Positions 1-53,311 of a DNA stretch of 53,311 bases are shown piece after piece. Source of the DNA: Sphingobacteriia bacterium. GTDB taxonomy: Bacteria > Bacteroidota > Bacteroidia > B-17B0 > Aurantibacillaceae. The DNA lies in assembly GCA_009927275.1 (NCBI GenBank), contig RFNG01000106.1, forward strand, positions 1-53,311. Reading direction: 5' to 3'. A model generated the notes under the pieces. It searched no databases. It was not told the DNA's origin and saw only the letters and a program-made list of their open reading frames with translations. Numbering within the stretch: the first letter of the stretch is position 1; the number at the start of each line of letters is the position of its first letter. Both the position numbers and the translations under genes were made by a program.

Positions 1-1
1 C

Positions 2-375
2 GGTGAATATTCACTGGTTAAAGCTGCACGAAGTATAATGCAAAGGGGACCTCATACCGTTATAATTAAAAAAGGTGAACACGGGCCTTGCTCTTTAATG
101 CCAAAGAGGTATTTTTTGCACCTGCCCTACCCCTTGAAGATGTTTTTGATCCTACAGGTGCGGGCGATAGTTTTGCAGGTGGTTTTATTGGGTTTCTTGA
201 GTCGCAGCAGCGATACGATTTTAATGCCATGAAACAGGCTCTTATTGCAGGCAGTGCACTGGCCAGTTTTACGGTTGAGGCTTTTGGAACACAACGCCTA
301 AGTGCATTAAGCTCTGATGAACTTGAAACACGTATTAAGGCATTTTCAGATTTAGTACATTACAAGACCTTGTAA
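2..375 (+). pseudogene. PfkB-family sugar/nucleoside kinase, 3' part, frameshifted
   Basis: This is the C-terminal part of a ribokinase/PfkB-family kinase, which phosphorylates a sugar or nucleoside using ATP; its 5' end lies outside the window. From base 2 the frame reads GEYSLVKAAR...IIKKGEHG. It then continues one frame away from about base 85 as ALLFNAKEVFFAPALP and DPTGAGDSFAGGF, the family's C-terminal signature with the catalytic Asp in GAGD. The join needs one extra base in the GGG run at 83-85, so one G is probably missing. Without it the first frame runs into unrelated residues. Both flanks look well conserved, so this is either a very recent mutation or a sequence error. The exact substrate cannot be told from this fragment. 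The stop at 373-375 lies 30 bases before the next gene. Confidence 0.8.
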
Positions 376-393
376 TACTAAAACCACTATACT

Positions 394-401
394 TACGTTT
401 T
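394..401 (+). promoter_or_regulatory. Possible -7 promoter box before porW
   Basis: TACGTTTT, 4 bases before the ATG at 406. It is a weak match to the Bacteroidota -7 consensus TAnnTTTG, with no clear -33 element. It is listed because similar boxes sit at the same place before many genes here. Confidence 0.25.
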
Positions 402-405
402 AAAA

Positions 406-3033
406 ATGGTGTACAAGGGTTTTGTAATACTTTTATGTAGCAGTTTTATTATGGGATGTAGTACCCATAAAAACACATTTGTACATCGTGGTTTTCATAA
501 TTTAACCAACCGGTTTAACGGGTATTATTATTCCTGTGAAAATATAAACGAGGGAATTTACAAAATAGAAAAAAATCATAAAGCCCTATATGATCAGCTT
601 TTACCAGTTTTTATCTTTCCTAATAAGGATGATGCCAAAACCACGTTTCCTGAGTTTGATAAAGCCATTAAAAAATCATCTATTTGTATACAACGGCATA
701 CTATTAAAAATGAAAATGGTCAAGAAATACCTGAGGCCGGAAAATGGATAGATAATAACTGGATTAACATCGGTATTGCTCATTTTTACAAACACGAATT
801 ATTTTCTGCAATTGAAAATTTTGATTATGTAATACGAACCTATACCCAATCACAAGACAGGTATTGGGCCATGTACTGGATTTGCAGAGTGTATCATGAA
901 CTGGGCTCCACCGTTTCATCAGAACCCTATCTTAATCAGTTAAAATCGTCTCGTCATTTGCCCAAAGCACTTAAACACTGTTTGCCGGCATTAATTGCTG
1001 AATTTTATATTAAACGCAATCAACCCGAAGAAGCTGCTAAGTGTCTTCAAAATCACTTACAAAACCAAAAACGAGGTGCATCCGCAAAATCTAAAATGGA
1101 ATTGGCACGCCTTGCATTTATTTGCGGGCAATTGTTTGAACAAATGGGTAATTTAAAAGCAGCTACCCGCCAGTTCGAATGGGCTTTAAAACTTAAACCC
1201 AATTTTGAACTTGAATTTTATGCAACAATTCGATTGTGCCGAATGCCGGCAGCATCTGACATCATATTGGCTAAAACCCGAAAAAAACTTTTAAAAATGA
1301 TTAGTGAAAATAAAAACACGGAGTATGCAGATGTAATATACTATACGCTGGGGCTTTTAGAAGAACGATCACAGCATGATGTTGAAGCGGTATCGTGGTT
1401 TAAAAAATCAGTTCGGGTAAGTCAGCAAAATACCAATCAAAAAGGTTTGTCTTATATGAAACTAGGTGCGTATTATTATAAAAAACGAGATTACATGGTA
1501 TCAGGATTTTATTACGACAGTACGGTGCAATTTTTATCTAAAACACATCCCGAATATATAGCAGCATCATTAGTAAAGAAAACACTTAAACAACTTATAT
1601 TTCATACACAGCGCATTGAAACAACGGATAGTTTACAAAAATTAGCGCAATTACCAGAACCTGAACGTACCGCACAAATTACGCAGATACTACAAAAGCA
1701 ACAAAAAGCAATTGAAGAACAGCGTAAAGCAGCCCTTGAACGAAACAAAACCCTTAATACCGGTTTTTCAAATACCAACGGTGGTAATACACCGTTTACA
1801 GCCAATGCAGGTACTTTTTATTTTTATAATCCTAATACTGTAGCTATTGGTATTGCAGAATTTTCAAAAAAATGGGGAAACCGACCCCTTGAACCGCAAT
1901 GGCGCAGAAGCAATAAAACCATACAGCTTAAAGATGAGCTTGATACGCCTGTTGAAATACAAGACAATACCGAAAAACCATTTGATATAGAGGCTGCTGT
2001 AATGGCTGCATTAAAGCAATTGCCTTTAACTGACAGTTTAATGCAAGCCGGTAAATTAAACATCATTAAATCGTATTACGAATTAGGTTTAATTTACAAG
2101 GAAGAATTAAAAGATTACAACACCGCCAAAATTACCCTAGAAACGCTTAACAAACGATTTTCATCTCATATATATTTACCACAATCGTTGTTTTTACTTT
2201 ATAATATATATAATGCCCTGGCTGATGAGGTAAATGCAAACCGTTGCAAAATGCAATTAACATCTGATTTTCCCGATTCGGAATATGCCAAACGATTACT
2301 TCATCCTGAATTATTTTTAGTACAGTCTGTATCCAATGCAGAACTCTTAAAAACCTACAATAACATTTATAATGAATTTAAATTGGGTAATTGCGAAAAT
2401 GTTTTACGTAGCAGCGAAGCATTTAAAAAAGAATCAGGACCATTTATGGCAGCAGAATTACAATTTTTAAATATGCTTTGCAGCTGTAAAAACCAACCCA
2501 AAGATACCCTGGTAAACAAATTAAACCACATAATTAAAATGTATCCAAAAACAAAAGTGGCCGAAGAGTGTACAATAATAATTAACGGATTACAAAACTT
2601 TAAAACGTATGAAGCTATTAACCCCATTATACCAAAACCGGTTGTTTATTCGCCCGATTCAATGTATTTTTTTAAAGATACGGCACATTCTGTAATTATG
2701 TTGTTGCCTGATAAAGCCACTCAAATTTTACTTTTTAAGCAACGCTTAATGCAATTTAATTCCACATATTATTCAAATGCCACATTTTCTATTAGTACCA
2801 TGCTGTTTAATTCTGAAAAGCAAGCGCTAGTAGTTCATGGATTTAATTCGGCAGACCAAAGCGTATCATATTATAAAAATATTAATTCGGAAACTACGTT
2901 ATTTACCGAACCATTAAACAAACAAGTCATTGATATTTGGCCTATAGCAGATCATAACATTAAAGTATTTTATAAACGTAAAAGCATTAATCAATTGCAA
3001 GAACATTTTAATACACATTATTTACGCTTATAA
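406..3033 (+). CDS. porW: T9SS/gliding lipoprotein, PorW/SprE-like TPR protein
   Basis: Predicted lipoprotein of 875 residues with a signal peptide ending in a lipobox (FIMGC, Cys18). Residues about 25-60 (FHNLTNRFNGYYYSCENINEG) match the characteristic N-terminus of PorW/SprE, the periplasmic TPR lipoprotein needed for type IX secretion and gliding. Helical TPR-like repeats fill about 100-400 (for example WINIGIAHFYKHELFSAIENF), followed by a Gln/Lys-rich coiled segment near 420-450 and a second helical repeat region. The length fits the family, usually about 800-900 residues. The stop codon overlaps the start of atpZ (TAATG), so the genes are translationally linked. Family assignment is from recognised sequence pattern; the role is established for homologues, not shown here. 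Confidence 0.8.
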   Translation: MVYKGFVILLCSSFIMGCSTHKNTFVHRGFHNLTNRFNGYYYSCENINEGIYKIEKNHKALYDQLLPVFIFPNKDDAKTTFPEFDKAIKKSSICIQRHTIKNENGQEIPEAGKWIDNNWINIGIAHFYKHELFSAIENFDYVIRTYTQSQDRYWAMYWICRVYHELGSTVSSEPYLNQLKSSRHLPKALKHCLPALIAEFYIKRNQPEEAAKCLQNHLQNQKRGASAKSKMELARLAFICGQLFEQMGNLKAATRQFEWALKLKPNFELEFYATIRLCRMPAASDIILAKTRKKLLKMISENKNTEYADVIYYTLGLLEERSQHDVEAVSWFKKSVRVSQQNTNQKGLSYMKLGAYYYKKRDYMVSGFYYDSTVQFLSKTHPEYIAASLVKKTLKQLIFHTQRIETTDSLQKLAQLPEPERTAQITQILQKQQKAIEEQRKAALERNKTLNTGFSNTNGGNTPFTANAGTFYFYNPNTVAIGIAEFSKKWGNRPLEPQWRRSNKTIQLKDELDTPVEIQDNTEKPFDIEAAVMAALKQLPLTDSLMQAGKLNIIKSYYELGLIYKEELKDYNTAKITLETLNKRFSSHIYLPQSLFLLYNIYNALADEVNANRCKMQLTSDFPDSEYAKRLLHPELFLVQSVSNAELLKTYNNIYNEFKLGNCENVLRSSEAFKKESGPFMAAELQFLNMLCSCKNQPKDTLVNKLNHIIKMYPKTKVAEECTIIINGLQNFKTYEAINPIIPKPVVYSPDSMYFFKDTAHSVIMLLPDKATQILLFKQRLMQFNSTYYSNATFSISTMLFNSEKQALVVHGFNSADQSVSYYKNINSETTLFTEPLNKQVIDIWPIADHNIKVFYKRKSINQLQEHFNTHYLRL

Positions 3034-3230
3034 TGTATAAACCCGATTCCAGTTTTATTAAATACAGTAGCATGGCATTTCAAATGCTGCTTATAATTTT
3101 TATTTTTACCGGTACCGGAAAATATACTGCTTCCTATATTGGCATAACTGAAAAAACAGCAATGGCAATTGGAGCCTTTACAGGTACTTGTGTTTCTATA
3201 GTATACATTATTCGTCAATTAAAAACATAA
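3033..3230 (+). CDS. atpZ: AtpZ/AtpI-family F0F1 ATP synthase accessory protein
   Basis: Small membrane protein of 65 residues with two predicted transmembrane helices (about 15-33 and 40-60) and the family pattern KYSSMAFQM at the start of the first helix. AtpZ/AtpI proteins are encoded at the head of ATP synthase operons. They are linked to assembly of the c-ring or to Mg/Ca transport. The ATG overlaps the preceding stop by one base, and its own stop overlaps the next ATG by one base, so three genes are coupled in a row. No ATP synthase structural gene follows: the next gene is uvrA on the other strand. The structural atp genes must therefore lie elsewhere. Confidence 0.75.
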   Translation: MYKPDSSFIKYSSMAFQMLLIIFIFTGTGKYTASYIGITEKTAMAIGAFTGTCVSIVYIIRQLKT

Positions 3231-3565
3231 TGTGGATTATGGCTTATATTATTTTGCCGCTTGCTGGTTTGTGTTGTGCATTTTTGTATTGGCCAGTGTA
3301 CGTAGGTCTGTTATGTTTATCTATACTAATGTTTTCGGCATTTAACCTAATAGATACCTATTTAATTACTAAACAAAAGCACCAGCAGCGGAGGATTCAA
3401 ATTTTATTGTTTAGTATAAGTGTTCGATTTATGGCAGCATTATTTGGGATATTAAGCATTAAAAAACTTTTTAACACACATCAGACACAAGCTATGATAA
3501 TTTTCAGTTTTGTGTTTGTGTATTATTGGCTGATATATGGAATTAAACGATTTAAAACCCTTTAA
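3230..3565 (+). CDS. Small four-helix membrane protein, AtpI-like position
   Basis: Predicted integral membrane protein of 111 residues with about four hydrophobic helices separated by short basic loops (KQKHQQRR near residue 47). The start is the ATG at 3230, which overlaps the atpZ stop (TAATG); an upstream in-frame start would overlap atpZ by 43 bases and is less likely. I do not recognise a specific domain. Proteins of this size and topology commonly sit between atpZ and atpB in Bacteroidota, so an ATP synthase assembly or ion-transport accessory role is a reasonable guess from position only. The last 14 bases overlap the 3' end of uvrA on the opposite strand. Confidence 0.65.
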   Translation: MWIMAYIILPLAGLCCAFLYWPVYVGLLCLSILMFSAFNLIDTYLITKQKHQQRRIQILLFSISVRFMAALFGILSIKKLFNTHQTQAMIIFSFVFVYYWLIYGIKRFKTL

Positions 3566-6335
3566 AATCTGATTTTAACGCTACGGCTGTTGGATTATTT
3601 TTAAGTTTCAATAAATCTGTAAGAACCCCTTCAAATAAAATATATCCGCCGCGTTTTCCGCCCTCCGGGCCCAAATCTATTATATAATCAGCAGCAGCAA
3701 TAATGTCAGTATTGTGTTCAATAACAATTACAGTATTACCCGTTTCAATAAATCGATACAAAACAGTAAGTAATTGTCGAATATCTTCAAAATGTAAACC
3801 CGTGCTGGGTTCATCTAGTATGTATACGGTTTTTCCGGTGCTTTTTCGGGCTAATTCGGAAGCTAATTTTATTCGTTGAGCCTCTCCACCACTTAATGTT
3901 GTTGCCGGTTGACCTAATTTAACATAACCCAATCCAACAGCCACAAGTGCGTTAAGTTTGTTATAAATATGGGGCTGGGCTTCAAAAATATGCGCAGCTT
4001 CCGAAATGGTGGCATCTAATATATCCGCTATGGATTTACCTTTGTATTTAACCTGTAAGGTATCCTTTACATAACGCTTTCCGCGACAAACAGTGCAACC
4101 AACAAGTACATCGGGTAAAAATTTCATTTCAATTACATTAACGCCTGCTCCACCACAAGCTTCGCAACGTCCACCTTTTACATTAAATGAAAAACGTCCC
4201 GGATTAAATCCTAAAACTTTAGCCTCAGGTAATGCAGCAAACAAATTGCGAATGTCTGTAAAAACCCCGGTGTATGTAGCCGGGTTACTTCGAGGCGTGC
4301 GACCAATGGGTTTTTGATCTACATTAATTACTTTATCTACCCATTCTAGTCCTGAAACCGATTGATACATTTGGGGCTCATGTTCTGCATTATGACAATG
4401 TTGAGCTAAAATGGGATATAAAGTTTCATTAATTAAAGTGCTTTTTCCGCTACCGCTTAAACCTGTAACACCAATAAAACAGCCCAGCGGAAATGTAACA
4501 TCAATATCTTTTAAATTATGTCCTCTACAACCCTTAAGGCGTATGGATTTGGACTTAGAAATTGAAGTTTTGGATGTTATATTGGCTACCTTTAAATGCT
4601 GATTTAAATATTGGGCCGTAAGGGATTGTGTACGCAATAAATCCTTAATTGAGCCGGAGCTGATAACATGTCCGCCATGAATACCGGCACCCGGTCCAAT
4701 GTCAATTATATAATCGGATTCCAGCATCATTTCACGATCATGTTCAACAACCAAAACCGTATTACCGATATCGCGTAATTGTTTAAGCGATTGAATTAAT
4801 TTTTTATTATCTCGGGGATGTAATCCAATACTGGGCTCATCCAAAATATACAAAACACCAACCAATTTAGATCCAATTTGAGACGCCAGGCGAATCCTTT
4901 GGGACTCGCCTCCACTTAAGGTTTGTGAGGATAAATGCAATTGTAAGTAATCTAATCCAACATCCATTAAAAATCCAATACGTTGTTCTAGTTCTTTAAA
5001 TAATTCAGTGGCAACGGTTTTTGAAAATTTATCTAAAGCCGCTGGTGTGTTTTTAATCCATTGTTGCAATTCCTCAAAATCCATACAGCTTAATTCGTGG
5101 ATGGACTTATGGTGTATTTTATATAACAGGGCCTCAGGCTTTAAGCGGCTTCCATTACAAGTTATACAACTACGTTGATGTTTTAAATGCGACCACATAT
5201 CATCTTCTTCAGAATCATCAACAAGTATATCCCAATAGCTGAGTATACCTTTAAATGATTTAGAATTGCCATGCAATAGCTGCATTTTAAATGTATTACT
5301 AAACTGCTTAACGTTGCTCGACCAAGAAAAGCCTTCGGACTTTAAAAATAGATCCAATTCTGGAATAACTGCTTTTGGATATTTAGATTTTGAGTTAAAA
5401 AACACTAAGCCCCCGTCCTGAAGCGATTTGTTTTTATCAGGAAAAATTTTGTCAATATTCCAATCGGAAGTATAGCCTAACCCTTCACATGACGTGCAAC
5501 AACCATATGGTGAATTAAATGAAAATACATTGGGGGACGGCGCATCATAACTTATGCCCGAATCTGCACACATCCAGTGTAAACTAAAATAGCGGCAAAC
5601 GTTGGAATTATCTGGTAAAACAAGTATGGTACCGGTTCCCATTTTTAAAGCAGTATCAAGCGACTGAAAAACACGATTATAGTTGCGCGTTGTAACATCT
5701 AAACGATCTATAACAATTTCAATATCATGTACCTTATAACGGTCTAGTGTTAAACCAGCATTTAATTCTACAATTTGCCCATCGATGCGGGCTTTTAAAA
5801 ACCCCTTTTTTCTGTAGCTTTCAAATAACTCACGGTAGTGTCCTTTTCTGGAGCGCACTACCGGTGCTAAAAGGGTTATGTATTGATTTTTATAGGTTTC
5901 GCACAATAAGTCTTTAATCTGTTGATTGGTATAGCGCTGCATTGGTTTACCCGTTACAGGTGAATCTGGAATTGCAATACGCGCATATAATAATCTTAAA
6001 AAATCATAGATTTCGGTAATGGTGCCTACCGTAGATCGTGGATTTGAAGAAACTGTTTTTTGTTCAATGGCAATAACCGGACTCAAACCACTAATTCGAT
6101 CCACGTCCGGGCGTTTTAAGGCACCTAAAAAATTTCGTGCGTAGGCAGAAAATGTTTCTAGGTATCGGCGCTGTCCTTCAGCAAATATGGTGTCAAAAGC
6201 CAATGACGATTTTCCACTACCGCTTAACCCTGTTAACACTACAAGTTTATTACGAGGTACGGCAATGGTTATATTTTTTAAATTGTGTTCACGAGCGCCT
6301 TCAATATAAATACATTCAGAATCTGTTGTAATCAT
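3552..6335 (-). CDS. uvrA: Excinuclease ABC subunit A
   Basis: UvrA is the damage-recognition ATPase of nucleotide excision repair. It works as a dimer and loads UvrB at lesions. The 927-residue protein has the expected two ABC ATPase halves: Walker A GLSGSGKSSLAFDT near residue 35 and [10 protein letters not shown] near 628. ABC signatures LSGGESQRIRLA and LSGGEAQRIKLA are each followed by LDEPS. The zinc motifs CCTSCEGLGY and CEACGGAG...CTVCRGKRY are present. Length is typical (about 930-950). The start overlaps the stop of the O-antigen ligase-like gene (ATGA), so uvrA appears to be the last gene of a surface-polysaccharide transcription unit. Its 3' end overlaps the opposite-strand membrane protein gene by 14 bases. 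Confidence 0.98.
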   Translation of the reverse strand: MITTDSECIYIEGAREHNLKNITIAVPRNKLVVLTGLSGSGKSSLAFDTIFAEGQRRYLETFSAYARNFLGALKRPDVDRISGLSPVIAIEQKTVSSNPRSTVGTITEIYDFLRLLYARIAIPDSPVTGKPMQRYTNQQIKDLLCETYKNQYITLLAPVVRSRKGHYRELFESYRKKGFLKARIDGQIVELNAGLTLDRYKVHDIEIVIDRLDVTTRNYNRVFQSLDTALKMGTGTILVLPDNSNVCRYFSLHWMCADSGISYDAPSPNVFSFNSPYGCCTSCEGLGYTSDWNIDKIFPDKNKSLQDGGLVFFNSKSKYPKAVIPELDLFLKSEGFSWSSNVKQFSNTFKMQLLHGNSKSFKGILSYWDILVDDSEEDDMWSHLKHQRSCITCNGSRLKPEALLYKIHHKSIHELSCMDFEELQQWIKNTPAALDKFSKTVATELFKELEQRIGFLMDVGLDYLQLHLSSQTLSGGESQRIRLASQIGSKLVGVLYILDEPSIGLHPRDNKKLIQSLKQLRDIGNTVLVVEHDREMMLESDYIIDIGPGAGIHGGHVISSGSIKDLLRTQSLTAQYLNQHLKVANITSKTSISKSKSIRLKGCRGHNLKDIDVTFPLGCFIGVTGLSGSGKSTLINETLYPILAQHCHNAEHEPQMYQSVSGLEWVDKVINVDQKPIGRTPRSNPATYTGVFTDIRNLFAALPEAKVLGFNPGRFSFNVKGGRCEACGGAGVNVIEMKFLPDVLVGCTVCRGKRYVKDTLQVKYKGKSIADILDATISEAAHIFEAQPHIYNKLNALVAVGLGYVKLGQPATTLSGGEAQRIKLASELARKSTGKTVYILDEPSTGLHFEDIRQLLTVLYRFIETGNTVIVIEHNTDIIAAADYIIDLGPEGGKRGGYILFEGVLTDLLKLKNNPTAVALKSDFKGF

Positions 6336-7801
6336 GGCTTAGGTAAAGATTGAGATGCTTTATAATCATATACCATTAAAACGGCAACAAAGGCCCAAAA
6401 CGGGAAGGCTAATTTGTCGGTATCTAAAAAATTATTAAAAAACCCATGCACTATATATGTGATGCAACCTAAAAAAAACCCTAAAGATAATAGACGCTCG
6501 TCTTTATGCTGTAATTTATAGTGAATGCGAAATCCCATATTTATAATAATTAACATGCCAATGGCCATAATACTTAATCCTGGCCAACCTTGTTCGGCTA
6601 ATGGACCCAAATATTCGCTGTGGGCATTTCCATTGTCACCAAAATTAGTACTGATTATTGTTAACTGATCGCTGCGCTGAAAAGGAGCATATTGAAACAT
6701 GTAGGTGCCCGGCCCCCAGCCTAAAAAAGGTTTTTCATGCCACATACGTATGGCACAATTCCATCGGTTGATACGTTCACGGTTAGACGCATCAGTTGAA
6801 ATATTAGAAACAGACTCCACATTATTAGAAAAGCCACCTTCAGCATCCGTATTGTTTTTACCTAGCAGTAAAAGTATTTCGGTTTGAAACATAAAAAAAA
6901 CCAATACAGCTGCTAGTACTGTAAAAGCTATAGCACGAAATGAAATTTTAAGCCATAACAGAAATGCTGTTACAGAAGCCACTACAATACTCAGCCAGCC
7001 GGCACGTGCAAAAGATAATACCAATGCCAATAAAAGTATTACAAGCACCAATATGTATGCTATTCGTTTTAAATGTGATGTGTTTGATATAAGGCTTAAA
7101 CAAAAAAACACAGGAATAAACATGGCCAATACCGCTCCATAGGCAGTATGGTCATTATAAAAAGGAGAAACCACCCAATCGGCTGCTTTATCGTTAAAAT
7201 TAAATTGGGCGTGCGTTATTAATGTATACGTAATAACTATAATTAAACCAGCTGTATAAAAATAAACAAATTGATATATAAATTTAGGATTTTGAAAAAT
7301 CCAAAGTCCTAAAACCAAAGCCGCATTAATAAACCATAGCCTACTAATACATTGTTTTAATGAAACAATAAACATAGTACTTGTTAGGGATGTTAGCAGC
7401 ATCCAAAGCAATTGCACGATTATAAACCACAAAACGGCATGTTTATTAAATGCTTTAGGAACTAAAGAGGAATGGGAGTTAAAAAAATGTGCAAGTAGCA
7501 AGCCTGCCATTAATGGTTCGGTTGGAATACTTAAATCCAGTGATTCTAAAAGACCCAATTCTTTTAGTCCAACCGCTAAGGGTGTAAACATGCATAAGAC
7601 TAAAAAAACCTTTGTATAATCGGTCCAAAACCAATAAACAACCAATAAAAATACTGGCAGTAAAAACAATATATAACTAACTGTTTTAGAAAATATAAGA
7701 TACAGCAAAAGGGCTATAGCAAAATATGCTACAATTCCAATTCCTAAAAAGGTGGCCGTAAAAGCCTTAGATAGTATTTTAAACCGTGCTGTTTGAAGCA
7801 T
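6332..7801 (-). CDS. O-antigen ligase/polymerase family membrane protein
   Basis: Polytopic membrane protein of 489 residues with about 10-12 hydrophobic helices. It contains the O-antigen ligase (WaaL/Wzy_C) signature region: a large loop with WGPGTYMFQYAP and then GNAHSEYLGPLAEQGWPGL, holding the family's conserved His. It probably transfers or polymerises surface polysaccharide on the periplasmic side of the inner membrane; ligase and polymerase cannot be separated by sequence alone. It lies between a Wzz-like protein (23-base overlap upstream) and uvrA (4-base ATGA overlap downstream). A flippase precedes both, which supports a Wzx/Wzz-type polysaccharide export unit. Confidence 0.85.
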   Translation of the reverse strand: MLQTARFKILSKAFTATFLGIGIVAYFAIALLLYLIFSKTVSYILFLLPVFLLVVYWFWTDYTKVFLVLCMFTPLAVGLKELGLLESLDLSIPTEPLMAGLLLAHFFNSHSSLVPKAFNKHAVLWFIIVQLLWMLLTSLTSTMFIVSLKQCISRLWFINAALVLGLWIFQNPKFIYQFVYFYTAGLIIVITYTLITHAQFNFNDKAADWVVSPFYNDHTAYGAVLAMFIPVFFCLSLISNTSHLKRIAYILVLVILLLALVLSFARAGWLSIVVASVTAFLLWLKISFRAIAFTVLAAVLVFFMFQTEILLLLGKNNTDAEGGFSNNVESVSNISTDASNRERINRWNCAIRMWHEKPFLGWGPGTYMFQYAPFQRSDQLTIISTNFGDNGNAHSEYLGPLAEQGWPGLSIMAIGMLIIINMGFRIHYKLQHKDERLLSLGFFLGCITYIVHGFFNNFLDTDKLAFPFWAFVAVLMVYDYKASQSLPKP

Positions 7802-8774
7802 GTTGTCTTTTAAACAGTAGAATCGTTAAAAGCAATACATTTGCGGAAATTACGCAACATAGTACCCATAATATACGTACCGGTCGTGCCTTGTAAGGAT
7901 TTGGATATGCGGTTTGCGCAACAAACTCAATGGGTATCAGCGTTCTGTTATTTGCCAAGGCTTCGTCATATTTCATTTTTATATCAGGATATTTGGCGGA
8001 ATATTTATCCAGATTATCTTTTGTGTTTTGATAAGCAGATCCGTACTTCTTTAAAGTATCCAGTTGCGCTGATAATCTGCGAGCTGCTGATTCATCGCCT
8101 TTTTCAAGTGCTTTGGCATAACTTTTAGAATAGGCTTTAACCTGCTCTTTGTAGTGCAGCACACCACGTTGTCTTAATGTATTTAAACTATCTTCAAGTG
8201 TTTTCATGCGATTTAATGTTAAATCGTATTCTTCTTTTACAATTCGAACAACCTGCGAGGTTATTTTTGAATTCATGTCTTTACGAATCGAATCGCAGTA
8301 TGAGACAATTGCATTGGCAATATCTGCAGCCGATTGCGGTGCCCTATCGTATACTTCAATTTTAATACTGTTAAATTCAGTACGTTTAATACTTACCATT
8401 TCATTCCATTCCAATTTTAAATAATGCAGAGCAAATGAAGTGTCTTTAATATTCCAACGTGTCCATAAATTAAAACGTTTAGCAAGCCGAAATTTTAAAT
8501 CGTCACTGTTTAATAATTGCAGCACTTTTTCACAATCATCAGCATCTCCAAACATCAAATAATCTTCCTGATTACCGGCATTAGCCTCAATTACAAGTTT
8601 AGAAACTGAAAACTGACGTCCCGGAAATATAATACTGGTTGATTTGTATTGTTTGGGTAATAAAAAAGTAAAACCAAATGATAAGAATGCAACTCCTATA
8701 CTAACATAGCTAAAAGTTTTATAATGCTGTTTTAAAATGTACCAAATGGGTTTAATGTTGAGCGTGTTTGTCAT
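7779..8774 (-). CDS. Wzz-type chain-length determinant protein
   Basis: Protein of 331 residues with the polysaccharide co-polymerase layout. There is an N-terminal transmembrane helix (about 20-38, ending in LLPKQYKSTSIIFPG), a long periplasmic part with coiled-coil character (about 165-260, KEEYDLTLNRMKTLEDSLNT) and a C-terminal helix (about 300-322). A Pro-rich segment (PNPYKARPVR) precedes the last helix, as in Wzz proteins. These proteins set the modal length of O-antigen or exopolysaccharide chains together with a Wzy polymerase. It overlaps the flippase gene by 23 bases and the ligase/polymerase gene by 23 bases, consistent with a single operon. There is no tyrosine-kinase domain. Confidence 0.82.
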   Translation of the reverse strand: MTNTLNIKPIWYILKQHYKTFSYVSIGVAFLSFGFTFLLPKQYKSTSIIFPGRQFSVSKLVIEANAGNQEDYLMFGDADDCEKVLQLLNSDDLKFRLAKRFNLWTRWNIKDTSFALHYLKLEWNEMVSIKRTEFNSIKIEVYDRAPQSAADIANAIVSYCDSIRKDMNSKITSQVVRIVKEEYDLTLNRMKTLEDSLNTLRQRGVLHYKEQVKAYSKSYAKALEKGDESAARRLSAQLDTLKKYGSAYQNTKDNLDKYSAKYPDIKMKYDEALANNRTLIPIEFVAQTAYPNPYKARPVRILWVLCCVISANVLLLTILLFKRQHASNSTV

Positions 8775-10218
8775 AACCTTTGTTTAATAATTTAAATAGT
8801 GATGAAAATTTTAGCATTTGTGTAATAAAAGCGAACATGGCGGCACCAATTAACAGTAATGTGAAATTTAACATCCACATGTTGGTACCGCTAAACCAAT
8901 GCAAAGACCAAAACGCTAGTCCGCAAAGTGAAAAAATAAAAACCATTGTGCTAAAAATTATACTAAAATTAATTTTAAACTCAAAAACTTTATAACATAA
9001 ATATATTTGCACCAAACCGGTAAAAAATTGAGTGATAATGCTAGAAACCGCTGTTCCCATTACCTGATATTGCGGAATAAGCCAAAAGTTAAGGCCAAAA
9101 TTAATGAGTATACCTGTTAACGCAACCCGATTTAAAAGTTTTAAATGTCCACCAGCTGTTAATAAGGTTCCAAAAATATAGGTTAATGAAATGGCTGTAA
9201 ATCCACTCATTAATAATGCAAGCACTTGATACCCCTCTGTATCACCGGTATATATTTTATCAAAAAAATACGATGCATAAAAAATAGTACTTATTGAAAC
9301 GATTAGGGCTGGTGTAATGAGTAATCCATATGAAACTTGAAGTAATTTAACTACAGATTGTTTCATTTTAATCATGCGACTGAATAATGGCAATAATTGT
9401 ACAGAAAATAAATATGCAATTTGATTTGCCGCATCTAACAAACGAAAACTTTTGGCGTAAATTCCACTTTGTTGTTTTCCATAATCGCCTCCTAAAATAC
9501 GCTCCAGCATAATGCTATCAAGACGGTTATAACATGCCATAAGTAATACTAAAACGGCATAAGGTAAACTCTTACGTATAATAAGGATATTAAATTTCCA
9601 GTCCCATTGTATTTTAAAAAAATGCGTGTTGCGCCAAACTACAATAAAAGCAATACATGCGGTTAAGGCATAGCCAATGGTTTGTACCCATACAAATGAC
9701 CAAAGGGTAATCTTTAAAGGAATCCAGCCCAGCAACATACCCGCCAGCATTATTAGCATAAAAATGCGATCTAAAACCGAAATGTAGCTATCGGTTTTAA
9801 AAATATGAAGCGCTTGTAAATTTGAACGTAAAAATAAAATCAGGCTTAGAAAAAAACTGTTTAAACATAAAATTAATACAAGCTTTAGATTAAACCCTAA
9901 AAGGCCGTACCCCACCACTAAGCAAAAGATCATATAAATTACTGCCATGGAAAGTTTTAACATAAACATTTTCGACAGGTGTTTACTTAACAAATGCTGA
10001 TGCTGGGCTATGTTTTTATTATTAAAGTAAGATAACCCCATATCCAATAATATACTGAGCATCAATGAAAAATTAAATACCACAAAGTATTCTCCGTATG
10101 AAATGTTTCCCAGTTGTCCCTGTACTTTAGGCTCAATGATAAGCGTCCATATGGGTTTAATTAATAAGTTGAGAATCAGCAACGTAGCTAAGTCAACAAC
10201 AAATTTTCGCTTTTGCAT
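8752..10218 (-). CDS. Wzx-like polysaccharide flippase (MOP superfamily)
   Basis: Integral membrane protein of 488 residues with about 12-14 hydrophobic helices, typical of Wzx/MATE-like flippases that move lipid-linked oligosaccharide across the inner membrane. I chose the ATG at 10218 (MQKRKFVVDLATLL). An in-frame TTG at 10248 would add ten residues, but the short form matches the usual Bacteroidota N-terminus with NLLIKPIW. It is the first gene of a four-gene overlapping unit (flippase, Wzz, ligase/polymerase, uvrA). It is divergent from a glycosyltransferase across about 57 bases. Confidence 0.85.
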   Translation of the reverse strand: MQKRKFVVDLATLLILNLLIKPIWTLIIEPKVQGQLGNISYGEYFVVFNFSLMLSILLDMGLSYFNNKNIAQHQHLLSKHLSKMFMLKLSMAVIYMIFCLVVGYGLLGFNLKLVLILCLNSFFLSLILFLRSNLQALHIFKTDSYISVLDRIFMLIMLAGMLLGWIPLKITLWSFVWVQTIGYALTACIAFIVVWRNTHFFKIQWDWKFNILIIRKSLPYAVLVLLMACYNRLDSIMLERILGGDYGKQQSGIYAKSFRLLDAANQIAYLFSVQLLPLFSRMIKMKQSVVKLLQVSYGLLITPALIVSISTIFYASYFFDKIYTGDTEGYQVLALLMSGFTAISLTYIFGTLLTAGGHLKLLNRVALTGILINFGLNFWLIPQYQVMGTAVSSIITQFFTGLVQIYLCYKVFEFKINFSIIFSTMVFIFSLCGLAFWSLHWFSGTNMWMLNFTLLLIGAAMFAFITQMLKFSSLFKLLNKGYDKHAQH

Positions 10219-10264
10219 GAGAACATCTAAATTAATCAATTTAGACAATTACATGTATTTAAAT

Positions 10265-10272
10265 TACCTTTA
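10265..10272 (+). promoter_or_regulatory. Probable -7 box for the glycosyltransferase gene
   Basis: TACCTTTA, only 3 bases before the ATG at 10276. If it acts as the -7 element, transcription would start at or next to the start codon, giving a leaderless message. No clear -33 element was found. Confidence 0.4.
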
Positions 10273-10275
10273 TAT

Positions 10276-11388
10276 ATGCGGATTGCAATAAATACCCGCC
10301 TAATGCAAATTGGTAAATTAGATGGAATCGGATGGTTTACCTATCAAACTGTAAAGCATTTAATTAAGAATTATCCGGAGCATGAATTTCACTTATTATT
10401 TGACAGAAATATACCCATTGAGGCTGACATGGCATCCCATGCGCATGTTCACGTTTTAAGTCCCAAGGCCAGGCATCCCATCGCCTATATGTTTTGGATG
10501 GAAATTAAAGTCTATAACTGGCTTCGTATCCATCAACCGGATGTATTTTTTTCACCGGATGGTATGTTAAGTTTAAGATATAAAGGCATTCAGGTGCCCG
10601 TAATTCACGATTTAAATTTTGAACACCGCCCCCAAGACTTAAGATGGTTTGACAGAATTTATTACAAAACATTTTTTCCTCGATTTACCAAAACAGCACA
10701 CTGTGTTTTAACCGTTTCTGAATTTTCTAAACAAGATGTTATTAAAACCTATAATATACAACCATCAAAAATTCATGTAGTTTATAACGGAGTAAATGAA
10801 GGCTATCAGCCCATTACCGAATCCATTAAAATTGAAATACAAAAAAAATATAGCGCTTCACAACCTTATTTTATTTACGTTGGCAGCTTACATCCACGAA
10901 AAAACATACAGGGCTTAATTAATGGATATTATGCATATTTAAAAGCAGGTGGAACCCATAACCTCTTGTTATGTGGAGCGCGATTTTGGAAAACCGGTAC
11001 ACTCGATCAACTCATTTTAAAATTAGGTTTAACCTCTAAAATTACATTTACCGGATTGCAATCAACCACACAATTGAATTTACTTGTGGCAGCGGCTGAA
11101 GCCTTGTGTTTGGTTTCATTTTTTGAAGGATTTGGTATACCCATAATAGAAGCAATGGCATCTGGCGTTCCGGTAATGTGTTCAAATTGTACAGCCATGC
11201 CTGAAATTTCAGGAGATGCTGCATTTTGGATTGATCCTGAAGATCCCAAAACAATTGGTGATGCCTTAATACAGCTTGAAACGTCAAAGGAATTAAAAAA
11301 CAGATTAATTCAAAAAGGTTTAATACGTGCAAAATCATTTAGCTGGAATGAAACAGCTTTACGAATTGGCAATATTTTAAATTTATAA
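10276..11388 (+). CDS. Glycosyltransferase, GT4 family
   Basis: Protein of 370 residues with a GT-B fold layout: N-terminal MRIAINTRL...LDGIGWFTYQTV, a linker with YNGVNEGYQP, and a C-terminal nucleotide-sugar domain. The latter begins YFIYVGSLHPRKNI and contains the E-x7-E region EGFGIPIIEAMASGVPV. Such enzymes transfer a hexose from a nucleotide sugar in lipopolysaccharide or capsule assembly; the sugar cannot be named. It is divergent from the Wzx/Wzz/ligase unit and convergent with kdtA, which suggests a surface-glycan role. Its stop overlaps the kdtA stop by 6 bases (TTATAA). Confidence 0.92.
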   Translation: MRIAINTRLMQIGKLDGIGWFTYQTVKHLIKNYPEHEFHLLFDRNIPIEADMASHAHVHVLSPKARHPIAYMFWMEIKVYNWLRIHQPDVFFSPDGMLSLRYKGIQVPVIHDLNFEHRPQDLRWFDRIYYKTFFPRFTKTAHCVLTVSEFSKQDVIKTYNIQPSKIHVVYNGVNEGYQPITESIKIEIQKKYSASQPYFIYVGSLHPRKNIQGLINGYYAYLKAGGTHNLLLCGARFWKTGTLDQLILKLGLTSKITFTGLQSTTQLNLLVAAAEALCLVSFFEGFGIPIIEAMASGVPVMCSNCTAMPEISGDAAFWIDPEDPKTIGDALIQLETSKELKNRLIQKGLIRAKSFSWNETALRIGNILNL

Positions 11389-12651
11389 GAGTGGTTCAAG
11401 CCTTTCATACATGCGCATAGCCGATCCGGTTTGTGACATTATTAGCGTGTTATAACGTTCAATATACAAACGATCCGATAATTGCTTGTATTGAAATTTC
11501 CAGGCTGCACACAAAGTATCAGCATTGGTACAAAATTTGGCAAATTGATGTTTTATTAAAAGTTCTGCTTCGTTAAACCGATCGTAATGCGGGTCAGAAA
11601 ATGTTAGCGGTAAATGGTAAACCGCAGGTTCTAAAACATTATGTAAGCCACCGTTAAATCCTCCTCCCACGTAAGCTAAATGACCGTATCGGTAAATTTT
11701 AGAAAGTAAACCATAGGTATCAAGTATCATCACATCAGCCGTATCAATAGGTTCTTTAATTTGGGCATTAGACCATAGTACTAAATTTAATTTTAGCTTT
11801 TTAGCTAGTATGATTGCTTTTTGAATATGTGATACATCACATTCGTGTGGTGCTAAAATTAGTTTGGCCGTTAACAATGTATTTTTTAAACATTTAAAAG
11901 CATTTAAAAGCAATTGGTTGTCAGCAGGCCATGTACTGCCACCTATTATTACAAGTGGTGAATTTTTACAAAAATCAGAAATAATGGCATCTTTAAAATT
12001 TTGTTGTTTTATTTCAAGCACCCGATCCATTCGCGAATCGCCAACAGTTATAATATTATTTAGAGATTTAAAAGCCCGTGTGAGGGCTTGTTCCGAAATA
12101 TGATCTTGCGTAAAAATAAATTTAAAATCGGGTAAAATAGATTTAAATAAACCGCCATAAAACTTAAAAAATATATGATGCGCCTTAAAAACAGCACATG
12201 CCAGTATAACAGGAGTATGCAGGGCTTTAAGGGTCCATAAAAAATTAAGCCAGAATTCGTATTTAACAAATATGACCATTTTAGGATTTAATGTTTTACA
12301 AAAAAATTGGGCTTGTAATGGCGTATCAAGCGGTAATGGCAATATAACATCGGCTATATTTAAATTTTTAAAATATTGAATTCCGGAGGGTGAAAAAAAC
12401 GTAATTACAAAAGCATGATGGGATTTATAATGTTGGAGTTTTTGAATAAGAGGTAAAATCTGTTCACATTCTCCAACCGAGGCACAATGTATCCAAATAA
12501 TGGGTTTTGAATTATTATTGGTAAAATGTTGTAATGCAGATTTCCAATTGTGGCGGTCTGTTAGCCATTGTTTGGCTTTTTTGTTAAAAAGGGATGCAAA
12601 CCGTATCAGTAGCCCGTAAATGTGTATTATGCATGTATACAGGCCTGTCAT
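11383..12651 (-). CDS. waaA: 3-deoxy-D-manno-octulosonic acid (Kdo) transferase
   Basis: WaaA/KdtA adds Kdo from CMP-Kdo to the lipid A precursor at the cytoplasmic face of the inner membrane. The 422-residue protein has the family's glycine-rich N-terminal region (WIHCASVGECEQILPLI), the conserved GGSTWPADNQLLLNA, LAPHECDVSHI and AYVGGGFNGGLHNVLEPAVYHLP motifs. Length is typical (about 410-430). The ATG overlaps the preceding gene's stop by one base (TAATG). It is the last gene of the recQ-ABC-outer membrane protein-waaA unit and shares a 6-base convergent overlap with the glycosyltransferase. Confidence 0.95.
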   Translation of the reverse strand: MTGLYTCIIHIYGLLIRFASLFNKKAKQWLTDRHNWKSALQHFTNNNSKPIIWIHCASVGECEQILPLIQKLQHYKSHHAFVITFFSPSGIQYFKNLNIADVILPLPLDTPLQAQFFCKTLNPKMVIFVKYEFWLNFLWTLKALHTPVILACAVFKAHHIFFKFYGGLFKSILPDFKFIFTQDHISEQALTRAFKSLNNIITVGDSRMDRVLEIKQQNFKDAIISDFCKNSPLVIIGGSTWPADNQLLLNAFKCLKNTLLTAKLILAPHECDVSHIQKAIILAKKLKLNLVLWSNAQIKEPIDTADVMILDTYGLLSKIYRYGHLAYVGGGFNGGLHNVLEPAVYHLPLTFSDPHYDRFNEAELLIKHQFAKFCTNADTLCAAWKFQYKQLSDRLYIERYNTLIMSQTGSAMRMYERLEPLL

Positions 12652-13409
12652 TATTTATAAAATGAATGTTCGGCAGAGGTATACAAAGGTAAAATCCAAC
12701 TACACCGAATACCTGCTAATGCATCGCGTCGTGTTGAATGCGGTAATTCACCAATACCATAGGCAAAGCGGCGTTGATTTTTGGTCCACGCAAAGGTTGC
12801 ATCAAATCCTATATAAAAATTACTTAAACGGTTTTTACTTAAATACATTATTCCCCATTCGTTTCGTATTCCCAATCCGTTACATAATCGGTCATAACCT
12901 TTTATAGATTCATTCTGCAGGGCAACAACTTTTTTTTCAACATCATACAAATAAACCTGATGTTCAAGATAGGTTACAGCAGGTGTAAAAACCCAAAATA
13001 CATGGTCTGAAAATAAATTTCCTTGATATCCCCATTTAAAATAGACCTGAAATCCACGCTGGGTAATCCGTACATCAGCAGGATACCCTTCATTATTAGT
13101 TACATATCCAACATCGTTTCGTAAAGCATACAAAACATCCTGTTTAACAGTTGTTCCAAACAAATATTCAAATCCTATGCCCGAAATCCAATGTTTGTTC
13201 CATTTCAGACCAACACTTGCATTAAGATTTAAATTTGAACCATAGTCTTTAGCTAAATCCAAAAAAGGTTGTTGTGCACCTAAACCCACTTGAATAAATG
13301 ATAAAGGTTTAGTAGGTTGTGCCTGTATTGTATAGAAACTAAAAAAAATACTCCATACAAGAAGTGTTGGTATGTAATTTAACCGTATGTTATGTTTCAA
13401 GTCCACCAT
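12651..13409 (-). CDS. Outer-membrane beta-barrel-type protein, function unknown
   Basis: Protein of 252 residues with an N-terminal signal peptide (hydrophobic about 13-29, ending near IQAQ) followed by alternating aromatic/hydrophobic beta-strand patterns such as [12 protein letters not shown] and [12 protein letters not shown]. It ends in an aromatic/basic residue pair (SFYK). I infer an outer-membrane barrel of about 8-10 strands, but I do not recognise a named family. It overlaps the ABC ATPase by 20 bases and waaA by one base. A role near lipid A or lipoprotein transport is therefore possible, from context only. Confidence 0.7.
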
Positions 13410-14058
13410 CTTTTAAACGTATTATGCGATGTGCATGCTGAGCCACGTCTTCCTCATGGGTTACCAATATAACTGTATTTCCACGTGATTGAATTTCAGA
13501 AAATACAGCCATAATGTCTTTTGAGGTAACAGAATCTAAGTTTCCGGTAGGTTCATCAGCTAAAATAATAGACGGCTTATTAACCAACGCACGAGCAATG
13601 GCTACACGCTGCTTTTGACCACCACTTAATTCATTTGGTTTATGCTGTAATCGTTGTTCTAAACCTACCTGAATTAAAGCCTCCGTGGCGCGCTGTAGGC
13701 GTTCCGATTTAGAAATTCCCGCATATAACAGTGGTAATGCTACATTTTCTACAATCTGCATTCGGGGCAATAAATTAAATGCCTGAAACACAAAACCAAT
13801 TTCTCGGTTTCGAATTTGAGCAAGTGCATCATCGCTTAATTCTGAAACCACTCTTGAATTTAAAATATAGCGTCCAGAATTTGGTGTATCCAAACATCCA
13901 AGTATATTCATTAAGGTGGATTTACCACTACCCGAGGGGCCCATTAAAGCAACATATTCGTTTTTTTGAATTTGAAGGGATAATTGATTTAAGGCATAAA
14001 CACGTTCAGAGCCCATATCATAATAGCGGGTAATATTTTGTATGTCTATTAATGCCAT
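13390..14058 (-). CDS. ABC transporter ATP-binding protein, LolD/MacB type
   Basis: ATPase of 222 residues with Walker A ([16 protein letters not shown], about residues 40-55), Q-loop [10 protein letters not shown], signature [15 protein letters not shown], Walker [14 protein letters not shown] and switch VTHE. The LNxLGxLDxP and DEPTGNLDS patterns are those of the LolD/MacB subgroup, which moves substrates from the inner membrane toward the envelope without classic permeation. No permease gene is adjacent, so the partner must be encoded elsewhere. It overlaps the recQ 3' end by 10 bases and the following outer-membrane-type gene by 20. Confidence 0.92.
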
Positions 14059-15987
14059 GGCCGTTGTAATACAAAGGTAAGATTTTCCAATGGGCCCTCA
14101 GCATTAACAATTTTAATATACTCCGATGCCAAAAGTTGCTGTATATATTCGGGTAAATACATTTCAAGTTCAACATCAAGCTGTTCACGTAGGTATTTAA
14201 AATTTTGAGTTTTATTCAATTCAAACTGTTTTATTACAATGGATTTTACCAATTGAATATGCGCATTGCGTTTACAATGCATACAATTACCACAGGACGT
14301 ATCTGCTGGTGCTGAAAACAGCTGTAATAAATACTGTTGTAAACATCTGTGCTGTTCATTTAAATACAGCATCATATTACACAACCGTTGATATTGTTGT
14401 GTTTTTCGGTTTTCATACAATGCTTGAGGCCAATCCCATATATCGCCGTCTGCCCGGGGTTTTAAAAAGGTTAAAAAAAGTTTGTCTTGACGTGGTAAAT
14501 ACACTAAATAATCTAATTTTTGCAATTGGTTTAAATACTGTTTTATGTTGTCTGAATTGGTTTTACAAATTGCAGCAATTTGAGTTTCTTGTATACGCAC
14601 CAAATGCTGTTGAATTTCGGGATACAATCGTAACAAAGCGCGAATTATAGTTTTAAATACAGGGTTAAGTACTGCCGTATCCATTGTGCTAAACGGTAAC
14701 TTAAGCATAACCTGGCTGCCTTTATTCCATCCTTCTTCCAATGCGATATAACCAAAACGCGTTAAATGTGCTATACCATACTGTACTTCCATAACATGTA
14801 AATTAACTGCCGGCAAAAACATCCCAAGACATCTCAATACATTTAAGTAACCCCGAACCATATGGAATGTGTGCATAGGCATAAAGATGCTTTAACAGTG
14901 TATGCAATTGTTGTGATTCGGGATATCGTTTTTTAAAATAGTGTTTGTACTGTTCTAATGAATGAGTTTGTATACACAACACCGCATAGGCAACTTCTTG
15001 ATCGCGACCAGCCCTGCCCGATTCTTGATAATACGATTCGGGACTTTCAGGTAAATCAATATGCATCACCAATCGCACATTAGCTTTATCCACACCCATT
15101 CCAAATGCCGTAGTTGCACATAATACGGTAATTGAATTTTGCATCCACTCGTTTTGTATTTGTTTGCGTGCAAACGTGCTTAATCCGGCATGGTAAAATG
15201 CAGACTTTAGACCCAGCTGCAGTAGCTGTTGATTCCAGAGTTCGCATTTTTTACGACTTCTGAAATATAAAATCCCTGGACTCCCAGCAAAATCAAGCCA
15301 GCGTTTAGCATATGCAGGCGTGGGTAACACATTCCGAATATGATATTTTAATAACGGTCTTATAAAATGCTGTGTTTTAATTTGAGCTGCTTTTAACTTT
15401 AATATGTGCTGTATATCGTTTAACACTTCAAGGCCAGCGGTTGCTGTTAAAGCCATTACGGGTACTTTAGGAAAAATATCTCGTAAAACACAAACGTCCA
15501 AGTAAGAGGTTCTAAAATCAAACCCCCATTGTGAAATACAATGGGCCTCATCAATAACGCACAGTATGGGTTTTAAATAGTGTAGTTGCATAATAAATAT
15601 ATGCTGTTGCAAACGTTCGGGCGACACATACAATACCCGCATTTGCCCCTCCATGCATAATTTTAATGCTTCATGACATTCAGTTTCGGTACATCCCGAA
15701 TGCAAACAAGCAGCTTTTATACCTATATGCAATAAGCGTTCTACCTGATCTTCCATCAGAGAAATAAGCGGAGAAACAACTAAAACCAATCCATTACAAT
15801 ACAGGGCGGGTAGTTGATAACAAATCGATTTGCCACCACCTGTGGGCATTAACACCAATTGGTGTTGCTGCAAAATAGCATCACAAATAACAGATTCTTG
15901 TATGCCCCTAAAAGCGGGATATTTCCAGTACTGTTGTAATATACTCAGAGCCTTTTCAGTATTCCAATGGGGCTTATTTGTACTCAT
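14049..15987 (-). pseudogene. recQ: RecQ-family ATP-dependent DNA helicase, frameshifted
   Basis: RecQ is a 3'-5' DNA helicase in recombination and repair. The N-terminal part (15987 to about 14803, 394 residues) has motif I MPTGGGKSICYQLPA, DEAH in VIDEAHCISQWGFDFR, and motif VI QESGRAGRDQE. It then ends early after WDVFAGS at a TAA. The rest continues in another frame with LHVMEVQYGIAHLTRFGYIALEEG and the RecQ zinc cysteines CGNCMHC near 14280. Together they give about 650 residues, normal for Bacteroidota RecQ without an HRDC domain. The shift is around 14810-14815, where either one extra T or two missing T's in a T-run restores the frame. Divergent from the TonB-dependent receptor; overlaps the ABC ATPase by 10 bases. 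Confidence 0.9.
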
Positions 15988-15999
15988 GTTTACAAAAAC

Positions 16000-16007
16000 T
16001 AAATATA
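16000..16007 (-). promoter_or_regulatory. Probable -7 box for the recQ unit
   Basis: On the minus strand TATATTTA, 12 bases before the recQ ATG at 15987, matching TAnnTTTR. No convincing -33 TTTG was found. Confidence 0.4.
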
Positions 16008-16098
16008 GCTTTGAATTTTATGTTTTTACAACTGTTTTATTAAATACCATACGTAGTAAAAAAAATACTTAAAATAAACTAGTTAACATACGTTTTTA

Positions 16099-16106
16099 TA
16101 GCTTTA
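16099..16106 (+). promoter_or_regulatory. Probable -7 box for the TonB-dependent receptor
   Basis: TAGCTTTA, 15 bases before the TTG start at 16122, matching TAnnTTTR. No clear -33 element. Confidence 0.4.
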
Positions 16107-16121
16107 CACGTTTAAATAGTC

Positions 16122-18614
16122 TTGAGAGTTTTATTTTTTTTAATAGTTTTTTTTAATACGTGTGCTATTATTGCTCAAACCTATACCATTCGTGGACAGG
16201 TTACAGACAGTACTGCAAATGCAGTTGAAATGGCACAAATTGCTATTAAAGAAGATCCCCGAAAGGTTTCATTTACAAATACAGACGGTCAATTTACCTT
16301 ACAGCTAAACGCATACAATACCCCACTCACATTAGTTGTTACAAATTTAAACTACCATGCATGTACATTACACGTGTTACCAAAAGATAGTGTAAAGCAA
16401 TTTAAAATTACTTTAAAATTTAAAAATCAATTAAATGAAGTTATTGTTACAGACAACGCATCACGTGGCAGTGATATTTTAATTATTCAACCTAAATTAT
16501 TTAAAGTATTACCCAGTACTACAGGAAATTTTGAGGACCTCCTTAAAACTCAAATTGGGGTTAGCGCTAACAATGAACTTAGCAGCGGTTATAGTGTACG
16601 TGGCGGAAATTTTGATGAAAATCTTGTTTACGTTAACGATTTTGAAATTTTTAGACCCCAATTAGCCCGCAGTGGCCAGCAAGAAGGCCTTAGTTTTATT
16701 AATCCATTAATGGTTCAACAACTTCGCTTTTCACCGGGTGGTTTTGAAGCTCAATACGGCGATAAATTTAGCAGTGTACTGGATGTCCGGTATACCACTC
16801 CACTCACAAGGCGCACACAAATTTCAACAGGTTTAACAGGTGCTCAATTTCAAAGTGAAGGCCTTTCAAAATCACATGCCCTGTCATGGAATATTGGTGC
16901 AAGATACCGCAGCCTGCAATATCTGTTTAATAGCCTTGAAATGCAAGGTGCATACCGACCCCGTGCATGGGATATACAAGGGTTTTTTAAATACCGATTA
17001 AATTCACATTATAGTATTGAAAGCTTACTATACACATCTAAAAATACATTTCAAGTTGTACCTACCGTACAGGAAACCAATTTTGGAACCGTTAAAGAAG
17101 CTTTACGTTTAAGGGTTTATTTTGATGGTCAAGAACTTTTACAAAATCAAAGTCAATTTGCCGGAATTGCAATACAACACGCCGTGCATTCAAATTTACA
17201 ACTTAAATATTTGGCCTATGCCTATACATCCTTAGAAACTGAACGTACCACCTTACAAGGTCAGTATTGGATTGACCAGCTGGAAACCGATTTAAGTAAA
17301 CCCAATTACGGTCAAGTTGCTTTTAATCGAGGTGTTGGTACATTTTTACAACATGCACGAAACACCTTATCGGCTTCTGTTATGCAACTGGAACACAAAG
17401 GTCAATTTGAATCTCTGGCACATCAGCGATTAAAATGGGGAATAAAACTTCAAAACGAAATCATACAAGATCGTCTTAAAGAATGGCGCATGACCGACTC
17501 TGCAGGATTTATACAACCCTACAATCCTAATGCAATTCAACTTCAAGAGGTTTTAAGCACGTCTCATGCTTTGTTTAATCAACGCGCACAAACCTATATC
17601 CAGTATGAACATGACTTTAAGCAAAAAGATTCTTCACTATGGACATGTATTGGCGGTATACGACATCAATTTTGGTCGTATACAAAACAACACCTTTGGT
17701 CGCCGCGCCTACGTATTCAATATGTACCTAATTGGACATCAAACTGGGTTTTTAGTGCCAGTGGAGGTATATATTATCAGGCGCCATTTTACAGAGAACT
17801 CCGTAATTTAACAGGCGAACTCAATCCGCAGGTTAAAGCTCAAAAATCGATTCAGTATAACATAAATGCCGACTATCAATTTAACCTTTGGAATCGTCCG
17901 TTTCGGTTAATACAAGCTTTGTATTACAAAACGTTTACACAGCTTAACCCCTATGAAATTGATAATATTCGAATTCGCTATTTTGCTAATAACAATACTA
18001 CCGGTTATGCTGCAGGATATGACATTAGGCTAAATGGCAATTTAGTTCCGGGCGCAGAAAGTTGGATTAATTTGGGCTTCTTACAAACTCAAGAATACAG
18101 TAAGGATAACCGGCATTATATTTATAAAAATGCTGCTGGTGAAACCATTGTTAAAGGATATACGTTTGACCAAATAAAAACAGATAGTTCCTTTATAGAT
18201 CCGGGATGGATTCCCAGACCAACTGACCAACTTTTACATCTAGGCTTCTTTTTTCAAGATTATTTACCAAAATACCCGCAATTTAAATTTAACATGACCA
18301 TGCAGTTTGGTACAGGATTACCATTTGGACCACCCCAACATCAGCGATGGACGCAAGTTTTACGGATGCCGCCATACCGAAGAGTGGATGTTGGTTTTGC
18401 ATACAATGCCATTACTTCAAATCATAAACTGTTTGGACGTTATAAAACGGCTGGACTTAGTGAATTAACCTTATTTGTAGAATTATTTAATATTTTACAA
18501 ATATCCAATATTGCCTCCTATACTTGGATTCAGGACATTACTGGAAACCGCTATGCTGTACCCAATTATTTAAGTAACCGCACCTTAAATCTGCGTATGT
18601 TTGCAGTGTTTTAA
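16122..18614 (+). CDS. TonB-dependent outer-membrane receptor
   Basis: Outer-membrane receptor of 830 residues. It has a signal peptide (1-19, ending AIIAQ), a carboxypeptidase-regulatory-like domain (about 22-100, IRGQVTDSTANAVEMAQI) and a plug domain. The plug shows NEVIVTD, GYSVRGGNFDENLVYVNDFEI and FSPGGFEAQYGDKFSSVLDV. A long beta-barrel ends in an aromatic residue (RMFAVF). It imports an unidentified ligand using TonB energy; no SusD-like partner is adjacent, so glycan uptake is not indicated. The start is TTG: an in-frame TAA at 16113-16115 rules out anything further upstream, and TTG gives a clean signal peptide. The next gene starts one base after its stop. Confidence 0.93.
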   Translation: MRVLFFLIVFFNTCAIIAQTYTIRGQVTDSTANAVEMAQIAIKEDPRKVSFTNTDGQFTLQLNAYNTPLTLVVTNLNYHACTLHVLPKDSVKQFKITLKFKNQLNEVIVTDNASRGSDILIIQPKLFKVLPSTTGNFEDLLKTQIGVSANNELSSGYSVRGGNFDENLVYVNDFEIFRPQLARSGQQEGLSFINPLMVQQLRFSPGGFEAQYGDKFSSVLDVRYTTPLTRRTQISTGLTGAQFQSEGLSKSHALSWNIGARYRSLQYLFNSLEMQGAYRPRAWDIQGFFKYRLNSHYSIESLLYTSKNTFQVVPTVQETNFGTVKEALRLRVYFDGQELLQNQSQFAGIAIQHAVHSNLQLKYLAYAYTSLETERTTLQGQYWIDQLETDLSKPNYGQVAFNRGVGTFLQHARNTLSASVMQLEHKGQFESLAHQRLKWGIKLQNEIIQDRLKEWRMTDSAGFIQPYNPNAIQLQEVLSTSHALFNQRAQTYIQYEHDFKQKDSSLWTCIGGIRHQFWSYTKQHLWSPRLRIQYVPNWTSNWVFSASGGIYYQAPFYRELRNLTGELNPQVKAQKSIQYNINADYQFNLWNRPFRLIQALYYKTFTQLNPYEIDNIRIRYFANNNTTGYAAGYDIRLNGNLVPGAESWINLGFLQTQEYSKDNRHYIYKNAAGETIVKGYTFDQIKTDSSFIDPGWIPRPTDQLLHLGFFFQDYLPKYPQFKFNMTMQFGTGLPFGPPQHQRWTQVLRMPPYRRVDVGFAYNAITSNHKLFGRYKTAGLSELTLFVELFNILQISNIASYTWIQDITGNRYAVPNYLSNRTLNLRMFAVF

Positions 18615-18615
18615 T

Positions 18616-19497
18616 ATGCTTTCACTTGATTTTAATACCTTAAGCACACCCGACCGGCAACGTTGGCTCCAAAATGCCATTGTTCCTCGCCCTATAGCTT
18701 TTGTAAGCAGTATCAGCGTAACAGGCATCTCTAATATTGCACCCTTTAGTTTTTTTAATGTGATGTCCTCAAATCCGCCGCTTTTGGTTTTTTCACCTGC
18801 CTTAAGCGGAAAAACCGGAGCTGCAAAAGACACCCTTATCAATTTAAAAGAAATTCCCGAATGTGTTGTAAATTTAGTGCATTACGATATCATTCAGGCC
18901 TGCAGTCTATCCAGCAGTCCCTATGCACCTGAAATTAGCGAGTTTGATAAAAGTGGATTAACACCCCTTCGTTCTATAGCGGTTAAACCCTTTCGCATTG
19001 CTGAAAGTAAAATTCAATTTGAATGCCGAATTACCAATATTGTAGAATTAGGAACCTCCGGTGGTGCCGGAAATTTAGTATTGGCGGAGGTATTACATAT
19101 GCATGTGGATGATGTACTTTTAAATGCTGATCAAAAGCTTAATCCATTTGCATTAGATTTGGTTGCACGTGCCGGTGATAATTGGTATTACCGTATGATT
19201 CCGGACGGATTTTTTGAAATTACAAAGCCTATATCGGAATTAGGTATTGGATACGATCAATTACCAGATTTTATTAAAAATAATCAGGTATTAAATGCAA
19301 ATATCAAATCTTTTTTAGCCAGTATTTCCACTATTCCCAATAATAAAACTGTTGATGAATACATAAAATTACATCAAATACCTGATAATCAAAATGATAT
19401 GATTATTAGATTAAACCATTTAATGAAGCAAAATAACTGCCTTGAGGCCTGGTGTTTGTTATTAGCATTTGATAACTATTACAATAAAACCACTTAA
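18616..19497 (+). CDS. Flavin reductase family protein (FMN-binding split barrel)
   Basis: Protein of 293 residues with the flavin reductase-like N-terminus: VPRPIAFVSSISVTGISNIAPFSFFN binds FMN, followed by PLLVFSPA and an ECVVNLV stretch. Family members reduce or bind FMN and may serve oxygenases; the substrate is unknown. The ATG at 18616 is chosen because it directly follows the receptor stop (TAATATG) and starts the conserved domain. A TTG five codons earlier would overlap the receptor. It leads a group with the DUF3127 protein, asparaginase and cysteine synthase. Confidence 0.88.
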   Translation: MLSLDFNTLSTPDRQRWLQNAIVPRPIAFVSSISVTGISNIAPFSFFNVMSSNPPLLVFSPALSGKTGAAKDTLINLKEIPECVVNLVHYDIIQACSLSSSPYAPEISEFDKSGLTPLRSIAVKPFRIAESKIQFECRITNIVELGTSGGAGNLVLAEVLHMHVDDVLLNADQKLNPFALDLVARAGDNWYYRMIPDGFFEITKPISELGIGYDQLPDFIKNNQVLNANIKSFLASISTIPNNKTVDEYIKLHQIPDNQNDMIIRLNHLMKQNNCLEAWCLLLAFDNYYNKTT

Positions 19498-19533
19498 AAA
19501 TAAATAATTTAAAGCCGTAAAAATATAAATGCT

Positions 19534-19908
19534 ATGGAAATAATTGGACTTTTAAAAGTAAAGTTTGACACTCAAGTTGTGAGTGATCGTTTTAAAAAAC
19601 GTGAATTTGTATTAACCACAGAGCCTTCAGGAAATTACCCTCAACATGTATCTTTTCAGTTAACTCAAGATAAATGCACTGTTTTAGATGGTTATCACGA
19701 AGGAGATGAAATAAAAGTACATTTTAACTTACGTGGTCGGGAATGGAATGGCCCGCAGGGAATAAAATATTTCAATACGCTCGAAGCTTGGCGCATAGAA
19801 AAAATTAATTCAGCCGGCCCGTCATCCGCTGCTTCATCCAACTCAGGTTCATCACAGAGTGCACCTGTTTCTGGTACTCCAGAAGATGCAGATGATTTTC
19901 CATTTTAA
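19534..19908 (+). CDS. DUF3127 protein with SSB-like acidic C-terminal tip
   Basis: Protein of 124 residues recognised as DUF3127, a Bacteroidota family of unknown function. Residues 1-90 form a compact beta-rich domain (MEIIGLLKVKFDTQVVSDRFKKREF and GDEIKVHFNLRGREW). This is followed by a low-complexity Ser/Gly/Ala linker (about 92-115) and the acidic tip DADDFPF. This layout (OB-like domain, disordered linker, acidic tip ending in PF) closely resembles single-stranded DNA-binding protein, whose tip recruits repair proteins. A nucleic-acid role is inference from this resemblance. The stop overlaps the asparaginase start (TTTTAATG). Confidence 0.82.
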   Translation: MEIIGLLKVKFDTQVVSDRFKKREFVLTTEPSGNYPQHVSFQLTQDKCTVLDGYHEGDEIKVHFNLRGREWNGPQGIKYFNTLEAWRIEKINSAGPSSAASSNSGSSQSAPVSGTPEDADDFPF

Positions 19909-20969
19909 TGAATTCTAAAGAAGATACCCGTATACTATTAATTTATACCGGGGGTACCATAGGTATGGTTCAGGATGCTCAAAGTGGCGAGTTACGCCCC
20001 TTTGCATTTTCAAAACTCAATGACCATATGCCTGAATTGCATCAGTTACCATTAAAATTAGATGCCATAACCACACAGCAGCCAATTGATTCCTCCAACA
20101 TGAACTTTAGCCACTGGGTTGAATTGGTAAATCTAATTAAGGCGCAATACCATGCGTATAATGGCTTTGTTATTTTACATGGAAGTGATACGATGAGCTA
20201 TACGGCCAGTGCCTTAAGCTTTATGCTTGTTAATTTAAATAAAGCCGTTATCTTAACCGGTTCTCAACTGCCCCTTGGTGTTGTACGAACCGATGGCAAA
20301 GAAAATTTACTTACAGCCATTGAATTGGCAGCGGCTAAACGCCCTGATGGCAGTGCTAAAATTTCTGAAGTATGTGTATATTTTGAATATAAACTGTATC
20401 GGGGCAATCGTTGCATTAAGTATAATGCAGAACATTTTGAGGCATTTAAATCGCCCAATTATCCATTACTTGCTGAAGCCGGTGTGCATATCACTTACAA
20501 CGACCAATATATTTTAGCACCGGCATCCGATGCTGTTTTTAAAGTAAATACTACATTAAGTAATGCCCTGTACGTTTTACCATTGTTTCCTGGAATGAAC
20601 CTAAATAATTGTGTGCCATTATCAGCACTTAAATCGGTTAAAGCACTCATCTTACATACCTTTGGTGCTGGAAACGGTCCCACGTCGGATTGGTTTACTA
20701 CGTATTTAAAATCAGTAATCGACTCGGGAATACTTATTGTAAATGTATCACAATGTAAAGCCGGTGCTGTTATTCAAGGCATGTACCAAACCAGTATGCA
20801 ATTTAAAGCTTTAGGTGTTATTAGCGCAGGCGATATGACACTTGAGGCAAGTATTACCAAATTAATGGTTTTACTGGGGCAATCACAAGACCCTAAATGG
20901 ATAACCCATTGTTTTGAAACAAATATTTGCGGCGAACGCACCACTACTTATGAATACAAACCTGTGTAA
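19908..20969 (+). CDS. ansA: Type I L-asparaginase
   Basis: Hydrolyses L-asparagine to aspartate and ammonia in the cytoplasm. The 353-residue protein has both catalytic threonine regions, YTGGTIGM near residue 13 and LHGSDTMSYTASALSFML near 88-105, and a late Lys-containing KENLLTAIELA segment typical of asparaginases. There is no signal peptide, which fits the cytoplasmic type I enzyme. The start overlaps the DUF3127 stop by one base. The 3' end overlaps the cysteine synthase gene by 20 bases, so both are in one operon. Confidence 0.95.
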   Translation: MNSKEDTRILLIYTGGTIGMVQDAQSGELRPFAFSKLNDHMPELHQLPLKLDAITTQQPIDSSNMNFSHWVELVNLIKAQYHAYNGFVILHGSDTMSYTASALSFMLVNLNKAVILTGSQLPLGVVRTDGKENLLTAIELAAAKRPDGSAKISEVCVYFEYKLYRGNRCIKYNAEHFEAFKSPNYPLLAEAGVHITYNDQYILAPASDAVFKVNTTLSNALYVLPLFPGMNLNNCVPLSALKSVKALILHTFGAGNGPTSDWFTTYLKSVIDSGILIVNVSQCKAGAVIQGMYQTSMQFKALGVISAGDMTLEASITKLMVLLGQSQDPKWITHCFETNICGERTTTYEYKPV

Positions 20970-21933
20970 TTCAATTTTAGATACCATTGGAAATACACCC
21001 TTAGTTAAACTAAATGCCATTTTTAAACATTTTCCATGCCCGGTATATGCTAAAATAGAAACCTTTAATCCCGGAAACTCTATTAAAGACCGCATGGCTC
21101 TTAAAATGATTGAAGATGCAGAACAGCAAGGCGTATTAAAGCCCGGTGCAACAATTATAGAAGGCACCAGCGGTAATACAGGAATGGGACTTGCCATAGC
21201 CGCTGTTATAAAAGGCTATAAGTGCATTTTTACAACCACAGACAAACAAAGTAAAGAAAAAATTGATGCGTTAAAAGCTTTCGGCGCTGAAGTAATAGTC
21301 TGCCCTACCGATGTTGAACCCGAAGATCCACGTTCCTATTATAGTGTTTCATCACGTTTAAGTCGTGAAATTGTAAATTCATGGAAACCCAATCAATATG
21401 ATAATCTTAGCAATACAAAAGCCCATTACGAACAAACAGGGCCAGAAATTTGGAACCAAAGTCAGGGAGCCATTACACATCTTATTGCAGGCGTTGGAAC
21501 AGGCGGCACACTCTGCGGTACTGGAAAATATTTAAAAGCACAGCAATCCACAATTCAAGTATTAGGTATAGATACTTACGGTTCGGTTTTTAAGTCGTAT
21601 AAAGAAACCGGCATTTTTAAACCCGAAGAAATTTATCCCTATGTGACCGAAGGCATTGGTGAAGATTTTTTACCCGCTAATGTTGATTTTTCAATTATAG
21701 ATCATTTTGAAAAAGTAAGTGATAAAGATGCTGCTTTAATGACACGTCGTATACCTCGAGAAGAAGGTATTTTTGCAGGAAACAGTGCCGGTGCTGCATT
21801 TGCCGGTACACTTCAAATGCAGTCACGATTTAAAAAGGGTGATTTTGTTGTAATCATTATACATGATCATGGCACGCGTTATCTCGGTAAAATGTTTAAC
21901 GATGAATGGATGCAATCTAAAGGCTATTTATAA
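20950..21933 (+). CDS. PLP-dependent cysteine synthase family protein
   Basis: Fold type II PLP enzyme of 327 residues in the cysteine synthase/cystathionine beta-synthase group. It probably forms cysteine from O-acetylserine and sulfide. Visible features are ILDTIGNTPLVKL, the PLP lysine in NPGNSIKDRMA (Lys46), the TSGNTGMGLA substrate loop and the phosphate-binding GVGTGGTLCGTGKYL. The ATG at 20950 gives the family's normal N-terminus; an earlier in-frame ATG adds 12 unrelated residues. Whether it is CysK-like or CBS-like cannot be decided here. It overlaps ansA by 20 bases and the porQ-like gene by 10 bases on the opposite strand. Confidence 0.92.
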   Translation: MNTNLCNSILDTIGNTPLVKLNAIFKHFPCPVYAKIETFNPGNSIKDRMALKMIEDAEQQGVLKPGATIIEGTSGNTGMGLAIAAVIKGYKCIFTTTDKQSKEKIDALKAFGAEVIVCPTDVEPEDPRSYYSVSSRLSREIVNSWKPNQYDNLSNTKAHYEQTGPEIWNQSQGAITHLIAGVGTGGTLCGTGKYLKAQQSTIQVLGIDTYGSVFKSYKETGIFKPEEIYPYVTEGIGEDFLPANVDFSIIDHFEKVSDKDAALMTRRIPREEGIFAGNSAGAAFAGTLQMQSRFKKGDFVVIIIHDHGTRYLGKMFNDEWMQSKGYL

Positions 21934-23000
21934 GCCCTGCGTAATGATTTAATAGGTATTGTAAAAGTAACGTAATGCCCTCCTAAGGGTACTGATATAT
22001 TCTGAAACCCATACGAAAATCCAAACCTTCTGGTTTGAAACATCATTCCAAAATTTAAACCGGTAGTATTAATACTTCGCTCTAATTCCTCTTCTTGTGC
22101 CCTTCTAAAAGTATATCCAAAACTTAATTTAAATTGCTCTGAAAAAACAACTTCTGTACCCAGCTGTATATGATTACTTAACATTTTAAAAAAATTTGAA
22201 CTGCGTTCTGCAAATTTTTGCCAATCTGTTGAGTCTGTAATTGAAGTATTAAACGCTGTATTAGTGTTTGTAATTTGTTTTGGCACAATTCGGTTAAACT
22301 GTTCTAAACCTTCATAAACCAACATTAATCGAAATGGTGCTTTACTGAGTTTATGTGAAAATCCAAATTGAGTTGTAAACGGCAGTGAATTTGCTGTATA
22401 AGAAGCTTGCCAAATCCAACCTACATTTTTAATATTTAATGCCAAATGTGTATTTGCAGATAAATGTGCCATTATAGAGGCGTCGCAGGTACTTGCAAAT
22501 GCACGATATAATTCAAATTGTTGCCAAAGTAAACCGGTTCCAATTCCTATACTAAATATGGAATCAGCTATAAAACGCTTGTAATATATTTTACATTGAT
22601 ATTCACCAACGTTAAATGTACTTGTTGCATTTCCAAAGTCATCCATACCTTTTAGTTGGCGGGCCTGAATGCTTCGTATGCCAATACCCAATACGGCTTT
22701 TTTTATACTGTATGCAGTAAACAGTCCATGTTGTTTAAACGCCGGACCCTGATTACTAAAATGAACATACCATTGCTTTGACATTTCAGGACGTAAAAGC
22801 GCTGGATGCACAGCCCCAGCTTGTATGTTGCGATCCCATTGTACTATTGCCAAATCAGCCATTCCAGCATGACGTGCATTTACCGGCATGTTTAATAATC
22901 TAAAGGACGTTTGAGCCGATTGTGATAATAAAAAATTATATGATACACATAATAAAAGAAGTACTACAAAGTTACTATGTGTTATTTTACGGATGTCCAA
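21924..23000 (-). CDS. porQ: T9SS outer-membrane protein, PorQ-like
   Basis: Protein of 358 residues with an N-terminal signal peptide (about 8-27) and a beta-barrel pattern of alternating residues through the C-terminal half (IQLGTEVVFSEQFKLSFGYTFRRA). The N-terminal segment FRLLNMPVNARHAGMADLAI and the block LKGMDDFGNATSTFNVGEYQ match PorQ. PorQ is part of the type IX secretion attachment complex (PorU/V/Q/Z), which processes and anchors cargo at the cell surface. It is downstream of a SurA-like chaperone and overlaps it by 19 bases, which fits an outer-membrane biogenesis operon. The assignment rests on pattern recognition. Confidence 0.75.
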   Translation of the reverse strand: MDIRKITHSNFVVLLLLCVSYNFLLSQSAQTSFRLLNMPVNARHAGMADLAIVQWDRNIQAGAVHPALLRPEMSKQWYVHFSNQGPAFKQHGLFTAYSIKKAVLGIGIRSIQARQLKGMDDFGNATSTFNVGEYQCKIYYKRFIADSIFSIGIGTGLLWQQFELYRAFASTCDASIMAHLSANTHLALNIKNVGWIWQASYTANSLPFTTQFGFSHKLSKAPFRLMLVYEGLEQFNRIVPKQITNTNTAFNTSITDSTDWQKFAERSSNFFKMLSNHIQLGTEVVFSEQFKLSFGYTFRRAQEEELERSINTTGLNFGMMFQTRRFGFSYGFQNISVPLGGHYVTFTIPIKSLRRAYK

Positions 23001-24315
23001 ACAGAATTTATTTTACAAGTTAAGGTGTCGTTAATTCGAATATAGGTTTTAGGAACATGTGTTTTAATCCATTCCTGGCGGGACTTTGCCTGTTCTGTTT
23101 GTACAGCCATTTGATAAAGTCTTGGATAATCATCCTTTAAATTGGCTTTATGTGGGGGAATTCTACTTTTAAGTTTTAAAATGCGATAGGCCGGCTTACC
23201 ATCATCCGTCATAAATTCCATAGGTTCTGAAACAGCACCCTCTTGCATAGGGTTTAATACGACTATAAGTCCGGGATCTATTAAATTTAAAGCATCGTTA
23301 TCAAATCGTGTGCTGGCATTATTACGATTTATTAATAAGCCATTTTGCTGAACGGTTTCAGCATCTTCACTGTATCGTTTTACTGCAGTTTCAAAATCAA
23401 GGGTATTGCTTTTTAAAGTTTGTAAACAGAATCGGCGAGTTTACGCGTGTTGTACCGATCGGAATTTGAAATTTTAGGAATTATAAGCAGGTGGCGTAAA
23501 TCTAATAAATCACCCTTACGCTGTATAAGTTGTATGAAATGATAGCCGTATGAGGTTTCAAAAACCTGAGATAATTCTCCCGGTTTAAGCCTAAATGCCA
23601 CCGCATCAAACTCAGGCACCATGGTTCCACGGGCTACATTGGCATAAAAACCTCCGTCTTTTGCAGATCCGGGATCTTCACTGTACAAACGACACATAGT
23701 ACTCATTGAGCTAATACCGTCAGCAACCCGTTTTCTAAATTCACTTATGGTTTTAAATGCAAGCGCCTTCGCCTCGGTACTTATTTTAGTTTTAAAAACC
23801 ATGTGCTGAAGCTCAAGTTCAGAATTAATAAGGGGTAAACTGTCAGTTGGTATTGCATTTATAAACTGACGCACCTCCGAGGGAGTAAGCTTTGAAGATC
23901 CGCTAATTTTTTGTAATACACGTTCGGACAACATGCGCTCTTCAACATCGGGTCGAAATTCATCTTTAATTACGTTAAGGCGTTTACCATAAAAGGCCTC
24001 CATTTTAGACTCAGATCCAAATTTATTAATAAAATAAGCCATTCTTCGACTAAGCTCGGTTTCAACCTCCGCATCACTTACGGTTATACTATCATGATCG
24101 GCTTGTACTAAAAGTAATTTTTGAAATAAAACAGATTCAAGCGCATTGCATACATCAGGTTTTTGAACAGATTCAAGTTCAAGTAATGCTTCTTGTATAT
24201 CCGATCTTAATATAGGATACTTGCCCACAACAGCATAAACTTCATCAACAGTGGTTTGTGCCTTTACAGGAAATACAAATGCTATTAATAAACAATGTAG
24301 AGCTATTTTTTTCAT
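22982..24315 (-). pseudogene. SurA-like periplasmic parvulin chaperone, frameshifted
   Basis: Periplasmic peptidyl-prolyl isomerase/chaperone for outer-membrane proteins. The N-terminal part (24315-23413, 300 residues) has a signal peptide (to about residue 19, VKAQ), a SurA N-domain and one parvulin domain (DGGFYANVARGTMVPEFD...YGYHFIQLI). It stops after SVYKL. The sequence continues one frame away as LKSNTLDFETAVKRYSED and on to the end at 22982, giving a second parvulin-like domain and about 443 residues in total, normal for the family. The join is at the run CTTTAAAAAGC near 23410-23416, where one added T or A restores a single frame. It overlaps acylphosphatase by 4 bases and the porQ-like gene by 19. 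Confidence 0.88.
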
Positions 24316-24581
24316 TTTCGAATTTCAAAAGTACTGAATACCTGTACAGCCACTTCACGAGCAATTACCTCATCTACATGAGCGCGTGGTGAGCCTGTGT
24401 AACACCAATCAATCAATAGATTTATAGCATTTTCTATTCCCTGCGCATATATAATAACCCCACCGTGTATTTCGTTTTTAACCCAACCGGATAAATTTAA
24501 CTGTTGTGCTTTTTTTTGAGTCAACATACGAAATCCTACCCCTTGAACATGTCCTTTAACCTTTATTTCATAACAGCGCAT
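24312..24581 (-). CDS. acyP: Acylphosphatase
   Basis: Small cytosolic enzyme of 89 residues that hydrolyses acyl phosphates such as acetyl phosphate or 1,3-bisphosphoglycerate. Both catalytic residues are visible: Arg18 in GHVQGVGFR and Asn36 in GWVKN. Length and the ferredoxin-like layout match the family. It is first in the unit acyP, SurA-like, porQ-like and overlaps the SurA-like gene by 4 bases (ATGA type). Confidence 0.95.
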   Translation of the reverse strand: MRCYEIKVKGHVQGVGFRMLTQKKAQQLNLSGWVKNEIHGGVIIYAQGIENAINLLIDWCYTGSPRAHVDEVIAREVAVQVFSTFEIRK

Positions 24582-24590
24582 GACTTTGCG

Positions 24591-24598
24591 TAAAGTTA
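24591..24598 (-). promoter_or_regulatory. Possible -7 box for the acyP unit
   Basis: On the minus strand TAACTTTA, 9 bases before the acyP ATG, matching TAnnTTTR. No -33 element recognised. Confidence 0.35.
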
Positions 24599-24627
24599 TT
24601 TAATTTAACGCACAAATACTTAAAATA

Positions 24628-25527
24628 TTGGATTCTGAAATCAAATACATTAAAGATATTGAAATACAAGCCAAAGGTATTGTGTCGGGTTTTATTAGCG
24701 GAATGCACCATAGCCCGTACCATGGATTTTCAGTTGAATTTGCCGAACATCGACCGTATTTAGAAGGAGATAATTTAAGGTTTTTAGACTGGAAGCAATA
24801 TGCTCGTACGGGCAAACGATTAACCAAACAATATGAGGATGATACAAATTTAAGATGTCATTTTATTTTGGATGCTTCGGCGAGCATGTTTTATCCCGAA
24901 TCGTATTCTAAAATTAAAACCGCCGTATATGCTATAGCCAGCATAATCGAATTGCTACGCAATCAACGCGATGCGTTTGGCTTAAGTTTAATACAAGATC
25001 AAGCCTTGCATTTGTTCTCTGAAAAAAGCACTAAAACACATGTTCAGCAAATACGCTTGCGATTAGCTGCATTGTTAGCTTCAGCGCCAGTTCCCCATAA
25101 TTCTCCCGATACAACCTTGCACTATATTGCAGAACACTTAAAAAAACAGGCACTAATTGTAATTTTCACCGATGGATTTTTTACAGAAGCTTCAATGCCT
25201 GCCTTTGAACATGCACTTCAGCATTTTAAACACAATCAACACGATGTTATAGTATTTCACGTATTGGACGAGGCCACTGAAGTGCAATTTAATTTTGAAA
25301 ATCAGTTGTACCGATTTATAGATTTGGAGCAACAATCAGAAATAAAAATAAACCCGCAAGCGCTTAAAAATATTTATCAAAATGAAATGCATTCCTTTCT
25401 TAAAAAATGGGAAACCGTGTGCCAAAAGTATTCGTTTGATTATTTCAAACTACATGCTGGAAATAATTATAATGCCCTCTTACATGCATTTTTACAAAAA
25501 CGCAACCGCCTAAAACGACGCTTATAA
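24628..25527 (+). CDS. DUF58 (von Willebrand A-like) protein
   Basis: Protein of 299 residues with the DUF58 signature: GFSVEFAEHRPYLEGDNLRFLDWKQYARTGKRL, then FILDASASM, a MIDAS-like DxSxS of the von Willebrand A fold. DUF58 proteins usually sit with MoxR ATPases and act in envelope or stress functions, but here no MoxR is adjacent. The start is TTG at 24628; an in-frame TAA at 24601-24603 and the lack of any ATG between support it. The stop overlaps the lpdA stop by 6 bases (TTATAA). Confidence 0.9.
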   Translation: MDSEIKYIKDIEIQAKGIVSGFISGMHHSPYHGFSVEFAEHRPYLEGDNLRFLDWKQYARTGKRLTKQYEDDTNLRCHFILDASASMFYPESYSKIKTAVYAIASIIELLRNQRDAFGLSLIQDQALHLFSEKSTKTHVQQIRLRLAALLASAPVPHNSPDTTLHYIAEHLKKQALIVIFTDGFFTEASMPAFEHALQHFKHNQHDVIVFHVLDEATEVQFNFENQLYRFIDLEQQSEIKINPQALKNIYQNEMHSFLKKWETVCQKYSFDYFKLHAGNNYNALLHAFLQKRNRLKRRL

Positions 25528-26910
25528 ATGTATCACCTCGCCATAAGCTGCAGCGGCAGCCTCCATAATAGCTTCACTCATCGTTGGGTGTGGATGAACG
25601 GTTTTAATTAAATCGTGTCCGGTAGTTTCCAGTTTTCGCAATGCCACTATTTCAGCAATCATTTCAGTAACATTAGCACCAATCATATGGGCACCTAACA
25701 ATTCACCATATTTGGCATCAAAAATCAATTTTATAAATCCATCGGATGCACCAGAGGCTTTGGCTTTTCCAGAGGCTGAAAACGGGAATTTACCAACTTT
25801 AATTTGATAGCCGGCGGCTTTTGCTTTATGTTCGGTATAGCCTACACTGGCAATTTCGGGTTGGCAATACGTGCAACCCGGTATATTATTGTAATTTAAG
25901 GGCTCCACATGAAGGCCTTTTATTTTCTCAACACAAATAATACCCTCAGCGCTTGCCACATGGGCCAAAGCTTGTCCGCCCACACAATCCCCTATGGCAT
26001 AATAACCTGGAATATTGGTGGCATAAAAAGGATTTGTTGCTATTTTACCATTTTCTGTTTTAATTCCAACGGCTTCTAAACCCAAATCCTGAATATTGGC
26101 TTCAATTCCTACTGCAGACAAAACAATATCCGCTTCAATTTCCGATAGGCCGGATGCTGTTTTTAACGTGACTTTACAACGAGCATCCTTAGTATTAACA
26201 CTTTCAACAGAAGTGGATGTTAATATGGTTACACCTATTTTTTTTAGCGACTTTTCAAGTTGTTTACTCACATCTTCGTCTTCAACAGGAACTATAGTGG
26301 GCATAAATTCTACAACCGTAACTTTGGTGCCCAACGTGGCATAAAAGTATGCAAATTCAATGCCTATAGCTCCACTGCCCACCACTACCAATTCTTTAGG
26401 CTGTTTAGGCAAGGTCATAGCTTCACGGTATCCAATAATTTTTTTTCCGTCTTGAGGTAAATTTGGTAATTGCCGTGAACGCGCACCTGTAGCTATAATT
26501 ATATGTTGTGCCTGGTATACAGTATCTTTACCATCATTTGAACGTACCGATACACGCTTACCGGTTAAAACGTTTCCTGTTCCAGAAAGCACCTCAATTT
26601 TGTTTTTTTTCATTAAAAACTGAATGCCTTTACTCATACCATCCGCTACATCACGACTACGTTTAATGATTGCAGAAAAATCAGCCGTAATGGAATCTGC
26701 AGAAATACCATAATCTTTGGCATGATTTAAGTACTCAAACACCTGAGCACTTTTTAGTAACGCTTTGGTAGGTATACAACCCCAATTGAGGCAGACGCCC
26801 CCTAAACTTTCTTTTTCAACCACTGCGGTTTTAAATCCTAATTGTGCAGCGCGAATGGCTGTAACATAGCCTCCAGGACCACTTCCAATTACTATTACAT
26901 CAAAGTTCAT
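25522..26910 (-). CDS. lpdA: Dihydrolipoyl dehydrogenase (E3)
   Basis: FAD enzyme that reoxidises dihydrolipoyl groups of 2-oxoacid dehydrogenase complexes using NAD+. The 462-residue protein has the N-terminal FAD motif VIGSGPGGYVTAI, the redox disulfide in GGVCLNWGCIPTKALL (Cys40/Cys45 region) and the NAD motif VVGSGAIGIEFAYFYATLG. The second FAD motif YAIGDC and the C-terminal catalytic pair HPHPTMSEAIMEA are also present. It starts 5 bases after the M16 protease stop, so it is probably cotranscribed with it. Other complex subunits are not in this window. Confidence 0.97.
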   Translation of the reverse strand: MNFDVIVIGSGPGGYVTAIRAAQLGFKTAVVEKESLGGVCLNWGCIPTKALLKSAQVFEYLNHAKDYGISADSITADFSAIIKRSRDVADGMSKGIQFLMKKNKIEVLSGTGNVLTGKRVSVRSNDGKDTVYQAQHIIIATGARSRQLPNLPQDGKKIIGYREAMTLPKQPKELVVVGSGAIGIEFAYFYATLGTKVTVVEFMPTIVPVEDEDVSKQLEKSLKKIGVTILTSTSVESVNTKDARCKVTLKTASGLSEIEADIVLSAVGIEANIQDLGLEAVGIKTENGKIATNPFYATNIPGYYAIGDCVGGQALAHVASAEGIICVEKIKGLHVEPLNYNNIPGCTYCQPEIASVGYTEHKAKAAGYQIKVGKFPFSASGKAKASGASDGFIKLIFDAKYGELLGAHMIGANVTEMIAEIVALRKLETTGHDLIKTVHPHPTMSEAIMEAAAAAYGEVIHL

Positions 26911-26915
26911 ATCGT

Positions 26916-29741
26916 TTAAGGTTTTGGATTTCCGAATACATCTATTTCTTGAGTTGGCAAGCCTAATGCTTTAACCTTTTCAAAGGTAGTATTTTTATCA
27001 GCGACCACAATGATAAACATGTTTTGTAAATTCAATTGATTTTTTGCTAAAATGTTCAATTCCGACAAGGTTAAGCGTTTTAAGAGCTGAGCTTGTTCTT
27101 GTGTATATTGTGTTTTTAAATTGTAATCTAATAGGCGTTTTATAAATCCTAATTTTTGTGCTTGACTTTCGTATTTTAAAGCTTCACTTTGAGTAATTGA
27201 ACTCTTGGCAAAATCAAATTCAGATAATGTTAAACCCTTGGTTTGCAATTGTTTAAATTGATCAAAAAAGACCCTTAAGGTACTATCGGTAGCATTGGCT
27301 TTAAATCCTCCTGAAATTTGATACGGTCCATTGTAGGTATTACCCATAAAAGAACCTCGGGTACCGTAGGTCCAGCCTTTTATTTCACGTAGTTCATAAT
27401 TAATTCTGCTGTTAAACGCCCCTGCAAATGCAAAATTAGCTACCTGTGACTTAAAAAATGTGCCTGTAGCATCAAATGGCATTCGCATGCCTCCAATTCG
27501 TATTTCACTTTGAGCAGCTTGGGGTTTATCAATAAAATAAATAACAGTACCATTTAACTTAGAATGTACCTCCTGTGTATATGTAATTTTTTTTCCGGTT
27601 TGTAATGTTTTTAAAAAATCAAGATCCGCTGCAATTTTTGACCAATCGGCTGAACCGCATGCTGAGATACTAAGATTAAGTGTACCTAGGTGTTTAAAAA
27701 ATGCAATAATATCATTTTGTGTAATTGATTTTAAACTTTCACTTGTACCTCCGGTTGGCAAACCCATTACGTGTTTACCATACAATTTTGCCCTAAAACC
27801 CATATCGGCGATTGCTGAGGCACTTGTTAGCGATTGCTGATAGGCATCTAGCATTTGTTTACGCTCTAATTCAAATTCATTAGTGTCAAATTTTGGATTC
27901 AAAACATACATTTTTAAAACCTGTAATGCCTCCGTAAGATGCGAAGTTTCAGACTGAACCTGTATGTTAATTTCATCATCCGTTGCCCATGATCTGATGG
28001 TTGCTCCTATTCGTTCTAATTGCGATTCTAGCGCTTTGGCAGATTGTTGCGTGGTACTTTGTGTTAACATCCGGGCACACAACTGCGCAATACCCGCATG
28101 TTCTTTAGCTTCAAAACGATGTCCCATTTTAAAATGTAATGCTACCGTTGTTTTAGGAATTTCATTGTCCTGTGTATAGATGTAAGGAATTTTATTCCAT
28201 AAAAGCGCAGTTGTTACCTGAGGCACAGGAATTGCCTTTAACAGCGATGCCTCGGGCTGCCGCATACGGTTAAAATTATCTCTTGGTGCGGTATATACCA
28301 GACTCTTGTATTCGGCACGTTCCTCTTCAATAGTTCGCTTATACATACTCCAATTATCAGCAGCTGCAATACCTTCAGGTTTCGTTTTAGGCACACAACT
28401 TAATATAACAGCAGGATGATTGGCAATATAAAATTCAAACACCCTGCGAATATCTTCTTTAGTTAAATCATTGTAATGTTGAAAATCTTGATTTAAAAAA
28501 TCGGCATCTCCAGTAAGCGTATGGTACGATGCTAAGAGTGATCCTTTACCCTGAACGGTATTTAATTGATTCCACAATGTACTGCGGTATTGCGCTTTAA
28601 AGCGTTGAATATCATCATCGCTTGGACCGGTTTTAGCCCAGTTTAAAAGCGTCTGATTCAATTGCGCCTCCATGTCTTTAAGTGATGTTCCGGCATTTGC
28701 ACGAATACGTATTTCAAATTGACCAGTCAATTCACGTGAATATTGAAATGCATTTACACTTACAGCCTTTTTACTTTCTATAAAGTCAACGTATAAGGGT
28801 GAAGATTGTGAACCGGCTAAAATTTGCGCTAAAGCATCCAAAGCTGCATCATCATGTGTATGGGCCGCAGCACTTGGAAAAGCAATTACCAACATGGGAA
28901 ACTTTACATTGTCGGTATACGAAATATACCGTGAAGTATTTAAACTAATTGGTGCTTTAAACGGATTCGTTACCTGTGGACCACTGCTTATAGTACCAAA
29001 ATATTTTTGAATCCATTTTAAGCAGGTGTCTGATTTAAAATCACCCGAAACGGTTAAAACTGCATTTTTTGCACCGTACCATCTTAAATAAAAACGTTTT
29101 AGATCATTTACGTCAACACGGTTTAAATCTTCTATATATCCTATAGTTGTCCAGCTATATGGATGACCTTGAGGATACAAGGCTTCACCTATTTTTTCAC
29201 TTACTAAACCATAGGGCGCATTATCGTAGCGTTGTCCACGTTCATTTTTAACCGTTGCCCGTTGTACTTCAAATTTACGCTGTGTAACGGAATCTAATAA
29301 AAAACCCATACGATCGGCTTCAAGCCATAACATTTTTTCAAGCTGATTACTGGGTACAGTTTCAAAATAATTTGTTCGGTCAGAATTTGTGGTTCCGTTA
29401 AGCGTTCCTCCGGCTTCTGTTATAATTTTAAAATGCTGCTCATCTGCAACATGTTTAGATCCCTGAAACATCATGTGTTCAAAAAAATGCGCAAACCCAC
29501 TTCTCCCCTCTTGTTCACGAGCACTTCCCACATGATAGGTTACATCCACATATACTACGGGATCTGAATGATCTTCATGCAAAAGAATCTGTAATCCATT
29601 ATCTAAAACATACTGCTTAAAGGCAATACCAGGTACACCTGGCGCATAAACTTTTTCACGTACCAATTGGATATTTTGTGCATTGTATGACATTACACAC
29701 AAAATGGATGCGGTAACAATAATAATGAGGCTTTTGTACAT
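26916..29741 (-). CDS. M16-family zinc metalloprotease, two-domain
   Basis: Exported pitrilysin-type protease of 941 residues with a signal peptide (about 1-20) and two M16 halves. The first half carries the inverted zinc motif HFFEH (His85, Glu88, His89) and the distal Glu in VKNERGQR. The second half (from about residue 500) has no HxxEH and is probably the structural partner domain, as in fused M16 proteases. It is likely periplasmic and degrades peptides. It is followed after 5 bases by lpdA and is divergent from the bacilliredoxin gene over 151 bases. Confidence 0.93.
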   Translation of the reverse strand: MYKSLIIIVTASILCVMSYNAQNIQLVREKVYAPGVPGIAFKQYVLDNGLQILLHEDHSDPVVYVDVTYHVGSAREQEGRSGFAHFFEHMMFQGSKHVADEQHFKIITEAGGTLNGTTNSDRTNYFETVPSNQLEKMLWLEADRMGFLLDSVTQRKFEVQRATVKNERGQRYDNAPYGLVSEKIGEALYPQGHPYSWTTIGYIEDLNRVDVNDLKRFYLRWYGAKNAVLTVSGDFKSDTCLKWIQKYFGTISSGPQVTNPFKAPISLNTSRYISYTDNVKFPMLVIAFPSAAAHTHDDAALDALAQILAGSQSSPLYVDFIESKKAVSVNAFQYSRELTGQFEIRIRANAGTSLKDMEAQLNQTLLNWAKTGPSDDDIQRFKAQYRSTLWNQLNTVQGKGSLLASYHTLTGDADFLNQDFQHYNDLTKEDIRRVFEFYIANHPAVILSCVPKTKPEGIAAADNWSMYKRTIEEERAEYKSLVYTAPRDNFNRMRQPEASLLKAIPVPQVTTALLWNKIPYIYTQDNEIPKTTVALHFKMGHRFEAKEHAGIAQLCARMLTQSTTQQSAKALESQLERIGATIRSWATDDEINIQVQSETSHLTEALQVLKMYVLNPKFDTNEFELERKQMLDAYQQSLTSASAIADMGFRAKLYGKHVMGLPTGGTSESLKSITQNDIIAFFKHLGTLNLSISACGSADWSKIAADLDFLKTLQTGKKITYTQEVHSKLNGTVIYFIDKPQAAQSEIRIGGMRMPFDATGTFFKSQVANFAFAGAFNSRINYELREIKGWTYGTRGSFMGNTYNGPYQISGGFKANATDSTLRVFFDQFKQLQTKGLTLSEFDFAKSSITQSEALKYESQAQKLGFIKRLLDYNLKTQYTQEQAQLLKRLTLSELNILAKNQLNLQNMFIIVVADKNTTFEKVKALGLPTQEIDVFGNPKP

Positions 29742-29764
29742 ATATACGATTAAAAAATTTGTAA

Positions 29765-29772
29765 CAAATATA
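29765..29772 (-). promoter_or_regulatory. -7 box for the M16 protease/lpdA unit
   Basis: On the minus strand TATATTTG, a full match to TAnnTTTG, 23 bases before the ATG. No clear -33 TTTG. The 29773-29872 stretch between the divergent boxes holds nothing else I can name. Confidence 0.5.
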
Positions 29773-29872
29773 AGATTCGAAAAGCGATATTAACTCAGTA
29801 ACCATAATACCCAAGAGTATGAATTTTATAAGTTATTAACATAATTAATGAATTTGATTTTAAATTTGAATG

Positions 29873-29880
29873 TAAGTTTG
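29873..29880 (+). promoter_or_regulatory. -7 box for the bacilliredoxin gene
   Basis: TAAGTTTG, a full match to TAnnTTTG, 12 bases before the ATG at 29893. A TTTG lies 16 bases upstream, slightly closer than the usual 19-21. Confidence 0.45.
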
Positions 29881-29892
29881 TAAAAAAAATAT

Positions 29893-30303
29893 ATGTATCC
29901 CGAAGCCATTGTAGTTCCAATGAAATCTGAATTAACCAATTCCGGATTTGACGATTTAACGAGTGCCGAATTGGTTGACCGCGCAGTAGCATCTCCAGGC
30001 ACTGTTTTAATGGTCGTTAATTCTGTTTGCGGATGTGCCGCTGGTGCATGCCGACCGGGAGTTAAAAAAAGTTTAAACCATTCCAAAAAACCAGCCAAAC
30101 TAACAACCGTATTTGCTGGATTTGATGCCGAAGCCGTGGCTCAGGCTCGTAAACATTTTCAACCTTATCCACCCAGTAGCCCGTCCATTGCTTTGTTCAA
30201 AGACGGCAAGCTTGTTCATTTTGTTGAACGCCATCATATTGAAGGTCAAACCGCAGATTCTATTTCCAATCACCTTAAAGCGGTTTACGATGAATTTTGC
30301 TAA
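29893..30303 (+). CDS. BrxA/BrxB-family bacilliredoxin
   Basis: Thioredoxin-like protein of 136 residues of the YphP/YqiW family. It carries the characteristic CGC redox motif (Cys46-Gly-Cys48 in VNSVCGCAAGACRPG) and the N-terminal MYPEAIVVPMKSEL. In Firmicutes these proteins remove bacillithiol from mixed disulfides; related proteins occur widely in Bacteroidota. The sequence implies bacillithiol or another low-molecular-weight thiol in this organism, but no biosynthesis gene is visible here. It has its own promoter-like box and a strong terminator directly downstream, so it is a single-gene unit. Confidence 0.93.
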   Translation: MYPEAIVVPMKSELTNSGFDDLTSAELVDRAVASPGTVLMVVNSVCGCAAGACRPGVKKSLNHSKKPAKLTTVFAGFDAEAVAQARKHFQPYPPSSPSIALFKDGKLVHFVERHHIEGQTADSISNHLKAVYDEFC

Positions 30304-30332
30304 AACCACATCAAAAGTCATTTAATAGCACT

Positions 30333-30364
30333 AAAAAAGGCCCTAATCTCGGGCCTTTTTTTTG
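30333..30364. terminator. Bidirectional intrinsic terminator
   Basis: Hairpin with stem AAAAAAGGCCC / GGGCCTTTTTT and a 7-base loop (TAATCTC), with a T-run on each strand. It lies between the convergent bacilliredoxin and rplY genes and can serve both. Confidence 0.9.
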
Positions 30365-30384
30365 TATCATAAAATTTATCTATT

Positions 30385-31014
30385 TTATTTTTTTGCAGGT
30401 GTAGCAGCCGGTGTTGCAGCGGGTGCAGTTGCAGCAGCAGCTGTTGTATTTGCGGCTTCTTCAGCAGCAGCAGCACGTGTTACTTGAACAGATACTACCG
30501 AAATATTAGAGGGATGTAAAATTTGTAAACCATCTATTTTTATATCACCAGCGCTAATAGATTTTCCAATTTGCAGCGTCTCTACATTTAATTCAATAGC
30601 ATCAGGCATTTTAGAAATTAACCCACGCACTTTAAGTTTACGCATTTTTACATTAAGTTTACCACCAGCTTTAACACCTTCAGATTGTCCAATTGTTTTT
30701 ACAGGTAGCATCAGCGTAACCGGTTTTTGATCTTCAACAATTAAAAAATCAACATGCATTAGGCGATCCGAAATGCGATGAAATTGGGATTCTTGAACGA
30801 TCGTTTTATAGGTATCAGAACCCATGTTTAAGTGCACCAATTTTGTGTCCGGAGTATATAAAATATCCTTAAAATGACGTTCGTCAGCGTAAAAATGCAA
30901 TTGTTTACCGTTGCCATAAACTACACAAGGCACCATACCTTTTGCTCTTAGGGCAGCAGCATCTGTTTTTCCTACGTTCGCTCTTGGCGAACCGCTCAAT
31001 GATACTGTTTTCAT
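30385..31014 (-). CDS. rplY: 50S ribosomal protein L25/general stress protein Ctc
   Basis: Binds 5S rRNA in the large ribosomal subunit. The 209-residue protein has the L25 N-domain (MKTVSLSGSPRANVGKTDAAALRAKGMVPCVVYG) and the longer Ctc/TL5 C-terminal domain. The C-terminus carries an Ala/Thr/Pro-rich tail (last about 30 residues, ending TPAATPAKK), a low-complexity extension often seen in Bacteroidota L25. It follows prs on the same strand with 67 bases between; the leader contains inverted-repeat segments CCCGGA and TCCGGG (31075-31081 and near 31050), which may form a weak structure. Confidence 0.95.
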   Translation of the reverse strand: MKTVSLSGSPRANVGKTDAAALRAKGMVPCVVYGNGKQLHFYADERHFKDILYTPDTKLVHLNMGSDTYKTIVQESQFHRISDRLMHVDFLIVEDQKPVTLMLPVKTIGQSEGVKAGGKLNVKMRKLKVRGLISKMPDAIELNVETLQIGKSISAGDIKIDGLQILHPSNISVVSVQVTRAAAAEEAANTTAAAATAPAATPAATPAKK

Positions 31015-31081
31015 TTTTTTATTTTTTTTTAGTCCTTACACTGTCCCGGAACAGCTTGGGGTTGTTATTTTAACATCCGGG

Positions 31082-32017
31082 TTATTTAACAATAAAATTT
31101 TCACTTATGGATTCAAAATGATGCACACTGTGTATCACTTTTGCAAATAAATCTGCCACACTCAGCACTTTAACTTTTTCAGGTGTATCTAAATGTGGTA
31201 TTGTGTCAGTAACAACCAATTCAGTTAGTTTAGATTGTGCTATAGTTTCCATGGCTTTACCCGATAAAACGGCATGGGTACATAAAGCCCTTACACTTTT
31301 TGCACCACGGTCTAACATCATTTCTGCTGCTTTACACAGGGTACCACCGGTATCAATTAAATCGTCAATGAGTACAATATTACGACCCTCAATTTCACCA
31401 ATGGCGGTCATACTTTCTATTACATTAGCCTTAGCACGTTGTTTGTAGCAAATAACCATTTCTGCATTAAGATGCTTTGCGTAAGCATTTGCACGTTTAC
31501 TACCTCCCATGTCAGGGGCGGCAATGGTTAATGCATCTAATTGCAAGGATTTTATATAAGGTAAAAATATAGTAGATGCATACAAATGATCTACAGGAAC
31601 ATTAAAAAAACCTTGAATCTGATCGGCATGCAAATCCATTGTCATTACCCGCGTAGCTCCGGCAACAGCAAGCATGTCAGCTACCAGTTTAGCACCAATA
31701 GCAACCCGTGGCTGATCTTTGCGGTCTTGGCGTGCATATCCAAAATACGGAACAACCGCTACAATATGACGGGCACTTGCACGTTTTGCAGCATCAATAA
31801 GTAATAGTAATTCCATAAGATTATCTGCAGGAGGCATGGTGCTTTGAATAATGTAAACACTTTGCCCACGTATACTTTCTTCATAAGAAGCCTGCAATTC
31901 ACCGTCGCTAAAACGGTAATGTATTAGCTTGCCCAAATCCTTGCCATACGATTTTGCAATTTTTTCAGCCAATCCTTCTGAGGCAATACCCGAAAATAAA
32001 CGAACCTGCGATTCCAT
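31082..32017 (-). CDS. prs: Ribose-phosphate pyrophosphokinase (PRPP synthetase)
   Basis: Makes phosphoribosyl pyrophosphate from ribose 5-phosphate and ATP for nucleotide, His and Trp synthesis. The 311-residue protein has RLFSGIASEGLAEKIA at the N-terminus, the ATP-binding FGYARQDRK, metal-binding MDLHADQIQGFF, the flexible loop with KQRAK, and the PRPP signature VLIDDLIDTGGTL. Length is typical. It shares a short divergent region with the tRNA-Leu gene and is followed by rplY, a common pairing. Confidence 0.97.
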   Translation of the reverse strand: MESQVRLFSGIASEGLAEKIAKSYGKDLGKLIHYRFSDGELQASYEESIRGQSVYIIQSTMPPADNLMELLLLIDAAKRASARHIVAVVPYFGYARQDRKDQPRVAIGAKLVADMLAVAGATRVMTMDLHADQIQGFFNVPVDHLYASTIFLPYIKSLQLDALTIAAPDMGGSKRANAYAKHLNAEMVICYKQRAKANVIESMTAIGEIEGRNIVLIDDLIDTGGTLCKAAEMMLDRGAKSVRALCTHAVLSGKAMETIAQSKLTELVVTDTIPHLDTPEKVKVLSVADLFAKVIHSVHHFESISENFIVK

Positions 32018-32025
32018 GGGGACTG

Positions 32026-32033
32026 CAAATATA
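32026..32033 (-). promoter_or_regulatory. -7 box for the prs-rplY unit
   Basis: On the minus strand TATATTTG, a full match to TAnnTTTG, only 8 bases before the prs ATG, implying a leader of a few bases at most. Confidence 0.5.
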
Positions 32034-32063
32034 CCACAAAAAAAGAAAATATATACATATTAA

Positions 32064-32095
32064 CTTGCATTATTAGGTGTATTAATGTAGTTTTG
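32064..32095 (+). promoter_or_regulatory. Promoter of tRNA-Leu (and probably gldC)
   Basis: TTG at 32065-32067, 20 bases spacer, then TAGTTTTG at 32088-32095. This is the best full match in the window to the Bacteroidota pattern TTTG-N19-21-TAnnTTTG. The mature tRNA starts 8 bases after the box. Confidence 0.6.
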
Positions 32096-32102
32096 CCGAC
32101 CT

Positions 32103-32186
32103 GCCTCGGTGGCGGAATTGGTAGACGCGCTGGTCTCAAACACCAGTGTTTTAACGAACATGCCGGTTCGAGTCCGGCCCGGGGTA
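32103..32186 (+). tRNA. tRNA-Leu (anticodon CAA)
   Basis: An 84-base cloverleaf with a long variable arm, as expected for leucine. Acceptor stem GCCTCGG / CCGGGGT (with a terminal G-T pair), D-arm with GGTAGAC, and anticodon stem CTGGT / ACCAG around loop CTCAAAC (anticodon CAA, reads UUG). The T-arm is GCCGG-TTCGAGT-CCGGC, with discriminator A at 32186. CCA is not encoded. The gldC start lies 25 bases downstream with no terminator between. Confidence 0.95.
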
Positions 32187-32211
32187 CAATTTAAATTCCA
32201 ATTCCTAAAAC

Positions 32212-32541
32212 ATGTCCGATCAAAAATTACTTTCATTTAAGGTTCAACTCGATACACATCAATTACCCGAACAAATTGAATGGTTTGCCGATACGCATGA
32301 ACCGCCAAAAACCTGCAAAAGTGTTATGATTGCCTTATGGGATGAAAAAGAGGGTAATACTTTACGAATTGATCTTTGGACTAAAACCATGAGTATTGAT
32401 GAAATGCGAATATTTTACCATCAAAACATGCTTAGTATGGCTGATGCATATGCCAGAGCTACGGGTGATCAGAAAACCAGTACTGATGTAAAATCCTATC
32501 TGGAAGGTTTAGGAAAACGCATGGGAATTTTAAAGGATTAA
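32212..32541 (+). CDS. gldC: Gliding motility protein GldC
   Basis: Small protein of 109 residues matching the GldC family ([45 protein letters not shown]). GldC is found across gliding Bacteroidota and supports gliding; its exact action is unclear. There is no signal peptide, so it is likely cytoplasmic. No promoter is visible between it and the tRNA-Leu gene 25 bases upstream, so it probably depends on tRNA-Leu read-through. The stop overlaps the mutase large-subunit stop by 4 bases (TTAA). Confidence 0.9.
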
Positions 32542-34658
32542 ACCTTGACATGCAAAAGCAATTCATTTAAAATTTCAACAGCCGAGGCGCTAACAACCGT
32601 TCCAGGACCAAAAATCTGCAATACCCCACAATTTTTTAAAAAATCATAATCTATTTCAGGAATTACGCCTCCTGCTATTACCCGAATATCAGAACGATTT
32701 AACCGTTTTAACTGTTGTATTAACTCGGGGATGAGCGTTTTATGTCCTCCGGCCAATGTTGATATGCCTATAATATGTACATCGTTTTCAATAGCTTGTT
32801 TAGCAACTTCATCAGGCGTTTGAAATAAAGGCCCTAGGTCCACATCAAATCCCATATCGGAAAAGCTGCTGGCAATAACTTTGGCACCACGGTCATGTCC
32901 GTCTTGCCCCATTTTAGCTACAAGTATACGTGGCCTGCGACCTACGCGCTCTGCAAATTGCTGACTTAACGCAACGGCTTTTGAAAATGAAGGGTGTGTA
33001 TTCATAACTTGTTTGTATATACCTGAAACCGTTTGGATTTTAGCGGTGTAACGTCCAAATACAGATTCTAATGCTGCAGAAATTTCGCCAAGTGTACAGC
33101 GGCAACGGGCGGCATGTAGTGCATATTCTAAAATATTAGCATTTTGTGTAGCAGCATGCGTTAGTTCTGATAGTGCTTTTGAAACCGCTTTAGCATCACG
33201 TTTTTCACGAAGTGTTTTAAGCTGTTGCAATTGCAAATTTAAAACTTTAGTATTATCAATTTCACGTATTTCCACAACTTGCTTTATGCCAGAAGCGTAA
33301 CGGTTTATACCAACAATTATATCTTGTTCAGAGTCTATTCGTGCTTGTCTGCGGGAGGCTGCTTCTTCAATTCGCAATTTTGGAATTCCCGATTCAATGG
33401 CCTTGGCCATGCCTCCAAGTGCTTCAATTTCATTAATATGCTGACGTGCTTTTTCAATAAGCGACTGAGTTAAATATTCAATGTGATTGCTTCCTCCCCA
33501 AGGATCAACTGTTGAACAAACATCTGTTTCATGTTGTAAAAACAGTTGCGTGTTTCGGGCAATGCGCGCACTGTAATCGGTTGGTAAAGCAATTGCTTCA
33601 TCCAGTGAGTTGGTATGTAAACTTTGGGTATGCCCTAAAACAGCCGCCATAGCTTCATATAATGTTCTACTAATGTTATTGTACGGATCTTGTTCGGTTA
33701 AACTCCAGCCGCTGGTTTGGCTATGCGTGCGTAACATCAGTGATTTTGGATTTTGAGGATTAAATGCTTGTACCAGTTCAGTCCATAATACGCGTGCTGC
33801 CCTTAGCTTGGCAATTTCCATTCCAAAATGCATACCAATACCCCAAAAAAAAGATAATCGCGGCGCAAAATCATCTATGTGGAGTCCGGCTTTTAACCCG
33901 GTTTTAATGTACTCTAAACCATCCGCCAATGTATACGCAAGCTCAATGTCAGCTGTTGCACCAGCTTCATGCATATGGTAACCACTTATGGAAATGGAAT
34001 TAAACTTAGGCATGTGCTTTGATGTGTATTTAAATACATCTGCAATTAATCGCATACTGTGTTCAGGCGGATAGATGTAGGTATTTCGAACCATAAATTC
34101 TTTTAGAATATCATTTTGAATGGTTCCAGAAAGCTGGTCAGGACGTACACCCTGCTCTTCGGCTGCTACAATATAAAATGCTAAAATGGGAATTACAGCG
34201 CCATTCATGGTCATTGAAACACTCATGCGATCTAACGGAATATCTTTAAATAGCACCTTCATGTCTTCAACAGAATCTATGGCAACTCCAGCTTTTCCAA
34301 CATCTCCACGTACACGATCGTGATCACTATCATATCCTCGATGTGTCGCTAAATCAAAAGCCACTGAAAGTCCTTTTTGTCCGGCTTTTAAATTTTTTTT
34401 GTAAAACGCATTGCTTTCTTCTGCTGTGCTAAACCCGGCATATTGCCTGATGGTCCATGGGTTTTTTGTATACATGCTGGCGTAAGGACCTCTTAAAAAA
34501 GGGGCTTGTCCGGCTTGCGTGCCAAGATGTGAATACGCCTGAAACGGTATGTTGGTTTTAAAATCAATTCCTTCAGCACTTAAAAATTGTGTTGAGGTCA
34601 ATTCATGTGGACCAACTCTACGATATTTTAACTGCAGGTTAAAGGGTAGTGTTTGCAT
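32538..34658 (-). CDS. scpA: Methylmalonyl-CoA mutase large subunit
   Basis: B12-dependent enzyme converting methylmalonyl-CoA and succinyl-CoA. The 706-residue subunit has the substrate barrel ([28 protein letters not shown]; Tyr and substrate-binding motifs) and a C-terminal cobalamin domain with the base-off His in [13 protein letters not shown] followed by GISTLAGGH. The ATG at 34658 (MQTLPFN) is chosen because it starts near the family N-terminus; a longer in-frame start adds 14 residues and a larger overlap. It overlaps the small-subunit gene by 20 bases. It may work in propionate use or formation. Confidence 0.96.
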
Positions 34659-35913
34659 GTGCTTTAATTTCGTAATTATATCCTGGAAAGGTATTGTCAC
34701 TTTTTACTTGTAACCTAGAAACATCCGAATGCTGTAAAAAGGCATTAATACCAATTTTAAATTGTTCATTATTCCAAAATGCAGCATCCTGTTGCTGCTG
34801 TTGCATATCCAATTGAGTTTTTATCCAGCCCTTTTGAATTGCATTATGTATTCCGCCCTGTTTTTGAATTTCTGAAATCCAGTATAAGGCTTTTTCAGCT
34901 AATGCATCGGTATAATATTCAACAAAATAGGCACCGCATGATATATCCGCATAGTGATGCAATAACATTTCTTCTCGCATAAGCAATTGTTGTGCTATTG
35001 CTAAATATTCGTAATTAAATTCATGTTGCTGAAGATGCAAATGAGCCGTTGTGTTTTGAATAGCAGAAGCACCACCAATTTTTGATGCTAAAACCGATAC
35101 AGCCGAACGAAGTATATTAGTATCTGCATCTAATGCCGAATAAAATCGTGTACTGTTTGATGTTGAAAGTAATAAACTTGGCAAGTGCGTATTAGATTGT
35201 TGCCATAAGTTCCAAATACGATGTATGGCTCTTAGTTTAGAAATTTGATTGTAAAATTGTTCGGTTACAGCTGCATGAAATATTACGGGTGCAGGCGAAT
35301 CCTTTAAACGAGATTGCAAATCTACTAATAGACTTAAACCAATAGCAATTTCAAATGCGGCGGTGGCACCTTGCGCATGATAGGACTCTGTTGAAATCAT
35401 TGCCCATGAAGCCGCATTAAAATTTTTATGATGTGCTGTATATACCTTTAAAAATGCATCGTAATTTGAAACATTGTTTGCCTTCTGCGTTTGCAACAAC
35501 CATATCTTGGTTGATTTATTGCCATTGCTGTGCAAATAATCTAATGTGGCATGTAGCGCATCTGCATGACCTTCTATTATATTTAAAATATAGGGGGTTT
35601 CAATGGATGCAAATAATTGATGAAACACACTAGCATTAACATGGTACCATATTGAAGAAGCTCCAGATTGTAATGCTTTTAAAAAACGAGCATTGGCATT
35701 AATGGCTTGGTAAGGTTTTGGTAAACGGTAAACTATATCCCAATGCGAAGAATTAAATGCTGGAGCACATGCGGAATCAAAATCCGTAACGGTATAAGCC
35801 GGGGCAATTGAAATACCATCGGCATCTGTTTTACAAAGTTCAGACCAATTAGAAATTTTAAGCTCGGTTTCAATACGTTTTAACCAGCTGGAAAGTGTTG
35901 CATTCAATGTCAT
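34639..35913 (-). CDS. Methylmalonyl-CoA mutase small subunit
   Basis: Protein of 424 residues with the mutase barrel fold pattern ([31 protein letters not shown], and [32 protein letters not shown]), but it lacks the catalytic residues of the large subunit and any cobalamin domain. In two-subunit mutases this chain is structural. It is shorter than classical small subunits (about 600), as is usual for Bacteroidota. It lies 9 bases after the preceding membrane-anchored protein and overlaps the large subunit by 20 bases. Confidence 0.9.
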
Positions 35914-35922
35914 GAAAATGAT

Positions 35923-36447
35923 TTAATAATACGCGTTAAGTTCACGTTTTAAATATTCAATAGCAACATCGGATGGCAGTTTTTTATCAAGCTGTGATAT
36001 AATGTGCATTAATTTTTGAGACAACTCGGTTGCCGGCACATTGGCGGTTATTTGCGCTGCAGATAAATTGATTAATTTAATTATCTCTTCTTTAGCTTGT
36101 TTTACAATATCCCATGCACCACTGCTTATATAAATTTGCTGCGTAAGATTATGCTCAAACTCCTGACGTATCGTAGTTATGAGCTCAAGTTGAAATTGAC
36201 GTACATTGAGTGCTGTGTGCGGTATACGTACAATTAGTTGCAGAGGATGTGAGCGCTCAAGAAATAACACCAGACGTTCATATGCCTGCAATCGCAGAGG
36301 TGCCATGACTGTACGGTTTTCATGTTTTACCTGCCAGTGCTGTTTTTCTTTTTCATGATCTAAAAAACGTTTTATAGTAAAATATGCAGCAGCAAAAACC
36401 AATCCGGCAGGGATTATAATTTTTAATAATTCTAACACGACGTTCAT
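35923..36447 (-). CDS. Membrane-anchored conserved protein (DUF7935-like)
   Basis: Protein of 174 residues with one N-terminal transmembrane helix (about 5-25) followed by a charged, helical cytoplasmic part (FLDHEKEKQHWQVKHENRTVMAPLRLQAYERLVLFLER). It matches a conserved Bacteroidota family of unknown function often seen beside methylmalonyl-CoA mutase genes. It starts the mutase unit, only 9 bases before the small subunit. A role linked to the mutase is suggested by position only. Confidence 0.7.
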   Translation of the reverse strand: MNVVLELLKIIIPAGLVFAAAYFTIKRFLDHEKEKQHWQVKHENRTVMAPLRLQAYERLVLFLERSHPLQLIVRIPHTALNVRQFQLELITTIRQEFEHNLTQQIYISSGAWDIVKQAKEEIIKLINLSAAQITANVPATELSQKLMHIISQLDKKLPSDVAIEYLKRELNAYY

Positions 36448-36453
36448 AATATA

Positions 36454-36461
36454 TAAAGATA
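36454..36461 (-). promoter_or_regulatory. Possible -7 box for the mutase unit
   Basis: On the minus strand TATCTTTA, 6 bases before the ATG at 36447, matching TAnnTTTR. It lies in the 93-base region shared with the inorganic-carbon cluster. Confidence 0.4.
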
Positions 36462-36527
36462 GGTATTTTTGATTTTTAAAAATTGTGTTAAAAATAAAAG
36501 CATAGTATATTGTGAAATATTTTAATG

Positions 36528-36535
36528 TACATTTA
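36528..36535 (+). promoter_or_regulatory. Possible -7 box for the inorganic-carbon cluster
   Basis: TACATTTA, 5 bases before the GTG start at 36541, matching TAnnTTTR. Confidence 0.4.
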
Positions 36536-36540
36536 TACCG

Positions 36541-36885
36541 GTGAAAACAACATTAAAAAATGGCATTTCAGCATTAACCTGCATGTGCTTTTTATTACAA
36601 GTTGTATATCTTATTTTCACTTCAACGATTTCAACACCTCAAGCCACTTATAAATACCAGTGGAACCCACTGCAAACCCAATACAACGTTCCTTTATTGA
36701 TAACTGAAGAAGCCGAAGATGAATTTGAAATTGATATTAAAGCCTCCACTTTTGCATTTCAAACCTTTTTAATAATTGCTATTACTTTTACAACATTTTT
36801 AGGCTTATCGTATTGTTTTAGTTTTTACAGAACGTCTTCCTATAAATTAATAAATCTATTTGAATTACGCATGTTTAGAATTTGA
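36541..36885 (+). CDS. Small membrane protein with acidic linker, first gene of the DabAB cluster
   Basis: Unrecognised protein of 114 residues starting at GTG. It has two hydrophobic segments (about 10-30 and 76-96) separated by an exported or cytoplasmic stretch with the strongly acidic run EEAEDEFEID (about residues 57-66), and a basic C-terminal tail. It precedes dabA by 41 bases with no terminator between. A second small protein before the next transporter pair (42923) has a similar DESEFEI element and a comparable position. An accessory or assembly role for the bicarbonate system is inference from position and shared motif. Confidence 0.65.
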   Translation: MKTTLKNGISALTCMCFLLQVVYLIFTSTISTPQATYKYQWNPLQTQYNVPLLITEEAEDEFEIDIKASTFAFQTFLIIAITFTTFLGLSYCFSFYRTSSYKLINLFELRMFRI

Positions 36886-36926
36886 TTGGCACAGTACCTG
36901 TTTGCTAATTTTTAATTCTAAACCAT

Positions 36927-39416
36927 ATGTCATTTGATTTAAACAACACTATCGATTGTATCCGTAAATTCCTGCCACATCAGGCCAGTTTAAAGGATTT
37001 TATTCATCACAACACACTTGAGGCCTTTCAACATGAAGATTTTTTTTCAGCACTACAAAAGTCAAAATATTTATTTGGACATCAAACGCATTTAAACCTT
37101 CAAAGCTACCAAAACAAATTTTTAAATGGCGGTATTACCGTTGAGGCCTTAGAATATGCTATTAACACGTATGGTAATAATTGTATTAAACACTGTTTTG
37201 ATTCTGCACTGTGGGCACCCTTACAAAAACCTACCGAACCACTTATTGGAAAATTTCGTGAAAAGTGGCAAAGTGATTATAATTTTGATATTGAACATCA
37301 TGTGCAAATACCATTGTTTAAACTGCTTTCCTCGTATTTGGATCAGGGTGTTTCAATTACTACATTTCCAAAATCAGAACTTGGATTTTTAAATAGTGTA
37401 TTAAAACTTAATGCTTCTAGTAAAAGTAAACTTTTTAAATCGCCCCGCATCCAAACTTTAATTTCTAAACCTTTTAATGCTTCTACACTTTTATACATAC
37501 TGCTTGCAGATGAACAATACTATCAAACCTATATTTGGGATTTATTGTTTAGTCATCCAGGTTGGTCTGGATTTATAAATGTAGTTGATCATAACCCGCA
37601 AACACTTTTTAACACGGTTCCTATCAGTTTGCAGGATGTATGCTTAGTTGAATTATTACTTGAAATTGATGCATTGGATCAACATTTTGGCACACATTGG
37701 GCGCCCCTTGGGCATCAATCCGGCTGTTCCATTATACATGTTGAACAATTTAACACACATTTTACAGCGGATGTAGCGATAACCATATGGCAAAATGCAC
37801 TGGAATGGACATGGTATGATCAATTAATTTCTTGTTTAAACAAAACGGTACCGGTACACGAACCAACACAATCAACGTCGGCACAATTGATATTTTGTAT
37901 AGACGATCGTGAAAGTTCACTTCGCATGCATATAGAACAACTGGATTCTACATGTGAAACTTATGGTACACCAGGATTTTTTAATATCCCCATTTATTTT
38001 AAACCTTACGATAGTATACATTTAACAAAACTCTGTCCGGCCCCTGTTACACCAAAGCATTTAATTATTGAACATCAAAACCCTAAAATAAAATCCAAAT
38101 CTTTTAATTTTCATCAACGTCCATTTACGTTAACCTATGGCTGGTTATTTTCATTAAGCTATGGTTTTGTTTCATTACTGTACTTAATTTATGATTTATT
38201 TTTTCCTCACGAACACGTTTCGGGAAGTATCGCTCATAAGCATCTCAGTGAAACTTCGGAATTACAATACGAATTTAAAAATCAAACGTATGATGCTAAA
38301 CACAAAAGCCTGCAATTAGGATTTAAAACAGCTGAAATGTTCCATTTAGCATTTTCATTTTTAAATACCATGGGCTTAAAACACAATTTTGCACCATTAG
38401 TATATATTATTGCGCATGGCGCTTCCAGTCAAAATAATCCGCATTATGCTGCGTATGATTGTGGGGCATGCTCAGGACGGCCCGGCTCTGTAAATGCACG
38501 ATTAATGGCATTGTTTTTAAACCGTAAAGATATTCGAAACGCACTTTTAAATGCCGGACTTGTAATTTCAGATGACACTCAATTTATTGCTGGATTACAC
38601 GATACCACACGAGATGAAATAGTTTTTTACGATTTGGATCATTTAACTCCAGAAACTGTAAAAAAACATTTAAAAATTAAATTAACAATTAACCATGCGC
38701 TACAAAATAATGCTGCAGAACGTTCCCGTAAATTTGAAACCATTGCATTACAAGCTTCACTCACTAAAAAACATCAACACATAAAAAAACGATCGGTATC
38801 CTTGTTTGAACCTCGTCCTGAATTAAATCATGCATCAAACTGCTATTGTATAATTGGCCCTCGTAAATTCACTAAGAACATATTTTTAGATCGTCGTGCA
38901 TTTTTAAATTCATACGATCCCTATTCTGATACACGCGGTGATATCTTAACCCAAATATTAAAACCTATAGGCCCCGTGTGTGGAGGTATAAATCTGGAGT
39001 ATTATTTTTCGTGTGTTGACAACAATAAATTTGGCGCAGGTTCAAAGTTGCCACATAATGTGGTTGGATTATTTGGTGTTTCAAATGGTATTGATGGCGA
39101 TTTAAGAACCGGATTACCTTACCAAATGATTGATTTACATGATCCCCTGCGTTTATTGGTTGTGGTGTATCAAAAACCAGAAATTGTATCTGATATTTTA
39201 AATCAACAACCTGAAATACATTCATGGTATTTAAATCAGTGGATGCATTTGATATGTATTGACCCGTTTACTTATGCAACATATAAATACACTAAAAATG
39301 GCTTTGTACCCTATTTTACTTTTACAAGTTCACAGCATTTTATAAAATCAGATCATCTTGTAAAATACAATTCGCGCACGCCGCTTCCAATTTCAATTAT
39401 TACACATGCAAACTGA
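36927..39416 (+). CDS. dabA: DabA, inorganic carbon transporter subunit (DUF2309)
   Basis: Cytoplasmic zinc subunit of the DabAB (MpsAB) inorganic-carbon accumulation system. It is thought to turn CO2 into bicarbonate in one direction using energy from the membrane subunit. The 829-residue protein has the beta-carbonic-anhydrase-like zinc residues: Cys324 and Asp326 in FCIDDRES, His497 in AHGAS and Cys512 in DCGACSG. The spacing Cys-x-Asp and His to Cys of 15 residues equals that of the studied Halothiobacillus DabA (C351, D353, H524, C539). The C-terminal part is complete. It overlaps dabB by 11 bases. The dabA-first order is opposite to the staphylococcal mpsAB pair. Confidence 0.95.
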   Translation: MSFDLNNTIDCIRKFLPHQASLKDFIHHNTLEAFQHEDFFSALQKSKYLFGHQTHLNLQSYQNKFLNGGITVEALEYAINTYGNNCIKHCFDSALWAPLQKPTEPLIGKFREKWQSDYNFDIEHHVQIPLFKLLSSYLDQGVSITTFPKSELGFLNSVLKLNASSKSKLFKSPRIQTLISKPFNASTLLYILLADEQYYQTYIWDLLFSHPGWSGFINVVDHNPQTLFNTVPISLQDVCLVELLLEIDALDQHFGTHWAPLGHQSGCSIIHVEQFNTHFTADVAITIWQNALEWTWYDQLISCLNKTVPVHEPTQSTSAQLIFCIDDRESSLRMHIEQLDSTCETYGTPGFFNIPIYFKPYDSIHLTKLCPAPVTPKHLIIEHQNPKIKSKSFNFHQRPFTLTYGWLFSLSYGFVSLLYLIYDLFFPHEHVSGSIAHKHLSETSELQYEFKNQTYDAKHKSLQLGFKTAEMFHLAFSFLNTMGLKHNFAPLVYIIAHGASSQNNPHYAAYDCGACSGRPGSVNARLMALFLNRKDIRNALLNAGLVISDDTQFIAGLHDTTRDEIVFYDLDHLTPETVKKHLKIKLTINHALQNNAAERSRKFETIALQASLTKKHQHIKKRSVSLFEPRPELNHASNCYCIIGPRKFTKNIFLDRRAFLNSYDPYSDTRGDILTQILKPIGPVCGGINLEYYFSCVDNNKFGAGSKLPHNVVGLFGVSNGIDGDLRTGLPYQMIDLHDPLRLLVVVYQKPEIVSDILNQQPEIHSWYLNQWMHLICIDPFTYATYKYTKNGFVPYFTFTSSQHFIKSDHLVKYNSRTPLPISIITHAN

Positions 39417-41274
39417 AATTTTAAATTTATTGATATACAGTGTATTTGGGCTCCCATTAATTTTATTTTTAATACTAGCCATTTTTAAAAATGCATCTGA
39501 ATTAATTATTTATCGTATAAGTATTTGGGGTTATGGCATCCAAATTCTCTTAATTACTGCATTGTCTATTTATGAATTTGGATATTTTAATGCTAACCTG
39601 TTTTTTAAGAGCTTAACCTTATACAAATCTGAAGATTATGAATTTTATATTGCATTTTTTATAAATCCAAGCTGTATTTTGTTTTTAAGCACTGGAACCC
39701 TATTAAGTTTACTTATAACCGTGTTTAGTAAATACTATTTACATCGTGAGCAAGGATTTAATCGCTTTTTTACACATATACATTTATTTTATTTAGGGTT
39801 TGTAATTATTTGTATTTCTGGAAATTTAGAAACACTTTTTATAGGTTGGGAAATAATAGGAATTTGTTCGTTTTTACTAATTGCTTTTTACAGAAACCGG
39901 TTTTTACCTGTACATAATGCGTTAAAAGTGTTTACAATTTACCGTCTTGGTGATATAGGACTTCTCTTGAGTATGTGGGGCATTCATCATGCATGGCATT
40001 CCAATGTTAATTTTCAAAATATCGATGTTTTACCTCATAACATTTATACAAATAGCATATTAGTACAATTTATACTATTAATGCTACTTCTTGCCACCAT
40101 GGCAAAATCGGCTTTATATCCCTTTACCACATGGTTACCCAGAGCCATGGAGGGGCCAACGCCTTCAAGTGCCATTAGCTACGGCGCGTTATCCGTTCAT
40201 ATGGGCATATTTTTACTTATTAAAACCTATGCCATTTGGCAACACAGCGTGTTGTTTAAAATTATATTGTGTGCCATAGGTATTATTACGGCGGTTGTTT
40301 CAACTTTAATTTCAAATACACAATCTACAATAAAAGGTCGTATTGCATATGCCACTGCTGCACAAGTAGGTTTAATGTGTATTGAATTGAGCTTTGGATG
40401 GATAACATTAACCATCTGGCATATTTGTGGTCATGCGTTTTTAAGAACCTATCAATTGCTGCAATCGGCATCCATTGTTAGTTTAAAAAATCAACAGTTT
40501 AAATTCCAAAAGCAATCATTTCAAATTGCAAATTCAAAACTTTCCGCTTTTAAAGCTACAGTATATACCCTTTGCTTAAAGGAATTTAATATGGATTTGG
40601 TTCAGCATTTTTATTTTTGGAAACCACTAAAATCTATAGGCAGATATTTAAAAATTAATACCTGGACTATTTTTTTTATACGAATAACGCCCATTTTATG
40701 CATTGGATTTCTAAACCGGTATGCACCTGTATACATCTCTGATATGATAAAAGATTACATACCTATTGTATTAGGTGTATTTGGATTGGGCCTCATTCTA
40801 AAAGCTTTTTCTGCTACAACTAATTTAAAATTAATAATGACTTTAATATTTTCAAATCATGTATTTGCATCCTTAGCTATTTCAAATAATGAGAAGTTAC
40901 AAATGCATGAATTACTGTATTATTGGATTGGAATTGTATTAGGATTTGGCATTTGTATGTACGTTTTAAATTACATATTACAAACACACAAACAACTAAA
41001 TATTACGCGTTATAATGGCTTGGTGTATTTTTTTCCAACTTCATCATTGTTTTTTTTACTGGGATGCTTAATGCTGAGTGGATTTCCCATTTGCACAACC
41101 TTTATTGGTGAAGATTTAATTTTTAGTCATATAAAACCCAATCAGGTATTATTAGTTTTAATCTTATCATTAAGTTTTATACTTGATGGATTAGCGCTAA
41201 TTCGCATCTATGCACGAATATTTTTAGGACCAGTTGCAATTCATCAATACTTAAATGCATACAAACGATCGTAA
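39406..41274 (+). CDS. dabB: DabB, NuoL/MrpA-like membrane subunit
   Basis: Polytopic membrane protein of 622 residues in the proton-translocating NuoL/MrpA/DabB family. It has about 14-16 helices, the conserved Glu in LFIGWEIIGICSFLLI (about residue 148) and the Lys/Pro region MAKSALYPFTTWLPRAMEGPTPSSAISYGA (about 230-255). This region is shared with complex I antiporter subunits. With DabA it would couple cation flow to inorganic-carbon uptake. Nothing else of complex I is nearby, and the 11-base overlap with dabA supports the DabB reading over a respiratory subunit. Confidence 0.92.
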   Translation: MQTEILNLLIYSVFGLPLILFLILAIFKNASELIIYRISIWGYGIQILLITALSIYEFGYFNANLFFKSLTLYKSEDYEFYIAFFINPSCILFLSTGTLLSLLITVFSKYYLHREQGFNRFFTHIHLFYLGFVIICISGNLETLFIGWEIIGICSFLLIAFYRNRFLPVHNALKVFTIYRLGDIGLLLSMWGIHHAWHSNVNFQNIDVLPHNIYTNSILVQFILLMLLLATMAKSALYPFTTWLPRAMEGPTPSSAISYGALSVHMGIFLLIKTYAIWQHSVLFKIILCAIGIITAVVSTLISNTQSTIKGRIAYATAAQVGLMCIELSFGWITLTIWHICGHAFLRTYQLLQSASIVSLKNQQFKFQKQSFQIANSKLSAFKATVYTLCLKEFNMDLVQHFYFWKPLKSIGRYLKINTWTIFFIRITPILCIGFLNRYAPVYISDMIKDYIPIVLGVFGLGLILKAFSATTNLKLIMTLIFSNHVFASLAISNNEKLQMHELLYYWIGIVLGFGICMYVLNYILQTHKQLNITRYNGLVYFFPTSSLFFLLGCLMLSGFPICTTFIGEDLIFSHIKPNQVLLVLILSLSFILDGLALIRIYARIFLGPVAIHQYLNAYKRS

Positions 41275-41283
41275 TTAAATCTC

Positions 41284-42843
41284 ATGAAAACCAAACAAAA
41301 AAAATTAAAAATGAATTCAAACACACAACCACTCGACGGTATAAAAGGATTAATAAAACATTGGAAAAGCGAAAGCGTATCTGGCTTTTTAGTATTTTTA
41401 TTAGCAATGCCTTTAAGTTTAGGCATTGCAAAGGCATCTTTGTTTCCTCCCTTGTATGGCATCTTAACCGCCATAGTTGGCGGACTGGTTGTTAGTATTT
41501 TTATGGGTTCAAAATTATCTATAAAAGGACCTGCAGCCGGATTAATTGTAATTGTTTCATCTTGTGTTTCTGCAATTGGTGAAGGTGAAAGCGGATGGAA
41601 AATGACGTGTGGCATTATAGCTGTAGCGGCTTTGCTTCAAATTGTATTTGGTGCATTAAAATGGGGAAGCTTAGCTGATTATTTTCCAGGAACGGCCATA
41701 CATGGCATGCTTGCTGCCATTGGGATTATAATTATGAGTAAACAAATTAATTTATTATTTGGTGTAGATCCCATAAGCTTAAAAGGTCTAGAACCCATAG
41801 CGCTCTTAAAACACATTCCAAATAGTATACAGCATGAAAACACGCAACTTATGGAAATAGGATTAACCTGTTTAGGTTTAATGTTTATTTTAAATGGCTT
41901 GCCTTTTAAAATTTTAAAAACAGTTCCGGCACCATTAGTTGTATTAATTGTTTCTGTACCCTTGGGTATTTTATTACATATTAAAACGCAAGGCGCTATT
42001 CACAATTATGCACTTGTGCAAATTGGTTCTATAACCGATATATTTAATTCAGGATGGTTTCAGGCTGATTTTTCAGGAATTTATAAATTTCCAAGCATTG
42101 CGGTACAATATATTATTTTGTTTTCATTAATAGGAAGCATAGAATCGTTATTAACTGCAAAAGCCATGGATCGTCTTGATCCGTATAAACGTAAAACAAA
42201 TTTTAATTCTGATTTATGGGCCGTTGGTATTGGCAATTTTATTTGTGGGTGTATTGGAGCATTACCTATGATTAGCGAAGTGGCTCGAAGTTCAGCAAAT
42301 ATAGCTTATGGTGCAAAAACAAGATGGTCAAATGTGTTTCATGGGTTATTTTTACTTTTAGCCATTTGCTTTGCAAAACCCATTATCGAATGGATTCCAA
42401 ATGTTGCTCTTTCAGCCATGCTAATTTATGTTGGCTTTAAATTAGCCCATCCAAAATCATTTATTCATATTTGGAAAAATGGAAAACTTCAATTTCTTGT
42501 TTTTTGCATAACCATTATTGTTACCCTATTTACCGATTTATTAGTGGGTGTTTCCTCGGGTATTGCGTGTGAATTTTTAATTAATTGGAGCAAAGGTTTA
42601 TCCCTTTTAAACACATTTAAATGCAATATTGCCAAAATTACAGAATCGGATATTGTAAAAATAAAAATTCAATCACCGCTTACTTTTTCCAATGTACATG
42701 TGCTAAAAAATACATTAAACGCATGTTCAAATGTAACAACCATTGAGATGGTTTCTACTTCATGGATGGATGAAACAGCACAACATTATATTTCGGATTG
42801 GATACAGGAACAACCCGAATCACGTCAATTAATTCAGTATTGA
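41284..42843 (+). CDS. SulP-family anion transporter (first of two)
   Basis: SLC26/SulP transporter of 519 residues with about 12 membrane helices. The N-terminal hallmark is GFLVFLLAMPLSLGIAKAS, followed by KLSIKGPAAGLIVIV and SIESLLTAKAMDRLDPYKRKTNFNSDLWAVGIGN. The C-terminal part (about 440-519) is a shortened, STAS-like segment. SulP members include bicarbonate, sulfate and other anion carriers. Its place 9 bases after dabB and the nearby carbonic anhydrase favour bicarbonate, but specificity is not decidable from sequence. A long hairpin follows the stop. Confidence 0.92.
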   Translation: MKTKQKKLKMNSNTQPLDGIKGLIKHWKSESVSGFLVFLLAMPLSLGIAKASLFPPLYGILTAIVGGLVVSIFMGSKLSIKGPAAGLIVIVSSCVSAIGEGESGWKMTCGIIAVAALLQIVFGALKWGSLADYFPGTAIHGMLAAIGIIIMSKQINLLFGVDPISLKGLEPIALLKHIPNSIQHENTQLMEIGLTCLGLMFILNGLPFKILKTVPAPLVVLIVSVPLGILLHIKTQGAIHNYALVQIGSITDIFNSGWFQADFSGIYKFPSIAVQYIILFSLIGSIESLLTAKAMDRLDPYKRKTNFNSDLWAVGIGNFICGCIGALPMISEVARSSANIAYGAKTRWSNVFHGLFLLLAICFAKPIIEWIPNVALSAMLIYVGFKLAHPKSFIHIWKNGKLQFLVFCITIIVTLFTDLLVGVSSGIACEFLINWSKGLSLLNTFKCNIAKITESDIVKIKIQSPLTFSNVHVLKNTLNACSNVTTIEMVSTSWMDETAQHYISDWIQEQPESRQLIQY

Positions 42844-42855
42844 GCACTGCTCAAT

Positions 42856-42905
42856 AAAGAAACCAAAATCGAGCAAAACATGGGTAGCTTGGTTTTGGTT
42901 TCTTT
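42856..42905 (+). terminator. Long hairpin terminator after the first SulP gene
   Basis: A 13-base perfect stem AAAGAAACCAAAA / TTTTGGTTTCTTT, extended by the inner pairing CGAGC / GCTTG, with about 12 bases of loop and then TTTTATAT. It separates the dabAB-SulP unit from the second small protein-SulP-carbonic anhydrase unit. Confidence 0.75.
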
Positions 42906-42909
42906 TATA

Positions 42910-42917
42910 TATATTTA
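42910..42917 (+). promoter_or_regulatory. Possible -7 box for the second SulP unit
   Basis: TATATTTA, 5 bases before the TTG start at 42923 and directly after the terminator hairpin. This very AT-rich run makes a chance match likelier than at other sites. Confidence 0.35.
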
Positions 42918-42922
42918 TATGC

Positions 42923-43213
42923 TTGAAACAGTTAAAAAAAATTTACTTTGTGGGTCAGCTGTTTTGTATATGCATAATTCTTATGCAACCCCTTTACCTG
43001 TATTCTCATTCTCAATTATCCGGCCTTTACACTTTTGATGCTGCTCAACAAGATACCGACGGCTTTGATGTTGACGAATCTGAGTTTGAGATTCCTCCAA
43101 AACCAATTTTTTTCGCTTCTGCAAAGCTTTTAAATCTTCCTGTTTACAATAGCATCATTCACTTTACAAGTTTTAAAACCAGTCCTCCAACTCCCCCGCC
43201 CGATTCTAATTGA
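42923..43213 (+). CDS. Small exported protein with acidic motif and Pro-rich tail
   Basis: Unrecognised protein of 96 residues starting at TTG. A nearby ATG at 42919 is in another frame and gives only a short product. It has an N-terminal signal or membrane helix (about 8-28), the acidic stretch DTDGFDVDESEFEIPPKP (about 44-61) and a Pro-rich C-terminus (TSPPTPPPDSN). Its stop overlaps a possible TTG start of the following SulP gene, so translation may be coupled. The DESEFEI element resembles EDEFEID in the small protein at 36541. Function unknown; position suggests a partner of the transporter and carbonic anhydrase. Confidence 0.6.
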   Translation: MKQLKKIYFVGQLFCICIILMQPLYLYSHSQLSGLYTFDAAQQDTDGFDVDESEFEIPPKPIFFASAKLLNLPVYNSIIHFTSFKTSPPTPPPDSN

Positions 43214-43251
43214 GTATTAAACGTTTTACGCATCTCAATTATAATAATCTT

Positions 43252-44781
43252 ATGTTTAAATTTTTTTTAACGGATTTAAAATCCGGAATAGTCGTTTTTT
43301 TAGTGGCACTTCCACTTTGTTTAGGAATAGCATTAGCCCAAAATGCGCCCTTACTTTCAGGGCTTATTGGAGGTGTAATTGGTGGCATTGTAATTGGTGG
43401 CATTAGCGGTTCAAGACTTTCTGTAAGCGGTCCTGCAGCGGGATTAACCAGTATTGTATTAAACTCTGTAAGCGAGCTGGGTACATTTGAATTGTTTTTA
43501 ACGGCCATTGTAATTTCAGGACTTTTTCAAATTTTATTAGCCGCCATACGTGCCGGTAGTATCGCGCATTATTTTCCTTCAGCCGTTATAAAAGGAATGC
43601 TCTGTGCTATTGGCATAATTTTAATAATTAAACAAATACCGCATTTAAGCGGATATGATGCGGATACCGAAGGTGATGAAGCCTTTTTGCAATCTGATGG
43701 TGAAAACAGTTTTTCAGCTTTTACCTCTACCCTTTCACATATCATGCCGGGATCAATTACAATTGGCCTTATATCGTTATTATTACTCTATATATGGGAA
43801 TTAAAATGGTTTAAATCAAATGCCATAACCAACGCGATACCTCCGTCATTACTGGTCGTTTGTTTTGCAATTATAGCTGCTTTAGGATTTGAGCAGTTTA
43901 TACCACAAATGGCCATTCGTGCTGAACACTTTGTTAATTTACCCAAATTTCAAAATATCGGTTCATTGCAAAACATGCTGATTAGTCCAGATTTTAGTGG
44001 TTTTTTAAATCCAGCCGTTTATGAAATTGCTTTTGTAATTGCCTTAGTAGCCAGTTTAGAAACACTACTCTCTCTTGAAGCTATTGACAGGCTGGATCCT
44101 GAAGATTCACAATCACCTCCCAACCGTGAGTTATTAGCGCAGGGAACCGGAAATACCATTTCTGGACTTTTAGGCGGATTACCCTTAACGTCCGTAATAG
44201 TGCGCAGTTCGGTAAATGTTAATTCAGGAGCAAAAACAAAAGTTTCAGCTATTATTCACGGATTTTTAATTCTAATTTCTGTATTGGGATTTCCTTGGGT
44301 ACTTGAGCTCATTCCATTAAGTGCTTTAGCTGCAATTTTAATTTTTACGGGATTTAAACTGGCCCAGCCCAAACTCTTTGTAAGTGTTTATAAAAAGGGG
44401 TTTGACCAGTTTATACCCTTTATTATTACCTTAGGAATAATGCTTTTTACGGATTTGCTTAAGGGTGTTACTGCCGGACTAATTATATCGGTTGTATATA
44501 TTTTACGTCAAAACCACCGTTCTCCATTTAAATTAATACAAGAAGAAATTAATGGTACATTTCATGTTTTTATTAAACTATCCACACATATTACGTTTGT
44601 TAATAAAGGAAAATTTTACGAGGTGTTTCACTCCATACCTAATTCATCAATAGTATACATCGATGGCGGAAAAGCGCAATTTATTGATAAAGATATTTTA
44701 GAACTAATTGAGCAATTTCAACATCAAGCCAAACGCCGGAACATTATAGTTCATTTAGAAGCTATTCCTATTAACATATGA
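43252..44781 (+). CDS. SulP-family anion transporter (second of two)
   Basis: SLC26/SulP transporter of 509 residues with about 12 membrane helices and hallmarks GIVVFLVALPLCLGIALAQNAP, SRLSVSGPAAGL and SLETLLSLEAIDRLDPEDSQSPPN. A short STAS-like domain ends it. I favour the ATG at 43252 (MFKFFLTDLKSG), the usual N-terminus. A TTG at 43210 that overlaps the preceding stop would add 14 residues and is possible. It overlaps the carbonic anhydrase gene by 4 bases (ATGA). SulP next to a carbonic anhydrase is a known arrangement for bicarbonate carriers, so bicarbonate is the likely substrate. Confidence 0.92.
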   Translation: MFKFFLTDLKSGIVVFLVALPLCLGIALAQNAPLLSGLIGGVIGGIVIGGISGSRLSVSGPAAGLTSIVLNSVSELGTFELFLTAIVISGLFQILLAAIRAGSIAHYFPSAVIKGMLCAIGIILIIKQIPHLSGYDADTEGDEAFLQSDGENSFSAFTSTLSHIMPGSITIGLISLLLLYIWELKWFKSNAITNAIPPSLLVVCFAIIAALGFEQFIPQMAIRAEHFVNLPKFQNIGSLQNMLISPDFSGFLNPAVYEIAFVIALVASLETLLSLEAIDRLDPEDSQSPPNRELLAQGTGNTISGLLGGLPLTSVIVRSSVNVNSGAKTKVSAIIHGFLILISVLGFPWVLELIPLSALAAILIFTGFKLAQPKLFVSVYKKGFDQFIPFIITLGIMLFTDLLKGVTAGLIISVVYILRQNHRSPFKLIQEEINGTFHVFIKLSTHITFVNKGKFYEVFHSIPNSSIVYIDGGKAQFIDKDILELIEQFQHQAKRRNIIVHLEAIPINI

Positions 44782-45419
44782 AAACCGATTCACTTTACCA
44801 AAAACTCATCAATGGCAATAAAAAATATGCCATGGAAAAACGATTTGATGATCCTGAGTATTTTAAAACACTTTCACTTGGTCAAAAACCCGACTATTTG
44901 TGGATTGGGTGCAGTGACAGCCGGGTGCCCGCCAATGAAGTAACCGGCACGCAAAGTGGTGAAATATTTGTACACCGGAATATTGCCAATGTTGTAATTC
45001 ATACTGACTTTAATGTTATGAGTGTTCTAGATTATGCGGTTAACGTTCTTAAGGTTAAACACATTATTGTATGTGGCCATTATGGATGCGGCGGCGTACG
45101 TGCTGCCTTGACCAACAATATGTATGGTTTTGTTGATTCGTGGCTAAGACATATTAAAGATGTTTACCATTTACATCAATCCGAATTAAATGCTATAATG
45201 GATGAAGATAAACGCGCAGACCGGCTTACCGAATTAAATGTGATTGAACAAGTTCGTAACCTGGCACAAACCAAAATTGTTCAAAATGCCTGGCATAATA
45301 AACAAGCATTACAATTACATGCATGGGTGTATGGCTTAAATAATGGGCTTATTACAGAGTTAAAACACATTTTAGATAATACAGCTGATATAGATTCTAT
45401 TTACCGTTATGAGTTTTAA
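44778..45419 (+). CDS. can: Beta-class carbonic anhydrase
   Basis: Interconverts CO2 and bicarbonate in the cytoplasm. The 213-residue protein has all zinc residues: Cys45 and Asp47 with Arg49 in GCSDSRVPA, and His101 and Cys104 in CGHYGCGGV. Length matches the beta-class. It overlaps the SulP transporter by 4 bases, so the two are translationally coupled, as expected for an uptake and interconversion pair. Its stop overlaps the stop of the opposite-strand dioxygenase by 4 bases (TTAA). Confidence 0.97.
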   Translation: MKTDSLYQKLINGNKKYAMEKRFDDPEYFKTLSLGQKPDYLWIGCSDSRVPANEVTGTQSGEIFVHRNIANVVIHTDFNVMSVLDYAVNVLKVKHIIVCGHYGCGGVRAALTNNMYGFVDSWLRHIKDVYHLHQSELNAIMDEDKRADRLTELNVIEQVRNLAQTKIVQNAWHNKQALQLHAWVYGLNNGLITELKHILDNTADIDSIYRYEF

Positions 45420-46303
45420 AATTCTTTACTTATAAAAGACGTCATTGAAAATGCCCCAGCAATAATCTGATCATTAAAAAATTGTACACTTTCATGTGGT
45501 TCTAAAACACCCATAGTATATAGCAATGGTAAATAATGTTCTGGAGTTGGAATGGCACGCTTTAGCGCCGTGTTGCCTATATTATAGTTACATAAATCAG
45601 ATACCTGGCTGTTTTTAATCCAGTATTTTAGGGTTTCATTGGCCTCTACGGCCCAATCGTGTGCATATGGAAAGTTAAAATCCCCCGGGTGAAGCGCATC
45701 AAAATTCATATATGAAAAATTATGCACAATATTTCCACTACCTAAAATTAAAACCCCCTTCGATCGCAGGGCTTTTAATTCACGTGAAAATTCAAAGTGT
45801 GTCGAAGCGTTCCAGTTTGTATTTAAACTTAATTGAACCACAGGTATATCTGCCTCTGGAAACATATTTCGAAGCACCGACCATGCCCCATGATCCAATC
45901 CCCAAGTGTAATTGGGATGCACATTATACAATTGCCAAGCCTTACACGATTGATTGGCAAATTCAGGAGCGCCGGGTGCTAAATACTGCACGTGGTATAG
46001 TGCATCAGGAAATCCACCAAAATCATAAATGGTGCGGGGATTGGGCATTGCCGTAATTTGAACCCCTGAAGTTTCCCAGTGGGCGGAAACAACCAAAATC
46101 AATTGAGGCTTGGCAAGCTGCCTTCCCATAGCTTTCATGCCTCTGCTAAAAACATTATCTTCAATAGTGTTCATGGGACTACCATGCCCAATAAATACCA
46201 CAGGATGTAATAAACTGGGTTTTAAATTCTTTAATACATTACTTAGCCCCATAGCTCCAAATGTAAGACGTCCTGAATATGCAATCCATTGCCGTCTGTT
46301 CAT
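45416..46303 (-). CDS. ygiD: Class III extradiol dioxygenase, YgiD/DODA-like
   Basis: Protein of 295 residues in the LigB-type ring-cleavage family related to 4,5-DOPA dioxygenase. Metal-ligand regions are visible in VVFIGHGSPMNTIEDN, VVSAHWETSGVQI, WGLDHGAWSVL and SGNIVHNF. An N-terminal extension (about 1-32) begins MNRRQWIAYSG and contains a hydrophobic stretch, which resembles a twin-arginine leader but has no clear cleavage site. The natural substrate is unknown. It overlaps the carbonic anhydrase stop by 4 bases and is divergent from alaS. Confidence 0.85.
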   Translation of the reverse strand: MNRRQWIAYSGRLTFGAMGLSNVLKNLKPSLLHPVVFIGHGSPMNTIEDNVFSRGMKAMGRQLAKPQLILVVSAHWETSGVQITAMPNPRTIYDFGGFPDALYHVQYLAPGAPEFANQSCKAWQLYNVHPNYTWGLDHGAWSVLRNMFPEADIPVVQLSLNTNWNASTHFEFSRELKALRSKGVLILGSGNIVHNFSYMNFDALHPGDFNFPYAHDWAVEANETLKYWIKNSQVSDLCNYNIGNTALKRAIPTPEHYLPLLYTMGVLEPHESVQFFNDQIIAGAFSMTSFISKEF

Positions 46304-46355
46304 ATAACAAATGTCGTATTTGATTTTTAACTAAAATAATTTCATCTTAAATTAA

Positions 46356-46363
46356 TACCTTCG
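46356..46363 (+). promoter_or_regulatory. Probable -7 box for alaS
   Basis: TACCTTCG, 13 bases before the ATG at 46377; one base differs from TAnnTTTG. No clear -33 element. Confidence 0.45.
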
Positions 46364-46376
46364 CTGTTGGCCTATT

Positions 46377-49037
46377 ATGAATGCCCATACCATCCGACAA
46401 CAATTTTTAGACTTTTTTAAATCTAAAGGTCATACCATAGTACCCAGTGCACCTATGGTTGTTAAAAACGATCCCTCACTGATGTTTAATAATAGTGGCA
46501 TGGCACCGTTTAAAGACCTGTTTTTAGGCAATGCACCTATAATTCATGCACGTATTGCCGATACGCAAAAATGTTTACGCGTTAGTGGCAAACATAATGA
46601 TCTCGAAGAAGTTGGCGTTGATACCTACCATCATACAATGTTTGAAATGTTAGGTAATTGGAGTTTTGGAGATTATTTTAAGACGGAAGCCATTGCCTGG
46701 TCATGGGAATTATTAACGCGTGTGTATGGCATAAGCCCGGATCGTTTATATGTAACTGTATTTGAAGGCGCTGCAGAAGAAAACATTCCATTTGATACGC
46801 AAGCCTACAACGAATGGCTTAAATGGATACCCAAAGAACGTATATTAAAGGGATCTAAAAAAGACAATTTTTGGGAAATGGGTGAAACAGGGCCCTGTGG
46901 TCCATGTTCGGAAATTCATTACGACGGCCGTTCAGATACAGAACGTCATAGCCAATCTGGTGCTTCACTTGTTAATGCAGATCATCCTCAAGTTATTGAA
47001 ATTTGGAATAATGTGTTTATGGAATATGAACGCAAGGCAAATGGTGAACTGGTAGCATTACCCAAAAAGCATGTTGATACTGGCATGGGCTTTGAGCGAT
47101 TGGTTCGTGTTTTACAGGGTAAAAACAGTAATTACGATACGGATGTCTTTCAACCCTTAATTCAAAAAATTGAAGAACTTTCCGGATTACGATACAGCGC
47201 AACTGATGAACACTTGCACAAATCAAAACAGGTGATTAACATTGGCATGCGCGTTATAGCAGATCATATTCGTACCATTGCATTTAGTATAGCAGATGGA
47301 CAATTACCCGGTAATACCGGAGCGGGATATGTTATTCGACGCATTTTACGACGTGCTGTAAGGTATGGCTACCAATCTCTAAACTTAAAAGAACCTTTTT
47401 TATTTAGAATTGTGCCCGTATTAGCAATTCAAATGGGTAAAACCTTTCCTGAATTGCAAAATCAAAAATTATTAATAGAACGCGTTATTCGTGAAGAAGA
47501 GCTAGCTTTTTACAAAACCCTTGAAAATGGATTAAAACGCATTGATCAGATTTGTGCAGAGGCCATTTCAAGTCATAAAAAGCAAATAGATGGTGTCATG
47601 GCCTTTGAGCTTTACGACACCTTTGGATTTCCATTAGATTTAACAGCACTTATAGCACGGGGATATAATTTAAATTTAGATGAGGCAGGATTTGAAGCTG
47701 CTTTAGAAATACAAAAACAACGCTCGCGAAAAGCAACAGCCACTGAAGCTAGCGATTGGATTTATAATTCAGAAGCCATTGATGCATCCGCAGCTGTGAG
47801 CTTTGTGGGATATACAGACTTTGAAACAAAAACCCGCATTCGCTGCTACCGAAAACAAAAAGTTAAACAATCTACACTATTTCAAATTGTGTTAGAAAAA
47901 ACACCTTTTTATGCTGAAAGTGGTGGACAAGTTGGCGATGGCGGAACTATAGAAATTGGAGATGAATGTTTACAGGTTATAGATACCCGTAAAGAAAATG
48001 GAATTCCAATACATTTTGTTGATCGATTACCCAGTCATCCCGAATTAGAATGTATTGCACGTATTGATAGCATTAAACGCTCTGACACGGCGCGCAATCA
48101 CTCTGCAACCCATTTATTACATGCTGCATTACGTACACTATTGGGAAATCATGTTGAACAAAAAGGAAGTTTAGTACATCCCGACTACCTAAGATTTGAC
48201 TTTTCTCATTTTTCAAAAATCAGTTCAGAAGAATTGCAGCAAATTGAAAACCTTGTAAATAATACTATAAAAAAACACCTTAACTCCGAAATACATGAAA
48301 TGGCATTAAAAGATGCCAAAACACTTGGTGCTATGGCCCTATTCGGTGAAAAATATGGTGAATACGTACGTGTTGTAAAATTTGACTCCTCTTTTTCCAT
48401 AGAATTATGCGGTGGAACACATGTTAAAAATACCGGTGAAATAGGGTTTTTTAAAATTCGTTCCGAATCGGCTGTAGCTGCCGGTATTCGTAGAATTGAA
48501 GCCATAACCGGCAGAGCCACCGAACAATGGTTACAACACGAATTAACTTTGTTAAATCAAATACGTGAACAGTTAAAATATCCCAAAGATGTTTTTAAAA
48601 GTATTTTACAATTAGGGGAAGAAAAATTACAACAGCAAAAAGAACTTGAACAGGTGTATACCGAATTTTGTAAATACAAAAAACAGGAATTAATTACACA
48701 AATTAAAACCTCCGCCACGGGAACCCGCTTTGTAATATGCCGACTTGATTTTAACAGCCCCGAAGCACTTAAAACGCTGTTATTTCAACTTCGTGAGGAA
48801 CACCCACAATTTATTTGTATTGTAGCCGGCATCGTTCGTAAAAAGCCAAGTATCTCTATCGTTATTAGTGATGATTTATGTTCGCAGTACCAACTTAACG
48901 CAGCAGAATGGATACGTCAATTAGCAATTCATATTAAAGGCGGTGGTGGAGGTCAATCATTTTACGCACAAGCCGGAGGAACTGATGCCAGCGGATTAGA
49001 TACCGTTTTAAAAAGCGCAGAATTATTAATACCGTAA
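46377..49037 (+). CDS. alaS: Alanyl-tRNA synthetase
   Basis: Charges tRNA-Ala with alanine. The 886-residue enzyme shows motif 1 IRQQFLDFFKSKGHTIVPSAP, motif 2 with HARIADTQKCLRVSGKHNDLEEVG, the catalytic GAGYVIRRILRRAVRYG, an editing domain with RNHSATHLLHAALR and CGGTHVKNTGEIG zinc residues. The C-terminal C-Ala domain has GGGGGQSFYAQAGG. Length is typical (about 870-890). The stop lies inside a small hairpin, and the next gene is convergent superoxide dismutase. Confidence 0.98.
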   Translation: MNAHTIRQQFLDFFKSKGHTIVPSAPMVVKNDPSLMFNNSGMAPFKDLFLGNAPIIHARIADTQKCLRVSGKHNDLEEVGVDTYHHTMFEMLGNWSFGDYFKTEAIAWSWELLTRVYGISPDRLYVTVFEGAAEENIPFDTQAYNEWLKWIPKERILKGSKKDNFWEMGETGPCGPCSEIHYDGRSDTERHSQSGASLVNADHPQVIEIWNNVFMEYERKANGELVALPKKHVDTGMGFERLVRVLQGKNSNYDTDVFQPLIQKIEELSGLRYSATDEHLHKSKQVINIGMRVIADHIRTIAFSIADGQLPGNTGAGYVIRRILRRAVRYGYQSLNLKEPFLFRIVPVLAIQMGKTFPELQNQKLLIERVIREEELAFYKTLENGLKRIDQICAEAISSHKKQIDGVMAFELYDTFGFPLDLTALIARGYNLNLDEAGFEAALEIQKQRSRKATATEASDWIYNSEAIDASAAVSFVGYTDFETKTRIRCYRKQKVKQSTLFQIVLEKTPFYAESGGQVGDGGTIEIGDECLQVIDTRKENGIPIHFVDRLPSHPELECIARIDSIKRSDTARNHSATHLLHAALRTLLGNHVEQKGSLVHPDYLRFDFSHFSKISSEELQQIENLVNNTIKKHLNSEIHEMALKDAKTLGAMALFGEKYGEYVRVVKFDSSFSIELCGGTHVKNTGEIGFFKIRSESAVAAGIRRIEAITGRATEQWLQHELTLLNQIREQLKYPKDVFKSILQLGEEKLQQQKELEQVYTEFCKYKKQELITQIKTSATGTRFVICRLDFNSPEALKTLLFQLREEHPQFICIVAGIVRKKPSISIVISDDLCSQYQLNAAEWIRQLAIHIKGGGGGQSFYAQAGGTDASGLDTVLKSAELLIP

Positions 49038-49060
49038 TTATAATTCCTGAATACGGTATT
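49028..49060 (+). terminator. Possible terminator hairpin at the end of alaS
   Basis: Stem AATACCGT / ACGGTATT with a 17-base AT-rich loop, followed by TTAAGTTTT. It includes the alaS stop codon and lies before the convergent sod gene. Confidence 0.5.
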
Positions 49061-49092
49061 TTAAGTTTTATAAATTAATTTAGCCCTGGGTT

Positions 49093-49704
49093 TTAATTTT
49101 TAGCCTTAACGTAGCGTGATTCAACGTTTTTCCAGTTAATCACATTAAAAAAAGCATTCATGTAATCCGGTCTACGATTTTGATATAAAAGATAGTAAGC
49201 ATGTTCCCAAACATCCATACCTAAAATGGGAATGCCTTTACATTCTGCAATATCCATTAAAGGATTATCTTGATTGGGTGTGCTGCAAACACATAATTTA
49301 CCATCGGGCTTTACACATAGCCAAGCCCAACCACTTCCAAAACGCGTTGCACCAGCCTGTGTAAATGCAGTTTTAAATGCTTCAAAACCACCCAAATCAT
49401 TATTAATTGCATCAGCCAATGCTCCTGAGGGTTTTAAATCAAACTGAGGGCCAATAACATCCCAAAATAAACTATGATTATAATGCCCTCCACCGTTATT
49501 TCTAAACGCTGCGGGATATTTTGAAATATTTTGACAAATAGCCTCAATTGTATTGTGTTCTGAAGGCGTTGCAGATAATGCCGTATTTAAATTGGTTACA
49601 TATGCCTGATGATGCTTACTATGATGAATTTCCATAGTTTTAGCATCAATGTGTGGTTCAAGCGCGTTATACGCATAGGTAAGTTTGGGTAATTCAAATG
49701 CCAT
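49093..49704 (-). CDS. sodA: Fe/Mn superoxide dismutase
   Basis: Converts superoxide to oxygen and hydrogen peroxide. The 203-residue protein has all metal ligand regions: first His in [15 protein letters not shown], second in [10 protein letters not shown] and the third and fourth in [20 protein letters not shown]. There is no signal peptide, so it is cytoplasmic. Iron and manganese types cannot be separated with confidence by eye. It is upstream-flanked by the cargo-gene terminator and has its own promoter-like box, so it is a single-gene unit. Confidence 0.96.
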
Positions 49705-49715
49705 AAAATTTTTTT

Positions 49716-49723
49716 CAAAAATA
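49716..49723 (-). promoter_or_regulatory. -7 box for superoxide dismutase
   Basis: On the minus strand TATTTTTG, a full match to TAnnTTTG, 11 bases before the ATG. A TTTG lies 13 bases further upstream, closer than usual. Confidence 0.5.
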
Positions 49724-49736
49724 CATATAGATTATT

Positions 49737-49767
49737 CAAAAAAAAAGCCCTCTGTTAAAAGAGGGCT
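49737..49767 (-). terminator. Intrinsic terminator of the T9SS cargo gene
   Basis: On the minus strand AGCCCTC, loop TTTTAACA, GAGGGCT, followed by a run of T's. It sits 25 bases after the stop of the large cargo gene. Confidence 0.88.
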
Positions 49768-49791
49768 TAAAAGCGTGTTTTTTAACCTATT

Positions 49792-52700
49792 TTATTCTTT
49801 AATTAATTGCAGGGTTTCAGAACGTTGCTCTGAAGTAATATTTAAATAATATAAGCCATTAGATAATGAACTGATATTTATGTCGTGATTTGAATCGTTT
49901 ATTGAATCTTGTAATATTATTCGCCCACTAATATCAGTTAAAATAAGTTTGTATGCTGCAGGATATCCTAAGTTTATCTTAAAGGATTCTCGACTTGGGT
50001 TAGGAAAAACAGTCCATTTTACATAAGCGTTTTCCGAAATACCGGTACATGAATTAACAAACACTTTAAGTGTTGCTGTACTAGTACAGTTATTGGCTGC
50101 AGTTCCTGTTACTGTATAAGAGTAAATGTTGCTATTGGTAGGTGTTAATACAAACGAACTTGTAGTAACACCGGTATTCCAAGAATATGTATTAGCACCC
50201 GAAGCTGTGATACTATTGGTTTCATTGATACACATAACGGTTCTATTTACTGTAGCAGTTACCGTTGGATTTTGTGCCATAGTTATAGCAACAGAGGCTG
50301 TTAAAAAACAAAAATTAGAATCTAAAGCTGCAACTGTGTAAACAGTATTTTGAACCGGACTTACCAAAATATTACTAAACGGATTTGTTCCGTTCCAAGT
50401 ATAGGAAGTTGCACCGGATGCCGTTAAATTAATTGACTTTCCAATACATACGGTTGAAGCTGGCGTTACGGTTAAACTGTTAGAATTAATATTTACCAAT
50501 ACGGTAGCGGTTTGATTACATCCTGCAGAGCTGGTACCTACTACCGAATATACTGTAGATATTAAAGGATTAACGGTTGTTGTTGAACCAAAAGCTCCGT
50601 TACTCCAACTGAACGTATTTGCACCTGATGGATATGTGATGCCAGCAGATAATTGTGCGGTATCACCTACACAATACAACACTTTATTAGCAAGCGCATA
50701 CGTATTTGGTAAAACATTAACCAAAATGGCAATGCTTGATGAAGCATTACAACCTAAGGCATCATATCCAATTACCTGATATGAAGAACTAATAGTAGGT
50801 GACACAGCAGTGGTATTTCCAGTAGCTGCATTACTCCAAGAATACGTAACCGCTCCACTACCGGTTAGTATTGCAGTTTGTAATTGACATATAGCAGTAG
50901 TACTCGGTACAATTGTTACAGTTGGGTTATTAAAAACAGTAACATTGGCAATTGCAGCAATTGGAGAAATACATCCATTTGTACCCGTACCAGTAACCGC
51001 AAAACTTGTGGTTTGAACGGGCGAAACAGTTCCATTTAAATTTGAAAGGCCGTTTACAGAATATGTATTTGCTCCGGATGGATTGATGCTGTATGTATTA
51101 CCTAAACAAATTGTGCCATTAGTTACAACTAATGTAGGTGAAGGTATTACTGTTACGTTTGCAGTTGCAGAACTTGCTGAAATACAATTGTCAGTACTGG
51201 TTCCAGTTACTGTATAAAATGTATTGGTTACTGGTGCTACAGTGGCACTACCTCCCGAAATGGTATAGGTATTGGCACCTGAAGGATTGATTGTAAACCC
51301 ATATCCGGTACAAATGGTTCCGCTATTTACTGTTATTGTTGGTAATGGAAACACAACTAAGGTTTGTGTTATTACACCATTACAAGGTGTTGCTCCGGTA
51401 CCAGAAACTGTATAAATAGTTGTTACTGTTGGTGATACCACCAATTGCGTTGTGGAGGTATTGGTATTGGCCCACGTATACGTATTGGCGCCCGATACGG
51501 TTAAAGTAGCGCTATTTCCTAAGCAAAATGCAGTAGATGAAGCAACCACATTTAAATTGGGTGCCGAATACATATTAACTGTAACTGAGGCATTTGTATT
51601 TGAAGTTGAACGGCAACCATTTGCACCCGTACCCGAAATGGTATAAACAGAGGCCGCAATAGGATTTACGGTTGCAGTTGCTCCTGTTAAAGTAGAGCCT
51701 CCAGGTATAGCATAGGTATACGAAACTGCACCGCTTGGACTTAAAATAAAGGGTGAACCCGGACAAACCGAACCTCCTGAGGCTGAAATTTGAGGAGGCG
51801 CAATAATATTTACACAGTAATCTTCGGTTTCACCCCAAGTATAATTACCAGTTGGTCCTGGCACAGCACCTTCAACTGCAATTACACGTAAACGGGTTGT
51901 ACCTAAAGTGACATTTGCCGGAATAGAAAATGTTCCTGTATTATTTCCTTGTATTACACCTGTAGTAACATTAACCAATAACTCACCGGGCCCAGTAAAA
52001 AGACCATCCTGATTCCAGTCGGCATAAATACTATATTGTACTCCATACCATCCATTACAAGTACCTAATTGTACAGTATAATTTTGAATACTTGATGGAC
52101 ATAAATCTGGGGGCACCACAAATCCAGTATAATTACTATATCTATTTTGAATAGATCCTGGACCGGGACCAATTGAAGCACAGGTGCTATTATTTACCCA
52201 GTTACCAATTTTAACAGATAAAATTTCTTCATCAAATGCATCTGATGCCCCAGAAGCTCCATAAGCGGCACAAACACAAGGACCTGGATTAACTACAGAA
52301 TACGATATTACACTTGAAGTATTGGATAATGCACTAACCGTACAGGTTGTAATAAGCCGGTAATAGGTGGTAGAAATGGTAGATGTTGTTATAGATGACG
52401 TTGCCGATGCGGCACCTAAATTTGTGTAGGGACCGGCCAAAGCATTGGATGACTGCCATTGAAAAGTTAATCCACTTGAATTGGAAAGACCTGTTGCATT
52501 TAAAATAAATGCAGCACTTGGACAACCTGTAGCACTACTAATAGTTGCTACACCTGCATTAGGTGTACCCGAACAAGCGGGATTTCCCAAACGAAACAAT
52601 CGATTATCTCGGCATGTTGCAGCTGTACCGCATGTAGAATTGGTATTAATAGCAATATAATGGTTTCCTGCTACAATAGCGGTCCATTGTAATGGAGAGG

Positions 52701-53311
52701 TACCTGCAGCAACTACAGGTCCGGTATTTGAACCGCTACGTATTGTTATAAAATCTGTAGGAATGGAAGACGAGGAACTGTAAGTTGCACCAGCAACAAC
52801 ACCAGTAACGGTAGCGTATTCCATTGCATAGTTACAAGATACGGTAGCACCTAAACCCGGACCAGGCGCAGCCATGGTTCCGTATGCAGAGGTATTGGTA
52901 CATGTACCGGCACCATTTGCACCAAAACATCCAATACGCGTATCTCTGCATAAAGCAGCCGTGCCACAACTATTGTTTGTATTAATATGCTGGTAATAGG
53001 TTCCTGAAACGGGAGCGGTCCAAATTAAAGGTGTAATGCCAAAAGCCACCACCGGACCATTTACTGCACCTTGACGTATAGTGATAAAATCACTGGCAAT
53101 ACTGGAAGTGCTTGAATAGGTTCTACCGGCAACCACCGTAGAAATTGTTCCATATTCGCCACCATAATTACAACTAGTTACTTGTACCGATACTCCCTGA
53201 GCTGGCGCTACTGCCGAACCAAACGGACTTGCATTTGTACATTGCGCGTAAATATTATTTACTGTACAAAAAATTAAAAAAATTAAAATAAATTTGGATA
53301 ATCTATATTTC
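49792..53311 (-). CDS. Large secreted T9SS cargo protein, Ig-like repeats (5' partial)
   Basis: The 5' end lies beyond the window: reading runs open to base 53311 and shows a signal peptide, RLSKFILIFLIFCTVNNIYAQ, before the mature start CTNASPFG, so about 1,172 residues are visible. Order: two copies of a roughly 95-residue Cys-rich domain (TYSSxSSIxxDFITIR ... INTN-CGTAAxCRD), a PKD/Ig-like segment, a GEVED-type domain (YSIYADWNQDGLF ... WGETEDYCVNI), and eight Ig-like repeats. It ends with a T9SS type A sorting domain (WTVFPNPSRESFKINL ... NGLYYLNITSE, ending in LIKE). Homologous proteins are secreted and anchored or released at the surface by PorU/V. Probably an adhesin or matrix protein; no enzyme domain is seen. 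Confidence 0.9.
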   Translation of the reverse strand, partial: KYRLSKFILIFLIFCTVNNIYAQCTNASPFGSAVAPAQGVSVQVTSCNYGGEYGTISTVVAGRTYSSTSSIASDFITIRQGAVNGPVVAFGITPLIWTAPVSGTYYQHINTNNSCGTAALCRDTRIGCFGANGAGTCTNTSAYGTMAAPGPGLGATVSCNYAMEYATVTGVVAGATYSSSSSIPTDFITIRSGSNTGPVVAAGTSPLQWTAIVAGNHYIAINTNSTCGTAATCRDNRLFRLGNPACSGTPNAGVATISSATGCPSAAFILNATGLSNSSGLTFQWQSSNALAGPYTNLGAASATSSITTSTISTTYYRLITTCTVSALSNTSSVISYSVVNPGPCVCAAYGASGASDAFDEEILSVKIGNWVNNSTCASIGPGPGSIQNRYSNYTGFVVPPDLCPSSIQNYTVQLGTCNGWYGVQYSIYADWNQDGLFTGPGELLVNVTTGVIQGNNTGTFSIPANVTLGTTRLRVIAVEGAVPGPTGNYTWGETEDYCVNIIAPPQISASGGSVCPGSPFILSPSGAVSYTYAIPGGSTLTGATATVNPIAASVYTISGTGANGCRSTSNTNASVTVNMYSAPNLNVVASSTAFCLGNSATLTVSGANTYTWANTNTSTTQLVVSPTVTTIYTVSGTGATPCNGVITQTLVVFPLPTITVNSGTICTGYGFTINPSGANTYTISGGSATVAPVTNTFYTVTGTSTDNCISASSATANVTVIPSPTLVVTNGTICLGNTYSINPSGANTYSVNGLSNLNGTVSPVQTTSFAVTGTGTNGCISPIAAIANVTVFNNPTVTIVPSTTAICQLQTAILTGSGAVTYSWSNAATGNTTAVSPTISSSYQVIGYDALGCNASSSIAILVNVLPNTYALANKVLYCVGDTAQLSAGITYPSGANTFSWSNGAFGSTTTVNPLISTVYSVVGTSSAGCNQTATVLVNINSNSLTVTPASTVCIGKSINLTASGATSYTWNGTNPFSNILVSPVQNTVYTVAALDSNFCFLTASVAITMAQNPTVTATVNRTVMCINETNSITASGANTYSWNTGVTTSSFVLTPTNSNIYSYTVTGTAANNCTSTATLKVFVNSCTGISENAYVKWTVFPNPSRESFKINLGYPAAYKLILTDISGRIILQDSINDSNHDINISSLSNGLYYLNITSEQRSETLQLIKE
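50060..51800 (-). repeat. Eight tandem Ig-like repeats in the cargo protein
   Basis: Units of about 65-80 residues recur with the pattern (I/V)C-x-G ... SGANTYTW(S/N) ... VSPxxxTxYTVxGTxxxGC. Eight starts are visible, each with a Cys near the start (for example TAFCLG, GTICTG, GTICLG, TAICQL, VLYCVG, STVCIG) and a GC or NC near the end. The units are related but diverged; they are not identical DNA copies. Confidence 0.8.
52600..53215 (-). repeat. Two copies of a Cys-rich N-terminal domain in the cargo protein
   Basis: Two units of about 95-105 residues run from CNYGGEYGTISTVVAG and CNYAMEYATVTGVVAG to CRDTRIGCFG and CRDNRLFRLG. They share TYSS, DFITIR, GPVV and INTN blocks. This is a protein-level duplication. 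Confidence 0.75.

Follow-up and report, generated by a model that had tools for sequence, protein, structure and literature searches.

TnaC, the leader peptide at the head of the E. coli tna operon, has 24 residues, senses tryptophan and arrests at UGA. According to excerpts of PMC8429421, Arg-Pro-UGA forms its end and is followed by a rut site, and the Arg in penultimate position would clash with RF2. Export-monitoring substrates are described, in excerpts of PMC10987492, by four features: a small upstream ORF (uORF) of unknown function, an N-terminal signal or transmembrane (TM) segment, a conserved C-terminus, and a spacer of more than 30 residues. The same excerpts report Bacteroidota uORFs whose arrest occurs while the A site holds the stop codon, and an LPPP motif that stalls ribosomes in uA_LPPP (PMC10987492). 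The export-monitoring arrest peptides treated in these excerpts regulate the export machinery itself.

We analysed a stretch of 53,311 nucleotides from a Bacteroidota contig (the window), in which a small ORF precedes dabA and dabB. Like TnaC, this leader stands at an operon head and has a penultimate Arg, a TGA stop and, past the stop, RNA of rut-like composition. However, the leaders described here have about 115 residues with a membrane segment and an acidic block, and their likeness to TnaC is a parallel in sequence features, with no claim of homology. The leader also shares the four anatomical features with SecM, VemP, MifM and uA_LPPP. It belongs to small uORFs with no annotated function upstream of dabA, SulP or RND genes, has an N-terminal signal or TM segment (residues 9-29 in the window; a feature selected for in the collected set), and shows a spacer of more than 30 residues from the signal to where the C-terminal motif ends (about 85, from residue 29 to 114, in the window leader). 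The C-terminus is conserved in the family, although the window member keeps only R-x-F-R-I. Whereas the Sec/YidC monitoring substrates target secA, secDF or yidC and carry the motifs NSP, NAP or RAPP, these leaders precede genes for inorganic-carbon transporters, porin-like proteins and RND pumps, and they carry [FL]-R-I-stop together with an acidic block at a fixed distance. With a probability of roughly 0.56, we consider the leader to be a cis-acting regulatory leader peptide, a nascent chain of the monitoring-substrate kind, and not a component of DabAB. Arrest leaders as a kind are already known; the targets, the motif and the acidic ruler would be new, and the open-access literature searched, which covers the field in part, contained no account of leaders preceding dabAB, SulP or RND operons in Bacteroidota.

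The leader ORF and its neighbours

The features of the locus are as follows.

36541..36885, + strand: leader ORF, 114 residues, GTG start, TGA stop (ORF list and DNA)
36565..36627, + strand: N-terminal hydrophobic segment, about residues 9-29, membrane or export signal (sequence; AlphaFold2 helix 4-30, block pLDDT 76-93)
36706..36735, + strand: acidic block EEAEDEFEID, residues 56-65, centre about 53 residues before the C-terminus (sequence)
36751..36828, + strand: second hydrophobic segment, about residues 71-96 (sequence; AlphaFold2 helix)
36868..36886, + strand: C-terminal RMFRI, TGA stop and T at +4, putative termination-arrest motif (family consensus)
36886..36926, + strand: gap of 41 nt to dabA, pyrimidine-rich, C above G (composition)
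36886-36908: one bulged hairpin inside the leader-dabA gap
36927..39416, + strand: DabA (PF10070), proposed regulated target (Pfam E 1.3e-196)
39406..41274, + strand: DabB (Proton_antipo_M), overlapping dabA, proposed regulated target (Pfam E 1.5e-41)
41284..42843, + strand: SulP transporter, next gene of the unit (Pfam PF00916, E 1.1e-59)
42923..43213, + strand: second small leader-like ORF, 96 residues, TGA stop, leading SulP2 and carbonic anhydrase
43252..44781, + strand: second SulP transporter, likely ATG start (ORF list, Pfam)
44778..45419, + strand: beta-carbonic anhydrase (Pfam PF00484, E 7.1e-56)

The first-pass annotation had described a protein of 114 residues with two hydrophobic segments on either side of EEAEDEFEID, and the ORF list and the DNA agree. 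It had also placed this gene first in the DabAB unit. The order is indeed leader-DabA-DabB-SulP, with DabA starting 41 nt past the leader stop, and the ORF 5' of the leader (35923-36447) lies on the opposite strand. The TTG start called by the tool for the second SulP, at 43210, overlaps the stop of the second leader-like ORF. The only known RNA family found in the window is a tRNA, away from the leader. Beside the carbon-uptake locus, at 32538-35913 on the - strand, lie two adjacent genes that we take to be a methylmalonyl-CoA mutase-like pair.

AlphaFold2, run with alignments of 54 and 32 sequences, gave a confident N-terminal helix and predicted no compact fold with either alignment (pLDDT 72.5 and 67.7, pTM 0.35 and 0.32 for the models). 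The helices of the window leader span residues 4-30 and 67-111, the second being confident only to about residue 90. As weak evidence from modelling, the missing compact fold would fit a nascent-chain element better than a subunit.

Relatives of the leader at dabA loci and elsewhere

No family had been recognised for this protein at first, and this still holds: the window leader matched nothing in Pfam or NCBIfam at E <= 1, and the best PDB match of its profile (E 0.19) was unrelated, so that no clear match to an unrelated known family emerged from the three collections. A BLAST-type search of 87 genomes of the same GTDB family returned the window protein itself and three weak matches, which contain internal stops and were taken as chance. 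Synteny combined with profiles delineated a fast-evolving Bacteroidota family of 117 members, falling into 73 clusters at 40% identity. A profile built from the 116 other leaders, with the window leader left out, ranked the window ORF first among 225 (E 8.5e-7; next 0.14), and a profile of 55 leaders from the same GTDB family gave E 3.1e-7. A profile of the last 75 residues did not pick the window ORF among the window ORFs (E 0.79), and a profile search with alignment A2, whose members are 10-25% identical to the window protein, did not return at E <= 0.1 the window leader that forms its first row. In its sequence, the C-terminal half of the window leader is divergent. HYC_CC_PP and DUF6660-type proteins are small exported Bacteroidota proteins encoded before transporter operons, HYC_CC_PP having a C-terminal PP motif; their NCBIfam models matched 0 of the 55 leader members scanned. 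Pfam and NCBIfam searches over these 55 gave scattered weak matches, each family being hit by no more than two members (best E 0.0011), and these were taken as chance.

A DabA match is present in 39 of the 87 genomes. Among 33 dabA loci of the GTDB family, taken with flanks, 25 have an operon-head ORF of 110-150 residues, lying directly before dabA in 16 and before a SulP gene that heads the dabA operon in 9. The latter operons have the order SulP, porin-like gene, DabA, DabB; a small ORF precedes SulP in 9/9, and none lies directly before the operon-internal dabA in 9/9. The profile search added a 26th leader, at a contig edge (G079). Outside this set, we scanned GTDB representatives with the DabA alignment and took the best 80 of 563 relatives as named loci; the dabA of 9 of these 80 is identical to one of the 33. 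By automatic criteria, a member leading dabA or SulP1 is present in 54 of these best 80 of 563, directly before dabA in 44 and only before a SulP1-type gene in 10. Two others (Runella) have a SulP2-type leader only, and 24 have no leader, some of these loci ending near dabA. The seven Runella loci within the best 80 of 563 all lack a leader before dabA. Leader-bearing loci occur, for example, in Flavobacterium, Arcicella, Aquirufa, Emticicia, Fulvivirga and Cyclobacteriaceae, and separate copies before dabA and before SulP occur in several loci, e.g. 8 of the best 80 of 563. The gap between leader and target is 25-288 nt (medians 101 and 104), gaps up to 300 nt having been allowed by the leader collector. 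Absence from other dabAB loci would have counted against the first-pass annotation; the leader is present at many of them, though not at all.

Three loci of the same GTDB family (L035, L036 and L065) carry divergent DabA genes without a leader, and in L035 and L036 the gene order is DabB-DabA. In the gammaproteobacterium Azotobacter chroococcum (L125), DabA is 58% identical to the Bacteroidota query, and from this sequence similarity it may reflect transfer between phyla; there is no ORF of at least 80 residues within 543 bases upstream of this gene.

Members of the family were also found away from dabA. A profile search of the 87 genomes gave a match at E <= 0.1 in 67, the weak matches probably being mostly chance. 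Among the strong matches we picked by hand and examined 20 places away from dabA, leaving out, for example, matches in G009, G021, G039, G041 (contig C2 near 54.6 kb) and G054. Seven of the 20 precede MFP-RND operons, 3 precede operons starting with an outer-membrane efflux gene (one behind an ORF of 183 residues), and 4 precede SulP operons (one behind an ORF of 175 residues). Of these SulP operons, L204 was not counted as lacking dabA because it may be a dabA operon split between contigs, and L217 is on the contig of a dabA. The remaining places precede 3 porin-like genes, an OprB porin gene and a carbonic anhydrase gene, and one has nothing in range. Ten genomes (G004, G007, G017, G018, G028, G030, G056, G067, G071 and G076) have members and no DabA match. 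In the loci scanned, Pfam confirmed AcrB-type pumps, membrane-fusion proteins and outer-membrane efflux proteins. The porin-like gene of about 450 residues has no Pfam match, and two of three scanned match the ExtI porin model weakly, below its cut-off. In L212, an open-ended frame (about 4991-5684) follows leader, SulP and porin-like gene; its start presumably belongs to a sodium-dependent bicarbonate transporter (SbtA).

The next gene lies 351-730 nt away in 8 of the 20 places, the ORF of 183 residues being the one counted for L207. Inspection of these gaps (L200-L203 and L206-L209) by eye shows a structured-looking element that recurs with variants, ..CTTGC..TTTATTTCATAGTTTT..GCAAGACC.., and lies in two tandem copies in L202 and L203. 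It had no Rfam match in these gaps (for L202 also at a relaxed threshold), and a search of 61 genomes with a strict pattern yielded a single copy. It is possibly an undescribed RNA element or repeat.

Because the leader family also heads RND, porin-like and SulP operons, it is tied to envelope transport in general and is not a DabAB-specific subunit: it occurs with dabAB and elsewhere, where a subunit would be confined to dabAB. The earlier suggestion that the protein is an assembly factor or a regulatory subunit of the DabAB complex is thus divided, a regulatory role towards DabAB being likely and the role of assembly factor or subunit finding no support. We regard a DabAB-specific factor of this sort as quite unlikely. 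Its position directly before dabA in the window and in the 16 of 33 and 44 of the best 80 of 563 loci would suit it; the copies that head RND, porin-like and separate SulP operons, some of them in genomes with no DabA match, and the nine operons with no leader seen directly before an internal dabA do not. As at the leader's locus, S. aureus mpsABC has an extra gene beside a DabAB-type pair, encoding the small protein MpsC. Unlike the leader, MpsC is encoded downstream, is dispensable and, in excerpts of PMC6689103, is found beside mpsAB in staphylococci only; the same excerpts report that mpsC is not needed for mpsAB to complement an E. coli mutant in carbonic anhydrase, which also argues against the leader as a subunit or assembly factor of DabAB. 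In the DAB2 structure paper (PMC13144422), a word search for 'small subunit' and 'third subunit' returned neither.

C-terminus, acidic block and stop codon

For the analysis of anatomy, 96 leaders were chosen by two features, a hydrophobic stretch at the N-terminus and an acidic window, with spacing, C-terminus and stop codon left unselected. The presence of the stretch and the acidic window is not evidence, because both were selection criteria. The last 11 residues follow roughly P-[IL]-[YF]-[IL]-x-[IV]-[RCK]-x-[FL]-R-I and abut the stop codon. Positions -1 to -11 carry 0.53-2.34 bits, 9 of the 11 being above 1, and positions -12 to -46 carry 0.10-0.62 bits. The terminal R-I is encoded by mixed synonymous codons. 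In a minority variant, e.g. in Flavobacterium, the peptide ends ..PLYDLFCNWKFHLS and the motif is displaced from the stop. The window leader keeps RMFRI-TGA-T and the acidic spacing, and lacks the P-[IL]-[YF] of the consensus.

The acidic block lies at a nearly constant distance from the end, with medians of 53 residues for dabA leaders (n=63) and 55 for SulP1-type leaders (n=33). In the 73 cluster representatives, the standard deviation of this distance is 4.5, compared with 22 after shuffling of residues 31 to -12, and it falls within 45-62 in 65 of the 73 clusters, compared with a maximum of 31 in 200 shuffles. The window leader matches the spacing of the 117 members (mean 55.4, SD 4.3). 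In the family, the distance from TM segment to acidic block averages 49 and that from acidic block to end about 56, and a weaker hydrophobic patch lies at about -34 to -47.

The stop codons of the 96 leaders are TGA in 57, TAG in 21 and TAA in 18, whereas TAA ends 556 of 837 ORFs of at least 150 residues in the same loci (Fisher 1.7e-19) and 70 of 121 conserved short ORFs of 80-200 residues (p 3.7e-9). With one leader per cluster (73), the counts are TGA 39, TAG 17 and TAA 17 (p 1.1e-12 vs long and 3.0e-6 vs short ORFs); all P values here treat related sequences as independent, and clustering reduces the effect of kinship only in part. TAA ends 2 of the 35 clusters whose peptide ends in [RK][IVL], and 9 of 16 with endings outside the [RK][IVL] and [LIQYV][ILV] classes. 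It is found in 7 of 59 leaders whose motif starts 11 residues before the stop and in 3 of 7 with a start at 13-14, the others being placed poorly by the pattern; motif position is thus a soft internal control for the stop bias. SpeFL is a ligand-sensing leader peptide, an ornithine sensor, which to our knowledge is not exported. It is described in excerpts of PMC8429421 as an arrest peptide inhibiting RF1, which may be compared with the use of TAG by 24 of the 117 leaders.

The constraint extends past the stop. T follows TGA at +4 in 46 of 57 leaders, compared with 64 of 138 control ORFs ending in TGA, and in 29 of 39 clusters (p 0.002). Compared with 186 co-directional gaps in the same loci, the 60 nt after the stop are richer in pyrimidines (0.593 vs 0.512, p <1e-8), have a skew of C over G (0.151 vs -0.049, p 1.1e-9) and a higher YC density (0.096 vs 0.066, p 1.9e-10); cluster representatives (n=64) give 0.578, 0.160 and 0.094, respectively. 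The last 20 codons also show C over G (0.24 vs 0.14), so the skew is weaker as a separate post-stop signal. In composition, the region resembles a Rho loading region and may be called rut-like. Because a mature protein is blind to its own stop codon and to the DNA that follows, the constraint on both argues against a DabAB subunit.

The same constraint bears on a small exported or membrane protein that acts in trans, for example as an envelope-stress sensor or shared chaperone whose C-terminus docks on a common partner. Such a protein would agree with conservation at the protein level despite mixed R-I codons, with the position of the family before several classes of envelope transporter, and with a membrane segment and acidic block. 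It leaves the stop codon and post-stop sequence unexplained, however, and it sits poorly with the lack of a predicted compact fold, with the very fast divergence outside the acidic block and the last 11 residues, and with separate copies before dabA and SulP, which suit a role in cis. We consider it unlikely.

Other read-outs of the region were tried. Intrinsic terminators after the leader are not enriched (9 of 84 vs 20 of 186 controls) and were rejected, as was read-through or frameshift fusion to the target: the three frames stay open as far as the target start in 9, 11 and 8 of 96, with gap phases of 37/33/26. A ribosome parked at the stop, as in SecM-type unmasking, changes pairing at the target start by only +0.046, and this small effect is unspecific, because blocking any paired region would raise accessibility there. 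The pairing profile after the stop shows no difference from controls (p 0.10 and 0.25). Hairpins have a moderate enrichment in the post-stop region (48 of 84 vs 69 of 186). Folding there is somewhat better than in control intergenic regions (mean z -1.99, n=91, vs -1.37, n=150), as would suit a structural RNA, or a chance ORF, with an irrelevant peptide; we nevertheless hold this to be extremely improbable, as the C-terminal amino acids are conserved despite varied synonymous codons and the leave-one-out profile recovers the window ORF at the E value given above. A leader without arrest, which brings the nascent mRNA to the membrane via SRP or acts through translational coupling, would account for the N-terminal segment and the place at the front of the operon. 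It needs neither a conserved C-terminus, nor a fixed acid-to-end spacing, nor a preference among stop codons, and the wide range of gaps with their flat phase is unsuited to coupling, making it very unlikely in our judgement.

A proposed arrest mechanism and a second leader-like ORF

We favour an arrest leader, and the small gene in the window is probably a regulatory leader rather than a pump subunit. By its anatomy it is a candidate arrest leader, in which the final residues may hold the ribosome at the stop codon. The N-terminal segment would take the ribosome to the Sec translocon. When synthesis is done, the stop codon would occupy the A site and the motif ending in R-I would lie in the exit tunnel beside the peptidyl-transferase centre; slow release at the stop, suggested by the C-terminal conservation and the stop-codon bias, would amount to arrest. 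During arrest, the acidic block, with its observed spacing of about 55 residues, would be at the membrane, where an export force, notably the electrical potential acting on its negative charges, could release the arrest. The stalled ribosome would cover the pyrimidine-rich RNA with C over G and keep Rho off, so that RNA polymerase reads into dabAB-sulP; once the ribosome departs, transcription would be cut, following the logic of TnaC, as the composition suggests. Weak membrane energisation or export would then lead to higher expression of the downstream transporter. We infer that the leader informs its transporter operon about export or the energisation of the membrane.

RND and SulP transport is driven by ion gradients. 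DAB2 is described as coupled to the membrane potential in the title of PMC13144422. Excerpts of the review PMC6028853 describe how the membrane potential pulls on acidic segments within SecYEG with enough force to relieve SecM arrest; in the SecM experiments release also increased with basic and uncharged segments, so the potential alone is insufficient to account for SecM release. According to excerpts of PMC7886326, membrane segments start pulling about 45 residues from the peptidyl-transferase centre, and an acidic block at about 48-61 would therefore be well placed to feel the potential. A broader proposal is that the ion-gradient-coupled envelope transporters of Bacteroidota (DabAB, SulP and RND pumps, together with their porins) share exported leaders with stop-codon arrest that serve as voltmeters, the potential pulling the acidic block to free the ribosome and Rho-dependent attenuation matching transporter expression to membrane energisation; we put this forward tentatively, as an unlikely reading. 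A class of arrest leaders at the head of Bacteroidota transporter operons would bring nutrient and drug transport within the reach of nascent-chain sensing, constitute an undescribed switch for transporter expression and suggest how the CO2-uptake genes of the phylum are regulated, and a genetically encoded sensor of membrane potential might follow. For annotation, caution is advised: small hypothetical membrane proteins encoded at the head of transporter operons in Bacteroidota may be leaders rather than subunits.

The second small ORF of the window, before the second SulP gene, has an N-terminal segment, the acidic stretch DVDESEFE and the C-terminus PPTPPPDSN. Compared directly with the first leader, it gives E 0.023 in a single comparison, so their kinship is, at sequence level, suggestive only. 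It resembles the group of leaders before SulP2, in which TAA is the stop in 6 of 8 and PPP occurs near the end in 7 of 8. This SulP2-leading variant ends in PPP, as in uA_LPPP, its relatives ending, for example, in PPPKA and PPPEF.
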